From contig NZ_WWHU01000001.1 in the NCBI RefSeq assembly GCF_009862785.1, positions 1,984,001 through 2,048,000 of the forward strand: a stretch of 64,000 nucleotides of DNA. The letters run 5' to 3'. The position numbers and the translations under genes were made by a program. The stretch is from Gordonia sp. SID5947. Its GTDB lineage: Bacteria > Actinomycetota > Actinomycetes > Mycobacteriales > Mycobacteriaceae. Below the pieces are notes generated by a model, which ran no database searches, had not been told where the DNA came from, and was given only the letters and a program-made list of their open reading frames with translations. How positions within the stretch are numbered: position 1 is the stretch's first letter; each line of letters opens with the position of its first letter. Of the stretch, positions 1-64,000 are shown one piece after another.

Positions 1-119
1 GTGCCATCGGTCATCCGGAACACTGCGATCTGCCGTTCACCGACGGCATACGCGCGTCCCTCGCCCGGCAGCAGACCCTCCGAAGGGCCGACCACCACGC
101 CCATCTCGACCCGCGTCAT
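1..119 (-). CDS. nirD: Nitrite reductase [NAD(P)H] small subunit NirD, C-terminus beyond the edge
   Basis: Only the first 39 codons are inside the window. The protein begins MTRVEMGVVV and continues through VGERQIAVF, which fits the N-terminal strands of the Rieske-like NirD domain. Its ATG overlaps the nirB stop as ATGA (116-119), so the two are translationally coupled, as usual for nirBD. NirD partners NirB in reducing nitrite to ammonium in the cytoplasm. The identification rests mainly on position and on the short N-terminus; the Rieske-like core lies outside the window. Confidence 0.8.
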   Translation of the reverse strand, partial: MTRVEMGVVVGPSEGLLPGEGRAYAVGERQIAVFRMTDG

Positions 120-2596
120 CGGACCGGGACCTTCGGTAGCGGCAGCAACGGCAGCGACGACGCGAACTGGGCCGGCGACTTCGGTTCCTCGCGATCGAGC
201 CACGGGTCGACATAGCCGGCCACCGCCTCATCGATCCGCTCCTGCAGACCCGCCACCAGCCCGTCCCGGTCGTCGACCAGGATCGCGCGCAGCTCCTCGA
301 TGCCGATCCGCGGTACCCACGCGTAGGTTCGCTCCAACCATCTGCCTTGCTCGCGGTAGTACTGGATGAATATGCCGCACAGCCGGATCACCTCGGCCGC
401 CGACTCGACCGTCGCCAGGAGATCACCCTTGCGGATGTGTGCACCTGCCGCACCTCCGACGTAGATCTCCCAACGACCGTCCCCGACGGCAACCACCCCG
501 AAGTCCTTGCACAGCGCCTCGGCGCAGTTGCGCGGACATCCGGTGACGGCAAGTTTCAACTTGGCCGGCGACTCCAGTCCCTGATATCGCGTCTCGATGT
601 CGATGCCCAGCTGCGTCGAGTCACCCAGACCGAACCGGCAATAGTCCGTTCCCACACAGGTTTTGACTGTCCGGAACGACTTTCCATACGCATAACCCGA
701 CGGCATGTCCAGATCGTTCCAGACCTTCGGCAGGTCTTCCTTCTTCACTCCCAGAAGATCGATGCGCTGACCGCCGGTGGCCTTGATCATCGGGATCTCG
801 TACTTCTCGGCGACATCGGCGATGCGACGGAGCTGTTCCGGCGACGTCACGCCGCCACGCATCTGCGGGACCACGGAGAACGTACCGTCGCGTTGGATGT
901 TCGCGTGCACTCGATCGTTCACGAACAGGGCTCCGGGCTCCCGCTTCCAGTCGGCACCCCATATCACGCGCAGCAGCGACGCGAGCGGCATCTTCGCGGT
1001 TGCGTCCTCGCCGCCCGGTGCGAGTGCCGCGAAGACGTCGGTCACCGAGCGAAGGTTCTGCCGTTTGATCGTGTCGATGAGTTCCGGCTTGGTCAGCGGG
1101 ATGGCGGGTACGTACCAATCCGCCGACGCGTCGGCGGTGAGCGCGTCGCCGGCCGCGAACTCGACGATGTCGGCGACCAACGGCTTGCACGAACCGCAAC
1201 CCTTTCCGGCGCGTGTGGCCGCGCACACCTCGCTCACACTGGTGCATCCGCCACGCACACATCCGACGATGTCACCCTTGGTGACGCCGTTGCAGTTGCA
1301 GACCTGCACGTCGTCGGCGAGTTCGGCCGCACCGGTGGCCGCACTGGGCGTACCCATGTCGAACAGCATCGAGATGCGCTCATCGGGAAGCGGCACCTTC
1401 TCGTCGAACGCCTGCGTGAGAAAGTTGGCCTTCGAGATGTCGCCGAGCAGCATCGCGCCGATCAGTTTGTTGTCGCGTACCACCACACTCTTGTAGGTGC
1501 CGCTGCGTGGCTCGTAGAACTGGACGAACTCGTCGTCGTCTCGCTCAGGTCCCTTGACCCCCATGGCCGCGACATCGACTCCGGCGACCTTGAGCTTGGT
1601 GGTCAAGCGCGAACCATGGTATTCCGCATCGGGATTCGATCCCGTGATCACGTCTGCGAGCACCACCGCCTGCTCCCAGAGCGGCGCGACGAGTCCGTAC
1701 ACCTCGCTCCGATGCTGCGCACACTCCCCTACCGCGAAGATGAACCCCTCGTCTTCGCAACGCATCTGGTCATCGACCACGATCCCCCGCTCGACGACGA
1801 GTCCCGCACGCCGGGCCAGGTCCACATTCGGCCGGATACCCGCTGTCACCACGATCATGTCGGCGGGCAACGAGTCGTCGTCGGCGAAGCCGACACCGGC
1901 CACCGCCCCATCGTCGTTGCGCAGCACCGCGGTGGTCCGTTTTCCCGTGTGCACCCCCACACCGAGTTCTTCGATCTTGTTGCGCAACACCTTTCCGCCA
2001 CGCTCGTCGAGCTGCTGGTTCATCAGATGGCCAGGCGAGTGGACCACATCCACATCCACCCCCTGGGTCTTCAGACCGTAGGCCGCCTCCAGCCCCAGCA
2101 GGCCGCCACCGATCACCACCGCGCGCACGTCGTCACGGGCAGTCGCCATCTGGAGCATCCCGTTGGTGTCCTCGATGGTCCGGAACCCGAAGACGCCACG
2201 GGCCAGCCGGCCATCGGACTCCCGCAGCCCGTCCATGTTGGGAAAGAAGGTGTTGGAGCCGGTTGCGACGATCAGAACGTCGAAATCGATCACGCGACCG
2301 CTGGCGCAGGTCACCGTCTTGGCGAATCGGTCGATGGCGTCGGCACTGTCCCCGCTGTAGAGGGTCACGTCGTTTTCCCGGTACCACGCCATCGGGTTCA
2401 GCATCAGATCGTCGTCGTCGAGTGCGGTCTCGCCGGAGAGGACGTGGCTCAGCATGATGCGGTTGTAGTTGCCGTAGGGTTCGTCGCCGATCATCGTGAC
2501 GTCGAACAGGTCGGCACCCCCGCGGGCGAGGATCTCCTCGACGGTCCGTGCCCCGGCCATACCGTTACCGACCACCACGAGCTTGCGCCGCGCCAT
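116..2596 (-). CDS. nirB: Nitrite reductase [NAD(P)H] large subunit NirB
   Basis: The 826-aa protein reduces nitrite to ammonium with NAD(P)H in assimilation. It has the full NirB layout: an FAD motif GNGMAG (10-15), an NAD motif GGGLLGLEAA (about 163-172), a BFD-type [2Fe-2S] segment with Cys433, Cys435, Cys467 and Cys470, and a sulfite/nitrite reductase ferredoxin-like and sirohaem half. The sirohaem/[4Fe-4S] cysteines are present as C-x5-C (647, 653) and C-x3-C (687, 691). Length is typical of the family (about 830-850 aa). Its ATG overlaps the stop of the upstream small gene by 1 bp (TGATG), and nirD follows with an ATGA overlap, so the three genes form one operon. Confidence 0.97.
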   Translation of the reverse strand: MARRKLVVVGNGMAGARTVEEILARGGADLFDVTMIGDEPYGNYNRIMLSHVLSGETALDDDDLMLNPMAWYRENDVTLYSGDSADAIDRFAKTVTCASGRVIDFDVLIVATGSNTFFPNMDGLRESDGRLARGVFGFRTIEDTNGMLQMATARDDVRAVVIGGGLLGLEAAYGLKTQGVDVDVVHSPGHLMNQQLDERGGKVLRNKIEELGVGVHTGKRTTAVLRNDDGAVAGVGFADDDSLPADMIVVTAGIRPNVDLARRAGLVVERGIVVDDQMRCEDEGFIFAVGECAQHRSEVYGLVAPLWEQAVVLADVITGSNPDAEYHGSRLTTKLKVAGVDVAAMGVKGPERDDDEFVQFYEPRSGTYKSVVVRDNKLIGAMLLGDISKANFLTQAFDEKVPLPDERISMLFDMGTPSAATGAAELADDVQVCNCNGVTKGDIVGCVRGGCTSVSEVCAATRAGKGCGSCKPLVADIVEFAAGDALTADASADWYVPAIPLTKPELIDTIKRQNLRSVTDVFAALAPGGEDATAKMPLASLLRVIWGADWKREPGALFVNDRVHANIQRDGTFSVVPQMRGGVTSPEQLRRIADVAEKYEIPMIKATGGQRIDLLGVKKEDLPKVWNDLDMPSGYAYGKSFRTVKTCVGTDYCRFGLGDSTQLGIDIETRYQGLESPAKLKLAVTGCPRNCAEALCKDFGVVAVGDGRWEIYVGGAAGAHIRKGDLLATVESAAEVIRLCGIFIQYYREQGRWLERTYAWVPRIGIEELRAILVDDRDGLVAGLQERIDEAVAGYVDPWLDREEPKSPAQFASSLPLLPLPKVPVR

Positions 2597-2943
2597 CAGA
2601 AGACGACCATTCCGAAGTCGATGACGACCTCGCCGGACGCCCCTTCAGGGGCGGCCAACACCAGTTCCAGCGTCGAGTCGGGCTCGACATCCTCGACGAC
2701 CCGCAACGGCACGTTCACCGACGCCTTGGCCCCCATCGGAAAGATCCGCATCGGCTCGCCGTCGCGTGTCAGGGTGACGTAGATCAGGTCGTCGGAGCTG
2801 TTGCCGCCCCGAAAGTAGAGCGGCTGCGCTGTGAGCCCGGATGGCACCGCGAAGGTCAGCGACGGATCGATCGGCGCGGGCTTGGTGAGTCCGGTGCCGG
2901 TGAACGCGAAGACGCCTTGCAGGAACCGCGGTGTGCTGGACAT
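2596..2943 (-). CDS. Small conserved-looking protein, first gene of the nirBD operon
   Basis: This is a 115-aa soluble protein that I do not recognise. It begins MSSTPRFLQG and has alternating hydrophobic stretches suggesting a beta-rich fold, with no cysteines, membrane segment or signal peptide. The stop overlaps the nirB ATG by 1 bp, so the protein is probably made together with NirB and may support nitrite reductase assembly or electron supply (inference only). ATG at 2943 is preferred over an in-frame GTG at 2952, because a -10-like GATAGT lies 7 nt before the ATG and no Shine-Dalgarno is visible, suggesting a leaderless start. Confidence 0.7.
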   Translation of the reverse strand: MSSTPRFLQGVFAFTGTGLTKPAPIDPSLTFAVPSGLTAQPLYFRGGNSSDDLIYVTLTRDGEPMRIFPMGAKASVNVPLRVVEDVEPDSTLELVLAAPEGASGEVVIDFGMVVF

Positions 2944-2950
2944 AGCAGCC

Positions 2951-2993
2951 ACTATCGCGATCGCGCATGAATCATTGCTTGCCTCGGTGTTAC
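2951..2993 (-). promoter_or_regulatory. Possible nirBD operon promoter with a GlnR-like half-site pair
   Basis: On the minus strand GATAGT (2956-2951) sits 7 nt upstream of the first ATG. Further upstream is GTAAC-N6-GCAAG (2993-2978), which resembles the actinobacterial GlnR box (GTnAC-N6-GAAAC). GlnR is the known activator of nirBD in actinomycetes. The second half-site is imperfect, so this is a suggestion rather than a call. Confidence 0.3.
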
Positions 2994-3042
2994 GAGGCGA
3001 TTGTCAGGACCTCACCGGCGGACCCACCGCAGGTGATCTCGA

Positions 3043-4617
3043 TCAGCGCTTACGCCACCCCGCAGCGCCGACCATGTCGGCGACCTCCGTGTACTTGACA
3101 CGCGGCCGCCCCTGGACCAGCCCGCGACGACGCTCGCTGGCATCGATGGCTCGCATGCCGCGGTACCCGATCACCTGCCGTGAGCGTTTCCGCAGGAGAG
3201 CAGTGAACGCCTTGGGTCCGTGGGCGGTTCGGTCGAGGCGGTCGTCGGCCGCGTCCCGGATGAAGTCCTCGACCGTCGATTCGGCACACACCTTGTTGGT
3301 GCCGATGCCGCCGCTGGGACCGCGCTTCGCCCAGCCGAGGACGTAGACGCCCGGGATCACGTCCCCCTGATCGTCGAGCATCCGGCCGTCAGCGTTGGGA
3401 AAGACACCACGCTCGTGGTCGAAGGGCAGACCGGCGATCGGCGTCGACCGATAGCCGATGGATCGCACCATGAGATCGGCGGCCACGGTGTGCCTGGTGT
3501 CACCGGTCTGGACCGTCACGCCCTCGACGCGCTGCTCTCCGACGATTTCCTCCGGCGAGGTGTGGAAGAGGAACACGATACGACGCTTGGTCCGGTCGGC
3601 CGGCCGACGAAGATCTGGGACTTCCGCCGACGGATCGTCATGAACCACGATCTCGACGCCCGGAATGGTCGACAACGCACGATATTCCGCAGAGGTGTAC
3701 GCGGCATTCGCCTGATCGCGGCGACCAAGGATCACGACCTCGTGGATGTTCTGTTGCTCGAGGATTCGCAACGCACGGTCCGCTATGTCGGTGGTGGCGA
3801 GCGATTCCGGCGACGAGACCAGGATGCGCGCGACGTCGAGCGCGACGTTGCCGGTGCCGACCACCACCGCGCGTCCGGTGCCGTCGGCGGGAATCGGCGG
3901 CGCCTCCTTGCCGGGAACCGCGTTGTACCAGGCCACGAGATCGGTGGCCGACGTCGAGCCTGACAGATCCTCGCCGGGGATGCCGAGCCGCCGTGACTCG
4001 CTCGCACCGACCGCGTAGAACACCGCGTCGAAGTGTTCGGCCAACTCGGCCGGCGTGATCTGGCCGGGGTCGGTACCCACCTCGACATTGGTCGCCATGG
4101 TAACGCGCGGATCGCGGTAGAGCAGGTCAAACCCGCGCAGCACGCCCTTGGTGCCAGGGTGATCGGGCGCCACGCCCGCGCGGACCAGCCCGCCCGGCGT
4201 CGGCAGCTTGTCGATCACGGTCACCTGCGCCTCGGTACGGTCCAGGATGGTCCGCAAGGCGTATCCACCCGACGGACCGGTCCCGACCAGCGCAACTCGC
4301 AGTCCGGCAGGCAGTTTCGGGATCTCGGGATATGTCACCTGACCCCATCCCGAGGCGATGTCGGTGTTCTGCTTGTAGAAGTCCGCGTTGATGTCGATGA
4401 ACACCTTGTCGCGGGTGCCGAGTTTGTCCGCCGGATAGATGGCGTCCACGGGGCAAGCGTCCGCGCATGCGCCGCAGTCGATGCACGCCTCCGGATCGAT
4501 GTGCAGGATGTCGGAGCTGCCGAAACCGCGTTCCTCCGGCGTGGGGTGAATGCAGTTCACCGGACACACGGACACACATGCCGCGTCGCTGCAGCAGGAT
4601 TGGGTGATGACGAACAT
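3043..4617 (-). CDS. fprB: Ferredoxin-ferredoxin/NADP+ reductase fusion, FprB type
   Basis: The 524-aa fusion moves electrons between NADPH and an iron-sulfur centre. Residues 1-65 form a two-cluster ferredoxin with Cys8/9, 14, 18, 22 and the set Cys45, 48, 51, 55 followed by Pro. The rest is an adrenodoxin-reductase-like FNR: FAD motif VGTGPSGGYAL near residue 110, NADP motif VGTGNVALDVA near 250, and the C-terminal GWAKRGPSGGIGTNK segment. This matches M. tuberculosis FprB in architecture and length. Its ATG overlaps the stop of the diiron oxygenase gene by 1 bp, so it most likely feeds electrons to that oxygenase. Confidence 0.93.
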   Translation of the reverse strand: MFVITQSCCSDAACVSVCPVNCIHPTPEERGFGSSDILHIDPEACIDCGACADACPVDAIYPADKLGTRDKVFIDINADFYKQNTDIASGWGQVTYPEIPKLPAGLRVALVGTGPSGGYALRTILDRTEAQVTVIDKLPTPGGLVRAGVAPDHPGTKGVLRGFDLLYRDPRVTMATNVEVGTDPGQITPAELAEHFDAVFYAVGASESRRLGIPGEDLSGSTSATDLVAWYNAVPGKEAPPIPADGTGRAVVVGTGNVALDVARILVSSPESLATTDIADRALRILEQQNIHEVVILGRRDQANAAYTSAEYRALSTIPGVEIVVHDDPSAEVPDLRRPADRTKRRIVFLFHTSPEEIVGEQRVEGVTVQTGDTRHTVAADLMVRSIGYRSTPIAGLPFDHERGVFPNADGRMLDDQGDVIPGVYVLGWAKRGPSGGIGTNKVCAESTVEDFIRDAADDRLDRTAHGPKAFTALLRKRSRQVIGYRGMRAIDASERRRGLVQGRPRVKYTEVADMVGAAGWRKR

Positions 4618-5576
4618 CAGAGCATGTTCGCTTTGCGGTAGTAGTACATCGCCGGGCGGGTCAGCAGGCCGACCTCGTCGAGGAACTCCATCAGGTGCGC
4701 GCAGCTGCTGCGGATCATCGACTGGAAGTGCGAGTTCGAGTTCATCTCCGCGACAGCGCGATCGGCGTCGAGCCCGGCGTCGGCGAATGCCTTCTTCTGG
4801 ACCAGGCTGGAGACGATGAAGTAGGCGCCGAGCGATACGTACAGAGCGCTGAACTGACGTCGTGCCCAGCCGACGCCCTCCATGGACTCACGGACCTCTT
4901 CGCGCGCGAACTTCATGTGACGAGACTCTTCGAGCACGTGGATCTCGTTGACGGTCCGGATGAACGGCAGCACCCGGTCGTCGCGCATGCAGCCCCGCTG
5001 GAACACGTCTAGCACCTCTTCCGCGACGAGGATTCCCGCGTAGGCCACCTCGTTCTTGGCGGTGCGCTTGAAGAGTTTGCCCAGCCGGCCGACCTTCTTG
5101 GTCGGCTTGTACGAGGTACCGACCATCTTCTCGGACGCCTTGGCGAACATGATCGAGTGACGGCACTCGTCCGCGACCTCGACGAGGGCGAACTGGAACT
5201 CGGGGTTGTGGTAGTCGCCCAGATACTGATCCCGGATGACCATCTCCTGGAGGATCATCTCGAACCAGATGCCGATGTTCATGATCGACGCGAACTCGTG
5301 ACGGGTCACCGAGATGCGCTGCTCCTCGCTGAGCTCATCCCAGTACGCCGTCCCGTACAACGACGACCACTCCGGGCTGCAGCCGTACTTGGTGGGATCC
5401 ATCGGTGCCGACCAGTCGATCTCGGTCATGGCGTTCCGGGAGAGGCGAGCCGCCGAGGCCAGCAGGCGCTCGGAGACCTCGTTGGTGCCCTGATCACGCA
5501 TGCTCACGACGTTGTCCGGGCGAGCGGGTTCCGGCGTGCCGCCGTCGCTCTGCGTCCGTCCCATCGCTGTAGTCAT
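4617..5576 (-). CDS. AurF-like diiron oxygenase
   Basis: The 319-aa protein belongs to the p-aminobenzoate N-oxygenase (AurF)-like diiron family. Two ExxH iron-ligand motifs are visible (ECRH in the EVADECRHS helix and ESRH in VLEESRHMKF), with further carboxylate helices (FEMILQE, AEEVLD) typical of the four-helix iron site. The open frame extends upstream to 5804, but ATG at 5576 is chosen because GGAGG lies 9 nt before it and the extra N-terminus is not protein-like. It overlaps fprB by 1 bp, giving an oxygenase-plus-reductase operon; the M. tuberculosis relatives Rv0885 and FprB are also neighbours. The substrate is unknown. Confidence 0.85.
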   Translation of the reverse strand: MTTAMGRTQSDGGTPEPARPDNVVSMRDQGTNEVSERLLASAARLSRNAMTEIDWSAPMDPTKYGCSPEWSSLYGTAYWDELSEEQRISVTRHEFASIMNIGIWFEMILQEMVIRDQYLGDYHNPEFQFALVEVADECRHSIMFAKASEKMVGTSYKPTKKVGRLGKLFKRTAKNEVAYAGILVAEEVLDVFQRGCMRDDRVLPFIRTVNEIHVLEESRHMKFAREEVRESMEGVGWARRQFSALYVSLGAYFIVSSLVQKKAFADAGLDADRAVAEMNSNSHFQSMIRSSCAHLMEFLDEVGLLTRPAMYYYRKANML

Positions 5577-5601
5577 CGGATTCGACCTCCAGGTCGTCGG
5601 T

Positions 5602-5714
5602 GAACACTGTTCGTTCTTGACAATGAGCACTGTTATGACAATGCGTGTTGTCAAGATAGCATCGGGGTGTGAGGGAGTAAACAGGTTCGGGCCTATACTG
5701 ACCGGTAACTTACC
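5602..5714. promoter_or_regulatory. Cluster of palindromes in the divergent diiron oxygenase / SDR promoter region
   Basis: The 178-bp gap holds three palindromic sites: GAACA-C-TGTTC (5602-5612), TGACAA-N6-TTGTCA (5636-5653) and CGGTAA-C-TTACCG (5703-5715). There is also a partial direct repeat, with CACTGTT and TGACAATG each present twice. A -10-like TATACT lies at 5694-5699 for the rightward SDR and touches the third palindrome. Such sites are typical TetR/MarR-type operators; no regulator gene is adjacent. Confidence 0.5.
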
Positions 5715-5754
5715 GTCGAAATACCCTCTCAACTGGGCAAAGGCAGGAGAATAC

Positions 5755-6525
5755 ATGTCATCGATCTTCATTTCCGGCGGTGCGGCAGGTATCGGTCTGG
5801 CCACCGCGGAACGCTTCGACCGGGAGGGATGGACGGTCGGTGTCTACGACGTCTCGGACGAGGCGCTGTCGAAGGTGAAGGCGAATCATCCCGACTGGAT
5901 CGTCGGCAAGCTCGATGTCCGCGACCCCGACGAATGGGCCGAGGCGCTCGCCGATTTCACCTCGCACACCGGCGGACGTCTCGATGTGCTCGACAACAAC
6001 GCGGGCATCCTCGTCGAGGGGCCGCTGCACGAGATCTCCCCCGACGCGGTGCGACGTCAGATCGACATCGACGCCCTGGGCGTGGCGCTGGGCGCGCAGG
6101 CAGCGTTTCCGTACCTGAAGGCGACACCGGGTGCACATCTGGTCAACATCGCCTCGGCGTCGGCGATCTACGGGCAGCCCGGCATCGCCACCTACAGCGC
6201 CACCAAGTTCTTCGTCGGCGGGCTCACCGAGGCGTTGGAACTGGAATGGGAACACGACGACATCCGCGTCGTGGGCATCTGGCCACTGTGGGCGAAGACA
6301 GCCCTCGCCGACAACGACGCCAAGTCGACGAAGACCCTCGGCGTGCGGATCACCCCGGCGCAGGTCGCGGAAAAGGTCTGGGAGTCCGTGCATCCGACCC
6401 GACAGGACAAGCTCCTGCATCGCACCAGCTATTCGGTTGGGGCACAGACTCTCTTCCTCGGCAACGCCGCGAAGTTCATCCCGAACTTCCTCAACCGGGC
6501 AGTCAACAAGTTCATCGCCCAGTAG
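5755..6525 (+). CDS. Short-chain dehydrogenase/reductase
   Basis: The 256-aa classical SDR oxidoreductase is NAD(P)-dependent. It shows the cofactor loop GGAAGIG (8-14), NNAG (81-84), active-site Ser134/136, and Tyr147-x3-Lys151 (YSATK). ATG at 5755 is chosen because AGGAGA precedes it by 5 nt and the protein begins directly with the first beta strand. It is divergent from the diiron oxygenase-fprB operon, across shared palindromes, so a related substrate is plausible. Exact substrate is not predictable. Confidence 0.9.
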   Translation: MSSIFISGGAAGIGLATAERFDREGWTVGVYDVSDEALSKVKANHPDWIVGKLDVRDPDEWAEALADFTSHTGGRLDVLDNNAGILVEGPLHEISPDAVRRQIDIDALGVALGAQAAFPYLKATPGAHLVNIASASAIYGQPGIATYSATKFFVGGLTEALELEWEHDDIRVVGIWPLWAKTALADNDAKSTKTLGVRITPAQVAEKVWESVHPTRQDKLLHRTSYSVGAQTLFLGNAAKFIPNFLNRAVNKFIAQ

Positions 6526-6541
6526 GGCGCTTCACCACCGA

Positions 6542-6610
6542 CAGCCGCGACGGTTTCCGGCAGCCGCGACGGGTAAATGGGGTCGCGGCTGCAGGGAACC
6601 GTCGCGGCTG
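6542..6610. terminator. Nested double hairpin between convergent genes
   Basis: A 14-bp outer stem (6542-6555 with 6597-6610, CAGCCGCGACGGTT and its complement) encloses an 11-bp inner stem (6560-6570 with 6582-6592, GCAGCCGCGAC and its complement). It lies between the ends of a rightward SDR and the leftward channel gene, so it can serve as a bidirectional terminator. There is no T-run. Confidence 0.65.
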
Positions 6611-6638
6611 CGGGAGAAGGGGCGTGTGGGTGGGTGTG

Positions 6639-7265
6639 TCAGTTGCGGCGCCACAGTCCGCTCGGCGCCGTCGGCAGCCGTAGGCCGAACACCAGGCCGG
6701 TGATCCGCAGGCCGGTGGCCAACACGGTGCCGATCACCAGCCACACCCAGGTGGGCGCCGACGAATAGGTGGCACCGACGCCGACCACGCCGGCACCGAG
6801 GAGAGCGGGAACCGCGTAGAGGTCGGCGGGTTGCAGCAGGAGCGGGATCTCGTTGGCCAGCACATCACGCAGGATGCCGCCGCCGACAGCCGTCAGCAGA
6901 CCGACGAGGGTCGCGGCGAATGCGCTCGCGTGCTCATCGATCGCGATGGAGGCACCACTTGTGGCGAACAGGCCCATCCCGATCGCGTCGAGGAGCAGCA
7001 CGCTGCGACGCAACTCGGAGAACGCCGGGTGAAAGAAGAAGACCACGAGGCTGGCCACCACGGCGACGACGATGGGCGGCCAGTTCTGGACCGACGTCGG
7101 CGGGGTGATCCCCAGCAGGACGTCGCGGAGAATGCCGCCGCCGACCCCGGTCAGCGCACCGACGGTGAGAATGCCCCAGAGATCGAAATCCTTACGCACA
7201 CCCAGTAGTGCGCCGGAGGCGGCGAACACCACGATGCCGACGTCGTTGAGGATCTCTTGCAGCAC
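6639..7265 (-). CDS. TRIC-type cation channel family membrane protein (YadS/UPF0126-like)
   Basis: The 208-aa protein has two repeated halves of about three transmembrane helices each. Each half carries the family signature GGGILRD (in GVGGGILRDVLLG and AVGGGILRDVLANE). Prokaryotic TRIC proteins form trimeric cation channels, mainly for potassium. GTG at 7265 starts the first helix (MLQEILNDVGI). It lies downstream of rpmF on the same strand, but a strong terminator hairpin separates the two, so it probably has its own promoter. Confidence 0.9.
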   Translation of the reverse strand: MLQEILNDVGIVVFAASGALLGVRKDFDLWGILTVGALTGVGGGILRDVLLGITPPTSVQNWPPIVVAVVASLVVFFFHPAFSELRRSVLLLDAIGMGLFATSGASIAIDEHASAFAATLVGLLTAVGGGILRDVLANEIPLLLQPADLYAVPALLGAGVVGVGATYSSAPTWVWLVIGTVLATGLRITGLVFGLRLPTAPSGLWRRN

Positions 7266-7297
7266 CCGATCATCGTGTCAGCAGCCGGTGAGCACAA

Positions 7298-7331
7298 CAA
7301 CGACCGCCCCGGCAGGCCGGGGCGGTCGTTG
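7298..7331 (-). terminator. Strong hairpin terminator downstream of rpmF
   Basis: A perfect 15-bp GC-rich stem (CAACGACCGCCCCGG, 7298-7312, with its complement at 7317-7331) closes a 4-nt CAGG loop. It lies 48 bp after the rpmF stop and before the start of the downstream TRIC gene. Confidence 0.8.
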
Positions 7332-7379
7332 TGAAAGTATTCGCAGCTTCGACGTGACGCCGAAGTCAGCGGAATGCGC

Positions 7380-7553
7380 TCAGCGGCGATCCAGGTCGAT
7401 GATGCCGGCCTTGGCGGCCTTCACGAGGCGACGCGGAATACGCTGTGCGACGCCGTTCACCTTCACCTCTTGCAATGCCGGGTTGTCCGCTTTCCACTGC
7501 GAACGACGGCTGCGGGTGTTCGCCCGCGACATCCGGCGCTTGGGTACAGCCAT
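7380..7553 (-). CDS. rpmF: 50S ribosomal protein L32
   Basis: The 57-aa basic protein begins [20 protein letters not shown], the invariant L32 start, and ends AGIIDLDRR. It is a component of the large ribosomal subunit. It has no cysteines, so it is the zinc-free form; the M. tuberculosis RpmF is also cysteine-free as I recall it. A GAAGGG-like Shine-Dalgarno (complement of 7560-7566) precedes the ATG. A strong terminator follows. Confidence 0.96.
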
Positions 7554-7727
7554 GGTTGAGCCCTTCTCCTACGTGCGAGTCTGTGGGGACCGCCCGGCAT
7601 GGTGCCGGTAGGTCCCGTCGATCCGTGCGCCCGGACTGTCACAGCTTCGAGCCGGTCAGGCGCGGCACACAACCAGACCAGACTACCGGGCCGTGGCCCA
7701 AGCTCCAAAACGTCGCCCCGTCCGGTC

Positions 7728-8432
7728 CTACGACGACGTGGCGACTGCTCCGGCGATGAGCACGATCAGCATGATGAGCAGGAAGATCACCACCAGGGCG
7801 ATGGAGATCCAACCGAGGATCAGGCCCGCCTTCGCCATGCCTTCGCCGTCCTGGGCTCCCGCCGAGGCCTCGATCTCGTCGCGCGCCGAGTTGCCCAGGA
7901 TCACCGCCACCACACCCAGCACGCCGGGACAGACGAGGAATGACCCGATGCCGCAGATGAGGGCCGCTATCGCTTTTCCGTTGGTCTGACGCACTCCCGG
8001 GTAGCCCGCGCCATACGGCGCGCCGTAGTACGGCGCCGCCCCGTACTGAGGCGCCCCATACTGTGATGCCGAGCTGTATTGCGGTGCCGAGCCATACTGG
8101 GGCGCCGAGCCGTACTGGGGTGCCGAGCCGTACTGGGGCGCCGAGCCGAACTGAGGGCCGACGCCCTGGTGCGGAGCAGCCTGCGACCCCGTGCCGTACT
8201 GGGGACCCGCACCATAGTCGGGAGCCGAGCCGTAGTGTTGCCAGCCCTCGTACTGCTGTCCGGCATCGCCCGGAGCAGTGGGGTGATCGGACGCCTGCGA
8301 GTCGAGGTGGGCCGTCGGGTGCTGTTGCTGCGCGTCGTCGGCACCCCTCGGCTGATCGGCCACCGGCTCGGTCTGGTCATCGGCCGCGCGCTGGTCCTGT
8401 GGATTCTGCGGGCCGTCGGTCGGATTCGTCAT
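7728..8432 (-). CDS. DUF4190-type membrane protein with a Pro/Gln/Tyr-rich repeat N-terminus
   Basis: The 234-aa protein starts at ATG 8432, preceded by AAAGGA. The first ~150 residues are low complexity: a polar D/Q/P-rich region and then a run of PQYGSA hexapeptides (8041-8158 in DNA). The C-terminal ~85 residues hold two transmembrane helices typical of DUF4190 (IAALICGIGSFLVCPGVLG and LGWISIALVVIFLLIM). This domain plan is common in actinobacterial envelope proteins of unknown function. The repeat tract probably stays cytoplasmic (inference). Confidence 0.8.
   Translation of the reverse strand: MTNPTDGPQNPQDQRAADDQTEPVADQPRGADDAQQQHPTAHLDSQASDHPTAPGDAGQQYEGWQHYGSAPDYGAGPQYGTGSQAAPHQGVGPQFGSAPQYGSAPQYGSAPQYGSAPQYSSASQYGAPQYGAAPYYGAPYGAGYPGVRQTNGKAIAALICGIGSFLVCPGVLGVVAVILGNSARDEIEASAGAQDGEGMAKAGLILGWISIALVVIFLLIMLIVLIAGAVATSS
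8041..8158. repeat. 18-bp coding tandem repeat (PQYGSA units)
   Basis: About six imperfect copies of an 18-bp unit (GCCGAGCCGTACTGGGGC-like) lie inside the DUF4190 gene and keep frame. The units differ mainly at third positions. Confidence 0.8.
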
Positions 8433-8542
8433 CGAAAGGTCCTTTCCACGGCACCCAGCGTATGCGACCGGTCCGCCGACGGGCCCGCGTCGACGGCCGA
8501 CGCGGATCCGACGCCCGCGAACGGCCCGCCGCGCGAGGTGCA

Positions 8543-8548
8543 TACACT
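8543..8548 (+). promoter_or_regulatory. -10 hexamer TACACT for a leaderless start
   Basis: TACACT ends 6 nt before the GTG at 8555 and no Shine-Dalgarno sequence is well placed. This fits the TANNNT spacing of leaderless actinobacterial genes. Confidence 0.5.
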
Positions 8549-8554
8549 CGCCCG

Positions 8555-9502
8555 GTGTCAGGAGTGGTCTCGGGCTTCACCGTCATCTTCATCATGGTGG
8601 GGATCGGGTACATCCTCGGCCGCACCCGGGTGCTGGGCGACGGCGCCCACGAGGTGCTGTCGCGGCTCGTCTTCTTCGTGTGCACACCCGCCCTCCTGTT
8701 CCACTCGCTGATCACCTCGGATCTGTCCGTCATCTTCTCGACGACGCTGGTCATCGCGGGTGGCAGTGCCCTCACCATCGGCCTGGTGTACGTCGTCGTC
8801 GCCCGTCTGTGGCTCCGCAGCGCAATCCCTGAACTCGCCATCGGCGGCCTCGCCTCGTCGTACGTGAACAGCGTGAACCTCGGGCTCCCGATTGCGATCT
8901 TCGTCCTCGACGACGCGTCGTTCATCGCACCTCTGCTGCTGTTCCAGATCCTGGTGTACTCACCGATGGCACTGATCACCCTCGACCTCACCGTCACCGA
9001 TACGGGGACCGGGCGGGCGGACCGCACGTCCACGCTTCGCGATGCCGTGGTCGCGCCACTGACCAACCCGATCGTCGTCGGCGGTGTGGCGGGATTGGTG
9101 ATCTCGGCGATCGGCTGGATGCCGCCCGCCGCGGTGATGGAACCGATGAAGATGCTGGGGAACGCCTCGGTACCCGGCGCCCTTCTCGCGTTCGGGCTCT
9201 CGTTGACAGGGGTCGCCGTCTTCAAGAAGGGCCAGAGCCCCCGACGGGCCATCGCCCTGGCCTCGGTTCTCAAAGTGGTGGCGATGCCCGCCCTCGTCTA
9301 CATCGTGGCGCGGTGGGGCTTCGGCGAAACCGGCCACCAGTTGTTCGCGCAGGTGGTGATCGCCGCACTGCCGACGGCCCAGAACGTACTCGTCTACGCC
9401 ACCCGATATCGACGCGCGCAGATCATGGCCCGCGACACCGCATTGATCACCACATTGGCGTCCATCCCCGCGATCGGGATCATCGCCCTTCTGCTCGCCT
9501 GA
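8555..9502 (+). CDS. AEC-family (auxin efflux carrier-like) transporter
   Basis: The 315-aa polytopic membrane protein has about ten hydrophobic helices, beginning FTVIFIMVGIGYILGRTRVL, the usual first helix of the AEC/malate permease-like family. The family typically exports or imports small organic acids; the substrate here cannot be told. GTG 8555 is chosen over upstream codons in the long open frame because the membrane protein begins there and a TACACT -10 lies 6 nt upstream. A second GTG at 8564 is possible. It converges on the DUF1707 gene with 1 bp between stops. Confidence 0.87.
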   Translation: MSGVVSGFTVIFIMVGIGYILGRTRVLGDGAHEVLSRLVFFVCTPALLFHSLITSDLSVIFSTTLVIAGGSALTIGLVYVVVARLWLRSAIPELAIGGLASSYVNSVNLGLPIAIFVLDDASFIAPLLLFQILVYSPMALITLDLTVTDTGTGRADRTSTLRDAVVAPLTNPIVVGGVAGLVISAIGWMPPAAVMEPMKMLGNASVPGALLAFGLSLTGVAVFKKGQSPRRAIALASVLKVVAMPALVYIVARWGFGETGHQLFAQVVIAALPTAQNVLVYATRYRRAQIMARDTALITTLASIPAIGIIALLLA

Positions 9503-9503
9503 G

Positions 9504-10145
9504 TCAACGCCGCGACGGCTCCTTGCGGTCCTTCCGCTTGACCTCGACCCCGCCCATCAGCGCGAACCCGACAACGCGGACGGTCGGCGCACCGGGGACG
9601 CCCGGTCCGGCCGCGCGGCCACCGAAACCGCCCATGAGCGGCCAGCCGTTGATCTCGACGGACACGTCGGGTGGCACGGTGATGTCGACGGCGCCCATGA
9701 TCGCGGCGCAGCGGATGGTGAGCACCTGAGCGGTGAATTCCACTTCCCGAAGGTCGATCTCCACAGCGCCCATGATCGCGGTGGCCGTGATGCTGTCCGC
9801 GACCACCACGGTGCCCTTGATCTCGGCCGCCGACATCAGCGCGAAGCGGTGTGCCACCGGCCGACGTCCGGTCGACGCGACCACCCGACTGGTGGAGGGC
9901 TCTCCGACGAAGGGCATCGGCACCCCCAGCTGGCCGACGGGAAGGTCGTCGGTCAGCTCGTCGAGCTCACCGAAAGTCTTTGCCGTGACGGCCCTTCCAG
10001 CGCGCTCCTCGTACTCGGCGGGCGAGAGGCTGCCCCCGGCCATCGCTGCGGACAGGATCTGGTGCACGAGTTCGCGATCGGAATCGGCTGCCCGCAGACG
10101 AGCTCGGCGATCGTCAGGGGCAGGTAGATCCTCGGGTGTTGTCAC
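9504..10145 (-). CDS. DUF1707 / LiaF-like C-terminal domain protein
   Basis: The 213-aa protein has an N-terminal DUF1707 (SHOCT-like) domain at about residues 14-70 (RLRAADSDRE, LSPAEYEERAGRAVTAKTFGEL). The C-terminal half is a beta-rich domain with repeated IMGAVEI/IMGAVDI/LMGGVEV strands, like the cell-wall-active antibiotic response (LiaF/DUF2154) fold. Proteins of this plan are usually linked to membrane stress sensing. M. tuberculosis Rv0966c is a related protein in the same chromosomal neighbourhood. The GTG start is probably leaderless. Confidence 0.85.
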   Translation of the reverse strand: MTTPEDLPAPDDRRARLRAADSDRELVHQILSAAMAGGSLSPAEYEERAGRAVTAKTFGELDELTDDLPVGQLGVPMPFVGEPSTSRVVASTGRRPVAHRFALMSAAEIKGTVVVADSITATAIMGAVEIDLREVEFTAQVLTIRCAAIMGAVDITVPPDVSVEINGWPLMGGFGGRAAGPGVPGAPTVRVVGFALMGGVEVKRKDRKEPSRR

Positions 10146-10153
10146 AGAGTAGG

Positions 10154-10159
10154 AGCCTA
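10154..10159 (-). promoter_or_regulatory. -10 hexamer TAGGCT for the DUF1707 gene
   Basis: On the minus strand TAGGCT lies 8 nt before the GTG at 10145 and there is no Shine-Dalgarno. The same hexamer precedes purN. Confidence 0.5.
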
Positions 10160-10256
10160 GTGGCCGCGGTCCGGTGCGACCACCCTGATTTCTTGGCGCG
10201 GCCCTCGTCCGGACACACCCAGGAAACCCTGATCCGTCACCCTGAGGGACACTGAT

Positions 10257-12254
10257 TCATCGACGTTGACCGCGCCGCGAATGCAGATAGTCCCCGACCA
10301 CCGCGGCCCCCAACCCGTCGACATCCGGCGCGACCACTCGGCCACCGATGCGGCGTGCGATCTGGTCCATGAAGTGCGCCAGGCCCGGATCTTCGCCGAG
10401 CCGGAAGAAGGTCACCTGCGCTCCGAGCCGCGACACGTGGTCGAGTTCGCGCACGGTGACCGCGATCGTCTGCGGGTGCGGCGGATAGAAGAAGAACGGT
10501 TCCCCGCTGGGATCGAGGTGGGCGGTTGGCTCACCGTCGGTGACCACCAGCACCACCGGCTGCGCGTTCGGGAACCTGCGCAGGTGACGCTGGGCGAGCA
10601 GCAACGCGTGGTGGAGGTTGGTCCCCTGTTCCATGCGTGGCTGGAGTCCGGTCAGCTCGGCGATGTCGATGGACCTCGCGTACCGGCCGAATGCGATGAG
10701 GTGCAGTTCGTCGCTGCGGAAGCGCGTGGAGATCAGGTGGTTGAGCGCAATCGCCGTGCGCTTCATGGGTGTCCACCTACCCTCCATCTCCATCGAGAAC
10801 GACGTGTCGACCAGCAGCACAACGGCTGCCTGGGTGCGGGCCTCGGTCTCGGCGACCTCCACGTCACGGACGTCGATACGCACCCCACCACGCGCCATCT
10901 CCGACGACATCAGCGACGGCTCGTCGCTCTCCGAGACGGTGCGCAACACCGCATTCGACACCGTCCGGGTGACGTCCCACGGATCGGTGTCGCCGAACTC
11001 CCATTCGCGCGAGGCGCCGGTCGGCTCCCCCAGCGCGCCGGTTCGCCGGGTCTGACGGTCGCCACGTCCCGAGAGCTGCTCGGCGATGTCCCGGAAGATC
11101 GACTGCCCCAGCTGGCGCATGGCCTTGGGGCTCAGTCGCAATTGCCCGTCGGAGGTGCGGTCGAAGAAGCCCTCCTCCGACAATGCCTTCTCCAGTTCGG
11201 CGAGGCGCTGCGCATCGACGGCAGCTTCGTCACCGAGCTGACGGGCCAGTGCGTCGAGATCGAGGTCGTCCATCTGAGCGCCGGCATACTGCTGGGACAG
11301 CTGCTCGCTGAGGGCCTCCAACTCGGAGATGTCGCGCAGCGCGGCCGCCCCTTGCCCCAGCCCCATCTGCTGGTCACCGGAGAACGATTGCGCGTTGTCC
11401 CAGTCGAGACCGGGACGCGCCTCGCGAAGCGCCGAATCCATCTGCGCCAGTTGGCTCATCAGCTCCGGCGAACCGAAGGCCTGCTGGGCCAGCTGATCGA
11501 GCTCGGCTCGTTGCTCGGGCGTCAGCGAATTGTAGAACTGCTGGGCCGCGGCCGCGCGCTGCGCCAGCGAATCGATGAGTTCGGAGGTGTTGCGGGGGTT
11601 CTCTGGAAAGAAGTCCCCGTGCTTGTTCATGAACTCGTCGAACTGTTCGGTCGTGTCCTCGCCGCGATTGTGCGCTTCGAGCAACTCGTTGAGATCCGAC
11701 AGCATCTCCGAGACACGTTGCCGGTCCTGCTCATTCGCCCCTTCTAGGGCTTCCTTCATCCCCGCGAAACGCTGGTCGAGCAACTCACGCCCGAGCAGGT
11801 CCTTGATCTTGTCGTAGTCTTCCCGGGCCTGCGGGCTGCGCCAGTCGTATTCCGACAGTTCCTCGACCGCCTGTGCCGTAGAGGGCGGCAGACTGCCGAT
11901 CTGCATCTCCTTGAACCGCGCGTCGTCGTCGAGGTCGCGCGCGAGTTGCTTGCGTTCCTCGAGGACCGCACGATCGAGCAGTTCGCGGATCTCGGCGAAG
12001 GTACCGTCGAGGTTCCGTTGCTTCAGCAACTCCTGACGCCGACGTTCGGCCTGTTCGCGGAGCTTGTCCAGGCCGCGCATGTCCGGCGTCCCCCGACGGA
12101 GGAACTCACGCAACGCACGCTGCGGCGATGCACCCGCCATGACGTCGTCGCCGATGTCCCGCAACGCTTCGCGGAGGTCGACGGGCGGCGCCAGCGGATC
12201 CGCACCGCCGGCATACCGCTGATATCGCGACCGATGGAAACTCTTGTTCACCAT
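10257..12254 (-). CDS. VWA-domain protein partnering the MoxR ATPase (Rv0959-like)
   Basis: The 665-aa protein has a long charged, helical, probably coiled N-terminal region rich in Gln, Glu and Arg (about 50-420). The C-terminal von Willebrand A domain carries an intact MIDAS: Asp483-x-Ser485-x-Ser487, Thr545 and Asp573 (TDGEP). It follows the AAA+ ATPase gene by 32 bp on the same strand. MoxR-type ATPases and VWA proteins act together as metal-insertion or remodelling chaperones, and M. tuberculosis Rv0958-Rv0959 have the same order. The client protein is unknown. Confidence 0.9.
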   Translation of the reverse strand: MVNKSFHRSRYQRYAGGADPLAPPVDLREALRDIGDDVMAGASPQRALREFLRRGTPDMRGLDKLREQAERRRQELLKQRNLDGTFAEIRELLDRAVLEERKQLARDLDDDARFKEMQIGSLPPSTAQAVEELSEYDWRSPQAREDYDKIKDLLGRELLDQRFAGMKEALEGANEQDRQRVSEMLSDLNELLEAHNRGEDTTEQFDEFMNKHGDFFPENPRNTSELIDSLAQRAAAAQQFYNSLTPEQRAELDQLAQQAFGSPELMSQLAQMDSALREARPGLDWDNAQSFSGDQQMGLGQGAAALRDISELEALSEQLSQQYAGAQMDDLDLDALARQLGDEAAVDAQRLAELEKALSEEGFFDRTSDGQLRLSPKAMRQLGQSIFRDIAEQLSGRGDRQTRRTGALGEPTGASREWEFGDTDPWDVTRTVSNAVLRTVSESDEPSLMSSEMARGGVRIDVRDVEVAETEARTQAAVVLLVDTSFSMEMEGRWTPMKRTAIALNHLISTRFRSDELHLIAFGRYARSIDIAELTGLQPRMEQGTNLHHALLLAQRHLRRFPNAQPVVLVVTDGEPTAHLDPSGEPFFFYPPHPQTIAVTVRELDHVSRLGAQVTFFRLGEDPGLAHFMDQIARRIGGRVVAPDVDGLGAAVVGDYLHSRRGQRR

Positions 12255-12286
12255 GGTGTTCGGCTCCGTTTCTGCAGCGGTCGAAC

Positions 12287-13732
12287 TCAGCCGTAGATCG
12301 TCTGCCCGGTCTCGTCGGCTTCCTTGCCGATCCGCCGGGCGAGGAACAGACCTTCCAGCGCCAGTTCGATTGCGCTTGCGCGTTCGCCGTCGAGCTCCGC
12401 ATCGAGGCGCGCGGCGATGTCGTCGAGGACCGGGGAGGTGGCCTCCGGGTCGGGGATCGATCCGAGCAGATCGGCGGCGGTGACGCGGTCACCGGTGACC
12501 ACCGGTTCACCGTTCTCCAACGCGTCGACCAACGGCGCCATGTCGATGCCGCCGAGATGGGCGCGCACCGTGTCGGCGACCGATTTACGCATCAGATGTT
12601 CGAGGATCTCGAGCTCGCGCCCCTCCTCACCGGACTCGAATTCGATCTTGCCCCGCAGGACCTCGATCACCGACTCGAGGTCGACGACCCTGGCCACCGG
12701 CACGTCTTCACCGGTCACCGTCGCGCGGTGCAGCGCGGCGGCTGCGACCGTCTCCGCCCCGGCGATGGAGAACCGGGCGGAGACCCCGGAACGCTGGTCG
12801 ATCGACGGGTGGTCGCGGGCGTACCGGGTGAAACGCGCCAGGATCTCGGTGATGAAGGTCGGCACCGTCGCGGTGAGATCTGCCTCCTGCTCGATGACCG
12901 CGATCTCGTCGTCGAGTTCCAGCGGATAATGAGTCCGGATCTCGGCGCCGAACCGGTCTTTGAGTGGCGTGATGATGCGACCACGGTTGGTGTAGTCCTC
13001 GGGGTTGGCGCTGGCCATCACGAGGACGTCGAGCGGCAGACGCAGCGTGTAGCCACGGACCTGGATGTCGCGCTCCTCCATCACGTTCAGCATCGACACC
13101 TGAATGCGTTCGGCGAGGTCGGGAAGTTCGTTGATGGCGACGATGCCGCGATGGGACCGAGGGATCAGACCGAAGTGGATGGTCTCGGGATCGCCGAGGC
13201 TCCGCCCCTCGGCCACCTTCATCGGATCGATGTCGCCGACCAGGTCTGCGACCGAGGTGTCCGGGGTTGCGAGTTTCTCGGCATAACGCTGGCTGCGGTG
13301 CCGCCATTCGATCGGCAGGTCGTCGAGCAGATTGGCCGTCTTGCGAATGGATCCCGGGGTGATCGGCTCGTAAGGGTGCTCGCCGAGCTCGGAACCGGCG
13401 ATCACCGGAGTCCACTCGTCGAGCAGGCCGACCAGTGTTCGCAGGATGCGGGTCTTGCCTTGACCGCGTTCGCCCAGCATCACCACGTCGTGTCCGGCGA
13501 TCAGCGCCCGCTCGAGTTGTGGGATCACGGTCGCCTCGAACCCGACGATGCCGGGCCAGGGGTCACGGCCCTCGCGCAACGCGTTCAACAGGTTGTTGCG
13601 GATCTCGTCGCGCACGCTGCGCTGGACGTGGCCACTCGCGCGCAGCTCACCCAGGGTTCGGGGCGACGGGTGGTGGGTTTCGGTGGACTGGGAGGTATGT
13701 GTGGTGAAGTTCTCCTCTGGCACCTTGTCCAC
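12287..13732 (-). CDS. MoxR-like AAA+ ATPase (magnesium chelatase ChlI-like; Rv0958-like)
   Basis: The 481-aa AAA+ ATPase shows Walker A GERGQGKT (87-94), a Walker B-like segment (GIVAINELPDL), a sensor region VMASANPEDYTNRGRII, and a C-terminal lid domain. The ChlI-like insertion suits the magnesium-chelatase/MoxR branch, but no chlorophyll genes are present, so chelatase is a family label only. It probably powers the downstream VWA protein. A GTG at 13732 preceded by GGAG is used; GTG 13723 is an alternative. Confidence 0.9.
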   Translation of the reverse strand: MDKVPEENFTTHTSQSTETHHPSPRTLGELRASGHVQRSVRDEIRNNLLNALREGRDPWPGIVGFEATVIPQLERALIAGHDVVMLGERGQGKTRILRTLVGLLDEWTPVIAGSELGEHPYEPITPGSIRKTANLLDDLPIEWRHRSQRYAEKLATPDTSVADLVGDIDPMKVAEGRSLGDPETIHFGLIPRSHRGIVAINELPDLAERIQVSMLNVMEERDIQVRGYTLRLPLDVLVMASANPEDYTNRGRIITPLKDRFGAEIRTHYPLELDDEIAVIEQEADLTATVPTFITEILARFTRYARDHPSIDQRSGVSARFSIAGAETVAAAALHRATVTGEDVPVARVVDLESVIEVLRGKIEFESGEEGRELEILEHLMRKSVADTVRAHLGGIDMAPLVDALENGEPVVTGDRVTAADLLGSIPDPEATSPVLDDIAARLDAELDGERASAIELALEGLFLARRIGKEADETGQTIYG

Positions 13733-13771
13733 GGTACTCCGCAGTCGACGGGATCATCGCAGTCGACGGGA

Positions 13772-14364
13772 TCATCGCGGCGAAGGTGGCGACCACTTTG
13801 GATCACGGCCGATGAAACCCACGAGCCGTGCGAGGGGATCTGCGTCGTCGGCGACCGGGACCGCGGGCCCGTACTGCCCGGAGCCGCGCAGCATCTCCTC
13901 GATCCCGGCCATCCCGCGAGTAGTTGCTCGGCGTATCCCGGATCAAGGGGCGGCGTATGGCCGGTGGACGCGCCGAGATCCCACGTGTGCATGTAGACGT
14001 CGGCCGTGTAGAACCGGTCGACCGCGTCGGCGAGTCGATGCTCACCCGCCATCGGATGCCTGAACGTGTCGTCGGCGGCCGGGCCGTCGAGCAGCTCCTG
14101 GACGGCCGACGTATGCGCCTTCCATGCGTCGGCCGGGCCGTCCGCGACCGGGGGGCCTACTGGTAGCTCCACTCCCCCTCCGGCGAGAAAGCCGGGAAAC
14201 CACTCGACGAGGTGAGCGACGACGTCACGCGCCACCCACCCGTCGACCGGGGTGGCCACGTCCCAGTCCGGGACGGCGGCGATCTCTGCGGCGAAACCGG
14301 CGGCGACAACTCGATGTCGCTCGGCGGGCGAGAGCCCGACGATGGAGTCGGCCACCGGATTCAC
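13772..14364 (-). pseudogene. TIGR03086-type maleylpyruvate isomerase/DinB-fold protein, frameshifted
   Basis: The reading frame encodes a mycothiol-dependent maleylpyruvate isomerase N-terminal (DinB-like) protein. Its N-terminus has AAVPDWDVATPVDGW and the metal-site His segments DVVAHLVEW and YMHTWDLG. After GYAEQLLAG the frame breaks and the expected continuation (MAGIEEMLRGSGQYGP, ending LVGFIGRDPKW) is found in another frame. One missing G in the GGG run at 13913-13915 restores it, giving about 197 aa. GTG 14364 overlaps the upstream SRPBCC stop as GTGA and follows GGGAG. It may be a real mutation or a sequence error. Confidence 0.8.
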
Positions 14365-14855
14365 ACCTCTCCCGAGGCGATCAGCTGCTCGAGGGCGGCG
14401 TAGCCATCGTTGACGCCTTCCTCCATGCCGGATGCGAGCCATCCGTCTCGGGCCTCGAAGCTGTCGCACAGAGACTGTGCGTGCAGACGCGTCATACCGT
14501 CGCCGATATCCTCGAACCACAGCGTCTCGAGCGCCACCTGATCGGGCATCCCCTCGAAGGTGAAGGTCTGTACGACCTTGTCGTCGGAGACCGAATGGAA
14601 ACATCCGCGGAAGCCGAACTCTTCGCCGTCGCGCTCGGACACGTAGCGCCAACTGCCACCGTCGCGCACATCCCAGTCGATGATCCGACTGCTGATCGAG
14701 CTCGGGCCCACCCACCGGACGAACAGCTCCGGGTCGGTGTGCGCCTTCATCAACTGGGCCGGCGTCCCGCGGAAATCGCGCGTGATCCGGATGATCGGAA
14801 CCTCCTTGTCGGCCTCGATCGCCGCCTCCGAGTAGCGAGTCTGTACTGCGCTCAT
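14361..14855 (-). CDS. SRPBCC/AHSA1-family protein
   Basis: The 164-aa protein has the Bet v1-like START/AHSA1 fold signature: FRGTPAQLMKAHTDPELFVRWVG at the first helix-strand, GGSWRYVSERDGEEFGFRG in the middle, and a long C-terminal helix. Members bind hydrophobic ligands and are very often cotranscribed with an ArsR regulator, as here. ATG 14855 overlaps the ArsR stop (ATGA, 14852-14855) and its own stop overlaps the next gene. The ligand is unknown. Confidence 0.9.
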   Translation of the reverse strand: MSAVQTRYSEAAIEADKEVPIIRITRDFRGTPAQLMKAHTDPELFVRWVGPSSISSRIIDWDVRDGGSWRYVSERDGEEFGFRGCFHSVSDDKVVQTFTFEGMPDQVALETLWFEDIGDGMTRLHAQSLCDSFEARDGWLASGMEEGVNDGYAALEQLIASGEV

Positions 14856-15229
14856 GATGCCTTTCCTTTCCGTCGTGGTCTCTCGTCCTCGCGACGTTGT
14901 GCCGCGGGGCCGTCGTTCATCTCCGCGAGCAGGACGTCGAGGCGCTGATAGCGCTCTTCGGCCTGCCTGCGATAACGCTCGATCCATTTGGTCATGAGGT
15001 CGAACACCTCCGCTTCCAGATGGACCGGGCGGGTCTGTGCCTCCCGGGTACGGGTCACCAGGCCGGCGTCCTCGAGCACCTTGAGGTGCTTGGACACGGC
15101 TTGGATGCTGACGTCATACGGGTCGGCGAGCTGACCGACCGTCGCGTCGGAGACAGCCAACCGCGCGACCATGTCGCGCCGGGTCGGGTCCGCAAGTGCG
15201 GCGAACACCTTCGACAACTCGTCGGCCAC
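14852..15229 (-). CDS. ArsR-family transcriptional repressor
   Basis: The 125-aa winged-helix regulator begins VADELSKVFAALADPTRRDM, with recognition helix YDVSIQAVSKHLKVLEDAGLV. It has no cysteine cluster, so it is not a metal sensor of the classic type; it belongs to the group that accompanies SRPBCC proteins. GTG 15229 is chosen because AGGAGG lies 6 nt before it, which makes the upstream TTG (15244) part of the leader. It probably represses its own operon through the two palindromes immediately upstream. Confidence 0.92.
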   Translation of the reverse strand: MADELSKVFAALADPTRRDMVARLAVSDATVGQLADPYDVSIQAVSKHLKVLEDAGLVTRTREAQTRPVHLEAEVFDLMTKWIERYRRQAEERYQRLDVLLAEMNDGPAAQRREDERPRRKGKAS

Positions 15230-15240
15230 CTGAATCCTCC

Positions 15241-15302
15241 TCAACCGTTTGGTTGAATACGAGTCTGCGCCGCGCGTCGAGCGTTGTCAACCTTTTGGTT
15301 GA
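15241..15302 (-). promoter_or_regulatory. Twin palindromic operators and promoter of the ArsR operon
   Basis: Two near-identical 16-bp palindromes, TCAACCGTTTGGTTGA (15241-15256) and TCAACCTTTTGGTTGA (15287-15302), lie 46 bp apart centre to centre. On the minus strand a -35 TTGACA (15290-15285) overlaps the distal copy and is followed after 17 nt by CAGACT. The proximal copy abuts the Shine-Dalgarno sequence. The geometry fits autorepression by ArsR. Confidence 0.75.
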
Positions 15303-15331
15303 ATAAGACGAGGCGACGTCGTCTCGACATC

Positions 15332-15364
15332 TGTTCCCTGAGGAGCGAAGCGTCTCGAAGGGTC
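15332..15364. repeat. Imperfect palindromic element next to the tauD-like 3' end
   Basis: The segment CCCTGAGGAGCGAAGC followed by GTCTCGAAGGGT is an imperfect palindrome ending at the stop of the dioxygenase gene. From memory, closely similar short elements are scattered between genes in Gordonia and relatives. Only this one copy is seen here, so the repeat status is inference. Confidence 0.4.
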
Positions 15365-16257
15365 AGCGGGGGCCGACGGGCTCGTCACCCCGGAGGGTGA
15401 TCCGATGCATCACGCGGCGGATGTCGCCATAGTCGCGATTGGCATAGTGCAGTGTGTTGCGGTTGTCCCAGAGCACCACATCGCCGAGCCGCCACCGGTG
15501 CCTGATGATGTGCTCGGGTTTGGTGAGGTGTGCGTAGAGGAGATCCAGGATTGCGCGACTCTCCGCATCGGAGACCCCGTCGATGTGCGACGTGAAGCCC
15601 GGATTGACGAACAGGAACCTACCACCGGTCTCCGGGTGAATCCGCACCACGGGATGACTGACCGGCCGGAGTTCGGTGACCTCCGCACCGTCCCAAGTGT
15701 TTCCGCGTCCACCGCGGCGTTGCTCGAGGTAGTAGCCGAACGCGCGGTTGCCGTCGTGCACCGCGGTGAGGGAATCCGCCAGGCGACGCACCGGCTCCGA
15801 GAGGGACCGGTAGGCCAGCTCCGCGTCGGCCCAGTTCGTGTCACCGCCGTTGCGCGGCAACACCACCGGTCGCAGGATCGACCCCATCGGGGGTCGCGGC
15901 ATGAACGTGACGTCGGTGTGCCAGACGTCGGCGAAGCCGTCGTCTGGCACTGTCGAGCGAGTAGACCTCGCCGGGGACGTCACCGCTGTTCCATACCGGA
16001 TGCCCGAAGGTGAGATCCCCGAGCCGACGGCCGAACTCGATGTGCTCGGCATCGTCGATCTCCTGCCCGCGCAGCACGATGACCTTGTACTCGGTCAGGG
16101 CACGTCGCAACGCGACGATCTGGTTTTCGGTGGCAGACGCGACGTTCACGCCACGAATCTCGGCACCGAAGGACGGGCCGTACTCGTCGATGTCGAACTC
16201 GACACCGGCGGAAAGGATGTCAGTCGCGGTGGAGGGTGGGGTGACGGACCGGGTCAT
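15363..16257 (-). pseudogene. TauD/TfdA-family 2-oxoglutarate dioxygenase, frameshifted
   Basis: The two halves of an alpha-ketoglutarate-dependent taurine dioxygenase-like enzyme are in different frames. The first (from ATG 16257, after GGAGG) covers MTRSVTPPST to GEVYSLDSA. The second covers DDGFADVWHTDVTF to the end. The junction near 15950 is best explained by one extra base (or two missing) around GCCAGAC. The iron ligands are otherwise intact: HxD in WHTD, and the distal His in MHRITLRGD with its 2OG-binding Arg. Joined length is about 297 aa, normal for the family. A TauE-type exporter lies upstream. Confidence 0.85.
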
Positions 16258-16699
16258 GGGAGATCCTCCACGGAAGGCGCCGGATGGGTAGTGTGCTGCC
16301 GTTTCAGGGGCGCGACCCGTGATGCGACCCGTCCGACCAGTTCATCCGATGCATCCCGGTCGACGTGCCTGCTGAACTCGGCGGGGGCGAACGTCATCTC
16401 GCCTTTGTAGTGAACCGACGCAACCCTCTCCAGGGTTTGTCGCACGCTGGGTGAAAGGGCTCAGATCCCTCCTCCTTCTCACCGATAGCAACCCGTCGCC
16501 CGCCGACGGCAACACGATCTGCACCGAGAGCATCGGCGCTATCGGCGAATTGCCCACCATCAGGATGGACCCTGCACCTCGATCTCACCGACGAGAGGGG
16601 TTGTGGCGCGCTGTCCGGGTTGCCGTCGGCGGGATTTGTGTTGCTGTCGGCGGGATTTGTGTTGCTGTCGGCGGGCGGCGGGCGGCGGGCGGCGGCACG
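16258..16699. other. Intergenic region without a convincing gene
   Basis: This 440-bp gap between the tauD-like and tauE-like genes contains a short open frame (16254-16445, minus) that ends at the tauD ATG and has no recognisable homology. It also contains the 21-bp tandem repeat and GC-rich tract near 16618-16695. No clear promoter or RNA structure was found. Confidence 0.5.
16618..16695. repeat. 21-bp intergenic tandem repeat followed by a GGC-rich tract
   Basis: Two full copies and a third partial copy of GTCGGCGGGATTTGTGTTGCT are followed by four CGGCGGG-like units. It lies just beyond the 3' end of the tauE-like gene. Confidence 0.75.
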
Positions 16700-17443
16700 T
16701 CAGCGCACGGCAAGCCATCCGGCGAGGGCCAGTCCTCCAACCGCGACGGCTATCCGCAGCGGCCCCGGCGGCAGCCGCTTCACCACGGGCGGTCCGCACC
16801 AGCCCCCGATGAGGCAGCCGATGGCCATCGCCAGCGCCGCCCACCAGTCCACCGGCCCGAAGATCATGAACCCGATGGCCGCAACGGTGTTCGCGATACC
16901 CAGGAACAGCGACTTCGACAGCGCAGCTCGCCACAGCGGCTCGCTGGTGAGCACCAGCATCAGGGCCAGCACCATGATTCCCGCTCCGGCGCCGAAATAG
17001 CCGCCATAGACGGAGATCACCAGCAACGAGATCAACCACACCCACGGCCGGTCCTCGTGGCTCGTCGCCCAGCGCCGGAGGATCGGCTGACACAACAGTG
17101 CGACCGCGGCGAGGGCGACGAGGAACGGCACGATCGCCTCGAAAGCGCCGGGCGGGGTGAGCAACAGGGTCACCGCGCCGATCGTGCCTCCCACGAGCGA
17201 TGCGATGACCCCGCCGATCAGGCGTCGCCGGTCACCGTCGAGCAGGACCCGGCCGGACTGCGACGTGCTCCCGATGCCGACCGCCACCAGCGACACCGTG
17301 TTGGTGACGTTCGCCGCAATAGGACTGAGCCCCACCGCGAGGAGCGCCGGGTAGCTGACCACCGATGCCAACCCGGTGATGTACCCGATGAGCCCGGCCC
17401 CGAACCCGGCCAGAACCAGGAACGCGAATTCGGCCAGACTCAC
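16700..17443 (-). CDS. TauE/SafE-family sulfite/anion exporter
   Basis: The 247-aa membrane protein has about eight helices and the family pattern GFGAGLIGYITGLASVVSYPALLAVGLSPI in the first repeat and GGYFGAGAGIMVLALML in the second. Family members export sulfite, sulfoacetate or related organosulfur anions. Its closeness to the TauD-like dioxygenase suggests a role in removing sulfite released from sulfonates (inference). The start is a GTG at 17443 with no evident Shine-Dalgarno. It ends on the same strand as purH, which lies 12 bp upstream. Confidence 0.9.
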   Translation of the reverse strand: MSLAEFAFLVLAGFGAGLIGYITGLASVVSYPALLAVGLSPIAANVTNTVSLVAVGIGSTSQSGRVLLDGDRRRLIGGVIASLVGGTIGAVTLLLTPPGAFEAIVPFLVALAAVALLCQPILRRWATSHEDRPWVWLISLLVISVYGGYFGAGAGIMVLALMLVLTSEPLWRAALSKSLFLGIANTVAAIGFMIFGPVDWWAALAMAIGCLIGGWCGPPVVKRLPPGPLRIAVAVGGLALAGWLAVR

Positions 17444-17455
17444 AGATTCACGTGC

Positions 17456-19033
17456 TCAGTGAGCGAAATGTCGTGCGCCCGTGAGGTACAACGTGACGCC
17501 TGCCTCCGACGCCGCCTCGATGACCTCGTTGTCGCGGATGGATCCGCCGGGCTGGACCACCGCCCGGACACCCCCCGCGATGAGCACCTGCAACCCGTCG
17601 GGAAAGGGGAAGAAGGCATCCGAGGCGGCCACGCTGCCGGACGCCCGATCAGCGGCGCGTTTCACGGCGAGGTGCGCCGAGTCGACGCGGTTGACCTGGC
17701 CCATACCGACGCCGACCGACGCGCCGTCGTGGGCCAGCAGGATCGCATTCGACTTCACCGATCGGCAAGCTCGCCAGGCGAATTCGAGATCGGCAATGGT
17801 CGCGGGGTCCGCTGGGGCGCCCGCGGCCAACGTCCAGTTCGCCGGGTCGTCGCCGTCGGCGTCGAGGACATCGCGCTGCTGCATGAGGAGTCCGCCGGAG
17901 ATCGGCTTGGTCTCCACCCCGGCGCGCTGCGGCGCCGGCGCTGTCAACACCCGGATGTTCTTCTTCCGGGTCAGCACCGACAGCGCACCGTCGGCGAAAC
18001 CGGGGGCGATGATGACCTCGGTGAAGATCTCGGCGACCTGCTCGGCCATGGCGACGGTGATCTCGCGGTTCGCCGCGATCACCCCGCCGTACGCGCTCAC
18101 CGGGTCGCACGCATGGGCTTTGCGATGAGCTTCCGCGATATCGGTTCCGACGGCGATGCCACACGGATTGGCGTGCTTGATGATGGCGACGGCTGGGCCG
18201 TCGAAGTCGTGTGCGCTACGCCAGGCCGCGTCCGCATCGGTGTAGTTGTTGTAACTCATCTCCTTGCCGTGCAACTGCTCCGCGGCCGCGAGGCCGCCGC
18301 CCGCCTCGCTGAGGTAGAGCGCTGCCGCCTGGTGCGGGTTCTCGCCATAACGCAACAACGACGACCGGGTCCAGGTGGCGCCGACCCAGTCCGGGAAGGT
18401 CTCGGAGTCCGCGGACGGGGCCACCACACTGGACATCCACGATGCGACCGCCACATCGTAGTCGGCGGTATGGCGAAATGCCTTGGCTGCCAAGGCCTTG
18501 CGGTCGTCCAGCGTGAACCCGCCCGCCGACAACGCATCTTGCACGACGGTGTAGTCGGCGGGGTTCACCACCACTGCGACGGTCGGGTGGTTCTTGGCCG
18601 CCCCACGGACCATCGAGGGGCCGCCGATGTCGATCTGTTCGACACATTCATCCGGTTCCGCGCCCGACGCGACGGTCTCGGTGAACGGGTACAGGTTGAC
18701 GATGACCAGATCGAAAGCCGCGATACCGAGGTCGGCGAGTTGGTCGACGTGGCTCTGCTTGCGACTGTCCGCGAGGATTCCGGCGTGCACCATCGGATGC
18801 AACGTCTTGACCCGGCCGTCGAGGCATTCGGGGAACCCGGTCAACGTCGACACCTCGACCACCGGGACTCCGGCGCCGGCAATCGTTTTGGCCGTGGAAC
18901 CGGTGGAGACGATTTCGACACCTGCACCGTGCAGGGCCGAGGCCAGGTCGGCGAGGCCGGTCTTGTCGTAGACGCTGACCAGTGCGCGGCGGATCGGGCG
19001 TCGAGCGCCACCGGCGGGGCTCTGTGGATTCAC
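17456..19033 (-). CDS. purH: Bifunctional AICAR formyltransferase / IMP cyclohydrolase
   Basis: The 525-aa enzyme catalyses the last two steps of de novo IMP synthesis. The N-terminal MGS-like IMP cyclohydrolase domain (about 15-150) starts [13 protein letters not shown] and contains [13 protein letters not shown] and [12 protein letters not shown]. The AICAR formyltransferase domain carries the catalytic KHANPCG motif and ends [14 protein letters not shown]. Its ATG overlaps the purN stop (ATGA, 19030-19033), so purN-purH is one transcript. Length and order match mycobacterial purN-purH. Confidence 0.98.
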
Positions 19034-19665
19034 GGGATGTCGGCCTTTCGTCCGTCGATCACTACACCTTTGGTGACGAGTGCGGTCACCACGTCGGCGA
19101 GCAGCACACGCTCGACCGATTTGATTCGTTCGTGGAGCGTGTCAGCGGTGTCGTCTGCTCGCACCGCGACGGGCTCCTGCGCAAGGATCGGCCCGGTGTC
19201 CACGCCGGCGTCCACCAGGTGCACCGTTGCGCCGGTCACCTTCACGCCGTGGGCGAGAGCCTCCGCGACCCCATGCGCTCCCGGAAACGCCGGCAGCAGT
19301 GCCGGATGAGAGTTCACGATGCGACCACCGAACCGGGAGAGAAATGCGGGCCCAAGGATTTTCATGAATCCGGCGGTCACGACCCACGCCGGGTCGTATT
19401 CGGCGACCTGCTGGGTCAACCGGACATCCCAGGCTGCACGGTCGGGATGATCGGCGAGGCGGACGTCCACGAGCGGGATGTCGTGGGATGCGGCGATGTC
19501 GCCGGCGCGGCACTTCCGGTCCACCACGATGGCCACGATCCGGAACGGTGCGTCCTGGTCGACCCGTGCGAGCAACGATTCGAGAAGCGAACCGGTACCC
19601 GATGCCATCACCACGATGGGTACGCGAACCGCAGGCACGGACGGCTCTGCGGGGACTGCGTTCAC
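19030..19665 (-). CDS. purN: Phosphoribosylglycinamide formyltransferase (GART)
   Basis: The 211-aa enzyme transfers a formyl group from 10-formyl-THF to GAR in purine synthesis. It shows the nucleotide loop [13 protein letters not shown] and the catalytic set Asn-x-His in [15 protein letters not shown] with Asp in [14 protein letters not shown] 19665 is preferred over the frame opening at 19689, because TAGGCT lies 7 nt upstream (leaderless pattern) and the longer version would place this -10 element inside the coding region. It is coupled to purH by a 4-bp overlap. Confidence 0.95.
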
Positions 19666-19672
19666 ACCAGGA

Positions 19673-19678
19673 AGCCTA
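19673..19678 (-). promoter_or_regulatory. -10 hexamer TAGGCT of the purN-purH operon
   Basis: TAGGCT on the minus strand is separated from the purN GTG by 7 nt with no Shine-Dalgarno between them. It is the likely promoter of a leaderless purNH transcript. Confidence 0.55.
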
Positions 19679-19727
19679 GTGGGCGGCACGAATGCCGGGC
19701 TCGTCGGGGCGGTGCGCTCGCCCGCCG

Positions 19728-21188
19728 TCAGCGCGGGTCGCCGGAGTATTCGACATCCTCGTCCGACGTGCCCACGGTGTCATGATCATCGGCGGTGTCG
19801 TACTCGCCGATCTCGTCGACTGGTTCGGCACCGTCCCACTCCTCGTCGCCTTCCCACTGATCGTCCCACTCGTCCTCGGCCCAGGCGTCGTAACCTTCGT
19901 CGTACTCCCAGTCGTCGTCCGCGGTGAGGTAGTCGTCTTCGTAGCCGGACTCGTCACCCTCGAAGAATTCGTCGTCGACGTCGAGCGCCTCGCGGGCGGC
20001 GCGAGTGGACGGAAGGGTTCCGTAGATCAGCGCGACGACCATGCCGGTGACGGCTATCCACCCCAGGGTGAAGACCCCCGCGGTGGGCAATGTGACGCCG
20101 GCATCACCGAACTCGCCGAGCACCCCGCCGGCCATCGAACAGAGAACCACCATCATCGACGCGGCGACCGCACCGGCGACCGCCACGGATCGGACGTTCG
20201 CCAGCGGATCGATGTCCCGGCAGCGCCACGCCACCAGCAGCGCAATCGACGCCGGGATGACGAATCCGAGAATCCCGAGCATGCCTGCGCCGTTCTCGGG
20301 CAGCACTCCCAGGACCGGCAGCGGAGGTACCGGTCCCCCGTGGACGTCGAGCAGATCGACGGTGGCGCCGCCGACGTGGACATCGGACCCGACGAGCACC
20401 GCCGCCGCTCCGATGACGGCGTTGGGCAGGTAGAGCACCGACAGCGCGGTGAGGCCGAGGTAGCCGTCGAAATCGCTGCCCCCGCCGATCAGGTCACCGA
20501 CGACTCCCCATCCCATGACCAGTCGGATCACGACAAGTGCGGCCGCGCACGTGAGTAATGCAACCACCGCGAACATGCCCAGACGTGCGCCGCGCCGGAC
20601 CGCGGGGGTGATCCCGAAGCGGTCGTACCATTCGCTCCGACGCTGCCAGAGGATCCCCAGGGTGGCCGCCGCCGCGTGGATACCGGCCGTATAACCGAAT
20701 GCGGTCAACGCGGCGGGGCTCTGTACGGGAAAGACCGAAGATCCGTCCATCACGACGGCGAGCGAGAGCGCCGTCATCAGCATCGGGCCGCCCAGCGCCG
20801 CGAACACGACCGCCACGAGCTCGGACGTCGGACGCTCCGGGCCACTGACCGATCCCGCCATCCGCGCGGCTCCGGCAGCCACCGCAATGGTCGGGAGCAG
20901 CGGGAGCACCCCGACGGTGACGCCACTCATCGTCAGCGGCACCTGGTGGATGGCGAGCCAGATGGCGCCGACCGCGGTCGCCAGACCGTCGAGTCCGCTC
21001 CCGGCCGACAGCAGCACGGTCAGCACGACCACAGCCGTCACCAGGATCGTGACGACCGGGACGGCGAACGCGACGACGATGAGCTCACGTGCGGACCCGT
21101 CGGGCATCGTCCGCTGGGCGCGACTCGACTGCCGCATCTGGCGCAGACGCGACGCGAGGTTCTCAGCTGTTGGCGAGGGCATCATCAT
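19728..21188 (-). CDS. PerM-like integral membrane protein (DUF6350; Rv0955-like)
   Basis: The 486-aa protein has about nine to ten transmembrane helices (residues ~35-400) and a highly acidic C-terminal tail of some 85 residues rich in Asp, Glu, Tyr and Trp. It lies next to purN and the DUF5336 gene, exactly as Rv0955 does in M. tuberculosis, where it is called PerM and linked to cell division and persistence. Three successive ATG codons at 21188, 21185 and 21182 are possible starts. No Shine-Dalgarno is obvious. Confidence 0.85.
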   Translation of the reverse strand: MMMPSPTAENLASRLRQMRQSSRAQRTMPDGSARELIVVAFAVPVVTILVTAVVVLTVLLSAGSGLDGLATAVGAIWLAIHQVPLTMSGVTVGVLPLLPTIAVAAGAARMAGSVSGPERPTSELVAVVFAALGGPMLMTALSLAVVMDGSSVFPVQSPAALTAFGYTAGIHAAAATLGILWQRRSEWYDRFGITPAVRRGARLGMFAVVALLTCAAALVVIRLVMGWGVVGDLIGGGSDFDGYLGLTALSVLYLPNAVIGAAAVLVGSDVHVGGATVDLLDVHGGPVPPLPVLGVLPENGAGMLGILGFVIPASIALLVAWRCRDIDPLANVRSVAVAGAVAASMMVVLCSMAGGVLGEFGDAGVTLPTAGVFTLGWIAVTGMVVALIYGTLPSTRAAREALDVDDEFFEGDESGYEDDYLTADDDWEYDEGYDAWAEDEWDDQWEGDEEWDGAEPVDEIGEYDTADDHDTVGTSDEDVEYSGDPR

Positions 21189-21297
21189 GAGAGTGACACG
21201 ACCCAACCGTCACACCCGGCAGACGCGCCGCGCCAACCTCAGAAAGCGACACCCGTCGCAGGCGTCGCACGTCGACGGTGCGAGGTCCGTGCAGCGC

Positions 21298-21328
21298 GAC
21301 GCCCCGCCGACGATGTCGACGGGGCGTC
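21298..21328 (-). terminator. Hairpin terminator downstream of the DUF5336 gene
   Basis: GACGCCCCG (21298-21306) pairs perfectly with CGGGGCGTC (21320-21328), with an extra CGAC/GTCG inner stem around a GAT loop. It lies 22 bp beyond the stop of the minus-strand DUF5336 gene and upstream of the PerM-like gene. Confidence 0.7.
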
Positions 21329-21349
21329 CGTTGGTGCGTTGCGCGGAGG

Positions 21350-22498
21350 TCAGTGACCGCCGGACTGCTCCGGTTTGTTGATGGCGGTCGTCGCGTCCTC
21401 ACTGCCGCCCTGAGCGGCCGGCCGGGCGCCGGCGGTGTAATCGGCCGACGTCTCGGACGCCCCCGCGGTGGCGCTGTACCCGCCAGGTGACGCGGGCGCC
21501 GCCTGCGACGACCCGTAGGCCGACGCACCGTAACCGGGCTGTGCGGCGCTGCTCGAGCCGTAGCCGGGTTGTGTCGACGATGAACCCGACGTGCCATAGG
21601 CATCCCCGTACGGCGACGCGCTCTGCGCCTGACCGGGGGCCTGCGCGTCGCCGTAGCCGGCCGACGAGGACTGGGCGTCCCCCTGGGCCTCCGGCGCCTG
21701 GGACATGACCTGCGTCTGCGGCGTCGCGTCGGCCGCGCCTGCCCGCTCCGTGGCGGGGGATGCGGTATCAGGCGCAGCCTTGACGAAGTCCAGCACCAGC
21801 AACAACCAGAACACGGCGAGCGCCGCGACGATCAGCGACAGCACGAGCTGGGTGTAGTCGATTCCCGAGTTCGCGATGAACTCCGACCCCCTCGACGCGG
21901 TGTGGATCACCGCGAAGATGTCTGTGATCGCAACGGCGACCGCGCTCGCCGCGATCACCGGCACGAAGATCTTGGTCTCGATTCTCGGATGCAAGGTCAG
22001 CACCGACAGCAGGGCGATGAACGCCATGTACGGCAGGTAGGCGCCGAGATTCCAGAAGCTCACGATCGCGTTGACGCCGGCCACTGCCGCGACGGCGATG
22101 GCGAGCAGCTGACCGATGTTCGCCGGCAGGCCCTGCCCCTGCGGCTTGGGTGCGGTGGAACCGTACTGCCCATAACCCTGCGGGTACTGCTGCTGGCCGT
22201 AGTTCTGCGGATACTGCTGCTGGCCATAGTTCTGCGGGTACTGCTGCTGCCCGTAGTTCTGCGGGTACTGCTGCTGCCCGTAGTTCTGCGGGTACTGCTG
22301 CTGCCCGTAGTTCTGCGGGTACTGCTGACCGTAGGTCGGCTGCTGGCCATAGCCTTGTTGGCCCTGTCCTTGCTGGCCCTGTCCCTGCTGGTCATATCCC
22401 GGCTGCTGCCCGTAGCCCGCACCTTCCTGGTGGCCGGACTGTGAGTAGCCGCCGTACTGCCCGTAACCCTGTTGGCCGGATCCCGGTTGGTAGGTCAT
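21350..22498 (-). CDS. DUF5336 membrane protein with Gln/Tyr/Gly repeats (Rv0954-like, 34 kDa antigen family)
   Basis: The 382-aa protein begins [17 protein letters not shown]. The N-terminal ~115 residues consist of Gln/Gly/Tyr/Pro repeats, including about five QQYPQNYGQ nonapeptides. A central four-helix membrane domain (about 125-240, e.g. [20 protein letters not shown]) is the conserved DUF5336 core. The C-terminal ~140 residues are Ser/Ala/Gly/Tyr-rich and probably disordered. ATG 22498 follows GGAG with 6 nt spacing. The M. tuberculosis relative Rv0954 is reported to be linked to the division machinery; the same role here is inference. Confidence 0.87.
22180..22336. repeat. 27-bp coding tandem repeat (QQYPQNYGQ units)
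   Basis: Five to six nearly identical 27-bp units encode QQYPQNYGQ in the DUF5336 protein. The central copies are identical at DNA level, indicating recent expansion. Unit loss or gain keeps the frame. Confidence 0.85.
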
Positions 22499-22630
22499 CG
22501 CATCTCCTGCTCAGTCGTCTCTGCCCCCGCGGTGAGCGCATGTACCGGGCCCCACGCTAGTACATGTTTTTCGCAGCCCCCACGGGATGGGATTCACCGC
22601 CGGGCCCGATGCCGCGATGACCTGCGCCTT

Positions 22631-24655
22631 CTACCACTGATGCGCACTTCCGCGGTCCGCGTACCACTGGATCAGTGAGTAATCGTCCACGGACTTGGGG
22701 TCGATGTTGACATCGGCGCGTCCCGCCAGGATGCCGGTCACCGGGACCTCGAGTTTCTTGCCGGTCCGGGTATGCGGGATACCCGGAGCCTCGATCACCT
22801 CGTCGGGCACGTGACGTGGCGACAACCTGGTCCGAACCTCCGACGCGATGCGTGCGGTCAACTGGTCGTCGAGGTTCGCGCCCGGCACGAGCGTGACGAA
22901 GAGCGGCATCCAATATGTTCCGCGCGGGCCGTCCACGCCGAGCACGAAGGCCTCGGCGATCTCGTCGATCCCCTCCACCACCTCGTAGATGTCGGCCGAC
23001 CCCATGCGGATTCCGTGCCGGTTCAATGTGGCGTCGCTGCGACCGTGGATGATCATCGACCCGCGATCGGTCACCGTGACCCAATCGCCGTGCCGCCACA
23101 CCGGTTCTGGCGGTGGCGAGGCCCACTCGTGCGTGAAGTACGCATCGCGGTACCGGGCCCCGTCGGGGTCATTCCAGAACGCGACGGGCATCGACGGCAT
23201 CGGCGCGGTGATGACCATCTCTCCGACCTCGTCGATCAGCGGCGTACGGTCGGGCGCCCAACTCTCCAGGGCCACCCCCAGATACCGGACCGAGAGCTCG
23301 CCGGCGACGACCGGGACACCGACCGAACCGCCGGCAAAGGCTGTGACCACGTCGGTACCGCCGCTGATGGATGAGATCGGCAGGCCCGCCTTCACGTTGT
23401 CGTCGACCCAGGTGAACAGGTCGGCCGCGAGAGTCGATCCGGTGCTGCCGAGCGTCCGCAGAGCGGCAAGGTCGTGATCCCGCCCCGGATGCAGGCCCGC
23501 CTTGCGGGAGGCCTGCAGCTGCCCTGGACTGGTACCGAAATAGGTGACTCCTTCGGATTCGACGATCTGCCAGAGTCGATCGGCATCGGGAAAGAGCGGA
23601 GAGCCGCTGTAACAGACTATCCTTGTGCCGCAGAGCAATCCGGCGACCTGAAAGTTCCACATCATCCAGCTGAGTGCGGTCTGCCAGAAGAATACGTCGT
23701 CGGGTCCCAGATCCCCGTGCAGTCCAGCCGCCTTGAGGTGTTCGACGACGACGCCACCGTGGCCGTGGACGATGCCCTTGGGCTTGCCGGTGGTGCCGGA
23801 ACTGAACAAGACCCAGAGCGGGTGGTCGAACGGAACCGATGCCGGCTCGAGAGCCTCCTCCCCTCGGGCGCCGATCGCATCCGCGTAGTCGATCCGACGA
23901 CGTGGCCCGGAACCCGGTTCTGCGTCGACAGCGCCATCACCTGATGCGGCACCATCCGGTGGTCGCACCACGATGTGCGCGACGAGTCCCGGCAGGAGAT
24001 CGGCCAGCGCGGCACTGTCGGCACACTTGTCGACGGCCTTGCCGTTGTACCGATAACCCGCTGCGGTGACGAGGACCTTCGGGTCCAGTTGCGCGAGCCG
24101 GCCTGCTGCCCCCTCCGGCGCGTAGTCCTGCCCACAGCCCGACCAGATGGCACCGACGTGCGCGGTGCCGAGGAATGCGATGACGGCCTCGGGGATGTCG
24201 GGTAGGTAGGCGGCCACCACATCCCCGACGCCGACACCGAGATCGGTCAGTGTCCGCGCGAACCCGACGACCTGTTCGGTCAGTTCCGACCACGCGACCT
24301 CGGTCCGTCCACCCTCCTCGTCGACACCGACGATCGCCGCGCCCCGCCGGTCGGTGTGCCGCATGATCGCGGATACGTAGTTGAGCCGCACGTCGGGGAA
24401 CCACCGTGCGCCCGGCATCTCGCGATTCGCCAGTACATCGGTGTCGTCGACCAACCCGCGCCCGTCGGCGGTCTCGGCGATGTCATCGAGATCGTAGAAG
24501 TCCCACAACGCGCGCCAGAACTGTGCAGGCTCGTCGACCGACCACTGCCACAGTTCCGCGTAGTCTGAGAGTGCCCGGCCCGACCGCTCGCGCGCGGCGG
24601 TGGCAAACGAATCGATGTATGTGGACCGGGAAGTGCTCTGCCGGGAATCGCTCAC
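22631..24655 (-). CDS. Acetoacetate-CoA ligase (acetoacetyl-CoA synthetase)
   Basis: The 674-aa ANL-superfamily ligase activates acetoacetate to acetoacetyl-CoA with ATP. It carries the long N-terminal region typical of acetoacetyl-CoA synthetase (FWRALWDFYDL, MPGARWFPDVRLNYV), the AMP loop FSSGTTGKPKGIVHGHGG and the C-terminal GKKLEVPVTGILAG lysine motif. GTG 24655 is chosen because GAGG precedes it; the frame opens at 24679. As the last gene of the leucine operon it would recycle the acetoacetate released by the HMG-CoA lyase step. Confidence 0.9.
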   Translation of the reverse strand: MSDSRQSTSRSTYIDSFATAARERSGRALSDYAELWQWSVDEPAQFWRALWDFYDLDDIAETADGRGLVDDTDVLANREMPGARWFPDVRLNYVSAIMRHTDRRGAAIVGVDEEGGRTEVAWSELTEQVVGFARTLTDLGVGVGDVVAAYLPDIPEAVIAFLGTAHVGAIWSGCGQDYAPEGAAGRLAQLDPKVLVTAAGYRYNGKAVDKCADSAALADLLPGLVAHIVVRPPDGAASGDGAVDAEPGSGPRRRIDYADAIGARGEEALEPASVPFDHPLWVLFSSGTTGKPKGIVHGHGGVVVEHLKAAGLHGDLGPDDVFFWQTALSWMMWNFQVAGLLCGTRIVCYSGSPLFPDADRLWQIVESEGVTYFGTSPGQLQASRKAGLHPGRDHDLAALRTLGSTGSTLAADLFTWVDDNVKAGLPISSISGGTDVVTAFAGGSVGVPVVAGELSVRYLGVALESWAPDRTPLIDEVGEMVITAPMPSMPVAFWNDPDGARYRDAYFTHEWASPPPEPVWRHGDWVTVTDRGSMIIHGRSDATLNRHGIRMGSADIYEVVEGIDEIAEAFVLGVDGPRGTYWMPLFVTLVPGANLDDQLTARIASEVRTRLSPRHVPDEVIEAPGIPHTRTGKKLEVPVTGILAGRADVNIDPKSVDDYSLIQWYADRGSAHQW

Positions 24656-24675
24656 GTTTCCTCGCTCGCCTCGTC

Positions 24676-26306
24676 TCACAACCCGAGGATGTCGACTGCT
24701 TCGGCACGCATCTGCACCTTGCGCACCTTGCCCGTCACCGTCATCGGGAATTCCTCGACCACATGCACATATCGCGGGATCTTGTGCCGGGCGATCTTGC
24801 CGGCAGCGAACGCATGCAGATCGTCTTTCGTGAAATCGGTTGCGCCGTCCCGCAACCGAATCCAGGCCATCAATTCCTCGCCGTACCTGTCGTCGGGCAC
24901 GCCGATGACCTGTGCGTCGAGGATGTCGGGGTGGGTGTAGAGGAATTCCTCGATCTCCCGGGGGTAGATGTTCTCACCCCGCGGATCACCATGTCCTTGA
25001 TCCTTCCGGTGATCCGGACGTATCCGTTGTCGTCCATCACGGCGAGGTCACCGGTGTGCATCCAACCCTCGGCGTCGAGTGCGTCGGCGGTCTTCTCCGG
25101 CTCGTTCCAGTAGCCCTTCATCACCGAGTACCCCTTGGTGCAGAACTCACCGGTCTCGCCGCGTGCCAACGTGTCGCCCGTACCCGGGTCGACGACCTTG
25201 ATCTCGAGATGTGGACCGACCCGTCCGACCGTGGCCACCCGCAGCTCGAGGGGATCGTCCACCCGGGTCTGGGTGGAGACCGGCGAGGTCTCGGTCATGC
25301 CATAACAGATCGACACCTCGCTCATGTGCATCCGCTCGACGACCTGGCGCATCACGTGTTCCGGACACGGGGAACCGGCCATGATTCCGGTCCGCAGGCT
25401 CGACAGGTCGAAACCCGCTGCCCCGCCGGCCTCGTCGAGAAGAGCGAGCTCCGCGATGAACATCGTCGGAACCCCGTAGAGGCTGGTACAGCGATATTCC
25501 GACACCGCGGCCAGCGTGGCCCTCGGGTCGAACGCCGGCGCCGGAATGACCATGGCGGCGCCGTGGCTGGTGGCCGCGAGGTTGCCCATCACCATGCCGA
25601 AGCAGTGGTAGAACGGCACCGGCAGACAGATCCGATCGTCCTCGGTGTAGTCGAGCAGCTCTCCCACCAGGTAACCGTTGTTACCGATGTTGCGATGAGA
25701 AAGCGTGGCGCCCTTGGGGAATCCGGTGGTCCCCGAGGTGTACTGGATGTTGATGGCGTCGTCCGGCGACAGCGATCCCGCGATCTCCGCGACCCTGGCA
25801 GACTCGGCGGCGGTCGGCTCGGCCAGCATCCCCGCCCAGTCCGAGGACTCGAACAGAACGACCTCGCGGAGGTCGGGGCAGCGGGGCCGCGCGGCCGCGA
25901 GCATCGTCGCGTACGCGGAATCCTTGAACTGTTCGGCCGCGATCACCACGCTGGCGCCCGACTGTGCCAGCGCGTACTCGATCTCGTTCTGCCGGTAGGC
26001 GGGGTTGAGGTTGACCAGGATCGCACCGACCTCGGCCGTCGCGTACTGGGTCAAGACCCACTCGAACCGGTTGGGCGACCAGAGCCCTACGCGATCACCG
26101 GGATCCACCCCGCGACGGACCAGCCCCGCAGCAAGTGCCCGCACATCGTGGAGGAACTCGGTGTACGTCCACTGCCGCCCGGCAGCGGCATCGATGAGCG
26201 CGACGTTGTCACCGAACGCCGCCGCCGTTCGGGCCAGCGTCGCGCCGATCGTCTCGGTCAGCAGATCCGGGCTGTCCTCGCCCCGCGAATATGCCGGTTC
26301 GGTCAT
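24676..26306 (-). pseudogene. FadD35-like acyl-CoA synthetase, frameshifted near the C-terminus
   Basis: This is an AMP-forming fatty acid-CoA ligase of about 543 aa once repaired. It shows the AMP loop [16 protein letters not shown], the YGMTETSP motif, the [16 protein letters not shown] motif and the hinge RIKDMVIRG. After the hinge the frame is lost; the expected [13 protein letters not shown] continuation and the C-terminal domain (ending AVDILGL) are in another frame. Adding one G to the GGGG run at 24977-24980 restores everything. ATG 26306 follows GGAG. It ends 20 bp before the acetoacetyl-CoA synthetase start. The neighbourhood equals that of M. tuberculosis FadD35. Confidence 0.85.
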
Positions 26307-26374
26307 GATCGGGCTCCGATTCCTTTTCGGCCGCGTCAGCGGCGTTCCTTCTCGGCCGCGCCAGCGGCGTTCTC

Positions 26375-27277
26375 TCAATGGTGCTCGGTAGATGACGAGT
26401 CCTCATCGGACTCCGGGACGCCCTGGGTGGCAACGACTCTCGCCAGCACCACCTCGGCCTGCCGCAACACCGGGCCGTCGATCATCTGTCCGTCGATGCT
26501 GAACACCCCACCCTGGTATTCGGCGGAGCCCTCCACCACGCGCTGCGCCCAGCGGACTTCCTCCTCCGACGGTCGATACCCGTCGCGGATGTAGGGCACC
26601 TGCGAAGGGTGGATACATGCCGTCGCGGTGTAACCCAACGCGACCGCATCGCGGACCTCGGAGATGAGCCCCGCGATGTCCGGGATGTCGAGGTGGACGG
26701 AGTCCACCGCGAACTTGCCATGGGCCGCAGCCGCGATCCTCGTCGACGAACGAACCCACCGGGCCACGTCACGGTACGAACCGGGCCGCTCCTCGTCCGG
26801 CCCGAACCGGCTCGATTTGCCACCCAGACCGGCGACCAGATCCTCGGCACCCCACATCAGCCCGATGCAGTTCACGGCGGCGGCGATCTCGTGGGCACGG
26901 GTCGCACCCAGCGGGGTCTCGATGAGCGCGATGGTCTGCAGCGCGGTGTCGATGATGGAGTCGACGTCTTCGGCCTTGGCCTGCATCACCACCCGATAGT
27001 TGGTGTCGCCGATGGCCGCCAGATCGCGGCGATAGTCGCCCGTGCCCGCCGGATTGATCCGGACGATCGTGCGACCCGGGTCGAGCGGGTTGGCCACGAG
27101 CGCCTCACGCGCCGCCACGCGGTTCTCGGGTGAGACGGCGTCCTCGAGGTCGATGATCACCACGTCCGCACGGTCGAGCGCTTTCTGATACCGCTCGGGG
27201 CGGTCCGCCGGGCAGAAAAGCATGGCGGGTCCCGGGGGTGTCCAGGCGTTGATCAATTGCGGGCTGTCGAAATTCAT
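26375..27277 (-). CDS. CitE/HpcH-type CoA-ester lyase
   Basis: The 300-aa TIM-barrel enzyme of the HpcH/HpaI aldolase family cleaves beta-hydroxyacyl-CoA esters. Visible are the start [17 protein letters not shown], the metal-site acids in [11 protein letters not shown], the substrate Arg in IVRINP, the second acid ALIETPLGA, and [15 protein letters not shown]. The M. tuberculosis counterpart Rv2498c has been described as an HMG-CoA/citramalyl-CoA lyase in leucine and itaconate use. ATG 27277 is preferred (GGAG 7 nt before); a GTG directly precedes it. Confidence 0.88.
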
Positions 27278-27279
27278 CA

Positions 27280-27780
27280 CTACTCCACTGGCTTCTTTCG
27301 CACCAGCGTGGCCCGTGCGGCGCGCGCAACGACCTCGCCGTGCTGATTGCGTCCGATGTGGGTCAAGTTCACCACGCCTTCGCCGGGACGTGACTTCGAT
27401 TCCCGCCTACCCGTGCATTCGGTCTCGGCGTATAGGGTGTCGCCCGCGAACAACGGCGCGGGAAACGCCACCTCGCTGAAACCCAGATTCGCGACGAGGG
27501 TGCCCTGCGTCAGCTGCGAGACCGACAACCCGACGATGGTCGACAGCGTGAACATCGAGTTGATCAGCCGCTGACCACCGAATCCGGGCTGTTCCGCCGA
27601 CCACGCCGCGTCCAGATGCAAGGCCTGGGTGTTCATCGTGAGCGTGGTGAACAGCACGTTGTCCGCCTCGGTGACGGTGCGACCGGGCCGATGTTCGTAG
27701 AGGGTCCCTTCTGCGAACTCGTCGAACCACAGGCCGCGCTGGACGATGCGGGCTGCCGGGCCGACGCGCTCCTCACTCAT
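27280..27780 (-). CDS. MaoC-like hot-dog hydratase (Rv2499c-like)
   Basis: The 166-aa protein has the MaoC dehydratase fold, with the segments TVTEADNVLFTTLTMNTQALHLD and FPAPLFAGDTLYAETE. In the leucine operon it is well placed to hydrate methylglutaconyl-CoA to HMG-CoA (inference from order; family members also hydrate mesaconyl-CoA-type substrates). The ATG overlaps the acyl-CoA dehydrogenase stop (ATGA) and its TAG stop touches the citE start. Confidence 0.87.
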   Translation of the reverse strand: MSEERVGPAARIVQRGLWFDEFAEGTLYEHRPGRTVTEADNVLFTTLTMNTQALHLDAAWSAEQPGFGGQRLINSMFTLSTIVGLSVSQLTQGTLVANLGFSEVAFPAPLFAGDTLYAETECTGRRESKSRPGEGVVNLTHIGRNQHGEVVARAARATLVRKKPVE

Positions 27781-28922
27781 GCGAACCCCAGTTCCCGTGC
27801 GATCAGCATCAACTGGACCTCGGTGGTGCCCTCCCCGATCTCGAGGATCTTGGAGTCGCGGTAGTGCCGGGCCACCGGGTATTCGTTCATGAAGCCGTAG
27901 CCGCCGTGGATCTGAGTGGCCATCCGCGCATTGTCCATCGCCGCCTCGCTGGAGATCATCTTCGCGATCGACGCCTCCTTCTTGAAGGGTTCTCCGGCCA
28001 GCATCTTGGCCGCCGCGTCGTAATAGGCGGTGCGGGCGACATGCGCTCGGGCCTCCATCCGCGCGATCGCGAACGACACCGACTGGTACTCACCGATGGG
28101 TTTGCCGAAGGATTGGCGTTCCTTGGCGTACTTCACACTCTCGTCCACACAGCCCTGTGCGACACCTGTCGCGAGTGCGGCGATCGCGATCCGCCCCTCG
28201 TCGAGGATCGACAGGAAGTTCGCGTAACCGCGGCCACGTTCACCCAAGAGGTTCTCGGTGGGCACGCGGGCGTCGACAAAGCTGAGCGGATGGGTGTCCG
28301 AGGCATTCCAGCCGACCTTGTTGTACGCGGGTTCGGCGGTGAAACCCGGCGTGTCGGACGGCACGATGATCGTCGAGATCTCTTTGCGCCCGTTGTCTTT
28401 CGAACCGGTCACGGCGGTGACCGTCACCAACGAGGTGATATCGGTTCCGGAGTTGGTGATGAACTGCTTGCCGCCGTTGATGATCCACGAGTCACCGTCG
28501 TCCTTCGCGGTTGTCGCGGTGGCTCCGGCGTCAGAACCGGCGCCCGGCTCGGTGAGCCCGAAGCCCGCAAGGGCCCGGCCCGAGGTGAGGTCTGGCAGCC
28601 AGCGTTGCTTCTGCTCCTCGGTGCCGAACCGATAGATCGGCATCGCACCGAGGCCCACACCGGCCTCGAGCGTGATGGCGACGGATTGGTCGACCTTGCC
28701 GAGTTCCTCGAGGGCGAGCGCCAGGGCGAAGTAGTCGCCGCCCATCCCGCCGTACTCCTCGTCGAACGGCAGCCCGAACAGCCCCATCTGCCCCATCTGC
28801 GCGACGACCTCGTAGGGAAAGCTGTGCTCCTCATCGTGTTTCGCCGCGACAGGCGCAACCACGGAGCGGGCGAAGTCGCGAACGCTGTGGATGAGGTCGG
28901 TGTACTCCTGACTGAGTTCCAT
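27777..28922 (-). CDS. Acyl-CoA dehydrogenase, FadE19/isovaleryl-CoA dehydrogenase-like
   Basis: The 381-aa FAD-dependent dehydrogenase carries the two family signatures: GFGLTEPGAGSDAG in the middle and QIHGGYGFMNEYPVARHYRDSKILEIGEGTTEVQ at the end. The catalytic base region is consistent with short branched-chain acyl-CoA dehydrogenases. ATG 28922 overlaps the carboxylase stop by 1 bp (TGATG); the longer open frame upstream is antisense noise over the carboxylase gene. Its place between AccA1 and MaoC indicates isovaleryl-CoA to 3-methylcrotonyl-CoA oxidation. Confidence 0.92.
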   Translation of the reverse strand: MELSQEYTDLIHSVRDFARSVVAPVAAKHDEEHSFPYEVVAQMGQMGLFGLPFDEEYGGMGGDYFALALALEELGKVDQSVAITLEAGVGLGAMPIYRFGTEEQKQRWLPDLTSGRALAGFGLTEPGAGSDAGATATTAKDDGDSWIINGGKQFITNSGTDITSLVTVTAVTGSKDNGRKEISTIIVPSDTPGFTAEPAYNKVGWNASDTHPLSFVDARVPTENLLGERGRGYANFLSILDEGRIAIAALATGVAQGCVDESVKYAKERQSFGKPIGEYQSVSFAIARMEARAHVARTAYYDAAAKMLAGEPFKKEASIAKMISSEAAMDNARMATQIHGGYGFMNEYPVARHYRDSKILEIGEGTTEVQLMLIARELGFA

Positions 28923-30982
28923 CAGTTCTCCTTGTCGATCGATTCGCTCGCAGCGGACTCCACATGCGCGAGTGCCTGGCCGGCCGCGACCTTGTCGCCG
29001 ACCTTTGCCGAGACCGCGACCACTCCGTCGATCGGAGCGGTCAACGTGTGTTCCATCTTCATCGCCTCGACGACGACGATCGGGCTGCCCGCCGAGACCG
29101 TGTCCCCCGCGGCGGCCCGGACCGCGACCACCGTGCCCGGCATCGGGCTGAGGATCTCGCCCGCATGTTCGTCGGCGGCTTCGTCGAGCAGGGTGCGCGC
29201 GAGGTCGAGCAGCCACGTGCCACGTGGCCCCGCCACCCACCACGTCCCGTCGACCTCGGCCTTCGACCACAGCTGGCTGACCCCGTCGACGATGAGTCGA
29301 CGGCTTTCGTTGTCGCCATTCGTGATCCGACGGTATTCGACGGCCGCGCGCCACGGTTCCCGGTCATCATCGTAGGTCACCGTCGCGTGACCGACGATCG
29401 CATCGGCCGACGCCGACCGCACCTCGATGGCAACCGTGAAATGATCCGAGCCGCTGACCAGACGGGTCACCACGGGCGCGGCCTCGCCGATCCGCCAGCC
29501 CACGGCGGACTGCCACACGTCTGCGCCGTCGCGGGGCCCGATGCGCGCGACCCCGGCCAGGACCAGGGCCTCCGGAACCGGGGCCGGCGCCGAGTAATCG
29601 CGGACGAGTCGGTCGAGGAGTTCGGTGTCGAGCTCCGCCTCGCGAACGGACCGCTGGGCGAGCACGTGGCGACAGAAGTCGATGTTGGTCACCACGCCGA
29701 GCACGTGGGTGTGGGCGAGAGCTTGGTCGAGACGTTCGAGCGCCTCTTCCCTGTCGCTGCCGTGCGCGACGATCTTGGCGAGCATCGGATCGTAGTCGCT
29801 GCCCACCACCAGCCCTTCGGCCATCGCCGAATCGACTCGAATCCCGTTGCCCGGACGTGAGTCCGGGTGGACGAGACCGGCAATGGTCCCGCCGGTGGGC
29901 AAGAACTCGTGTGCCGGGTCCTCGGCGTATACGCGCGCCTCGATGGCGTGCCCGTTCATCACGATGTCGTCCTGCGCGAGGGTGAGAGCCTCGCCTCTCG
30001 CCACCCGGATCTGCTGTTCCACCAGGTCGACACCGGTGACGAGTTCGGTCACCGGGTGCTCGACCTGCAGACGGGTGTTCATCTCCATGAAGAAGAACGA
30101 GTCCGGCCGATGGGCCGAGACGATGAACTCGACGGTGCCCGCACCGGTGTAACCGACACTGCGCGCGGCATCGCATGCCGCAGCGCCTATCCGGGCACGC
30201 GTCTCGTCGTCGAGCAGGGCCGACGGCGCCTCCTCGATCACTTTCTGGTGGCGGCGCTGCAGCGAGCACTCGCGCTCCCCCAGATGGATCACGTTGCCGT
30301 GCTCGTCGGCGAGCACCTGCACCTCAATGTGGCGCGGCGTGTCCACGAAGTGTTCCAGGAACAAGGTGTCGTCGCCGAAGGCGGAGCCGGCCTCACGGCG
30401 AGCACGTTCGAGCGCGGCCGGGAGATCCGCGGCGTTCTCGACGCGGTGCATACCTTTTCCGCCGCCGCCGGCGCTCGGCTTGATCAGGACCGGGAAGCCG
30501 ATGTCGGGGGCGGCTGCGATCAGGTCGTCGTCGGTGAGACCGGGACGCGACAGACCCGGGACCACCGGGACATCGCGCTCGGTGACCGCCGCGCGTGCGG
30601 TGATCTTGTCGCCCATCGTCGCGATCGCGTCCACCGGCGGACCGATGAACACGAGGCCGGCACCGGCCAATGCCGCGGCGAACTTCTGGTTCTCCGAGAG
30701 GAATCCGTAACCGGGATGGACCGCATCGGCGCCGGAATCCTGCGCCGCGCGCACCACCGCATCGATGTTCAGGTAACTCTCTGCCGCAGGCGCCGGTCCG
30801 ATCCTAACTGCCACGTCGGCCTCTCGGACGTGCCGCGCATCGGCGTCGGCGTCCGAATAGACGGCGATACTCCGGATACCCATCCGGCGCAGGGTGTCGA
30901 TCACACGGCAGGCGATCTCGCCACGATTGGCGACCAGCACACTGCGGATCTGCCGGGTTTCTGGAAAGTTGTTGTCGGTCAT
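28922..30982 (-). CDS. accA1: Biotin-dependent acyl-CoA carboxylase alpha subunit (AccA1, methylcrotonyl-CoA carboxylase)
   Basis: The 686-aa subunit carries biotin carboxylase and biotin carrier domains. The N-terminus [20 protein letters not shown], the ATP-grasp loop [12 protein letters not shown], the [14 protein letters not shown] motif and the C-terminal biotin site EAMKMEH are present. Together with AccD1 it forms the carboxylase; the M. tuberculosis AccA1-AccD1 pair is known to act on 3-methylcrotonyl-CoA. ATG 30982 lies 4 bp after the accD1 stop; the frame extends upstream to 31150 only as noise. Confidence 0.95.
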
Positions 30983-30986
30983 GTGA

Positions 30987-32603
30987 TCACATCCGGAAGA
31001 CGCCGTAGCGCGGGTCGTTGAGCGGGGAATGGCGACAGGCCTCCAGAGCCAGGCCAAGGGCTGTGCGGGTCTGTGCCGGATCGATGATCCCGTCGTCCCA
31101 CAGCCGTGCAGTCGAGTAGTAGGCGTCGGCCTGTCGCTCGAACTGCTCACGGATCGGCGCCTTGAACGACTCCTCGTCCTCGGCCGCCCATTCGCCGCCC
31201 GATCGCTCGACCTGGTTGCGGCGCACCGTGGCCAGCGTGTCGGCGGCCTGCGGTCCGCCCATCACCGAGATGCGGGCATTGGGCCACATCCACAGAAAGC
31301 GCGGCGAATACGCCCGACCGCACATCGAATAGTTGCCGGCACCGAACGAGCCGCCGACCATCACGGTCAGTTTGGGCACCCGCGCACACGCAACGGCGTT
31401 GACCATCTTTGCACCGTTCTTGGCGATGCCGCCCTCCTCGTAGGCGCGCCCGACCATGAAGCCGGTGATGTTCTGCAAAAAGACCAGGGGGATTCGCCGC
31501 TGGTCACAGAGTTCGATGAAATGTGCTCCTTTGAGCGCGGATTCGCTGAACAACACACCGTTGTTCGCGACGAATCCGACGGGATGCCCGTGGACGTGGG
31601 CGAAGGCGGTGACCAGCGTTGTGCCGTAGTTGGCCTTGAACTCTGTGTATTCACCTGCATCACTGAGGATCTCGATGACCTCGCGCACGTCGTAGGGTGT
31701 CCGCGAATCGGTCGGGACCACGTCGTAGATGTCGGTCTGCGGACGTTTCGGCTCACGCGGAGCGATCGTCTCCCATTGCGCGGGGTCACGAGGGCCGAGG
31801 GTGGCGACGATCTCGCGCACCTTGGCCAGGGCCTGCTCGTCATTGTCCACCAGATGGTCGGTGACGCCGGAGATCGACGAGTGCATCGCACCGCCGCCGA
31901 GTTCCTCCGCGGTCACGTCCTCGCCGGTGGCGGCCTTCACCAGCGGCGGCCCGGCCAGGAAGATCGTTCCCTGGTTGCGCACGATGACCGTCTCGTCGCT
32001 CATGGCAGGCACATACGCTCCGCCTGCCGTCGAGGAGCCCAGGACCGCTGCGATCTGCGGAATGCCCGCCGCGCTCATCGTCGCCTGGTTGTAGAAGATC
32101 CGGCCGAAATGATCCCGATCGGGGAACACCTCGTCCTGCTGCAGGAGCATGGCGCCGCCCGAGTCGACCAGGTAGATGCAGGGCAACCGATTGGCCGCGG
32201 CGATCTCCTGAGCGCGCAGGTGTTTCTTCACCGTCATCGGGTAGTACGTGCCGCCGGACACCGTCGCGTCGTTGGCGACGATCATGCATTCGCGTCCAGC
32301 GACCCGACCCACGCCCGCGACCACGCCCGCCGACGGGACGCGGTCGTCGTACATACCTGTCGCGGCGAGCGGGGCGACCTCCAGGAATGGCGAGCCGACG
32401 TCGAGAAGACCGTCCACACGGTCGCGGGGCAGGAGCTTGCCGCGGGAGATGTGCCGATCGCGTGCCTTGTCGCCACCCCCGCGCCGCGCGACGGCGAGAA
32501 GCTCCCGAAGACGCGCGACATTGCCGAGATGGGCACCACGGGAGCCGACCGACTCCTCGTCGGATGCGCCGGCGGCTTCTGTGCTGAACGTACTGGTCAC
32601 CAT
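30987..32603 (-). CDS. accD1: Acyl-CoA carboxylase carboxyltransferase subunit (AccD1)
   Basis: The 538-aa beta subunit contains both crotonase-like carboxyltransferase halves. Segments include [57 protein letters not shown] and [26 protein letters not shown], typical of methylcrotonyl-CoA carboxylase beta subunits. It is the first gene of the seven-gene leucine operon (accD1-accA1-fadE-maoC-citE-fadD-acetoacetyl-CoA synthetase). AAAGG precedes ATG 32603, and the palindrome 32610-32633 lies immediately upstream, so regulation by a TetR repressor is likely. Confidence 0.94.
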
Positions 32604-32609
32604 CGACCT

Positions 32610-32633
32610 TTCAGTTAGTGGTGATTAACTGAA
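32610..32633. promoter_or_regulatory. 24-bp perfect-arm palindrome, probable TetR-type operator of the leucine operon
   Basis: TTCAGTTA-N8-TAACTGAA has perfect 8-bp arms and ends 7 bp before the accD1 ATG. It touches the Shine-Dalgarno sequence, so binding would block transcription or initiation. The divergent oxidoreductase starts 200 bp away. M. tuberculosis has a TetR repressor (BkaR, Rv2506) beside the equivalent operon; the TetR gene at 36.6-37.2 kb is the candidate here. Confidence 0.7.
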
Positions 32634-32833
32634 GCGCATCGTACGTCAGGCCGGTGCGACTTGTCACGCACCGGTTCCGACGCTCATCACATTCTCGCAG
32701 CCGACGTGACGCGGCTCACGAAATTTCGTACTGTGGAATCAGGCCCACCACCCACGGGCCGCACCACCGACGCCCGCGACGCCACCACCCACCGGCTTCG
32801 CGGACCGACATATGAAGAAGGCCAGGTAACCCC

Positions 32834-35800
32834 ATGACCCTCGCAGACGACCGCGCACGCCGAGCAGACGCGCACACCGCCGCCGGTTCCCGCAACACCC
32901 CGATTCCCGGGGGAGCGACGTTCTCGCTCGACGACCGCTATACACGCGAGTCGGGCACCATCTACCTCACCGGCATCCAGGCCCTGGTACGGATGGTCCG
33001 CGACCGCGCTCGCATCGATCGATTGCAGAATCTGCGCACCGCCTCCTTCATCTCCGGATACGAGGGATCTCCACTGGCCGGCTACGACCTCGAGATCGCC
33101 CGTCGCCGTGCCTACCTCGACCCCTACGACATCGTCCACCGGCCGGGTCTCAACGAGGAGATCGCCGCGACCTCGGTGATGGGCTCTCAGGTGGCCGGGC
33201 AGGTCGCCGCCCTCCGTGACGCGTCCTGGTCCCTGCCGACCGAGCACCCGAACGACCACCGACCCCTGAGGAACGAGCCTGCGAGTGTCACGAAGGGCCA
33301 ACTCGACGGCGTGGTCGGCTATTGGTACGGCAAGGCCCCCGGCCTCGACCGCGCGACCGATGCGTTGCGGCATGCGAACCTGATCGGGACCCACCCCTCC
33401 GGTGGCGCGGTCGCGCTCGTCGGCGACGACCCGGGCGCGAAGAGCTCGACGGTTCCGTGCGCGTCGGAGATGGCACTTGCCGACCTGTACATGCCGATCC
33501 TGTATCCGGCCGATTCCCAGGACATTCTCGATCTCGGTGTGCATGCCGCGGTGATGAGTCGCGCCAGCGGACTGTGGACGGCGATGAAGATCTCCGCTCA
33601 TGTCGCCGACGGCGCCTCCACAGCCGTGGTGGACCCCGCGCGGATCATGCCGGTCTACGGAGACCTCGGCGCGAGTCCGCACGTTCCCAGCGGTCGCCTC
33701 CTGGGCGCGAACCTGATGGAGCTGGAACAGAATCAGCTCACCACCCGCATCCCACGGGCCCTCGAGTACGCACGTCTCAACGGGCTCAATCGGATCACCG
33801 TGTCAAGTCCCGACGACCGCATCGGCATCGTCGCGGCCGGAAAGACCTATCTCGACCTCCGCGAGGCGTTGCGACTGATCGGGATCACCGACGACGACCT
33901 ACGCAGACTCGGGGTCCGCATCCTGAAGCTCGGCATGGTGTACCCGATCGAGCGCGACATCCTGAACCGCTTCATGTTCGACACCGTCACCGGCGACCTC
34001 GACGAGGTGATCGTGATCGAGGAGAAGCGCGACTTCATCGAGACGATGATGCGCGACATCCTCTTCCGCCACCCGCGGGCCCCACAGATCGTCGGCAAGA
34101 CCAATGAGGACGGCTCGACATTGTTCTCGCGGTTCGGTGAGCTCGACGTCGACGCGGTCGCCCGTGGCCTCGCCTCGAGACTCGCGCATCACCATCACAT
34201 CGACGCCGCTCAGGACTGGCTCGACCGCAAGTCGCGGCGACGAGGCCGGATCGAGTTGCCGCTGGCCGTCCGCACCCCCTACTTCTGCTCGGGCTGCCCG
34301 CACAACAGCTCGACGAAGGTATCCGACGACACGCTGGTGGGAGCCGGGATCGGTTGCCACGCCATGGTCCTGCTGATGGATCCCCGTCAGGTCGGCGACA
34401 TCGCCGGCGTCACCCAGATGGGTGGCGAGGGCGCGCAATGGCTGGGCATGGCCCCATTTGTGACCGCCGACCATTTCGTCCAGAACGTCGGCGACGGGAC
34501 CTTCATGCATTCGGCGTCGCTCGCGCTCCGCGCGGCGGTGGCGGCCGGCGAGAACATCACCTACAAGTTGCTGTACAACGGCACGGTCGCGATGACAGGT
34601 GGTCAGGATCCGGTGGGTGCCATGGGTCTGCCGCGTCTCACGTCGTTGCTGATCGACGAGGGCGTCTCGCGAATCGTCGTGACCACCGACGATCCCCGGC
34701 GCACCAGGGCTCTCGGTCTCCCGGGGAGCGTCGTGGTTCGGCACCGGGACGAGATGCTCGACGTACAAACCGAACTCGCGGCGGTTCCGGGTGTGACCGT
34801 GTTGATCCACGATCAGCATTGCGCTGCCGAGAAGCGACGTAAGCGCAAGCGCGGCACCGTCGAGACCCCGAATCAGCGGGTGATGATCAATGAACGCATC
34901 TGTGAGGGCTGCGGTGACTGTGGCGAGAAGTCGAACTGCCTGTCCGTGCACCCGGTCGAGACCGAGTTCGGACGCAAGACCCGGATCGACCAGAGCTCTT
35001 GCAATCTCGACTTCTCCTGCCTCAAGGGTGACTGTCCGTCCTTTGTGACCGTCACGCCGGGAACACGGCGCGCGGGCGTTCGTGCCGACGACCTCGCGGC
35101 TTCGGCACTGCCGAAGCCGATCGAGCCCGAGCTCCGTGACTCATTCACCCTGCGGGTCACCGGGATCGGCGGCACCGGTGTGGTGACCGTCTCACAAGTA
35201 CTCGCCACCGCGGCGGTACTGGATGGGCACGCTGCCCGTACCGTGGACATGACCGGCCTCGCCCAGAAGGGCGGTGCGGTGGTGAGCGACGTGAAGGTGT
35301 CGCCCGGAGCCGTCGAACAGGCCGCCAAGGTCGCCTCCGACGATTGCGACCTGTACCTCGCGTGCGATCCGCTGGTCGGCACCGACCCTGCCAATCTGAA
35401 GGTCGCGGCACCGGAGAAGACGGTTGCCGTGGTCTCGACCACCCAGATCCCCACGGGGGCAATGATCATCGACACCTCTGTCGGTTTTCCGGCCGCCGCT
35501 CAGGTTCACTCCGCGATCGACGCCGCGGTGTCGCGTGCGGTCTATCTCGACCCCGGCGCATTGTCGACGGGACTGTTCGGTGACGAGCAATACGCGAACA
35601 TGATGATGGTGGGCGCGGCATACCAGGCTGGGGCGCTGGCGATCTCGGCAGAGTCCGTGGAGCGGGCCATCGCACTCAACGGAGTCGCGGTCGACGCCAA
35701 CACGCAGGCCTTTCGCCGGGGACGGCAGATCGTCGTCGATCCCGACGCGGTGACGAACACGCTCGCGACGCTGCACGGCTCGACATCGCCGGACATCGTC

Positions 35801-36471
35801 CCGAGCGCTCACGCCGTGGCCGCGGCCACCACGCTCGGCAGTGTCGACGTGGATCTCGCCCACGCGATCGCGGTCCGGTACGACGAGCTGGTCGCATACG
35901 CGGACGAGCGTTATGCGCGTGAGTATCTCGATGTGGTGGCCCGGGTGCACAGGAGCGCCCACGGCGACGGTCTCACCGGCGCCGTGGCGCGCAATCTCTA
36001 CAAGCTGATGGCCTACAAGGACGAGTACGAGGTGGCCCGGCTGACGAGGGATGAGACTTTCGCGGCGCGTATCGCCGAGCAGTTCGGTGATGATGCCCAG
36101 GTCGCGGTCCGGCTGCATCCCCCACGCTGCGCCGCCTGGGGATGCGCGAGAAGATGTCACTCGGGGCATGGTCGACTCGGCCGCTCGCCGGCCTCGCGAA
36201 GATGAAACGACTGCGCGGAACCAAGCTGGACCCGTTCGGTCGCAACGAGATACGCCGCACCGAACGAGAACTCATCGTCGAGTACCGCGAAATCGTCGAG
36301 CTGATCCTCGCCGGCCTCGCGAACGGCCGGATCCGCGTCGAACAGCTTCCCGCAGCGATCGCCCTCGCCGACCTGCCGGACATGGTCCGCGGCTACGAGA
36401 GCATCAAGATGGCCAACGTCACGCGCTACCGCGAGGAGGTCGCAAGGCAGCGTGCCGCGCTGGGTATCTGA
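32834..36471 (+). pseudogene. Indolepyruvate-type 2-oxoacid:ferredoxin oxidoreductase (fused IorAB), frameshifted near the end
   Basis: This is a very large fused oxidoreductase, about 1212 aa when repaired. It has the pyrimidine-binding/transketolase-like N-terminal part (SGYEGSPLAGYDLEI, GDDPGAKSSTVP), a ThDP/FeS part (YFCSGCPHNSSTK, GGEGAQWLG, FVQNVGDGTFMHS), a Cys-rich [4Fe-4S] segment (ICEGCGDCGEKSNC, CLKGDC) and a C-terminal POR-gamma domain (GIGGTGVVTVSQVLA). It oxidatively decarboxylates 2-oxoacids to acyl-CoA, reducing ferredoxin. One C missing in the CCCCC run at 36119-36123 separates the last ~110 codons (MREKMSLGAW to RAALGI). It diverges from the leucine operon. Confidence 0.88.
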
Positions 36472-36482
36472 CCGTGCGCACA

Positions 36483-36587
36483 TGGGTCCCGATACGTTCC
36501 GTCGCCACGCTCCTGCATTACTCGGCCAACGGACAAACCGCCGCTCGAGTAGCCCGCAAGCGCAGCGAGCCGGCGTATCGAGACCCA
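36483..36587. repeat. 105-bp imperfect inverted repeat between convergent genes
   Basis: The outer arms TGGGTCCCGATACG (36483-36496) and CGTATCGAGACCCA (36574-36587) match at 13 of 14 bases. The inner ACTCG/CGAGT pair (36520-36524 and 36546-36550) is in register, so the whole forms a long hairpin. It lies between the oxidoreductase and TetR genes and can act as a bidirectional terminator. The arms resemble a dispersed GGTCTCGATACG element I know from Gordonia-type genomes. Confidence 0.65.
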
Positions 36588-36592
36588 CGACC

Positions 36593-37224
36593 TCAGTTCG
36601 CCCGCAACGCCGCCCACGCCATTGCGCTGAGCACGGCACGCAGGCGCGCTTCCGGATAAGCCGGCAGCCGGGGGACGAGTTCAGCAGGCCGAATGTCGCA
36701 TGGACCCGGACCCGGGCCTCCTCACGCGGTAGACCTTCGTGCCCCGACGTGGCCGCGACCGCGAGCAGGACATCAACCCATTGCTCCACATAGCGCCGCT
36801 GCAACGAACGGACCCGATGGTTGGCTGCCGCGGTCATCGACGACAGATCGCGGTCTTGCACGGCGATCAGATCCGGCTTGGTGACCAGGACGTCGATGTG
36901 GAATCGGATGAGATTCCGCAGCGTCTGATCCGGCCCGCCGCCGTCGTCGACAACCTCCGCGCCCCCGTCGTGCAGGCGCTGGCTGATGTCGACCAACATC
37001 TGATCGAGCAGATCGGTCTTCGACGTGAAGTGCCGATACATGGCCGGTCCACTCACGCCGACCGCTCGCCCGATGTCCTCGAGCGTCACCCCGGCAAAAC
37101 CGCGTTCGGCCATCAGTCGCGCGGCGGCCTCGAGCAGTTCGGCGCGCCGAGCCGCCTTCGCCTGGCCACGACGGGTACGGGCCGCTGGTGGCTCCGGAGA
37201 CGGTGTCGACGACGAGGTGGGCAT
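36593..37224 (-). pseudogene. TetR-family regulator (SACE_7301/BkaR-like), frameshifted near the end
   Basis: A TetR regulator of about 210 aa. The DNA-binding domain is clear: RRAELLEAAARLMAERGF, VTLEDIGRAVGVSGPAMYRHFTSKTDLLDQ. The ligand domain runs to FGLLNSSP, after which one base is missing in the GGGGG run at 36669-36673. Restoring it gives RLPAYPEARLRAVLSAMAW and a TGA at 36593. ATG 37224 is the start. It is the only TetR gene near the leucine operon and its palindrome, so it is the candidate repressor of both the operon and the divergent oxidoreductase (inference). Confidence 0.82.
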
Positions 37225-37267
37225 GATGAGTTCGCACTCTACCGCCGCATCGGACGCGCCACGCTGC

Positions 37268-37888
37268 TCACCAGCCGTTGACGTGCAGGATGTCGTCGAG
37301 GGGTTTACGGCCTGCCGGCTTGAAGTCGGTGCCCGTGTAGTACGCGACGGGCAGCAGCACCCCCTGGTGGACGGAGTCCGGGATGCCGAGGAGATCGGCG
37401 ACCTCACGTTCGTAGGTGAGATGCAGCGTCGTCCAAGCCGATCCCAAACCGCGAGCACGCAGCGCCAGCTGGAGACTCCACGCGCCCGGCAGCAACGAAC
37501 CCCAGACGCCCGCCTGGTTGCCCGACGGGAGTTCACCGCCGGTGTAGATCGCCCCGATCACCAGGACCGGAACCTCACCCATCGTGTCGGCCAGGTACTG
37601 AGCGCTCGACGCGACGCGACGAGCGGTGTCGTCGGCGCGGGGCTGATTTGCCGAATAGGCGGCGAACGACTTGGCGTACAGGTCGGCGACCTTCTGCTTG
37701 ACGTCGGGATCGGTCAGCACGATCCAGTGCCAGGTCTGACTGTTGCTGCCGGTCGGCGCCTGAAGCGCCACCTCGAGCGCCTCCTTGACGATCTCCAGCG
37801 GCACCGGACGTTCCAGGTCGAGTCGCTTGCGCACCGAGCGGGTGGTGCTGAGCAGTTCGTCGGGGTCAAGGGGTAACAGGTCCGTCAT
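37268..37888 (-). CDS. Nitroreductase-family flavoprotein
   Basis: The 206-aa protein shows the nitroreductase pattern STTRSVRKRLDLERPVP near the start, QAPTGSNSQTWHWIVLTD at the FMN site, and the middle GVWGSLLPGAWSLQLALRARGLGSAWTT dimer-interface region. Such FMN enzymes reduce nitro or quinone compounds with NAD(P)H; no specific substrate can be assigned. ATG 37888 has GAGGAG 5 nt upstream. The neighbouring TetR gene lies upstream of nothing shared here; the two are only 43 bp apart on the same strand in the order nitroreductase then TetR on the map. Confidence 0.87.
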   Translation of the reverse strand: MTDLLPLDPDELLSTTRSVRKRLDLERPVPLEIVKEALEVALQAPTGSNSQTWHWIVLTDPDVKQKVADLYAKSFAAYSANQPRADDTARRVASSAQYLADTMGEVPVLVIGAIYTGGELPSGNQAGVWGSLLPGAWSLQLALRARGLGSAWTTLHLTYEREVADLLGIPDSVHQGVLLPVAYYTGTDFKPAGRKPLDDILHVNGW

Positions 37889-38010
37889 GCGATCTCCTCG
37901 ATAGTCGGTAAGAGCCGGTCGTCCTTCTCGAGACCATTCTCCAGCTTGGCCGTCCGAACGTGGCTTGTCGATGTAGGCGCCGGATGAAGCGAGATGACAC
38001 GGTCCGGCCC

Positions 38011-38409
38011 TCAGCGAAGCAGACCATGCCGACCGAGGTGCTCGAGTAACCCATCGGTCAACGGCAGCAGGTCGAGTTCGTGCGCTGCCACCCATCGGGC
38101 ATCTGCTGCGTCATCTCCGGCTCGCAGCGTGCCCGAACGATACTCGGCAACGAAATCGTGGACCTCGTACATCACATCGTCGTCCCCGGGGATGTCGACA
38201 ACCCATGCCTGCCTGCCCACCTCGACGACGAGGCCGGTCTCCTCCTCGACCTCGCGCGCGACCGCTTCGGGCAGCGTCTCCCCCGGTTCGACTTTCCCAC
38301 CCGGGAAGGTCCAGCGTCCGGCCTGCGGCGGATGACGGCGCAGGACCAACAGCAGGCGGTCGCCGGAACCCCAGACAACCGCGCCGACCCCGACGACACG
38401 TCGGGTCAC
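38011..38409 (-). CDS. Nudix hydrolase
   Basis: The 132-aa protein contains a complete Nudix box: GGKVEPGE, then TLPEAVAREVEEETGL, matching GX5EX7REUXEEXGU. Members hydrolyse nucleoside diphosphate derivatives; small ones like this often sanitise (d)NTPs. GTG 38409 overlaps the accD3 stop (GTGA, 38406-38409), so it is coupled to that gene. Substrate not predictable. Confidence 0.9.
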   Translation of the reverse strand: MTRRVVGVGAVVWGSGDRLLLVLRRHPPQAGRWTFPGGKVEPGETLPEAVAREVEEETGLVVEVGRQAWVVDIPGDDDVMYEVHDFVAEYRSGTLRAGDDAADARWVAAHELDLLPLTDGLLEHLGRHGLLR

Positions 38410-39854
38410 CGGCGCGCTCCCGGGACACGGGTGCGACTCGAGTCCGAACACCTCGGACCCGCCGCCAACTCCTGTGCGATCGCCGACCGCAGCCGGGTCA
38501 TCCCGTCTGGCACCGTCATGTCGACGAGGACGTCGACGGTGCCGTCGGCGTAGAGGGCATACGAGGCGATCCCCTGGTCGGTCGCCAGCTGTGCCGCGTG
38601 GTCGGTGTCACGATGCACGATGATGCTGGCGCCTTCCGGCGGCAGCGGCGACAGCCACGCGTCCGTCGCCGCGATCCTGCGGTCGGCCGGAAACAGCGCG
38701 AGCGCTGCCCCACCGGCGCCCTGGCCGAGCAGAACCGAGATGGTCGGAACCGAGATCGAGACGAGTTCCGCTGTGCACCTGGCGATCTCAGTGGCCAAGC
38801 CGGATTCTTCGGCGGCCACCGACAATTCGGCGCCCGGGGTGTCGATCACGGTGACCACCGGCAAGTCCAGATCGGCGGCCAGGGCCATCCCGCGTCGCGC
38901 CACCCGGAGATCGGTCGGACCCAGCAGGTGACCGGCGGCCTGCGCACGGCGGTCATGTCCGATCACCACCGCCGGGTGTCCACCGAAACTGTGGAGCGCC
39001 AACCACAACGGCGCGTCGCCGCGGATCACCACGGCACCGTCGACCTCGAGGAGTTCGGTCAGTCCGGGCCGATCCGGCGCCCTGGTCGCGAGCACGGCGT
39101 CCCAGGCGGCGCAGCCCGGCGCGGAGACCGGAGCCGGCTCGGCGACCGCCAACCCGTGCACGTCCGCCGTCCCTTTCCGGGACAACACCGCGAGTGCTGC
39201 CCCGACAACGCCCGCGAGCTGGTCGGTCGGCACGACGGAATCCACCAAGCCGCGCCGGTGCAGATTCTCCGACGTCTGGACGTCTTCGGGAAATGGTTCC
39301 CCGTAGAGCCCCTCGTAGACACGGGGACCGAGAAAGCCGACAAGCGCGGACGGCTCCGCCCAGGTCACATGACCGAGGGACCCCCAGGAGGCGAAAACAC
39401 CACCGGTCGTGGGGTGTCGGAGGTACACCAGGTAGGGCAGACCGGCCGCCTTGTGCGCGTTGACCGCGCCGGTGATGGCGACCATCTGCAGGAAGGCCGC
39501 GGTGCCCTCCTGCATCCTGGTCCCACCCGACGCGGGGAGAGCGAGCACCGGGATGCGCTCACGGGTCGCCCGCTCGATGGCGGCGACCACCCGGCTCCCC
39601 GCGGTGTGGCCGATCGACCCTCCGAGAAAGCCGAATTCGCTGATGACCATGGCCAATCGGTGCCCGGCGACCCGCCCCGAACCCGTGATCACCGACTCGT
39701 CACACCCGGTGCGCTCCCGGGCGCGGGCAAGCGACGACCGATAGTCCGGTTGGAGTGGCTCCCAGACGACGGGAGAGTCCCACGCCTCGAAAGTCCCCGG
39801 ATCGACGACCGACGCGATCACTGCGGCGGCTACGGAATGCGGGTGATCGCTCAC
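38406..39854 (-). CDS. accD3: Acetyl-CoA carboxylase carboxyltransferase AccD3-like (fused beta/alpha halves)
   Basis: The 482-aa protein joins two carboxyltransferase halves. The beta-like half shows FGFLGGSIGHTAGSRVVAAIERA and LPASGGTRMQEGTAAFLQM. The alpha-like half has DTPGAELSVAAEESGLATEIARC and LGQGAGGAALALFPADRR. M. tuberculosis AccD3 has this plan, and its exact acyl-CoA is not settled. No zinc-finger cysteines are seen at the N-terminus. GTG 39854 is preceded by TAGGGT at 6 nt, a leaderless pattern, although GGAGGG also lies directly before it. Confidence 0.87.
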   Translation of the reverse strand: MSDHPHSVAAAVIASVVDPGTFEAWDSPVVWEPLQPDYRSSLARARERTGCDESVITGSGRVAGHRLAMVISEFGFLGGSIGHTAGSRVVAAIERATRERIPVLALPASGGTRMQEGTAAFLQMVAITGAVNAHKAAGLPYLVYLRHPTTGGVFASWGSLGHVTWAEPSALVGFLGPRVYEGLYGEPFPEDVQTSENLHRRGLVDSVVPTDQLAGVVGAALAVLSRKGTADVHGLAVAEPAPVSAPGCAAWDAVLATRAPDRPGLTELLEVDGAVVIRGDAPLWLALHSFGGHPAVVIGHDRRAQAAGHLLGPTDLRVARRGMALAADLDLPVVTVIDTPGAELSVAAEESGLATEIARCTAELVSISVPTISVLLGQGAGGAALALFPADRRIAATDAWLSPLPPEGASIIVHRDTDHAAQLATDQGIASYALYADGTVDVLVDMTVPDGMTRLRSAIAQELAAGPRCSDSSRTRVPGARR

Positions 39855-39860
39855 CCCTCC

Positions 39861-39866
39861 ACCCTA
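39861..39866 (-). promoter_or_regulatory. -10 hexamer TAGGGT for accD3
   Basis: On the minus strand TAGGGT lies 6 nt before the GTG start. The intervening GGAGGG is too close to act as a Shine-Dalgarno, so a leaderless transcript is likely. Confidence 0.5.
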
Positions 39867-39974
39867 ATGCGCTGTGCGGACCGGTCGACCAATCGAAAAC
39901 GAACGGCCCGGTCCGATGACCCTCGTGCCTGGTGACAGTCATAATCGCAGAACACCCAGCTGACAGGAGCCACC

Positions 39975-40451
39975 ATGTCCGACTACACCGTGACGCGAAC
40001 CGCCACGATCGCCGCGGCCCCGGAGCGGATCTATCCGCTCATCGCCGACTTCCACGAATGGAAGCGCTGGTCGCCGTGGGAGGGGCTCGACCCGGACCTC
40101 ACGCGCGACCACGCCGGGGCGGCGAACGGGGTCGGCGCGAAGTACGGGTGGTCGGGAAACCGCAAGGCCGGCAAGGGCACCATGGAGATCACCGACGTCA
40201 CCGAACCGACACGCGTCGCCGTCGCCGTCGCCTTCGAGAAGCCGATGAAGTCGACCAGCACCAGTGTGTTCACCCTCGCGCCCCGCGGCGCACAGACCGA
40301 GATCACCTGGACGATGACCGGCCCGCACTCGTTGTTCTCACGGATCGCCGGTCCGTTGGGGCTGTTCGACAAGCTGATCGGAAAGGACTTCGAAAAGGGT
40401 TTGGCCGCATTGAAATACGAAGCGGAGATCGCCCACGGTCAGCGCGAGTAG
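39975..40451 (+). CDS. SRPBCC-family protein (polyketide cyclase-like)
   Basis: The 158-aa Bet v1-fold protein begins MSDYTVTRTATIAAAPERIYPLIADFHEWKRWSPWE, the usual first strand and helices of SRPBCC proteins. It ends in a long helix (FEKGLAALKYEAEIA). It binds an unknown hydrophobic ligand. AGGAG precedes ATG 39975, and CATAAT (39939-39944) is a possible -10. Its 3' end overlaps the convergent RDD gene by 13 bp. Confidence 0.87.
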   Translation: MSDYTVTRTATIAAAPERIYPLIADFHEWKRWSPWEGLDPDLTRDHAGAANGVGAKYGWSGNRKAGKGTMEITDVTEPTRVAVAVAFEKPMKSTSTSVFTLAPRGAQTEITWTMTGPHSLFSRIAGPLGLFDKLIGKDFEKGLAALKYEAEIAHGQRE

Positions 40452-40903
40452 ACCACGCGCGTCCGCAGCAGGATGTCGGCGACCGATCGACGACGCCGGT
40501 CCACCACCACCCACACCAACCCGATGGCAAAGAGCACACAGACCACGGCACGTAGCAGCGCACCGACCGGACGCATGCGATTTCCCTTGTGGTTCACCAC
40601 GCGCAGACCCATCGCCACCGACCCGAGCGTGCGGCCCGACACCGCCCAGCACAGTGTCAGATAGGTGATCGACACGACGATGAAACCAGTCGCTGTGAAC
40701 ACCACATTGGGCTGCGGGAAGGAGAAGTCGCGAATGCTGAAGAGCAGTCGAACCATGGCGTAGCCGAGGTAGGCGCCGCTCAGCACCGCGAGCACCACCA
40801 GGAGGTCGAGAAACGCGGCCACGCCGCGGCTGACGATGCCAGCGCTCTTGCTGCTGTCGTGGATGACGGGCGGATGCGCGCGCGGATGCAGAGTGTCACT
40901 CAT
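40439..40903 (-). CDS. RDD-family membrane protein
   Basis: The 154-aa protein has the RDD domain: GIVSRGVAAFLDLLVV (the Arg and Asp of helix 1), a second helix near GFIVVSITYLTLCWAV, then GRTLGSVAMGLRVVNHKGN and RRRSVADILLRTRVVY. Three hydrophobic helices are visible. Function is unknown for most RDD proteins; some are Na+/H+ antiporters. The ATG lies within an 8-bp overlap with the upstream nonapeptide-repeat gene, so the two are coupled. Confidence 0.88.
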   Translation of the reverse strand: MSDTLHPRAHPPVIHDSSKSAGIVSRGVAAFLDLLVVLAVLSGAYLGYAMVRLLFSIRDFSFPQPNVVFTATGFIVVSITYLTLCWAVSGRTLGSVAMGLRVVNHKGNRMRPVGALLRAVVCVLFAIGLVWVVVDRRRRSVADILLRTRVVYSR

Positions 40904-41582
40904 CGGCCGGCTCCTCCGGCGCGCGCCGCAACATCCGGCCGACGATCCCCGCCACCACGTCGTCGGCACGCTCACTGGTACTGCGCACATCTGTCATCAC
41001 GTCAGAGGTCACCGAGGTGCTCGCCTCGCGGATGATGTCCGGCAGGTCGACACCCTCGATGATCTCGTTGGCCAAGCCGATGAGATCGACCCGATCCAGT
41101 ATCGCGTCCACATCGATCCGCGCCGCGATCGCATCGATGTCGATGCCACCGGCGACCGCGTCCAGATCGACATTCGCCACCGCCGCATCGAGGTCGACCC
41201 GGTCGCGGATCACGGCGTCGAGATCGACACGGTCGAGGATCGCCTCGATGTCCAGACCCGCCGCGACCTCGTTCAGGTCGACGTTGTCCCGGACCAGGGT
41301 GGTGAGGTCGAGTTCGGCGACGATCGCGGAGACGACCACCGCGACAAGACCTCGCATGCGGTCGATGACGTCGGGAAGGGCATCGAGCACCTGCTCGCCG
41401 CCGACGGCCAGCCGATCGACTCCACGACGCCCGAGTGAACCGACCACCGGCAGACGCAGTCCGAAACGGATACCCGACATCGCGACGGCAGCCGATGCGA
41501 CCGTCACGCGACCGGCGATCGCCACCGCCCCGGCCGCAGCCGCGACCAGTACCTCGCGCGGCACCTCATTGTCCTGGCCCAC
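40896..41582 (-). CDS. Nonapeptide-repeat protein of unknown function
   Basis: The 228-aa protein has a weakly hydrophobic Ala/Val-rich N-terminal part, then from about residue 105 to 190 a tandem run of nine-residue units of pattern [VIL]-D-[LIV]-[DE]-A-[VI]-x-x-R. At least seven units are recognisable (for example VDLDAVAGG, IDIDAIAAR, IDVDAILDR). I do not know a named domain. The DNA repeats are degenerate. It is coupled to the RDD membrane protein downstream. The GTG start is leaderless by pattern (TACGAT at 6 nt). Confidence 0.75.
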   Translation of the reverse strand: MGQDNEVPREVLVAAAAGAVAIAGRVTVASAAVAMSGIRFGLRLPVVGSLGRRGVDRLAVGGEQVLDALPDVIDRMRGLVAVVVSAIVAELDLTTLVRDNVDLNEVAAGLDIEAILDRVDLDAVIRDRVDLDAAVANVDLDAVAGGIDIDAIAARIDVDAILDRVDLIGLANEIIEGVDLPDIIREASTSVTSDVMTDVRSTSERADDVVAGIVGRMLRRAPEEPADE

Positions 41583-41588
41583 AGACGA

Positions 41589-41594
41589 ATCGTA
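41589..41594 (-). promoter_or_regulatory. -10 hexamer TACGAT of the repeat-protein/RDD operon
   Basis: TACGAT on the minus strand ends 6 nt before the GTG at 41582, with no Shine-Dalgarno sequence. It lies between the start of this gene and the sucD terminator. Confidence 0.5.
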
Positions 41595-41607
41595 GACCCC
41601 GAAAGAC

Positions 41608-41647
41608 CTGCGGCCGTTGTTCCCGGAAAAGGGAACAACGGCCGCAG
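41608..41647 (-). terminator. Strong hairpin terminator downstream of sucD
   Basis: CTGCGGCCGTTGTTCCC (41608-41624) pairs perfectly over 17 bp with 41631-41647, closing a 6-nt GGAAAA loop. It lies 18 bp after the sucD stop. There is no clear U-run, as is common in actinomycetes. Confidence 0.88.
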
Positions 41648-41665
41648 ATGTACGTCGCCGAGGGG

Positions 41666-42556
41666 TCAGAGGCTCTGATAGAGCTCCCGTGCCAGTTTGG
41701 CGGTCTCGCTCGGCGTCTTGCCGACCTTCACGCCTGCCGCCTCGAGGGCCTCCTTCTTGGCCTGCGCGGTGCCCGAGCTTCCGGACACGATCGCGCCTGC
41801 GTGGCCCATCGTCTTGCCTTCCGGCGCAGTGAATCCCGCGACGTATCCGACGACCGGCTTGGAAACGTTGGCCTTGATGTAGTCGGCCGCACGCTCTTCG
41901 GCGTCGCCGCCGATCTCACCGATCATCACGATGACCTTGGTCTCGGGATCCTTCTCGAACGCCTCGATGGCGTCGATGTGGGTGGTCCCGATGACCGGGT
42001 CACCGCCGATGCCGATGGCGGTGGAGAAGCCGATGTCACGCAGCTCGTACATCATCTGGTAGGTCAGTGTGCCCGACTTCGACACGAGGCCGATCGGTCC
42101 GTTGCCGGCGATGTTGGCCGGGGTGATGCCGACCAGCGACTCGCCCGGGGTGATGATGCCGGGGCAGTTCGGTCCGATGATGCGGGTCTTGTTGCCCTTG
42201 GACACGTTGTAGGCCCACGCGTATGCGCTGTCCTGCACCGGAATGCCCTCGGTGATGACCACCAGCAGCGGGATCTCGGCGTCGATCGCCTCGATGATCG
42301 CGTCCTTGGCGAACTTCGGCGGCACAAACGCGATGGAGACGTCCGCGCCGGTCTCCTTCATCGCCTCGGCCACCGAGCCGAACACAGGCAGCTCGACGCC
42401 GCCGTCGTGGCTCACCGTGGTGCCGGCCTTGCGCGCATTGACGCCGCCGACGATGTTGGTGCCCGCCTTGAGCATCAGGGCGGTGTGCTTGGTCCCTTCA
42501 CCGCCGGTGATGCCCTGGACGATGACCTTGTTCTCTTTGTTCAGAAAGATCGACAT
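41666..42556 (-). CDS. sucD: Succinyl-CoA ligase alpha subunit
   Basis: The 296-aa subunit contains the CoA-binding Rossmann domain ([19 protein letters not shown]) and the phosphohistidine loop [13 protein letters not shown]. With SucC it interconverts succinyl-CoA and succinate with nucleotide phosphorylation in the TCA cycle. ATG 42556 lies 11 bp after the sucC stop, so the pair is one operon, closed by the strong hairpin terminator. Confidence 0.98.
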
Positions 42557-42567
42557 GGCTCAATTCC

Positions 42568-43731
42568 TCACTTGCTCGCCAGTTCGGCGGCCTTGTCGGC
42601 GCCGGAGTCCATCGTTTCGGCGAGCGTCACCAGCGGGTGGTTCGCATCAGCCAGGATCTTGCGGCCTTCTTCGACCTTGTTGCCGTCCAGGCGAACAACC
42701 AGCGGCTTGTTGGCGTCGGAGCCCAACTTGTCCAGCGCACCGACGATTCCGTTGGCCACCGCGTCACACGCGGTGATACCGCCGAACACGTTGACGAACA
42801 CGGACTTGACCTGGTCATCGCCCAGGATGACGTCGAGTCCGTTGGCCATCACCTCGGCCGAGGCACCGCCGCCGATGTCGAGGAAGTTGGCAGGCTTGAC
42901 GCCCTTGTGGGCCTCGCCGGCGTAGGCGACGACGTCCAGGGTCGACATGACCAGTCCGGCACCGTTGCCGATGATGCCCACCTGACCGTCGAGCTTGACG
43001 TAGTTGAGGTCGTTCTCCTTGGCCTTGAGCTCCAGCGGATCGGTGGCCTCTTTGTCCTCGAAAGCCTCGTGCCCGGGCTGACGGAAGTCGGCGTTGGCGT
43101 CGAGGGTGACCTTGCCGTCCAGAGCCAGGATCTGATCGTCGGGGGTGCGCACCAGCGGGTTGACCTCCACCAGGAGAGCGTCCTCCTTGATGAACACCTC
43201 CCACAGCTTCTGGATGGTGACCGCTGCGGCGTCGAGCACCTCGGCGGGCAGTTTGCCCGCCTCGGCGATGCTGCGCGCGAACGCGAGGTCGACGCCCTTG
43301 ACGGCGTCGACGGGGATCTTGGCGAGCGCGTCGGGGTTCTCCTCGGCGGTCACCTCGATCTCGACACCACCCTCCACCGAGCACATCGCCAGGTAGGTCC
43401 GGTTGGTGCGGTCGAGCAGGAAGGAGATGTAGTACTCCTCCGCGATGTCACTCGCCTCTGCGACCAGCAGCTTCTTGACGACGTGACCCTTGATGTCCAG
43501 TCCGAGGATCGACTCGGCATTCGCGACTGCGGCGTCGACGTCGGCGGAGTACTTCACGCCGCCCGCCTTGCCACGGCCACCGACCTTGACCTGGGCCTTG
43601 ACCATCACCGGTTTGCCGATTTCCTCAGCAATCTCCCGTGCCCCGGCAACCGTGTCGGTAACGCGGCCGGCCGAGGTGGGCACCTCGTGCTTGGCGAAAA
43701 GTTCCTTCGCCTGGTATTCGAAGAGATCCAT
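42568..43731 (-). CDS. sucC: Succinyl-CoA ligase beta subunit
   Basis: The 387-aa ATP-grasp subunit begins [18 protein letters not shown], with [16 protein letters not shown] in the nucleotide domain and [20 protein letters not shown] in the C-terminal ligase domain. It forms the SucCD heteromer of the TCA cycle. ATG 43731 is followed by the usual start sequence. The 420-bp upstream region holds candidate control sites. Confidence 0.98.
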
Positions 43732-44152
43732 TCAGCTCACCATCTCGTAGGTTTGTCCGCAGAAGGATGTAACACCGCAGGGGTGTATTGCGGGCCATAT
43801 CGGACTTTAAACCTGCCGCGTATGGCCCCTGTCGGCGCACCCGCCGCTTGTGCGACAGATCACTCGCTCGGGAGACGCGGGCGACACTTCTCGCCCGCCT
43901 GACCGGCACGGGCGGGCACGTGATTTCATGGACCGGATACATGAGCACGATCGCGCACTTCTTTACCGAAATGAATCTCGAGTTCATCTCAGCGCGAGTC
44001 GTTGGCACCCGGCGGTGATGCAGCTCACATAACGCCGGGTTTCTTGCTCCCAGCGTTGGACTTGCCGCAATCAATTCGTTACCGTCGGCTGTCAGTTGGT
44101 CACAAAAGGATTACGGACGATAACCCGGGGTCCTCGTTAGCAAAGAGATGAG
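43732..44152. promoter_or_regulatory. Long divergent regulatory region between sucC and the M23 peptidase gene
   Basis: No convincing gene lies in this 421-bp gap. Near sucC is the palindrome ACACC-N5-GGTGT (43772-43786). Near the peptidase gene are a CRP/GlxR-like GTGA-N6-TCAC site (44015-44028) and a possible promoter TTGGTC-N17-GATAAC (44096-44124). I looked for a c-di-AMP (ydaO-type) riboswitch, common before actinobacterial cell-wall hydrolase genes, and could not identify one. Confidence 0.45.
44015..44028. promoter_or_regulatory. CRP/GlxR-like site
   Basis: GTGATGCAGCTCAC is a perfect GTGA-N6-TCAC palindrome, close to the TGTGA-N6-TCACA consensus of actinobacterial Crp/GlxR. It lies about 68 bp upstream of the candidate -35 of the M23 gene and 284 bp upstream of sucC. 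Confidence 0.5.
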
Positions 44153-45247
44153 GTGGACGACTTGACGGGACGCGGTAATCCGGGCCGACCGGTCACCACC
44201 GGGCAATCCTTCGCCCGCTTCACCGAAGACCCGTCCGCCACGGATGTCACCACGATCATCCCGATCGACGACTTCACCGACGGCGAGACCACCTGGGACT
44301 CGGGTACGTGGGATCGCTACTACCATCCGACCCGCTCCGAGATCACCCAGGACATCCTGATCCCGGAGAACGAGTTCGACGCCTACGAGCACGACGAGCC
44401 GTTCGACGTCGACGGCGCCCGCCCCGACAGCTTCTCGCTCGAGAGCACCGCCGGAAGCGACGAGCGTCCCCTGCACATCTCCGACGACAAGCCCTTCCGC
44501 ACGCGGGCCGCTCAGAACGGCGCTGTACGCCGCGGCGGCAAACACCGCATCAGCGCTCCCCCGGCCGCCCTCAAAGGCGGCCGTGCCGCTCTCATCGCCA
44601 TGGCGGCCGGCGCGGCCGTGGCCGCGGTGGCACAGGTCGGTTCCACAGACACCACTCCCACCGCACCCACCAACGCGGCCAACGTCGACACGACCAGCGA
44701 GGTACCCGACCTCGGACCCGGCGTCGCCGCGGCCGCCCCGGCGAAGGACATGAACACCTTCACCGACCAGTTGGCCATCGGGAAGCAACGCGCGGCCGCC
44801 GAAGAGCAGCGCGAGAACCTCCTCCGCCGTCCGCTGTTCGAGTCGCCCATACCGATGGGCCATTACGACTTCACGTCCACCTACGCCAACCGCTGGGGGA
44901 GCTTCCACGGAGGCATCGACCTCGCCGCACCCCTCGGCACCCCGATTCACGCCGCCACCGACGGTGTCGTCGTGGAAGCCGGTCCCGCGTCGGGTTACGG
45001 CAACTGGGTACAGGTCCAGGCCGCCGACGGCACCATCACGATGTACGGCCACATGGCGTCGTCCGGCGTCCTGGTCCAGAAGGGGCAGCACGTCACCGCG
45101 GGCGACGTCATCGCACTCGTCGGCAGCGAGGGTTTCTCCACCGGCCCGCATTGCCATTTCGAAGTCTGGAAGAACGGGAACACCAAGATCGATCCCGCAC
45201 CCTGGCTCGCCGAGCACGGCGTGAAGCTCGCCAATTTCAGCGGCTGA
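44153..45247 (+). CDS. M23-family metallopeptidase (Rv0950c-like)
   Basis: The 364-aa protein has a ~145-residue acidic, probably cytoplasmic N-terminus, one membrane anchor (ALIAMAAGAAVAAVAQVG, about 147-165), and a C-terminal LytM domain outside the membrane. The zinc site is intact: His-x3-Asp in HGGIDLAAP and His-x-His in GPHCHFEV. It should hydrolyse peptidoglycan cross-links. GTG 44153 is given; TTG 44162, with GAGGTGG spaced upstream, is a serious alternative. It converges on pcrA, with a hairpin between. Confidence 0.9.
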   Translation: MDDLTGRGNPGRPVTTGQSFARFTEDPSATDVTTIIPIDDFTDGETTWDSGTWDRYYHPTRSEITQDILIPENEFDAYEHDEPFDVDGARPDSFSLESTAGSDERPLHISDDKPFRTRAAQNGAVRRGGKHRISAPPAALKGGRAALIAMAAGAAVAAVAQVGSTDTTPTAPTNAANVDTTSEVPDLGPGVAAAAPAKDMNTFTDQLAIGKQRAAAEEQRENLLRRPLFESPIPMGHYDFTSTYANRWGSFHGGIDLAAPLGTPIHAATDGVVVEAGPASGYGNWVQVQAADGTITMYGHMASSGVLVQKGQHVTAGDVIALVGSEGFSTGPHCHFEVWKNGNTKIDPAPWLAEHGVKLANFSG

Positions 45248-45254
45248 CAGACCT

Positions 45255-45283
45255 GCACGACCCGCCCGTCGAGAGGGCCGTGC
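45255..45283. terminator. Hairpin between the convergent M23 and pcrA genes
   Basis: GCACGACCC (45255-45263) pairs with GGGCCGTGC (45275-45283) apart from one A/C mismatch. It fills nearly all of the 36-bp gap between the two stop codons, so it may serve both genes. Confidence 0.5.
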
Positions 45284-47794
45284 CTAGAGCTTGTCGCCGG
45301 GGAGCCCACCTGCGGTCAGCAACGTGACCCGTCCGACGTTGCCGCCGAAATCGAACGTGATGCGCTCGGTCGCGCCATTGCCCTCTTTGGCCACCGCCTT
45401 GCCCATCCCGTACTTCGGGTGGTTGATGCGGTCCCCGACCTCGTAGTGCACCTGCTTGTTGCGACCACGCGTCGGGTCCGATGAATACGACGACCGGCCG
45501 CGGTCTCCTCCGAAGCCACCGCCCCCGAAGCCCGAGCCGGCACGACCGAAGACTCCGCCGGTCGACGACAGATGTCTGCTTGCCGAGCGTCGCGGTTCGG
45601 TGCGTCGCCAATCCAGCAGATGCTGCGGGATCTCTTGCAGGAAGCGCGATTCCGGGTTCGACACCGGCTGCCCCCAGGAAGCCCGGGTCACCGATCGGGT
45701 GAGGTACAGGCGCTCCTTGGCCCGCGTGATCCCCACATAGGCGAGTCGTCGCTCCTCGCTGAGTTCGGCGGGATCGCCGAGCGCCCGCAGATGCGGGAAA
45801 TGACCGTCTTCCCAGCCGGTTACGAAGACAACCGGGAACTCCAGGCCCTTGGCTGTGTGGAGGGTCATCATGGTGACCACTCCCTCGCCCTCGTCGGGCA
45901 CCTGATCGGCGTCGGCGACCAGCGAGACCTTCTCCAGGAAAGCAGCGAGCGACCCCGGCTCGGGTTCACCGTCGTTGTCGGGACGCTCGTCGAGGTCGAT
46001 GTCCACATCCGTGGTGTCGTCGGCGGACAACCCGGCGGCATCGGCACTGAATTCCCTTGCCACCGCGACGAGTTCGTTGATGTTGTCCAGGCGCGCACCA
46101 TCCTGTGGATCACGGGAGGCCTCGAGTTCGGTCCGGTAACCGGTCCGCTCGACGATCGCATCAACGAGCTCACCGATGTCGGCGCCCTCCTCGGTGGCGT
46201 CGACGACCGCGACGTCCTCGCTCGCCTCACCCGCCGCACCGAACGTCGCGAGGAAATCGTTGCGCAACCCTTCGATGAGATCCACGAAGCCGCCGATCTG
46301 TTTCACCGCACGGGTATTCAGCAACGGCACGTTTCCTTCGGCGCCCTCGACGAGGGCCTCGTAGAATCCGATCCCCCGGTTCTCGGCGTGCACCGCTACG
46401 CACGCCTCGGCCCGATCGCCGATGCCGCGCCGCGGCGTGTTGAGTATGCGCCGCAGACTGACCGAGTCATCCGGGTTGGCCACCACCCGCAGGTACGCGA
46501 CGATGTCGCGCACCTCTTTGCGCTCGTAGAACTTCGTCCCGCCGACCACCTTGTACGGGATGCCATGACGCACGAAGACCTCTTCGAGCGATCGTGACCC
46601 GGTGTTGGTGCGATAGAACACCGCGATGTCGGAGTAGGAGTGGCTCGACGACCCGCCGATCGAATAGTCGGTGAGTTCCTCGATCTCCTTGGCGATGAAC
46701 AACGATTCTTCGCGATCGGAATCAGCCACATAGCCGACGATCAGTTCGCCGTCGCCCGAATCGGTCCACAACCGCTTCTCGCGCCGGTTCGTGTTCCGTG
46801 CGATCACGGCATTCGCGGCCGACAGGATCGTCTGGGTGGAACGATAATTCTGCTCGAGCAGGATGCTCTCGGCGTTCGGGAAGTCGCGTTCGAACTCCTC
46901 GATGTTGCGGATCGTCGCGCCGCGGAACGCATAGATCGACTGGTCGGCATCGCCCACCACGCACAGTTCCGACGGCGACACCTGCGAGTCGGCGGCCTCG
47001 TCTCCGACCAGTTCGCGGATGAATACGTACTGGGCGTGGTTGGTGTCCTGGTATTCGTCGACCATCACGTGCCGGAACCGGCGGCGGTAGTATTCCGCCA
47101 CCTCCGGATGACGTTGGAGCAGCGACACCGTCTCGCCGATCAGGTCGTCGAAGTCGAAGGCGTTCGCGGTCTGCAGACGACGCTGGTACTCCGCGTAGAT
47201 CTGCGCCACCACCAGCACCGATGGTTCGCCGTCGGAGGCCGCGGCCAGTGCCGCGTCCGGATCGATGAGCTCGTTCTTCAGGTTCGAGATGTTCACCGAG
47301 ACGCCACGCGGACTGAACTTCTTCGGATCGAGCTGCATGTCGCGGATGATCATGCCCAGCAAGCGCTTCGAATCATCCGCGTCGTAGATGGAGAAGTTCG
47401 AGTTACGTGAGCCGAGCAGCGCCGACTGTGCGCGCAGGATGCGCACACAGGTGGAGTGGAACGTCGACACCCACATGTACGCCGCACGCGGGCCGACCAG
47501 TTCGATCACCCGCTCCCGCATCTCGGCGGCGGCCTTGTTGGTGAAGGTGATCGCCAGGATCTGGCCGGGCGTCGTGTCACGCTCGGCCAACAGGTAGGCG
47601 ATCCTGCGTGTCAACACCGCCGTCTTGCCCGAGCCCGCGCCCGCGACGATCAGCAGCGGACCACCGGCATGCAGGACCGCCGCGCGTTGCTGAGGGTTGA
47701 GACCATCGAGAAGGCGGGCGGCGCGGTCGTCGGACGCGATTCCGGTGCCGGAGTCCTGGGAGGTCTGGGCCGTTTCGCGGGTAGAGCTTGTCAT
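45284..47794 (-). CDS. pcrA: ATP-dependent DNA helicase PcrA/UvrD1
   Basis: The 836-aa SF1A helicase has motif Ia/I GAGSGKT (52-58), the DEYQDTN Walker B, VGDADQSIYAFRGA, and motif VI LAYVGITRAKERLYL. It unwinds DNA in nucleotide excision repair and replication-transcription conflicts. The C-terminal tail has a Gly/Ser/Arg-rich linker (FGGGGFGG) and a conserved end HYEVGDRINHPKYGMGKAV, the small Tudor-like domain that contacts RNA polymerase in PcrA. It is somewhat longer than mycobacterial UvrD1 (about 770 aa), mainly in the termini. Confidence 0.97.
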   Translation of the reverse strand: MTSSTRETAQTSQDSGTGIASDDRAARLLDGLNPQQRAAVLHAGGPLLIVAGAGSGKTAVLTRRIAYLLAERDTTPGQILAITFTNKAAAEMRERVIELVGPRAAYMWVSTFHSTCVRILRAQSALLGSRNSNFSIYDADDSKRLLGMIIRDMQLDPKKFSPRGVSVNISNLKNELIDPDAALAAASDGEPSVLVVAQIYAEYQRRLQTANAFDFDDLIGETVSLLQRHPEVAEYYRRRFRHVMVDEYQDTNHAQYVFIRELVGDEAADSQVSPSELCVVGDADQSIYAFRGATIRNIEEFERDFPNAESILLEQNYRSTQTILSAANAVIARNTNRREKRLWTDSGDGELIVGYVADSDREESLFIAKEIEELTDYSIGGSSSHSYSDIAVFYRTNTGSRSLEEVFVRHGIPYKVVGGTKFYERKEVRDIVAYLRVVANPDDSVSLRRILNTPRRGIGDRAEACVAVHAENRGIGFYEALVEGAEGNVPLLNTRAVKQIGGFVDLIEGLRNDFLATFGAAGEASEDVAVVDATEEGADIGELVDAIVERTGYRTELEASRDPQDGARLDNINELVAVAREFSADAAGLSADDTTDVDIDLDERPDNDGEPEPGSLAAFLEKVSLVADADQVPDEGEGVVTMMTLHTAKGLEFPVVFVTGWEDGHFPHLRALGDPAELSEERRLAYVGITRAKERLYLTRSVTRASWGQPVSNPESRFLQEIPQHLLDWRRTEPRRSASRHLSSTGGVFGRAGSGFGGGGFGGDRGRSSYSSDPTRGRNKQVHYEVGDRINHPKYGMGKAVAKEGNGATERITFDFGGNVGRVTLLTAGGLPGDKL

Positions 47795-47950
47795 CGGGAT
47801 TCAGATTACTCCGGCGTTGTGACAGCCGACCCGCTCGCACCGCCCCGACATTCACGCGGCGGTCACGGTACGGCCGACATCGAGGAGTCGAACCATTCGG
47901 GAAGGGTTGCTCATCCGGCCACGGCAGCTCCGAACGGTTCTGACGAGGAC

Positions 47951-49810
47951 TCAGCCGACGAGTCTGGCCTCGGCGACCTCACCGACCCGACCTTCGCCGG
48001 TGTGCAACGAAAGCCCAGGGGTGATCGGCCGTACGTTGACGTACCTGCCCCGTCCCTCGAGTTGGACATAGGCGACGTGCAATCCGGCTCTCACCGGTAC
48101 CCGGACCGTGCGGCCGCCGTCGAGCGCCATGTCGACATCACCGTCCATGTCCGCGCAGTAGCTGACGGCGACCGTCCAACGCCATTGGAGCAGCGGCCCA
48201 TCGAGAACGAGCCGGCGGGGACCATGCACCTCTGGACGGCTGCACGACCCCCGGCCCGGTCGCACGGTGCGGGCCGGGGTGACTGCACCAGGCACCATGT
48301 TGCCCGCCTTGTCGAGAACATTCAGACGATCGGTCGTCGACGCGAAATCCGGCCGATCCCGCACCCGCCCGAAGGTATGGCTGATCTGGTTGTTCGGGTA
48401 CGCGACCGGGAGCAGGACCTCCAGCGGGAGCGACTGATCGAACATCGGATGGTCCTGGCCGGCCGCCAATGAGCGCTTCGCGTTGGCCAGGTAGTCCCCA
48501 GTCGGGTCGTCGCGCCACGAGTTCGAGAAGGACACCAGCGAGATGATCGCCGACACCACTGCCAATGCCCCGGCCAGCGGCACCAGAACCGAGGCGGGCC
48601 GTCGTGCCTCCGCGTCACCGCTGTGGCGAGCCGCCACGCCCCGGGCGGTCGGCGGCGATGCGACGATCACAGCGATGGCGATCGTGAGCACCACCGCTGC
48701 GTCGGGCAGGTAACGCATGGTCTGCGCGAGCTCGAGTGCGGTGTTGGCACTCGAGCGATTCCACAACACCGGGATCTGCGCCCCGACGACATAGACAGCG
48801 GTGCAGACGAGCACCGCCACGGCTCCTCGCCGCCGGGAAACCGACCACCAGACAAGCGCAGCCAGGACCACCCAGCCGAGAACGATCATCCAGAGGGGTG
48901 GGAAGCCCATCGGAGGGCTCGGTACCCAGCGCTCCCATTCCCAGGGACCGCCGACCAGCGACGGGATGACCGCATCGTTGATCGACCGCCACACCAGCCG
49001 CATCGTCTGCGTCGCCGAGTGTTGGCCCGCGGTCGCGTCGGAGACGGAGAAGAACACCACCGTCCACACCACGAAGACGATCCCCAGCGACACCCACAGC
49101 GCCCGGGCGCCGGTGAATGCCCTGATGAGCGGACTGTCCGGCCGTTCGGGATCGGTGTCGGAGGCCGTCTGCGTGTCGTCGTCGAGACGATCGACGTAAC
49201 GGGCGGCCAGCACCGCGGCGACGAACGCCACCGGCAGGATGAAGAGGGACTTCTCGAAGAAGGCCAGCGCGACCACGAAAACCACCGTCGACCGGATCAC
49301 GATCATCCGGGCGTCCGGTCGACGGCCACGCGCCCTGGTCAGCAACACGGCATCCGCGACGATCCAGGCCATCGCCGCCTGCATCGGCAACGTGTTGAGC
49401 GCCGCCGCCCACCAGGCGAACGCCGGAACCGTCATCGGGCTGAACAGATAGAAGGTCAGCGCGGCGAGCGCCGCCAACCCGACTCGTGGTCCGGCGATCA
49501 CCCGAATCATCCGCCAGACCGACAGCGAGGCGAGAGCCTGCAGCACGATCATGCTGATCGCCGGTACCAGCCAGTTCACCGGAGCGATCACCGTCGACAG
49601 GCCCGCCACCAGGAACGCCGCAGGCATGAAATGTCCGTCGTGACTGTGTCCGAGGTAGTCCCAGCTGAGGATCGGCATCGTCGACGCCCGCCCGATGAGG
49701 ACCAGGTCGTCCCAGTAGAAGTTGCCGGTGGCAGCAAGCCATCCACGGACGAGGAGCTGTATGAGTATCAACGCGATGGCAACCGACGACACTGTCCCCC
49801 TGCTCAGCAT
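47951..49810 (-). CDS. Polytopic membrane protein, possibly GT-C-fold glycosyltransferase-like
   Basis: The 619-aa protein has about ten to twelve transmembrane helices in residues ~5-445 and a ~170-residue soluble C-terminal domain. After the first helix comes NFYWDDLVLIGRAS with an Asp pair, and GHSHDGHFMPAAFLVAGL, a layout reminiscent of GT-C glycosyltransferases with catalytic acids in the first outer loop. No donor family can be named. ATG 49810 starts the first helix; the frame extends to 49909. It is divergent from chorismate mutase. Confidence 0.75.
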   Translation of the reverse strand: MLSRGTVSSVAIALILIQLLVRGWLAATGNFYWDDLVLIGRASTMPILSWDYLGHSHDGHFMPAAFLVAGLSTVIAPVNWLVPAISMIVLQALASLSVWRMIRVIAGPRVGLAALAALTFYLFSPMTVPAFAWWAAALNTLPMQAAMAWIVADAVLLTRARGRRPDARMIVIRSTVVFVVALAFFEKSLFILPVAFVAAVLAARYVDRLDDDTQTASDTDPERPDSPLIRAFTGARALWVSLGIVFVVWTVVFFSVSDATAGQHSATQTMRLVWRSINDAVIPSLVGGPWEWERWVPSPPMGFPPLWMIVLGWVVLAALVWWSVSRRRGAVAVLVCTAVYVVGAQIPVLWNRSSANTALELAQTMRYLPDAAVVLTIAIAVIVASPPTARGVAARHSGDAEARRPASVLVPLAGALAVVSAIISLVSFSNSWRDDPTGDYLANAKRSLAAGQDHPMFDQSLPLEVLLPVAYPNNQISHTFGRVRDRPDFASTTDRLNVLDKAGNMVPGAVTPARTVRPGRGSCSRPEVHGPRRLVLDGPLLQWRWTVAVSYCADMDGDVDMALDGGRTVRVPVRAGLHVAYVQLEGRGRYVNVRPITPGLSLHTGEGRVGEVAEARLVG

Positions 49811-49856
49811 GGGCTCCAGTCTCACGGCCGGTGGGACCCGTGGCAAAATCGGTCGG

Positions 49857-50201
49857 GTGACTGACGCCAACACCCCCGACGACAAGGTCGGCGACGATAC
49901 GGGCACCACCGGTTTCGACGTGGACGCCTACGACCTGTCCGCCGATGTCACGACATTGCCCGATGACATCGATCTGCTGCGCGGCGAGATCGACCGCATG
50001 GACGCGATGATCCTCGCTGCGGTCAAACGCCGCTCGGCGGTCTCGAAGAAGATCGGCGCCGCCCGGATGGCGTCGGGCGGCCCGCGCCTGGTGCACAGCC
50101 GCGAGGTGAAGGTCCTCGACCGGTTCGCCGAACTCGGACAGGAAGGCCACACCCTGGCGATGCTATTGCTGCGTCTGGGCCGCGGACCGCTCGGCCGCTG
50201 A
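49857..50201 (+). CDS. Chorismate mutase (AroQ-delta type, Rv0948c-like)
   Basis: The 114-aa enzyme converts chorismate to prephenate for Phe/Tyr synthesis. The AroQ helices are clear ([29 protein letters not shown]) with active-site Arg42, Arg59 and Arg70. The C-terminal [12 protein letters not shown] is the segment that in the mycobacterial enzyme contacts DAHP synthase and gives activation in complex. A 35-residue acidic N-terminal extension precedes the domain. GTG 49857 is 7 nt after a CAAAAT hexamer, consistent with a leaderless start. Confidence 0.93.
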
Positions 50202-50273
50202 GTCGTACAGCGACCCCGCGTCATCCGGCCGCACGCACGTCGCCGCGCCGTCGCGAGGCGGGCATCGACGGCA

Positions 50274-50279
50274 TAGGGT
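50274..50279 (+). promoter_or_regulatory. -10 hexamer TAGGGT of pgi
   Basis: TAGGGT lies 7 nt before the ATG at 50287, without a Shine-Dalgarno. It fixes that ATG as the start over an in-frame GTG at 50278, which would overlap the -10. Confidence 0.55.
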
Positions 50280-50286
50280 GAAACCC

Positions 50287-52005
50287 ATGAGCGACGTCTC
50301 CAGCAGCGATTTCGACAGCAGCGACCACGACGACATCACCGCGACCCAGTCCTGGCAGGCGCTCGCCGCGCATCAGCCACATGTGTACGCGATGCATCTG
50401 CGTGAGGTGTTCGCAGTGGACCCGGATCGCGGTCGGGAACTGACGGTCGACGTCGGCGATCTGCACATCGACTACTCGAAGCATCGCGTCCTCCGTGAGA
50501 CCCTCGAACTGCTGGCGAGTCTCGCGCGCGAGGTCGGCCTGGAAGATCGTCGTGACGACATGTTCGCCGGTGAGCACATCAACACCTCGGAAGATCGTGC
50601 GGTCCTGCACACCGCCCTACGCCTGCCGGTCGATGCGACGTTGCATGTCGACGGCCAGGACGTGGTCGCCGACGTCCACGAAGTACTCACCGCGATGGGC
50701 GAGTTCACCGACAAGCTGCGCAGCGGCGAATGGAAGGGTCATACCGGCAAGCCCATCACCGATGTCGTCAACATCGGCATCGGCGGCTCCGATCTGGGCC
50801 CCGCGATGGTCTACCGGGCGCTTCGTCATTACGTGGACGCAGGCATCCACTGCCATTTCGTGTCGAATGTCGATCCTGCCGACTTGGTCGGCACCCTCGC
50901 CGGTCTCGACGCGGAGACCACGCTGTTCGTCATCGCTTCCAAGACGTTCACCACGCTGGAGACACTCACCAACGCCGCTGCGGCACGCACGTGGCTCCTC
51001 AAGGAACTCGGTGCGGGCGACGACGCCGTCGCCAAGCATTTCGTCGCCGTGAGCACCAATGCGGGCGAGGTCGCGAAGTTCGGCATCGACACGGTCAACA
51101 TGTTCGGGTTCTGGGACTGGGTGGGCGGACGCTACTCGGTGGACTCGGCGATCGGGCTGTCGGTGATGGCCGCAATCGGCAAAGAGCGGTTCGCCGAGTT
51201 CCTCGCAGGCTTCCACGTCGTCGACGAACATTTCCGCACCGCACCCCTCGAACAGAACGCGCCGGTCATCCTCGGCCTGATCGGACTCTGGTACAACAAC
51301 TTCTGGGATGCCCAGTCGCGCGTGGTCCTCCCGTACTCCGATGACATGGCCCGGTTTGCCGCTTACCTGCAGCAGCTGACCATGGAATCCAACGGCAAGT
51401 CGGTCACCGCCCATGGCCACCACGTCACGACCGACACGGGCGAGGTGTTCTGGGGCGAGCCGGGAACCAACGGCCAACACGCCTTCTATCAGCTCCTCCA
51501 TCAGGGCACCCGGATGATCCCGGCCGATTTCATCGGCTTCGCAGAGCCCACCGACGACCTGCCGGTGTTGTCGCCCAACCAGAATCCCGGCCGGGCCGAC
51601 GAAACCGGCTCCATGCACGACCTGCTGATGAGCAACTACTTTGCGCAGACCAAGGTGCTGGCGTTCGGCAAGACCGCCGACGAAATCGCCGACGAGGGTG
51701 TGCCACCGAATGTGGTGGCACACAAGGTGATGCCCGGCAATCGGCCGTCCACATCGATCCTCGCCCCGCAGCTCACGCCGTCGGTCATCGGCCAGTTGAT
51801 CGCCTTGTACGAGCACCAGGTGTTCGTCGAAGGGATGATCTGGGGTGTCAACCCGTTCGATCAGTGGGGGGTCGAACTGGGCAAGACCCAGGCCAAAGAG
51901 ATGCTCGAAGTCATCGTGGAGGCACAATCGCCTGCCCTACAAGATGATTCGTCGACCGACGATCTCGTGCGGTGGTATCGCGAGCACCGCGGCCGCGCGC
52001 GGTAG
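50287..52005 (+). CDS. pgi: Glucose-6-phosphate isomerase
   Basis: The 572-aa enzyme interconverts glucose-6-phosphate and fructose-6-phosphate. Signatures are present: [18 protein letters not shown] in the phosphate loop region, [34 protein letters not shown] and the catalytic [18 protein letters not shown], with Lys in VELGKTQA near the C-terminus. ATG 50287 is 7 nt downstream of a TAGGGT hexamer. It converges on the DUF1851-like gene with only 3 bp between the stop codons. Confidence 0.98.
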
Positions 52006-52008
52006 CGG

Positions 52009-52542
52009 TTACTGCCAGCGCGTCTCGTCGAAGACTTCGTCGGGGATCTCGTCGCCCGGTTGGACGCCGAGAGCTTCCATGCGTCCCATCAGGGCCGCGG
52101 CCACGGCCACGAACGTGATCAGATCCTGTGGCTCCGTGGACCGTTCCGCCGGATCGCCACCCATGAACTCCAACAAGGCCGGCGGCACGCAGTCGCCCAT
52201 GTCGATCGACCGCTGTCCGGTCGCCGTCCGCCACGCGTCGAAACCGGCCGCGTCGACCGCCTCGGCGATGTCGCCGCTGCGTACCGCCTCGAGCACCTCG
52301 TCCACCGATGTCAGCGGACCGCTGCTACCGCTGGACGCATCGAAACCGACCACGGTGTCGGCAGCGATCTCCGGATCGTCGTCGAGCGTGAAGTAGACGA
52401 TGCCGCGCCAGTCCGCACCGAGTACGGCCACGTCGTCGCGGCCGAAGATGTCCGTCAGAAGGTCACTGAGTTCGTCACGACGGCGCTCGCCGAACAACTG
52501 AAACGCGCCATTGGCCACAACCTGCCCCTGCTTTGCCGACAC
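52009..52542 (-). CDS. DUF1851-like (SMI1/Tdi1-type) protein, tentative
   Basis: The 177-aa acidic protein has no membrane segment. The middle (DVAVLGADWRGIVYFTLDDD, TVVGFDASSG) and the end (SIDMGDCVPPALLEFMGGDPAERSTEPQDLITF) resemble the DUF1851 fold, which includes T6SS immunity proteins and many housekeeping proteins of unknown role. The assignment is by eye. GTG 52542 has TAAGGT 7 nt upstream, a leaderless pattern; the longer frame to 52698 is antisense to the lipoprotein gene. No toxin gene is adjacent. Confidence 0.6.
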   Translation of the reverse strand: MSAKQGQVVANGAFQLFGERRRDELSDLLTDIFGRDDVAVLGADWRGIVYFTLDDDPEIAADTVVGFDASSGSSGPLTSVDEVLEAVRSGDIAEAVDAAGFDAWRTATGQRSIDMGDCVPPALLEFMGGDPAERSTEPQDLITFVAVAAALMGRMEALGVQPGDEIPDEVFDETRWQ

Positions 52543-52548
52543 ATCGGT

Positions 52549-52555
52549 TACCTTA
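52549..52555. promoter_or_regulatory. Shared bidirectional -10 element TACCTTA
   Basis: TACCTT on the plus strand (52549-52554) and TAAGGT on the minus strand (52555-52550) are both TANNNT hexamers and overlap almost completely. Each is exactly 7 nt from a GTG: 52562 on the right and 52542 on the left. Both genes therefore look leaderless and share one promoter core. Confidence 0.65.
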
Positions 52556-52561
52556 CGCAAC

Positions 52562-53239
52562 GTGAGGCTCTCGCTCCCGAAGATGTCCGCGCCGCGCCGC
52601 GTATGGACCGCGGTGTGGCTGGTGGCCGCGCTGACGACGGCGGCGTGCGCGACGTCGTCGACGACCGCGGACGTCGAGCCGCCGACCTCGGTGCCCACCA
52701 GCGCGGCGGTCAGCGTACCGGGGGGTCAGGTCGCCCGTTCTGCTCCGGGCACCGGGCTGACGTTCGGCGAGAACGCGGTCCTGCCTGCCGACGCGTTCGC
52801 CGAGACGGGACCACTGGCGATGTACACGGTCACCGGGATCACCCCGGCCGAAGGCGTGCCCGAGGCCACCACCGAGGGCGGTGCACCCTACTTTCTCTAC
52901 GTGACGGTGACATCGCTCGCGACCAGGGCGGCGCCGGCACCGGGGGTGATCGGGCTCAGTGCGAGCGCCGACGGGCGGACGCCCGCATTGACCCTCTCCC
53001 CGACACCGGGATTGGCGAAGTGTCCGGTCACCACGCCGCCGCCGCAGATGCGGAAGGGTGAATCGTATGCGACCTGCCTGCTCGCGGTCGCCGACGCAGG
53101 CCAGCGTCTTCGTCAGGTCATCTACTGGGCAGATACGACGGCGAACCCTGCGCTCGACTACAAGTCGTCGCCGGTGGTCTGGTCGCCGTCCGGGCCGCCT
53201 CTCCCGGCTTCCGGCTCACCCGCACCGGCTGCCGGCTGA
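52562..53239 (+). CDS. Lipoprotein of unknown function
   Basis: The 225-aa exported protein has an n-region with Lys/Arg, a hydrophobic h-region (VWTAVWLVAALTTAAC) and a lipobox LTTAAC with Cys29. The mature part is Thr/Pro/Ala-rich, then a beta-rich domain with Cys-containing segments (LAKCPVTT, YATCLLAV). The start is probably GTG 52562; ATG 52583 (MSAPRR) is an alternative. It is divergent from the DUF1851-like gene. Family not recognised. Confidence 0.8.
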   Translation: MRLSLPKMSAPRRVWTAVWLVAALTTAACATSSTTADVEPPTSVPTSAAVSVPGGQVARSAPGTGLTFGENAVLPADAFAETGPLAMYTVTGITPAEGVPEATTEGGAPYFLYVTVTSLATRAAPAPGVIGLSASADGRTPALTLSPTPGLAKCPVTTPPPQMRKGESYATCLLAVADAGQRLRQVIYWADTTANPALDYKSSPVVWSPSGPPLPASGSPAPAAG

Positions 53240-53251
53240 TCGGACCGCCGT

Positions 53252-54001
53252 CTAGACCATCCGCCGCGTGATCGAAGACGGCAGGTGACGCAACGCAGCC
53301 GCGATCGGCACCCACGGCCATCGTGGTACGGGCGCCCAGGCAGTCTCTTTCTCGATGGCCGACACCATCGCGGCGACCCCTTTGCCGGTGTCGGTCATCA
53401 TGGCCGTCGTGACACCCCGGTTGATGTCGGTCTCGATATAACCCGGCGCAATGACGGAGATGGTGATCGCGGATCCCGCGAATTCGGCCTGTAGCCCCTG
53501 CCCCAGGGCGGAGAGCCCGGCCTTTGATGCCGAATAAGCGGCCTGCGCCCTCGGTAGGCCGCGCACCGCGCTCATCGAGCTGATCAGCACGAGATGCCCG
53601 TGATCCTGCGCCCGGAAGATCTCCATCGCCGCCTCGACCTGTGCCAGCGCACCCACCAGGTTCGTCTGTACGGTCTCGAGGTTCGCGGCCGCCATACCCG
53701 TTCCGATCGGCGCACCCTTGCCGAGTCCGGCATTGACGATGACCCGGTCGAGTCCTCCGATGTCGTCGGCGAGTTCGGTGAAAACACCTCGGACGGAATC
53801 AGTCTCGGTGACGTCGAGACGAGCGGTCGCCACCTGGCCCGCCGACGGTCGCAGTTCGGCCGCCAGGGCGTCGAGCCGATCGAGTCGACGGGCACAGAGC
53901 GCCAGATCGCGGCCCATGCCGGCGAACTCGCGGGCCATACCCTCCCCGAGCCCGGAGCTCGCACCGGTGATCAAGATCCTCTGCCGTGTCGTCGCGCTCA
54001 C
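53252..54001 (-). CDS. Short-chain dehydrogenase/reductase (Rv0945-like)
   Basis: The 249-aa SDR shows TGASSGLGEGMA near residue 13, VNAG in the middle, Ser in LISSMSAV and YSASK. The position beside pgi matches M. tuberculosis Rv0945. GTG 54001 follows TAGATT at 8 nt. The substrate is unknown. It lies 72 bp downstream of the aminotransferase gene on the same strand, so cotranscription with the four-gene ThDP-KASIII operon is possible but it has its own likely promoter. Confidence 0.9.
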   Translation of the reverse strand: MSATTRQRILITGASSGLGEGMAREFAGMGRDLALCARRLDRLDALAAELRPSAGQVATARLDVTETDSVRGVFTELADDIGGLDRVIVNAGLGKGAPIGTGMAAANLETVQTNLVGALAQVEAAMEIFRAQDHGHLVLISSMSAVRGLPRAQAAYSASKAGLSALGQGLQAEFAGSAITISVIAPGYIETDINRGVTTAMMTDTGKGVAAMVSAIEKETAWAPVPRWPWVPIAAALRHLPSSITRRMV

Positions 54002-54009
54002 GACACACC

Positions 54010-54015
54010 AATCTA
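54010..54015 (-). promoter_or_regulatory. -10 hexamer TAGATT of the Rv0945-like SDR
   Basis: On the minus strand TAGATT lies 8 nt before the GTG at 54001, with no Shine-Dalgarno. It suggests the SDR is transcribed independently of the upstream operon. Confidence 0.45.
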
Positions 54016-54072
54016 CCTGCCGTCCAGGCACTCCGGTCACTGCCCCGGCGCGGCGGACACGGGCACGTTGCC

Positions 54073-55113
54073 TCAGGCGGTCAGGGCCGTCAACCGCAGC
54101 GCCTGGACCACATAGTCGGTGCCTGCACGGTCGCCGATCGTGATGCGCATCCCGTGACCTTCGCACTCCTTGGTCGCCACGCCGCAACTCCGGAGGAGCC
54201 GGCCGATGGCAACACCCTCGGGACCGGGCAGGAACAGGAAGTTCGCCTGGCTGGGCAGGGTCGGGCAGCCGATCGCCGCGAGCATGTCAGCCAATCGCCG
54301 GCGCTCCGACTTCATCAATCGAACACGCTGTGCGAGTTCGGCTTCCGCGGCAAGGGCGACCGGGACAGCCGCCATCGCGGCCGGCCCGACCGCGAACGGC
54401 ACCTCGTGCCGACGCACCTGCGACACCACCCCGACGTCACCGATGCCGTATCCGACCCGCAGCGCGGCGAGACCGTACGCCTTGGAGAACGTCCGCAGCG
54501 CGAGTACGTCGTCGCGGACGTCGACGAGCAGGTGTAGGTCGGGTGGGTTGTCGCAGAACTCGACGTACGCCTGATCGACCACCGTGAGCACGTGCGGCGG
54601 CAGCGCGTCGATGAACTCGTACAGCGCCTGGGGCGCGACCGACGAACCCGTGGGATTGTGTGGGGAGCACACCACCACCGCCACCACCTCGTCGGTCACC
54701 GCGGCCCGCAGCAGGTCGAGATCGACGCTGCCATCGCCGGCCAGGGGAACGCCGTGCACACGAAGTCCGACCATCTCCGCGAGAATCGGATATCCGTCGA
54801 AGGTGGGCAGCGCGGTCACCAGAGCAGGGCGGCGGATGCCGGCCGCCACGGCACGTTGCGCACAGACCTGCAAGGCCGACAACGCGACCCCCGTCGCGCC
54901 GGCGCCGACGGTCACCTGGCGAGCCGGTACACCGAGGTGACCGGCGATGTCCGCGCGGGTCCGGTCGGGCAGGAAGTCGGGGTACCGGTTGGCCTCCGCC
55001 ATCACGTCTCCCAGTACCGCGGCCACGGCAGGCAATGGCGCATAGGCGGATTCGTTGAGGTCGAGTCGTGCGAGCGGCCAGGGTTGCGCATCCGGTTCGA
55101 GCGGCGGACTCAT
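54073..55113 (-). CDS. HisC-like PLP-dependent aminotransferase
   Basis: The 346-aa fold-type I enzyme resembles histidinol-phosphate aminotransferases. Lys211 in TFSKAYGLAALR is the PLP lysine; Asn153 (SPHNPTG), Asp180 and Tyr183 (VVDQAYVEF) and Arg219 complete the cofactor site, and a C-terminal Arg lies in GMRITIG. Genome-context makes histidine synthesis unlikely: it is last in an operon with a ThDP enzyme, an SRPBCC protein and a KASIII-like protein. ATG 55113 overlaps the upstream stop (ATGA). It probably transaminates a ketone or aldehyde made by the operon (inference). Confidence 0.88.
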   Translation of the reverse strand: MSPPLEPDAQPWPLARLDLNESAYAPLPAVAAVLGDVMAEANRYPDFLPDRTRADIAGHLGVPARQVTVGAGATGVALSALQVCAQRAVAAGIRRPALVTALPTFDGYPILAEMVGLRVHGVPLAGDGSVDLDLLRAAVTDEVVAVVVCSPHNPTGSSVAPQALYEFIDALPPHVLTVVDQAYVEFCDNPPDLHLLVDVRDDVLALRTFSKAYGLAALRVGYGIGDVGVVSQVRRHEVPFAVGPAAMAAVPVALAAEAELAQRVRLMKSERRRLADMLAAIGCPTLPSQANFLFLPGPEGVAIGRLLRSCGVATKECEGHGMRITIGDRAGTDYVVQALRLTALTA

Positions 55114-56141
55114 GGTCGGCCGCCCCAGCGGAGCGCCGCGGCAGCGGCGAAGTCGCCTGCGTGGGCGAACGCAGCCGTCATCACCACCTCGCCCTCGCGG
55201 ATCCGGCCGTCGGTGATCGCGGTGTCTAGGGTTACCGGGATACCGACCGCGAAGAGATTTCCGCACTCGTCGAAGGTGTCGGGGTGTCGATGCTCCGGGA
55301 GTTCCAGCGCCTCACGCCAATTGCGCAGGAAGATGCGGTTCGGCTGATTGGTGACGAACCAGTCCAGATCTGCCGGTGCGATGCCGATCGTGTCGGCCAC
55401 CTCGATCGCCACCTCGGGCACCATCCGGTTGCCGCGGGCGAGGACCTTGGCGATCTTCGCTTCGGTGAACCCGATGTGGATCTGGCCCGGACCCGCTTCC
55501 CAGTATTTGCGCTGCGGCTCGGCCACCCCGGTCATGTCACCGGAGTACTGGCCGTACGACCGGCACGACAGACCGAGAATCGGGCTGCCCTGATCGCCGT
55601 CGAGAGTGAGAACGGCGACCGCGGAGCCGTCTCCGGGGATGGCGGCCTGAGGCTTTCCGCGTACCTGTTCCTGAGTGAACACTTGCGCCGCGCTGTTCTG
55701 TGCGAGGCCGAGCAGTGCCCGTCGACCACCGTTGGCGCGCAGCAGCGCGGTCGCGAGGTCGATCATGTGGATGAACGCCGCGCATCCGCCGTTGTGGACG
55801 TCGAGCACGGTGGACGGCCGCAGACCGAGCCGATGGGCCACTTCACCACCGCATCCGCGCACCGGCACCTCGGGCAACTGACTGTGCGTGAGCACCACAT
55901 CCACGTCGTCGAAGAAGGCGTCACCATGGCGTTCGGTGAGCACGCGTGCCGCGGACAGCATCATGTCGGCCGAGGTCTCCCCGTCCGCCGCATGATGCCG
56001 AAAGGCGGGAGCCCGGAACATGACGTTGCCGACGAGATCGTCACTCTCCGCGAACTGCGCGAAATACTCTGCGGACACGCGATTCTCCGGCAGATAGGTG
56101 GCGAGATCCACCAGCATCGCCTGTGACGGAACGTATGTCAT
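55110..56141 (-). CDS. KASIII-like (FabH-like) thiolase-fold enzyme with an Asn-substituted catalytic His
   Basis: The 343-aa protein aligns by eye with FabH. The nucleophile is Cys120 in VHNGGCAAF, and the oxyanion Asn is Asn295 in DECGNLFAVG. At the conserved HQAN position, however, the sequence reads NQPN, so the catalytic His is Asn265. This weakens malonyl decarboxylation as usually done by FabH and points to an acyltransferase or an unusual condensation. ATG 56141 overlaps the SRPBCC stop, and its stop overlaps the aminotransferase ATG, both as ATGA. The longer open frame upstream is noise. Confidence 0.87.
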   Translation of the reverse strand: MTYVPSQAMLVDLATYLPENRVSAEYFAQFAESDDLVGNVMFRAPAFRHHAADGETSADMMLSAARVLTERHGDAFFDDVDVVLTHSQLPEVPVRGCGGEVAHRLGLRPSTVLDVHNGGCAAFIHMIDLATALLRANGGRRALLGLAQNSAAQVFTQEQVRGKPQAAIPGDGSAVAVLTLDGDQGSPILGLSCRSYGQYSGDMTGVAEPQRKYWEAGPGQIHIGFTEAKIAKVLARGNRMVPEVAIEVADTIGIAPADLDWFVTNQPNRIFLRNWREALELPEHRHPDTFDECGNLFAVGIPVTLDTAITDGRIREGEVVMTAAFAHAGDFAAAAALRWGGRP

Positions 56142-56800
56142 GAGCGCATCCAATCCGGCGTGATGGGCAGGCCGTTGTGATGCCGGTACTCGGCGATCGC
56201 CGTGAGATTTTCGAGTTCGAGTTGGTGACCGGCAGAGAACATGTCCCAGAAATCCCCGACCCATACCGGACGTTCCGGCGGAGCGGTCTCGGGATACGGG
56301 TTCTCGTCGTAGAACGGATGATGGCAGTTGTGCCACAGGACCACCGATCCGGGTTTGTCCAGCACCACCTGGGCGTCGACCACCCGCATCAGGTAGATCA
56401 TCCAGAGATGTTTGCCCTGATCCCATGCACAGTGATAGTCGACCGTCATCGCGTGCGGATTGGCGATGGTCCGGGTGTAGATCTCGGTGTGATCGCCGAG
56501 CCGGTCCCGGCCGACCCACAGGCCCGGTTCGTCGGTGGGCACAAAGCCGCGCAGGCTGTACGTCCACTCCTCCAGCGACCGTGTGTCCGACAGCCAGTTG
56601 TACAACTCGCGTGGCGGAGCATCCACATATCCCTGGACCGGGCAATAGTCACCGTAGATCTGCTGATGGGGATAAACCGACCTCAGCCGGTCGACGAGCA
56701 CCGGGGTGGCCACCTCCCGCGGGTGACTCTCGATCCTGGTGATCCCCGGCAGCGTCATCGCGTCGTCACCGAGATCGGCCAGTGGGGTTGTCACGGTCAT
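56138..56800 (-). CDS. SRPBCC-like protein of the ThDP-KASIII operon
   Basis: The 220-aa protein has a Bet v1/polyketide-cyclase-like pattern: VQGYVDAPPRELYNWLSDTRSLEEW at the first strand-helix, then strands ending in WHNCHHPFYDENPYPE, and a C-terminal helix (FWDMFSAGHQLELENL). Several His, Asp and Tyr residues in the last third could line a pocket. It may bind or cyclise an intermediate of the pathway; exact family not known to me. AAAGGAG precedes ATG 56800. It overlaps the KASIII-like gene by 4 bp and follows the ThDP gene by 11 bp. Confidence 0.75.
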   Translation of the reverse strand: MTVTTPLADLGDDAMTLPGITRIESHPREVATPVLVDRLRSVYPHQQIYGDYCPVQGYVDAPPRELYNWLSDTRSLEEWTYSLRGFVPTDEPGLWVGRDRLGDHTEIYTRTIANPHAMTVDYHCAWDQGKHLWMIYLMRVVDAQVVLDKPGSVVLWHNCHHPFYDENPYPETAPPERPVWVGDFWDMFSAGHQLELENLTAIAEYRHHNGLPITPDWMRS

Positions 56801-56811
56801 GCGTGCTCCTT

Positions 56812-58476
56812 TCAGAGAAACGGGGCGAACGGAGGTAGTTCCTCGGGATCGACGTCGATCACCAGACAGTTCGGCCCGTCGGAGGCAAAGAGTTCGGCGC
56901 AGCTCTTCCCGAGTTCGATGACATTCGCGGCGTGTCGGACCACCAGACCGGGGAACATCGCGTCGAGCCCCGCCGCGATTGCGCTCGGCCGGAACCGGTT
57001 GACGGTCGGGAACTCCGGGAAATAGAGACGATCGCGTGTGACGCACATGCCGTGTGCGTCGTTGTTGAGGACGATCAGCGTGAGCGGCGCGTCATGCTCG
57101 ATCGCGGTGTGCATCTCCATGCCATGCATGAAGAAGGCGCCGTCACCGGCGATCACGATCGAGCGCGTTCGGTCGTCCACCACCGCGCACCGCACCGCGT
57201 TGCCGACGCCCGACGCGATCGCGTGGCCCATGCCGCCCATGCCGAGCGCGACCGTGAACCGTTGCTCGGGCGAGAACGGCAGGTGGTGAAGCGCGGCCGC
57301 CCCGGCATTGCCGGCGTCGGCGAACACCGCGCACGTCGGTGGGAGGTGCGCACCGATCGTCTCGATGACCGCCTGCGAGTCCGGTCGGGACGAGTGTGCG
57401 TGCGGTACCTGCAGACGCTCGACGACGACGGCCGGTATCCCCGGTGATCGCGACATCTTCGTGCCGACCAGCTTCGTCAGCATCCGTATCGTGTGCTCGA
57501 GATCGTCGGTGACGATCTGTGCGCAGGCGTCGAATCGCGCGCCGTGACGACCGATGGAGGTCAGGTCGGTCGAGTGGAGCGCATCGTCGAGACCGGCCCG
57601 ATCGGTGATCGACATCCGGCATCCGATCGCGATCACCATCTCCGCCCTATGGATGGCGACGTGCGCACTCGGGTGCCCCATCACGCCGGTGACCCCGGCA
57701 AAACCATCGTCGGGCGTCCCGACATCCCGTCCTCCGGGCGACGCCACCGTCGTCGCCCCTACTGTCTCGGCCAGTTCACCGATCTGCGTGCCGAGCCGTT
57801 CCCATGACGCCTGTTCACCCACCCACAGACAGACACGTCCCGGCACCGTCGCGGTTGCCGCCAACCGCTCGGCAAGCGCGTCGAGGAGATCGTCCGGAGA
57901 CGTTGCGTACTTTTCCGGAGGTACGTCGGGGTGAGCCGGAGTCCCGGGCGCCATGGGCGCGGCCTGGACATCCTTCGGCACGATGAGTACGGCGGGCAGT
58001 CCACGGTCGAGGGTGTGCCACGCGGTCGCCAGCGCGGCAGCCATCGTCTCCGGCGACGACACCACGGCGCAGGAACCACTCACCGCGGCCATCAGAGCGA
58101 CCAGGTCGATCGTGTCCGGCGGGTTCAACATGTCCTGGAAGGCACCGCGACCGACCAAACCCGTTGGCGCGCTGCCGATCAGCGCCAGCACGGGTACCCG
58201 GCTGTCGTAGGCTTCGGCCAACGCGGGTACGACGTTCATCGCTCCGCCACCAGACGTCGTCATCACCACACCGGGACGACCGGTGACCCGTGTCGTCCCG
58301 TCGGCCATCGCGCCCGCGGCGAACTCGTGCTTGGCCACCACCGGGCAGATCCCGACGGCCTGCGCCGCCGCGTACATGTCTTCGATGTTGGCGCCGTGGA
58401 CCCCGTACGCGACGCGCACGCCCCGATCGTGGAGCACCTCCATGAGATGCTCCGCCGTCGACCGGTCTCGCGCCAT
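56812..58476 (-). CDS. Thiamine-diphosphate-dependent enzyme (acetolactate synthase-like)
   Basis: The 554-aa protein has the three domains of the ThDP decarboxylase family. The catalytic Glu is Glu51 (AKHEFAAGAMADG) and the ThDP motif runs from GDG (444-446) to NN (471-472). It belongs to the acetolactate-synthase-like branch, but no ilv genes or regulatory subunit are near, so valine/isoleucine synthesis is unlikely. It probably decarboxylates a 2-oxoacid and adds the carbanion to an acceptor. ATG 58476 has no good Shine-Dalgarno. It is the first gene of the operon and divergent from the histidine kinase. Confidence 0.87.
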   Translation of the reverse strand: MARDRSTAEHLMEVLHDRGVRVAYGVHGANIEDMYAAAQAVGICPVVAKHEFAAGAMADGTTRVTGRPGVVMTTSGGGAMNVVPALAEAYDSRVPVLALIGSAPTGLVGRGAFQDMLNPPDTIDLVALMAAVSGSCAVVSSPETMAAALATAWHTLDRGLPAVLIVPKDVQAAPMAPGTPAHPDVPPEKYATSPDDLLDALAERLAATATVPGRVCLWVGEQASWERLGTQIGELAETVGATTVASPGGRDVGTPDDGFAGVTGVMGHPSAHVAIHRAEMVIAIGCRMSITDRAGLDDALHSTDLTSIGRHGARFDACAQIVTDDLEHTIRMLTKLVGTKMSRSPGIPAVVVERLQVPHAHSSRPDSQAVIETIGAHLPPTCAVFADAGNAGAAALHHLPFSPEQRFTVALGMGGMGHAIASGVGNAVRCAVVDDRTRSIVIAGDGAFFMHGMEMHTAIEHDAPLTLIVLNNDAHGMCVTRDRLYFPEFPTVNRFRPSAIAAGLDAMFPGLVVRHAANVIELGKSCAELFASDGPNCLVIDVDPEELPPFAPFL

Positions 58477-58591
58477 GGCACAACCATGCGTCTCGGGCGC
58501 TGAAGGTTTGCTGAAAGCGCGCTCTGGCCGAGGGGACCTCACGGGAATACGCTCGATGTGCACACGGCGTACATCGAAGGGTCACCTGATC

Positions 58592-60070
58592 GTGGCGATC
58601 ACGCGAGAGAGCTTGCCGCACGTCATCCGGCACCGCGGTGGTGTGCGCATGCAATCGACGATCATTGCCGCCGCCGTCGTCACGGTGGCCTTGGCGGTCG
58701 GCGGGATGGCGATGCTGTTCATGCTGCATCGGGCCAACAACGAGGCGATGTACCGCTCCACCGGCCGACAGGCCTATCAGATCGCGGCCGCGATCGAGCG
58801 CCGCGGTGTGCCCGGCGTCGACATGGACGACCTGGCGCCCGGCGCCGGTGTCGACGTCATCCAGGTGATCGACGCGGACGGCCGGGTGGTGCGATCGTCG
58901 CCGGGCGCCCCCACCGGTCCGATCATCGAGATCGACCAGGCACCACACACCTACCGCTACTTCGACGATGTCTCGATACCGGGGTTCAGTGGGGAGTTCT
59001 GCGCCACCGCGGTGGGGGCCGAGTACGGCGATCAGTACTTCACGGTGTTGGCACTCGACCGCGCGACCGGTGTGCGCCACAGCGAGTGGATCACGGGGAT
59101 CATCCTGGCAGTCGAGATCCCGCTGTTGGTGGTCGTCGCCGCGGGCGCGGTGTACCTCCTGGTCGGCCGATCGTTACGCCCGGTATCCCGGATAACCAAG
59201 CAGGTCAACGAGATCACTGCGACCGCACTCGAGCAACGGGTGCCGGTACCGGCAGCCGACGACGAGATCAGCACCCTCGCGACCACCATGAACGACATGC
59301 TGTCGCGGCTGGAGAACGCGCGCGAAGCCCAACTCCGTTTTGTCGCGGACGCCTCGCACGAGTTACGCAGTCCGCTGACGAGCATCGTCGGCATACTCGA
59401 TCTCGCCGACGACACCGATTCGTCCGTCGACCTGCCGACTGTTCGGACGATCCTGCTGCCGGAAGCGAAGCGGATGCAGGTGATGGTCGACGATCTGCTC
59501 ATGCTGGCCCGCGCCGACGAGAACGGCCTCACCGTGAACCTCGACGAGATCGACCTCGATGACGTGGTGGCAGCTGAGGTCGCTCGCGTCCGGTCGCTCG
59601 GTTCGGCGCGAATCCGCCTGCACATCACACCGATTCGGATGATCGGCGACAGCGACAAGATCACTCGCGCACTGCGCAACGTCATCGACAACGCGGTCCG
59701 GCATGCCCGTTCCATGGTATCGGTGACGATGCACGCCGAGCGCGACGTCGCCGTGGTGACGATCGCCGATGACGGTTCCGGCATCCCGGTGCGCGACCGC
59801 GACATCGTCTTTCAGCGATTCGCTCGCCTCGACGTGGATCGCCGCAATCAGTTCGGCGCCGGGTTGGGGCTCGCCATCGTCCAAGAGATCGTTCGTGCGC
59901 ACGGAGGCACCGCGACGATCGGCGAGAGTGACATGGGCGGAGCGACCGTGACGATCACACTGCCATTGGCCGCATCCGAGGTCCGTGACCACACGACACC
60001 CGCGACCACCGCGAGCGGATCTGTCCCCGAAGAGGTCTCAGTGAGTCCTCAGACCTCACAGAGCCGGTAG
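58592..60070 (+). CDS. Sensor histidine kinase
   Basis: The 492-aa kinase has two membrane helices (about 22-46 and 168-192) bounding a ~120-residue extracytoplasmic sensor, then HAMP, and a HisKA domain with His256 in FVADASHELRSPL. The ATPase domain has N-box RALRNVIDNAVRHA, G1 IADDGSGIP and G2 GAGLGLAIVQEIV. GTG 58592 with AAGGG upstream is chosen; ATG 58556 is possible. Its 3' end overlaps the oppositely oriented response regulator by 22 bp, and it diverges from the ThDP operon. Confidence 0.9.
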   Translation: MAITRESLPHVIRHRGGVRMQSTIIAAAVVTVALAVGGMAMLFMLHRANNEAMYRSTGRQAYQIAAAIERRGVPGVDMDDLAPGAGVDVIQVIDADGRVVRSSPGAPTGPIIEIDQAPHTYRYFDDVSIPGFSGEFCATAVGAEYGDQYFTVLALDRATGVRHSEWITGIILAVEIPLLVVVAAGAVYLLVGRSLRPVSRITKQVNEITATALEQRVPVPAADDEISTLATTMNDMLSRLENAREAQLRFVADASHELRSPLTSIVGILDLADDTDSSVDLPTVRTILLPEAKRMQVMVDDLLMLARADENGLTVNLDEIDLDDVVAAEVARVRSLGSARIRLHITPIRMIGDSDKITRALRNVIDNAVRHARSMVSVTMHAERDVAVVTIADDGSGIPVRDRDIVFQRFARLDVDRRNQFGAGLGLAIVQEIVRAHGGTATIGESDMGGATVTITLPLAASEVRDHTTPATTASGSVPEEVSVSPQTSQSR

Positions 60071-60720
60071 CCGGCGCCACGTACGGTCTCGATCGATCGC
60101 ACCCCGAACGGATCATCGATTCGCTTGCGCAGATACCGGATGTAGACCTCGACGATGTTCTCGTCACCTTCATAATTCTCATCCCAGATCGATTCCAGGA
60201 TGAGTCTTTTGGACACCACAGTTTCCTTGTTCCGGATCAGGAACTCCAGGAGCGCGTACTCGCGAGGCGTCAGGGTGACCGGGGTGTCACCCCTGGCCAC
60301 CTTTCGTTCCGCCGGGTCGAGGGTGAGGCTGCCTGCCCTGAGGATCGCGGGCCGCTCTCGTCCGCCCCGCCGGATCACCGCCCGGAGGTGCGCTTTGAGG
60401 ACCACCACCGAGAAGGGCTTGACCAGATAGTCGTCGGCGCCGTAGTCGAGGGCCTCCGCCTGGTCGTACTCGCCGTCCTTGGCGCTGAGCATCAACACCG
60501 GCGTCCAGACCTGTCGTTCACGCATCTCCTGGACGACGCGAAACCCGTTGAGCTTGGGCAGCATGATGTCGAGCACGACCACGTCGAACTGCTCTTCGGT
60601 GGCCCGCCACAAACCTTCCGCGCCGTCCGTGGCGACGACGACACTCCATCCCTCGCTCGCCAACACCCGGCGCACGGTTTCCGCCGCCCGCACATCGTCG
60701 TCGACAACCAGCACTCGCAC
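60049..60720 (-). CDS. OmpR/PhoB-family response regulator
   Basis: The 223-aa regulator has a receiver domain with Asp51 as phosphoacceptor (VVLDIMLPK), acidic pair at VVDDD and Lys in DDYLVKPF. The winged-helix domain shows LTPREYALLEFLIRN and VEVYIRYLRKRID, ending GAGYRLCEV. GTG 60720 is used with GAGG upstream. It is the likely partner of the convergent kinase, although the two are tail to tail. Targets are unknown; the divergent ThDP operon is a candidate. Confidence 0.94.
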   Translation of the reverse strand: MRVLVVDDDVRAAETVRRVLASEGWSVVVATDGAEGLWRATEEQFDVVVLDIMLPKLNGFRVVQEMRERQVWTPVLMLSAKDGEYDQAEALDYGADDYLVKPFSVVVLKAHLRAVIRRGGRERPAILRAGSLTLDPAERKVARGDTPVTLTPREYALLEFLIRNKETVVSKRLILESIWDENYEGDENIVEVYIRYLRKRIDDPFGVRSIETVRGAGYRLCEV

Positions 60721-60873
60721 CGATCCACCTCGCTCGCCGACGGCTCCCCACGGAGCCCGGCACGAAGCCGACTCGGCCACGATGAGGAACCACGATCTGA
60801 CCCGTCCCGACCCAGATGTGACCCTACGCCCCGCACGCGTACCGTGCGGTCTCGTCCGTGCCGCCGACCGACG

Positions 60874-61776
60874 TCACTTCAGCAGACGCGACATACGGCG
60901 GTCGGCCAAGACCTTCCCACCGGTCTGGCACGTCGGGCAGTACTGGAACGATCGGTCCGAGAACGACACCTCACGGATCGTGTCGCCGCACACCGGGCAC
61001 GGCAGTCCGGTTCGCGCGTGCACCTTCAGGCCGGTTCGCTTCTCCGACTTCAACCGGGCGACCTCCTGCCCCTCGAGCCGACCGATCGCGGTGGTGAGCA
61101 CCGACCGCGTCGTCTCGTAGAGCGAGTCCACCTGGCTGTCACTCAGCGACTTGGCCGAGGCGAACGGCGACAACCGGGCGTCGTGCAGGATCTCGTCGGA
61201 GTACGCGTTGCCTATCCCGGCCATCGTGCGCTGGTCGGTGAGGACGTTCTTGATCCGGCCCGTGGTGCCGGCGAGGATCGTGCCGAACTCCGCCCGGGAC
61301 ACCGCGAGGACATCCGGCCCGAGCGATGCGATCCGGTCGACCTCGCCGACCTCGCGCACCACCCACACCGCGAGCCGCTTCTGGGTGCCCGCCTCGGTGA
61401 CGTCGAACCCCTCACCCGGCAGGCCGCAGTGCACGCGAACCGCTATCGGCCCCTTGCCGCCGGGCCGGGGCGGAGTCTGCGAGAGTTGCTCGCTCCACCG
61501 CAGCCATCCCGCCCGCGACAGATGGATCACCAGATTGATCACCGGGTCCCGATCTGTCGCACCGTTGGTGCTGTCCGGCCCGGGAACGGTCCGGATGACC
61601 AGGTATTTCCCGATCCGGCCCACGGACTCGATCAGGCGTCCGGTCAACGCCGTGTAGGGCGGATCCGCGGTCTTCAAGACGGCCAGCGACGCGACGTCGA
61701 CCCGCCGGATGGGAAACCCGGCCGCGCGACCGTCCACATAGGCAGCCACCGCCGCCACCTCAGGGAGCTCAGGCAT
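60874..61776 (-). CDS. Fpg/Nei-family DNA glycosylase (full-length Rv0944-like)
   Basis: The 300-aa base-excision enzyme starts MPELPEV, so Pro2 and Glu3, the catalytic pair, are present. The helix-two-turn-helix GIGNAYSDEIL and a C-terminal zinc finger (CPVCG and CPTCQ, spacing 19) are intact. M. tuberculosis Rv0944 is only a short fragment of this protein as I recall it; here the gene is complete and probably active. The substrate (8-oxoG or oxidised pyrimidine) is not certain. It is divergent from cysQ with only 25 bp between the start codons. Confidence 0.93.
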   Translation of the reverse strand: MPELPEVAAVAAYVDGRAAGFPIRRVDVASLAVLKTADPPYTALTGRLIESVGRIGKYLVIRTVPGPDSTNGATDRDPVINLVIHLSRAGWLRWSEQLSQTPPRPGGKGPIAVRVHCGLPGEGFDVTEAGTQKRLAVWVVREVGEVDRIASLGPDVLAVSRAEFGTILAGTTGRIKNVLTDQRTMAGIGNAYSDEILHDARLSPFASAKSLSDSQVDSLYETTRSVLTTAIGRLEGQEVARLKSEKRTGLKVHARTGLPCPVCGDTIREVSFSDRSFQYCPTCQTGGKVLADRRMSRLLK

Positions 61777-61801
61777 GGGTCCAGTGTGCTCTAGTAGGAA
61801 G

Positions 61802-62542
61802 ATGATCTCCCGCCTTTCCGACGCCGAACTTGCGTCGCGTATCGCCGAAGGTGCGGGCGAGATCCTCGTGGGCGTCCGCCACGGCGGCCTGCTCGGCGGC
61901 CGTCACCTCGGTGACGTCGGCGATGCGATGGCACAGGCCTGGATCGCGAATGTCCTGCGACGGCACCGACCGCACGATGCCGTGCTGTCCGAGGAGGGGG
62001 CCGACGTCGGCGACCGGGCGACCGCAGACCGCGTGTGGATCATCGATCCACTCGACGGTACGAGCGAGTTCTCCTCGGGCACCGCCGACTGGGCCGTGCA
62101 TGTGGCGCTCACCGAGTCGGGCGCGGTGTCGTCAGCGGCGGTCGCGCTGCCGGCCGTCGGCGAGGTGTTCCGGTCCGACGCCGTGAAACCGCCGAGTGGG
62201 GCCCTCACCGGGCGAATGGCGGCGTCGCGCTATGGCGGGTCCTACGAGAGCGCGTGGGTGTCGCGACGATTGTCGTTGAACATGATCGGTATCGGATCGG
62301 CGGGAGCCAAGGCGATGGCGGTCGTCCGTGGCGACGTCGACGCCTACGTGCACGCCGGCGGCCAGTACGAATGGGACAACGCCGCGCCGGTCGGTGTCGC
62401 CCTCGCGGCCGATCTGCACTGCAGCCGCCTCGACGGGTCTTCGATCGTCTACAACCAGCCGCATCCCTACATGCCCGACTTCGTCATCTGCCGCAAGGAG
62501 ATTCGCGATGATCTCCTCGCCGCCCTCGATGAGATCTGGTGA
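61802..62542 (+). CDS. cysQ: 3'(2'),5'-bisphosphate nucleotidase CysQ-like (inositol monophosphatase family)
   Basis: The 246-aa Mg2+/Li+-dependent phosphatase shows the metal-site motifs LSEEGADV, WIIDPLDGTSEF and the C-terminal YEWDNAAP. It resembles CysQ, which removes PAP from sulfate assimilation, and in mycobacteria also acts on FBP or inositol phosphates. ATG 61802 is used; GGAAG lies directly before it. It is divergent from the Fpg gene. Confidence 0.87.
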   Translation: MISRLSDAELASRIAEGAGEILVGVRHGGLLGGRHLGDVGDAMAQAWIANVLRRHRPHDAVLSEEGADVGDRATADRVWIIDPLDGTSEFSSGTADWAVHVALTESGAVSSAAVALPAVGEVFRSDAVKPPSGALTGRMAASRYGGSYESAWVSRRLSLNMIGIGSAGAKAMAVVRGDVDAYVHAGGQYEWDNAAPVGVALAADLHCSRLDGSSIVYNQPHPYMPDFVICRKEIRDDLLAALDEIW

Positions 62543-62665
62543 TCGGCCCGCTGCCCGCCACCCCGCCGATCGGGCGCAACATCTCGTCGACTGTGCGCAG
62601 ATTGCGGCGGGGCCGGTGATCGAACGCACGATCGGCGCACGAGTGCGCACGGTCGGCGGGGTGGA

Positions 62666-63421
62666 TCAGCCCTTTCGCAGCAGGTAGATGTCCATGATCC
62701 AGCCGATGCGTGCACGCGCCTCGGCCCGTGCCGCGACGATCTGCTCGGCGACGTCTCCGACGCGGCCACTGATCAGGATCTGGTCGTCGGTGCCGACGTA
62801 GGCACCCCACCAGATGTGGTCCTCGGGGTCGGCGGTCCGCCGGAATGCCAGCGAGCCGTCGAGCATGACGATCTGATTGGTGTCGGCGCCGCGCGGGGTC
62901 TCACCGAGTCGACGCCCCGTCGTGATGTGGACCGGTTCCCCGATCCGGTTGGCCGCGATGCGATGCGCGGCGGTGAGGGCGCTGGCACTGGTCACACCCG
63001 GAATCACCTCGACGTCGATCGAGAGCCCGGAATGTTCGGCCAGGTCGTCGACGATGCGCAAGGTGCTGTCGTAGAGCGCGGGGTCACCCCACACCAGGAA
63101 GGCCGCCACTCCCCCGTCGGGCACCTCTGTGGTGAGAACGTCGGTGAAGAGCGCGGCACGGGCAGCGTGCCACCGACGGACCTCGGCGTCGTAGTCGGCG
63201 GGTTCCCGGTCGCGCGGCGGGTCGACGACCTCGATCACCCGATGGCGGTCCGCGGCATACCTGGCGAGGATATCGCGACGAGTCGCGTTCAACGATCCCT
63301 TGTCGTCACCTTTGTCCAGCACGAGAAATGCATCGACGTCGCCGAGGGCGTCGATCGCTTCCAAAGTGATCTGGCGTGGATTGCCCGGGCCCATCCCGAT
63401 GACCCGCAGTGTGATCTGCAT
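62666..63421 (-). CDS. cobF: Precorrin-6A synthase (deacetylating)
   Basis: The 251-aa methyltransferase of the aerobic cobalamin pathway methylates C-1 of the corrin ring and removes the acetyl group. It shows the SAM-methyltransferase start VIGMGPGNPRQITLEA, AFLVWGDPALYDS and VEVIPGVTSASALTAAHR, and the CobF-type end ILISGRVGDVAEQI. ATG 63421 lies 4 bp after the stop of the SDR gene. No other cob gene is in the window. Confidence 0.93.
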   Translation of the reverse strand: MQITLRVIGMGPGNPRQITLEAIDALGDVDAFLVLDKGDDKGSLNATRRDILARYAADRHRVIEVVDPPRDREPADYDAEVRRWHAARAALFTDVLTTEVPDGGVAAFLVWGDPALYDSTLRIVDDLAEHSGLSIDVEVIPGVTSASALTAAHRIAANRIGEPVHITTGRRLGETPRGADTNQIVMLDGSLAFRRTADPEDHIWWGAYVGTDDQILISGRVGDVAEQIVAARAEARARIGWIMDIYLLRKG

Positions 63422-63425
63422 CCGG

Positions 63426-64000
63426 TCAGATCCGCACCTTGCGCAGACCATGCTTGCGCGCCGTCATGTCCAAGATCAACTGGCGTGGCATCAGCCGTCG
63501 CAACGCAAAGACGATCCCCGCCTGATTCCCCTTGGCGTAGAACGGCTTCGGATGATCGGTCAGCGCCGCGTCGACGATGACGGAGGCCATCGTGGTCGCG
63601 TCGATCCCGGCATCCTCGTTGTTCCGCGTGGCCGCGGCGAGGGTCTCGTATTCGGCGCGGTACGGGGAGTCGTCGCCGATGTGGATGCTGCGCCGATCCC
63701 CGATCCCGGTGGCGATGGTTCCGGGTTCCACCGAGATCATCCGAATTCCGTACGGCGCGACCTCCCGGCGGGTCGCCATCGCGAATGCTTTGAGCGCGGA
63801 TTTCGTTGCGGCATAATTCGATCGAAAGGCCACCGGGAAACTGGACAGCATGGAACCGACCATCACCACGGTCCCGGTGCCGCGCTCACGCATCCCCGGT
63901 AAGACGGCCTTGGTGAGCGCCACCGGCCCGAACACGTTGGTGGCGAACAGATCTTCGATCGCCGTCATCGAGGTGTCCTCGAGCGCACCGGCTTGACTCT
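63426..64000 (-). CDS. Short-chain dehydrogenase/reductase, N-terminus beyond the edge
   Basis: The frame runs off the right edge; the visible 190 residues begin SQAGALEDTSMTAIED and carry the SDR core. TNVFGPVALTKAV, Ser in VGSMLSSFP and YAATK (Tyr-x3-Lys) are present, and VEPGTIATGIG follows. The Rossmann nucleotide loop lies outside. The long C-terminal extension (QAGIVFALRRLMPRQLI) fits lipid- or steroid-type SDRs. It ends 4 bp before cobF, so cotranscription is likely. Confidence 0.85.
   Translation of the reverse strand, partial: SQAGALEDTSMTAIEDLFATNVFGPVALTKAVLPGMRERGTGTVVMVGSMLSSFPVAFRSNYAATKSALKAFAMATRREVAPYGIRMISVEPGTIATGIGDRRSIHIGDDSPYRAEYETLAAATRNNEDAGIDATTMASVIVDAALTDHPKPFYAKGNQAGIVFALRRLMPRQLILDMTARKHGLRKVRI

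Follow-up and report, generated by a model that had tools for sequence, protein, structure and literature searches.

The window, a 64,000-nucleotide stretch of the Gordonia sp. SID5947 genome, carries the genes of a ThDP enzyme, an SRPBCC protein, a KASIII-like enzyme, and a HisC-like class I aminotransferase (AT) (Table 1). A sequence-only reading had placed a four-gene minus-strand operon at 54073..58476, with an 11-bp gap and two 4-bp ATGA overlaps between its genes, and all four open reading frames and the junctions were recovered as described. The exact order ThDP-SRPBCC-KAS-AT on a single strand is shared by 56 of 80 named loci, and ThDP-SRPBCC-KAS was found without the AT in a further 12, which argues that gene order and strand are not due to chance. 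The dN/dS values of the four genes, measured against a close relative, are 0.025 to 0.18, and that of the SRPBCC gene (0.025) is the lowest among six genes measured. The sequence-only reading of these genes as a conserved biosynthetic operon, one that combines ThDP, KASIII-like, and PLP enzymes, is supported.

Table 1. Operon, candidate regulatory features and flanking genes (positions in the window)
Feature	Position	Strand	Basis or remark
Backbone SDR, outside the pathway	53255..53998	-	Pfam adh_short
HisC-like class I aminotransferase (AT)	54073..55113	-	ORF, 346 aa; Pfam Aminotran_1_2
KASIII-like enzyme	55110..56141	-	ORF, 343 aa; Pfam ACP_syn_III_C
SRPBCC protein	56138..56800	-	ORF, 220 aa; PDB match CqsB2
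ThDP enzyme	56812..58476	-	ORF, 554 aa; Pfam TPP N/M/C
Candidate response-regulator box	58500..58517	-	direct repeat CTTTCAGC-N4-CTTCAG, 11-bp period
HAMP histidine kinase	58649..60070	+	Pfam HAMP/HisKA/HATPase; divergent from operon; start codon inferred
OmpR/PhoB-family response regulator	60049..60780	-	Pfam Response_reg + Trans_reg_C
Backbone Fpg-like DNA glycosylase, outside the pathway	60874..61776	-	Pfam Fapy_DNA_glyco/H2TH

It was also suggested that the operon is inserted between the SDR and Fpg genes. This holds insofar as the two genes adjoin each other in three operon-free Gordonia genomes (G090, G141, and G129), but the insert was incompletely described, as it also holds a histidine kinase and a response regulator. 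The island between SDR and Fpg consists of the AT, KAS, SRPBCC, ThDP, kinase, and regulator genes, with no further selected ORF of at least 70 aa. Fpg has one orthologue in each of the 15 genomes tested. The SDR beside the AT was considered as a missing reductase and rejected, since it stays in operon-free genomes. Kinase orthologues are 50 to 86% identical in the four other operon-positive Gordonia tested, the G276 copy having an in-frame TAG, and the best match in 10 operon-negative Gordonia genomes is 42%. Among seven loci compared, the kinase lies between SDR and Fpg only alongside the operon; the response regulator is at the same position in L120, L121, and L122 and was not found at L118, L119, L123, and L124. 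The direct repeat, which we take to be a candidate OmpR-type site, lies 24 to 41 bp upstream of the ThDP start, and the block is conserved upstream in 4/4 sequences compared (the window, L120, L121, and L122, the last being a close relative). We suggest that the two-component pair probably controls the operon in Gordonia. The proposal that the operon behaves as an accessory island is borne out.

The SRPBCC protein had no Pfam match above the cut-off. Its sole PDB sequence match is CqsB2 (6ipv, E 2.2e-42), which is also the top Foldseek match (E 8.7e-18) of its AF2 model (pLDDT 87.7). By sequence and predicted fold, it is a Bet v1-like homologue of the CqsB2/NzsI-type carbazole synthases. In the alignment, D99/Y136/Y164/H192/E195 correspond to E105/Y144/Y172/H206/E209 of CqsB2, so four of the five proposed catalytic residues are kept, and these four (CqsB2 Tyr144, Tyr172, His206, and Glu209) are invariant in 113/113 locus proteins and 238/238 wider homologues. 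Because these residues are invariant and the omega of the gene is the lowest of the six, ring closure is suggested to be the point of the operon. The Glu105 position is Asp99 in the window and Asp in 108 of the 113 loci, whereas the 118 homologues that a search from the cqs side returned have 75 Glu, 28 Asp (some of which belong to the clade of the window itself), 14 Met, and 1 Asn. Since the first 12 Asp homologues listed (P0250 to P0335) have 49 to 67% identity to the cqs cyclase, Glu105 is not strictly kept even near that enzyme, and the value of Glu105Asp as a marker of the window clade is weakened. A marginal match to ScyC of scytonemin biosynthesis (E 0.002) was also found, and the cyclase alignment detected no relative in a scan of Viral_contigs.

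The other three enzymes match their counterparts at a cqs-type locus (L033) better than the paralogues found in their own genome, although at only 28 to 44% identity. The ThDP enzyme has 33% identity (220 bits) to the L033 enzyme, compared with at most 27% and 125 bits for the paralogues, and we consider it acetolactate synthase-like and putatively of the CqsB3/NzsH type. HE and GDG..NN, which we take to be ThDP enzyme motifs, are readable in its translation. Its best PDB matches are BbmA/CsmA, for which a literature search returned no relevant paper. The AT, whose best NCBIfam match is PRK03321 (256 bits, under the cut-off of 374), has 44% identity (221 bits) to the L033 AT versus 34% (151 bits) to the best paralogue found, and is a predicted CqsB7/NzsD-type enzyme, proposed to act on Trp. 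It is the least constant member of the operon, and the 12 loci without it include those of Tsukamurella pseudospumae and three Streptacidiphilus. Its absence there fits a supply step for which a housekeeping aminotransferase can stand in.

In the KASIII-like ORF, the C-terminal Pfam family is above the cut-off and the N-terminal family slightly under it, and the AF2 model (pLDDT 93.6) has a FabH/PqsC-type fold. The enzyme has 28% identity (129 bits) to the L033 KAS adjoining the cyclase, versus 65 bits for the second L033 KAS. It contains Cys120, Asn295, and an extra His327, with Asn265 at the position of the triad His. This Cys-Asn-Asn site occurs in the window and in 106/113 loci, and Cys-His-Asn occurs in five cqs-type loci (two others are odd). 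Because the site is Cys-Asn-Asn instead of Cys-His-Asn, we do not place the enzyme in the strict CqsB1/NzsJ subfamily, and with Asn in place of the CqsB1 triad His, decarboxylative coupling is not certain.

The statement that no characterized pathway has this gene set was wrong: AT, ThDP, KASIII-like, and SRPBCC enzymes form the bacterial carbazole core. According to the available text of a review that gives their tested reactions, these enzymes build the core of carquinostatin and neocarazostatin in Streptomyces, as CqsB7-CqsB3-CqsB1-CqsB2 and NzsD-H-J-I, respectively (PMC7466098). The window shares with these systems the four enzyme families, the cyclase fold, and four of the five proposed catalytic residues, but the match to a characterized cluster, which the sequence-only reading had named as refuting evidence, covers the enzyme set and does not extend to the product, the gene order, or the details of the active sites. 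The cqs order is KAS-SRPBCC-ThDP..KAS..AT, compared with ThDP-SRPBCC-KAS-AT in the window; His is replaced by Asn in the KASIII-like enzyme and Glu105 by Asp in the cyclase. The cqs and nzs clusters have a dedicated ACP, a classical KASIII (CqsB6/B5), and a prenyltransferase (CqsB4), which the island lacks, and unlike them, the island has its own two-component pair. The chlocarbazomycin cluster chlCz of Streptomyces tubbatahanensis / S. diacarni resembles the window by its description, which gives an HisC-annotated AT and an acetolactate synthase-annotated ThDP enzyme, both with matching generic annotations, as well as a KASIII and an SRPBCC carbazole synthase; one proposed intermediate there is a mono-hydroxyl carbazole, and the cluster differs in having an ACP and several tailoring oxidoreductases (PMC10100901, as far as its accessible text goes). 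In the trees, the branch between the cqs and window clades is about 3.2 changes per column for SRPBCC and about 5 for KAS; because it is so long, the product may differ from the cqs type. The window operon is a separate, deep variant of the carbazole enzyme set.

Our preferred reading, with a probability of about 0.68, is a compact and deeply diverged bacterial carbazole pathway in which Trp, pyruvate, and an acyl thioester give an antioxidant lipid of the 1-alkyl-2-methylcarbazole type. The analysis shows homology, conserved residues, conservation of the operon, its insertion with a two-component pair, and SigL-type promoter sequences; we infer the individual reactions, the acyl chain, the product and what it does, and regulation by the two-component pair or by SigL/RslA. 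The AT would convert Trp to indole-3-pyruvate, which the ThDP enzyme would join with pyruvate to an alpha-hydroxy-beta-keto acid. Cys120 of the KASIII-like enzyme would take up a fatty acyl group, which the enzyme would couple with loss of CO2, and the SRPBCC cyclase would close and aromatize ring A. The product may be a lipocarbazole-style 1-alkyl-2-methylcarbazole-3-ol or 3,4-diol serving as a membrane lipid antioxidant. The sequence-only reading is probably right in expecting C-C bond formation that joins an alpha-keto acid to an acyl thioester.

That reading had continued differently, however, with an acyl thioester and a ThDP-bound carbanion giving a diketone and a final transamination giving an amino ketone in a pathway of unknown kind. 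The gene set and the last position of the AT in the gene order would fit such a scheme, yet the AT acts first in the known pathways with the same set, as far as the available texts describe them (PMC7466098, PMC10100901), with Trp converted to indole-3-pyruvate, and it is not found in 12 of the 80 named loci. Because the known pathway uses the AT first and the window AT resembles its cqs-locus counterpart more than the paralogues found in its own genome, the proposed order is probably reversed, and we consider the amino ketone very improbable. We also give little credence to an enzyme that, lacking the triad His, transfers the acyl group without decarboxylative C-C coupling, so that the SRPBCC substrates would be acylated indole acyloins (esters). 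Asn replaces His in 106/113 loci, and the available account describes a spontaneous conversion of the CqsB1 product to indole esters (PMC7466098), but the Cys, the Asn, and the extra His common to CqsB1 are retained, and the four invariant cyclase residues and the lowest omega (0.025) argue for ring closure.

It is also conceivable, albeit unlikely, that the reaction types are unchanged and the arene is different, with the AT and ThDP enzyme using phenylpyruvate or 4-hydroxyphenylpyruvate and the cyclase forming a non-carbazole alkylated aromatic. The AT falls within the broad HisC-like PRK03321 group, and the ThDP enzyme is just 33% identical to the cqs enzyme. Scytonemin biosynthesis in cyanobacteria resembles the window in having a ThDP enzyme that acts on indole-3-pyruvate (ScyA) plus a cyclase (ScyC), and its ThDP step accepts 4-hydroxyphenylpyruvate as well, according to the accessible part of the report (PMC9822442). 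Yet CqsB2 is by far the nearer relative of the SRPBCC protein, the ScyC match being marginal, and ring closure of the CqsB2 type involves the indole ring. The indole-derived lipocarbazoles are also the only natural products that we could tie to a genus in which the cyclase is nearly universal, which favors the carbazole reading. The scytonemin pathway differs further in that, to our knowledge, it has no KASIII-like enzyme.

That genus is Tsukamurella. Among the genomes sampled from the host family, 102 of 301 carry the cyclase gene; the figures are 34 of 59 for the host genus and 15 of 16 for Tsukamurella. In the KAS tree the window groups beside Tsukamurella at 99/95; in the SRPBCC tree this grouping is less firm, at 94/87. 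Lipocarbazoles are 1-alkyl-2-methylcarbazoles; reference entries list them as 3-oxygenated antioxidants from T. pseudospumae, and none of the papers found identified their biosynthesis genes in the producer. Their source resembles the window in having a neighboring enzyme clade and one cyclase of the same family (the sole match at E 0.001, in a ThDP-SRPBCC-KAS operon). The association with lipocarbazoles is at the species level: the sequenced strain, JCM 13375, whose operon lacks the AT, is a different one from the producer strain, Acta 1857, which counts against the link. Nor do all Tsukamurella lack the AT, as had been supposed: it is present in two of 12 loci (L013 and L019), and ten of the 12 are only 3.6 kb long. 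In the publications found, carbazole biosynthesis is described from Streptomyces, with homologous clusters noted in a few other bacteria (PMC7466098, PMC10100901, available text). The open-access literature found reports no carbazole product from Gordonia or mycobacteria and no carbazole-core link for mycobacteria, nocardiae, gordoniae, or tsukamurellae.

The operon often has sigL-rslA nearby in Mycobacterium, Nocardia, and Antrihabitans. The sequence TGAAC-N17-CGT precedes the ThDP gene in 53/72 named loci of other bacteria, namely in 47/47 whose fetched flanks include a SigL/RslA gene and in 6/25 of the others, compared with 134/3600 random windows; no other TGAAC/CGT spacing exceeds 6/72, and the site is on the opposite strand in 7/72 upstream regions. 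The -11 G is not constant. Oxidation loosens the hold of RslA on SigL, according to the available text of PMC2877774, and we suggest that this pair probably controls the operon in these three genera. A SigL-type promoter is absent from the 300 bp upstream of the window ThDP gene and was rejected as the driver of the window operon. No SigL homologue was found at E 1e-20 in eight Gordonia/Tsukamurella genomes, in a search run without a positive control.

These results place a diverged carbazole core in many members of the mycobacteria, nocardiae, gordoniae, and tsukamurellae. The lipocarbazoles gain a candidate operon, an antioxidant becomes a plausible output of the redox sensor RslA/SigL in several genera, and the operon offers a test case for a KASIII-like mechanism without the triad His. 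More tentatively, at somewhat less than even odds, about one-third of the species of the family may carry a dedicated carbazole-lipid operon for a membrane-anchored antioxidant. It would be a direct SigL target in Mycobacterium, Nocardia, and Antrihabitans, where RslA oxidation would trigger synthesis of an inhibitor of lipid peroxidation, and in Gordonia it would have moved to a new place and come under a two-component system of its own; the Cys-Asn-Asn site of the KASIII-like enzyme would be functional, and the lipocarbazoles would be explained. At the Tsukamurella loci L101 and L113, a flavodoxin-like gene lies upstream of the operon.

The four minus-strand ORFs lie where the sequence-only reading placed them, and the 11-bp gap between the genes for the ThDP enzyme and the SRPBCC protein and the two 4-bp ATGA overlaps were confirmed from the sequence. 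The window is part of contig 1 of a genome of 5.1 Mb. The Pfam assignments in the operon were TPP enzyme, ACP_syn_III_C, and Aminotran_1_2, and no family above the cut-off was found for the SRPBCC protein. The closest named homologues of the operon proteins are from Gordonia, and the KASIII-like protein (KAS) matches that of G. hankookensis at 94%. When the SRPBCC protein was searched against the PDB sequences, the sole distinct sequence matched at E values up to 10 was CqsB2 (E = 2.2e-42). Its AF2 model (mean pLDDT of 87.7) also had CqsB2 (6ipv) as the top Foldseek match (E = 8.7e-18; next match, 4e-6), with a TM score of 0.67 and an rmsd of 16 Å over 211 columns, which is large and indicates a difference in the placement of some part of the model.

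CqsB2 is described in a review as the carbazole synthase of carquinostatin biosynthesis (PMC7466098). As outlined there, the aminotransferase CqsB7 converts Trp to indole-3-pyruvate, the ThDP enzyme CqsB3 couples this to pyruvate, the KASIII-like CqsB1 catalyzes a decarboxylative condensation with an acyl-ACP, and CqsB2 closes the ring. Each of these four enzymes has a homologue in the window operon; the proposal of a new pathway was not supported in the form given, the enzyme set being the known carbazole core. The operon is a real one that is under selection. Its enzyme set is of a known kind, and what is new is the clade, the active site, the gene order, and the regulation of this variant. 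The operon is also wider in distribution and more informative than had been thought. In one uniform tblastn against the cqs-type locus of Streptomyces achromogenes (L033), whose cyclase segment shows 100% identity to the segment of CqsB2 that was used, the scores were 44% and 221 bits for the aminotransferase (AT), 33% and 220 bits for ThDP, 40% and 140 bits for SRPBCC, and 28% and 129 bits for KAS. The own-genome paralogues found in separate searches reached at best 151 bits (AT) and 125 bits (ThDP) in the same run, and for KAS none scored there at E 1e-3. No published link of this operon to any of the four host groups (mycobacteria, Nocardia, Gordonia, or Tsukamurella) was found in the open-access literature; a subscription paper could exist.

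In three operon-free Gordonia genomes (G090, G141, and G129), the matches of the backbone genes SDR and Fpg are 53 to 132 bp apart, and in a fourth (G310) they are separated by 1.4 kb. In G250, G311, G276, and the window, the same SDR and Fpg genes enclose AT-KAS-SRPBCC-ThDP-HK-RR, where HK and RR are the genes for a histidine kinase and a response regulator. An HK orthologue (50 to 86%) was present in all four other operon-positive genomes tested, the G276 copy carrying an in-frame TAG, and 10 operon-negative genomes gave no match above 42%. A direct repeat with an 11-bp period upstream of ThDP was kept in 4/4 upstream regions compared. Between the window and a close relative (L122), dN/dS was 0.025 for SRPBCC, 0.059 for KAS, 0.176 for ThDP, and 0.180 for AT, and 0.082 and 0.081 for the backbone genes SDR and Fpg; the genes are maintained.

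Counted by matches at E 1e-10, the cyclase (the SRPBCC protein) was present in 102 of 301 sampled genomes of the window's family (Mycobacteriaceae as defined by GTDB), representing 16 of 31 genera, and in 28 of 394 genomes of a class-level sample, 24 of them from that same family. Tsukamurella carried it in 15 of 16 genomes, counted as the genus of G137, which identical match coordinates show to be the T. pseudospumae genome of L101. Gordonia carried it in 34 of 59, including G304, G303, and G008. Some Gordonia copies are broken or partial (fragments in G304 and G303, an internal stop in G008, and the second copy in G311), and the operon is therefore also being lost. In the contig collection 489 stretches matched the cyclase. 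Among the best 80 of these, 56 had the order ThDP-SRPBCC-KAS-AT, 12 ThDP-SRPBCC-KAS, 4 SRPBCC-KAS-ThDP (all on contigs labelled as MAGs), 4 were of the Streptomyces cqs type, and 4 were others. Of the four genes AT was the least constant, which would be expected of a supply enzyme; 2 of 12 Tsukamurella loci showed it. The three-gene core occurred in L043, L046, L053, L084, L096, and L107, in four of the six as SRPBCC-KAS-ThDP, on contigs labelled Planctomycetota, Bacteriovorax, Gammaproteobacteria, Oligoflexia, and delta proteobacterium; a CqsB2 relative is also deposited under the name Legionella dresdenensis. Six records of the plasmid collection had a cyclase match. ThDP-SRPBCC-KAS operons occur in two records submitted as plasmids, one from Rhodococcus opacus (L115), typed as mobilizable, and T. 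tyrosinosolvens "plasmid 7" (L113), and plasmids are a possible route of spread.

The active-site residues were compared in 113 locus proteins (80 named loci, 29 unnamed, and 4 from the plasmid collection). KAS positions Cys120, 265, 295, and 327 read C-N-N-H in 106 and C-H-N-H in the 5 cqs-type loci, so Asn replaces the triad His of CqsB1 in the clade, which includes contigs labelled Bacteriovorax, Planctomycetota, and Gammaproteobacteria. The two remaining rows are L029 (C-R-R-P, broken or out of register) and L067, in which Gly for Cys may have arisen naturally or be an error of sequencing. Close to the C-terminus of KAS, the clade and CqsB1 have an additional His in common, which was not seen in the three classical KASIII sequences that were aligned from these same loci of Streptomyces. 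The cyclase residues were D-Y-Y-H-E in 108 proteins and E-Y-Y-H-E in 5. The split is not clean, since a wider set of 118 homologues retrieved from the cqs side had 75 Glu, 28 Asp, 14 Met, and 1 Asn at the first position, and some of the 28 belong to the window's own clade. In the KAS and SRPBCC trees (56 rows each), long branches with support of 100/100 set the cqs group apart from all others. The window clusters with other Gordonia, adjoined in both trees by Tsukamurella and one contig labelled Acidobacteriaceae, with support of 99/95 for KAS and 94/87, below the starred level, for SRPBCC. Some Nocardia and Antrihabitans, as well as Gordonia effusa, have a second operon type that stands apart in the trees (L042, L047, L074, and L106); L082 and L102 were assigned to it by look only. 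N. acidivorans, N. jejuensis, Nocardia sp. SYP-A9097, and A. stalagmiti carry it beside a sigL-linked operon.

Outside Gordonia, the sigma factor SigL or its redox-sensing partner RslA matched within the fetched flanks of 48 of the 76 named non-cqs loci among the best 80. These loci are from Mycobacterium (with Mycolicibacterium), Nocardia, and Antrihabitans, and the match is mostly upstream on the same strand, being downstream and inverted in six Nocardia loci. In M. celatum (L055), SigL (6dv9, E = 4.7e-84) and RslA (3hug_B, E = 8e-29) precede the operon and a MarR-type gene follows AT. In M. tuberculosis, the MarR family gene rv0737 is described as immediately downstream of sigL-rslA, the position of its orthologue differing among mycobacteria (PMC13002591); the M. 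celatum operon sits in an interval of this sort, its MarR-type gene being a possible rv0737 orthologue. The pattern TGAAC-N17-CGT, picked from a SigL consensus, was found upstream of ThDP in 53 of 72 examinable loci (47/47 with a SigL/RslA neighbour and 6/25 without), and it also precedes sigL in 23 of 30. With any other spacer length between 10 and 25 the count was at most 6/72; the opposite strand gave 7/72, and random 360-bp windows 134/3600, true sites included. The sites lie mostly 34 to 101 bp upstream of the assigned start (224 to 261 bp for four in Nocardia), and their spacer is poorly conserved (mean identity of 0.41). The published −10 element is given as T-G-N-C/A-A-G with an upstream CG preferred (PMC6372665). 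Its CG and T are already in the search pattern, and the C that most sites have in fourth position is an independent agreement; the second-position G varies among the sites. The affinity of RslA for SigL is reported to drop on oxidation (PMC2877774). No SigL homologue was found at E 1e-20 in eight Gordonia and Tsukamurella genomes, in a run without a positive control, which is consistent with rewiring of the operon's regulation.

Lipocarbazoles are classed as 3-oxygenated carbazoles in the review, which has Tsukamurella pseudospumae Acta 1857 named in its reference 7 (PMC7466098), and are grouped with carazostatin and carbazoquinocins as 1-alkyl-2-methylcarbazoles (PMC11350554). T. pseudospumae JCM 13375 had one cyclase match at E 0.001. 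Taken together, these points make a lipocarbazole-like compound the simplest prediction of what the window operon produces. For mono-oxygenated carbazoles, the review states that the machinery is yet to be identified (PMC7466098). In two Tsukamurella loci a flavodoxin-like gene was observed, and its product is, as a guess, a candidate electron donor, possibly for a reductive aromatisation step.

Coordinates of the genes singled out in individual loci
Feature	Locus	Coordinates	Remark
KASIII-like gene	L067 (Mycobacterium bohemicum)	9561-10571	Gly at the active-site Cys position; rest of operon complete
Flavodoxin-like gene	L101 (T. pseudospumae JCM 13375)	6669-7214	directly upstream of ThDP
Flavodoxin-like gene	L113 (T. 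tyrosinosolvens)	7738-8283	directly upstream of ThDP
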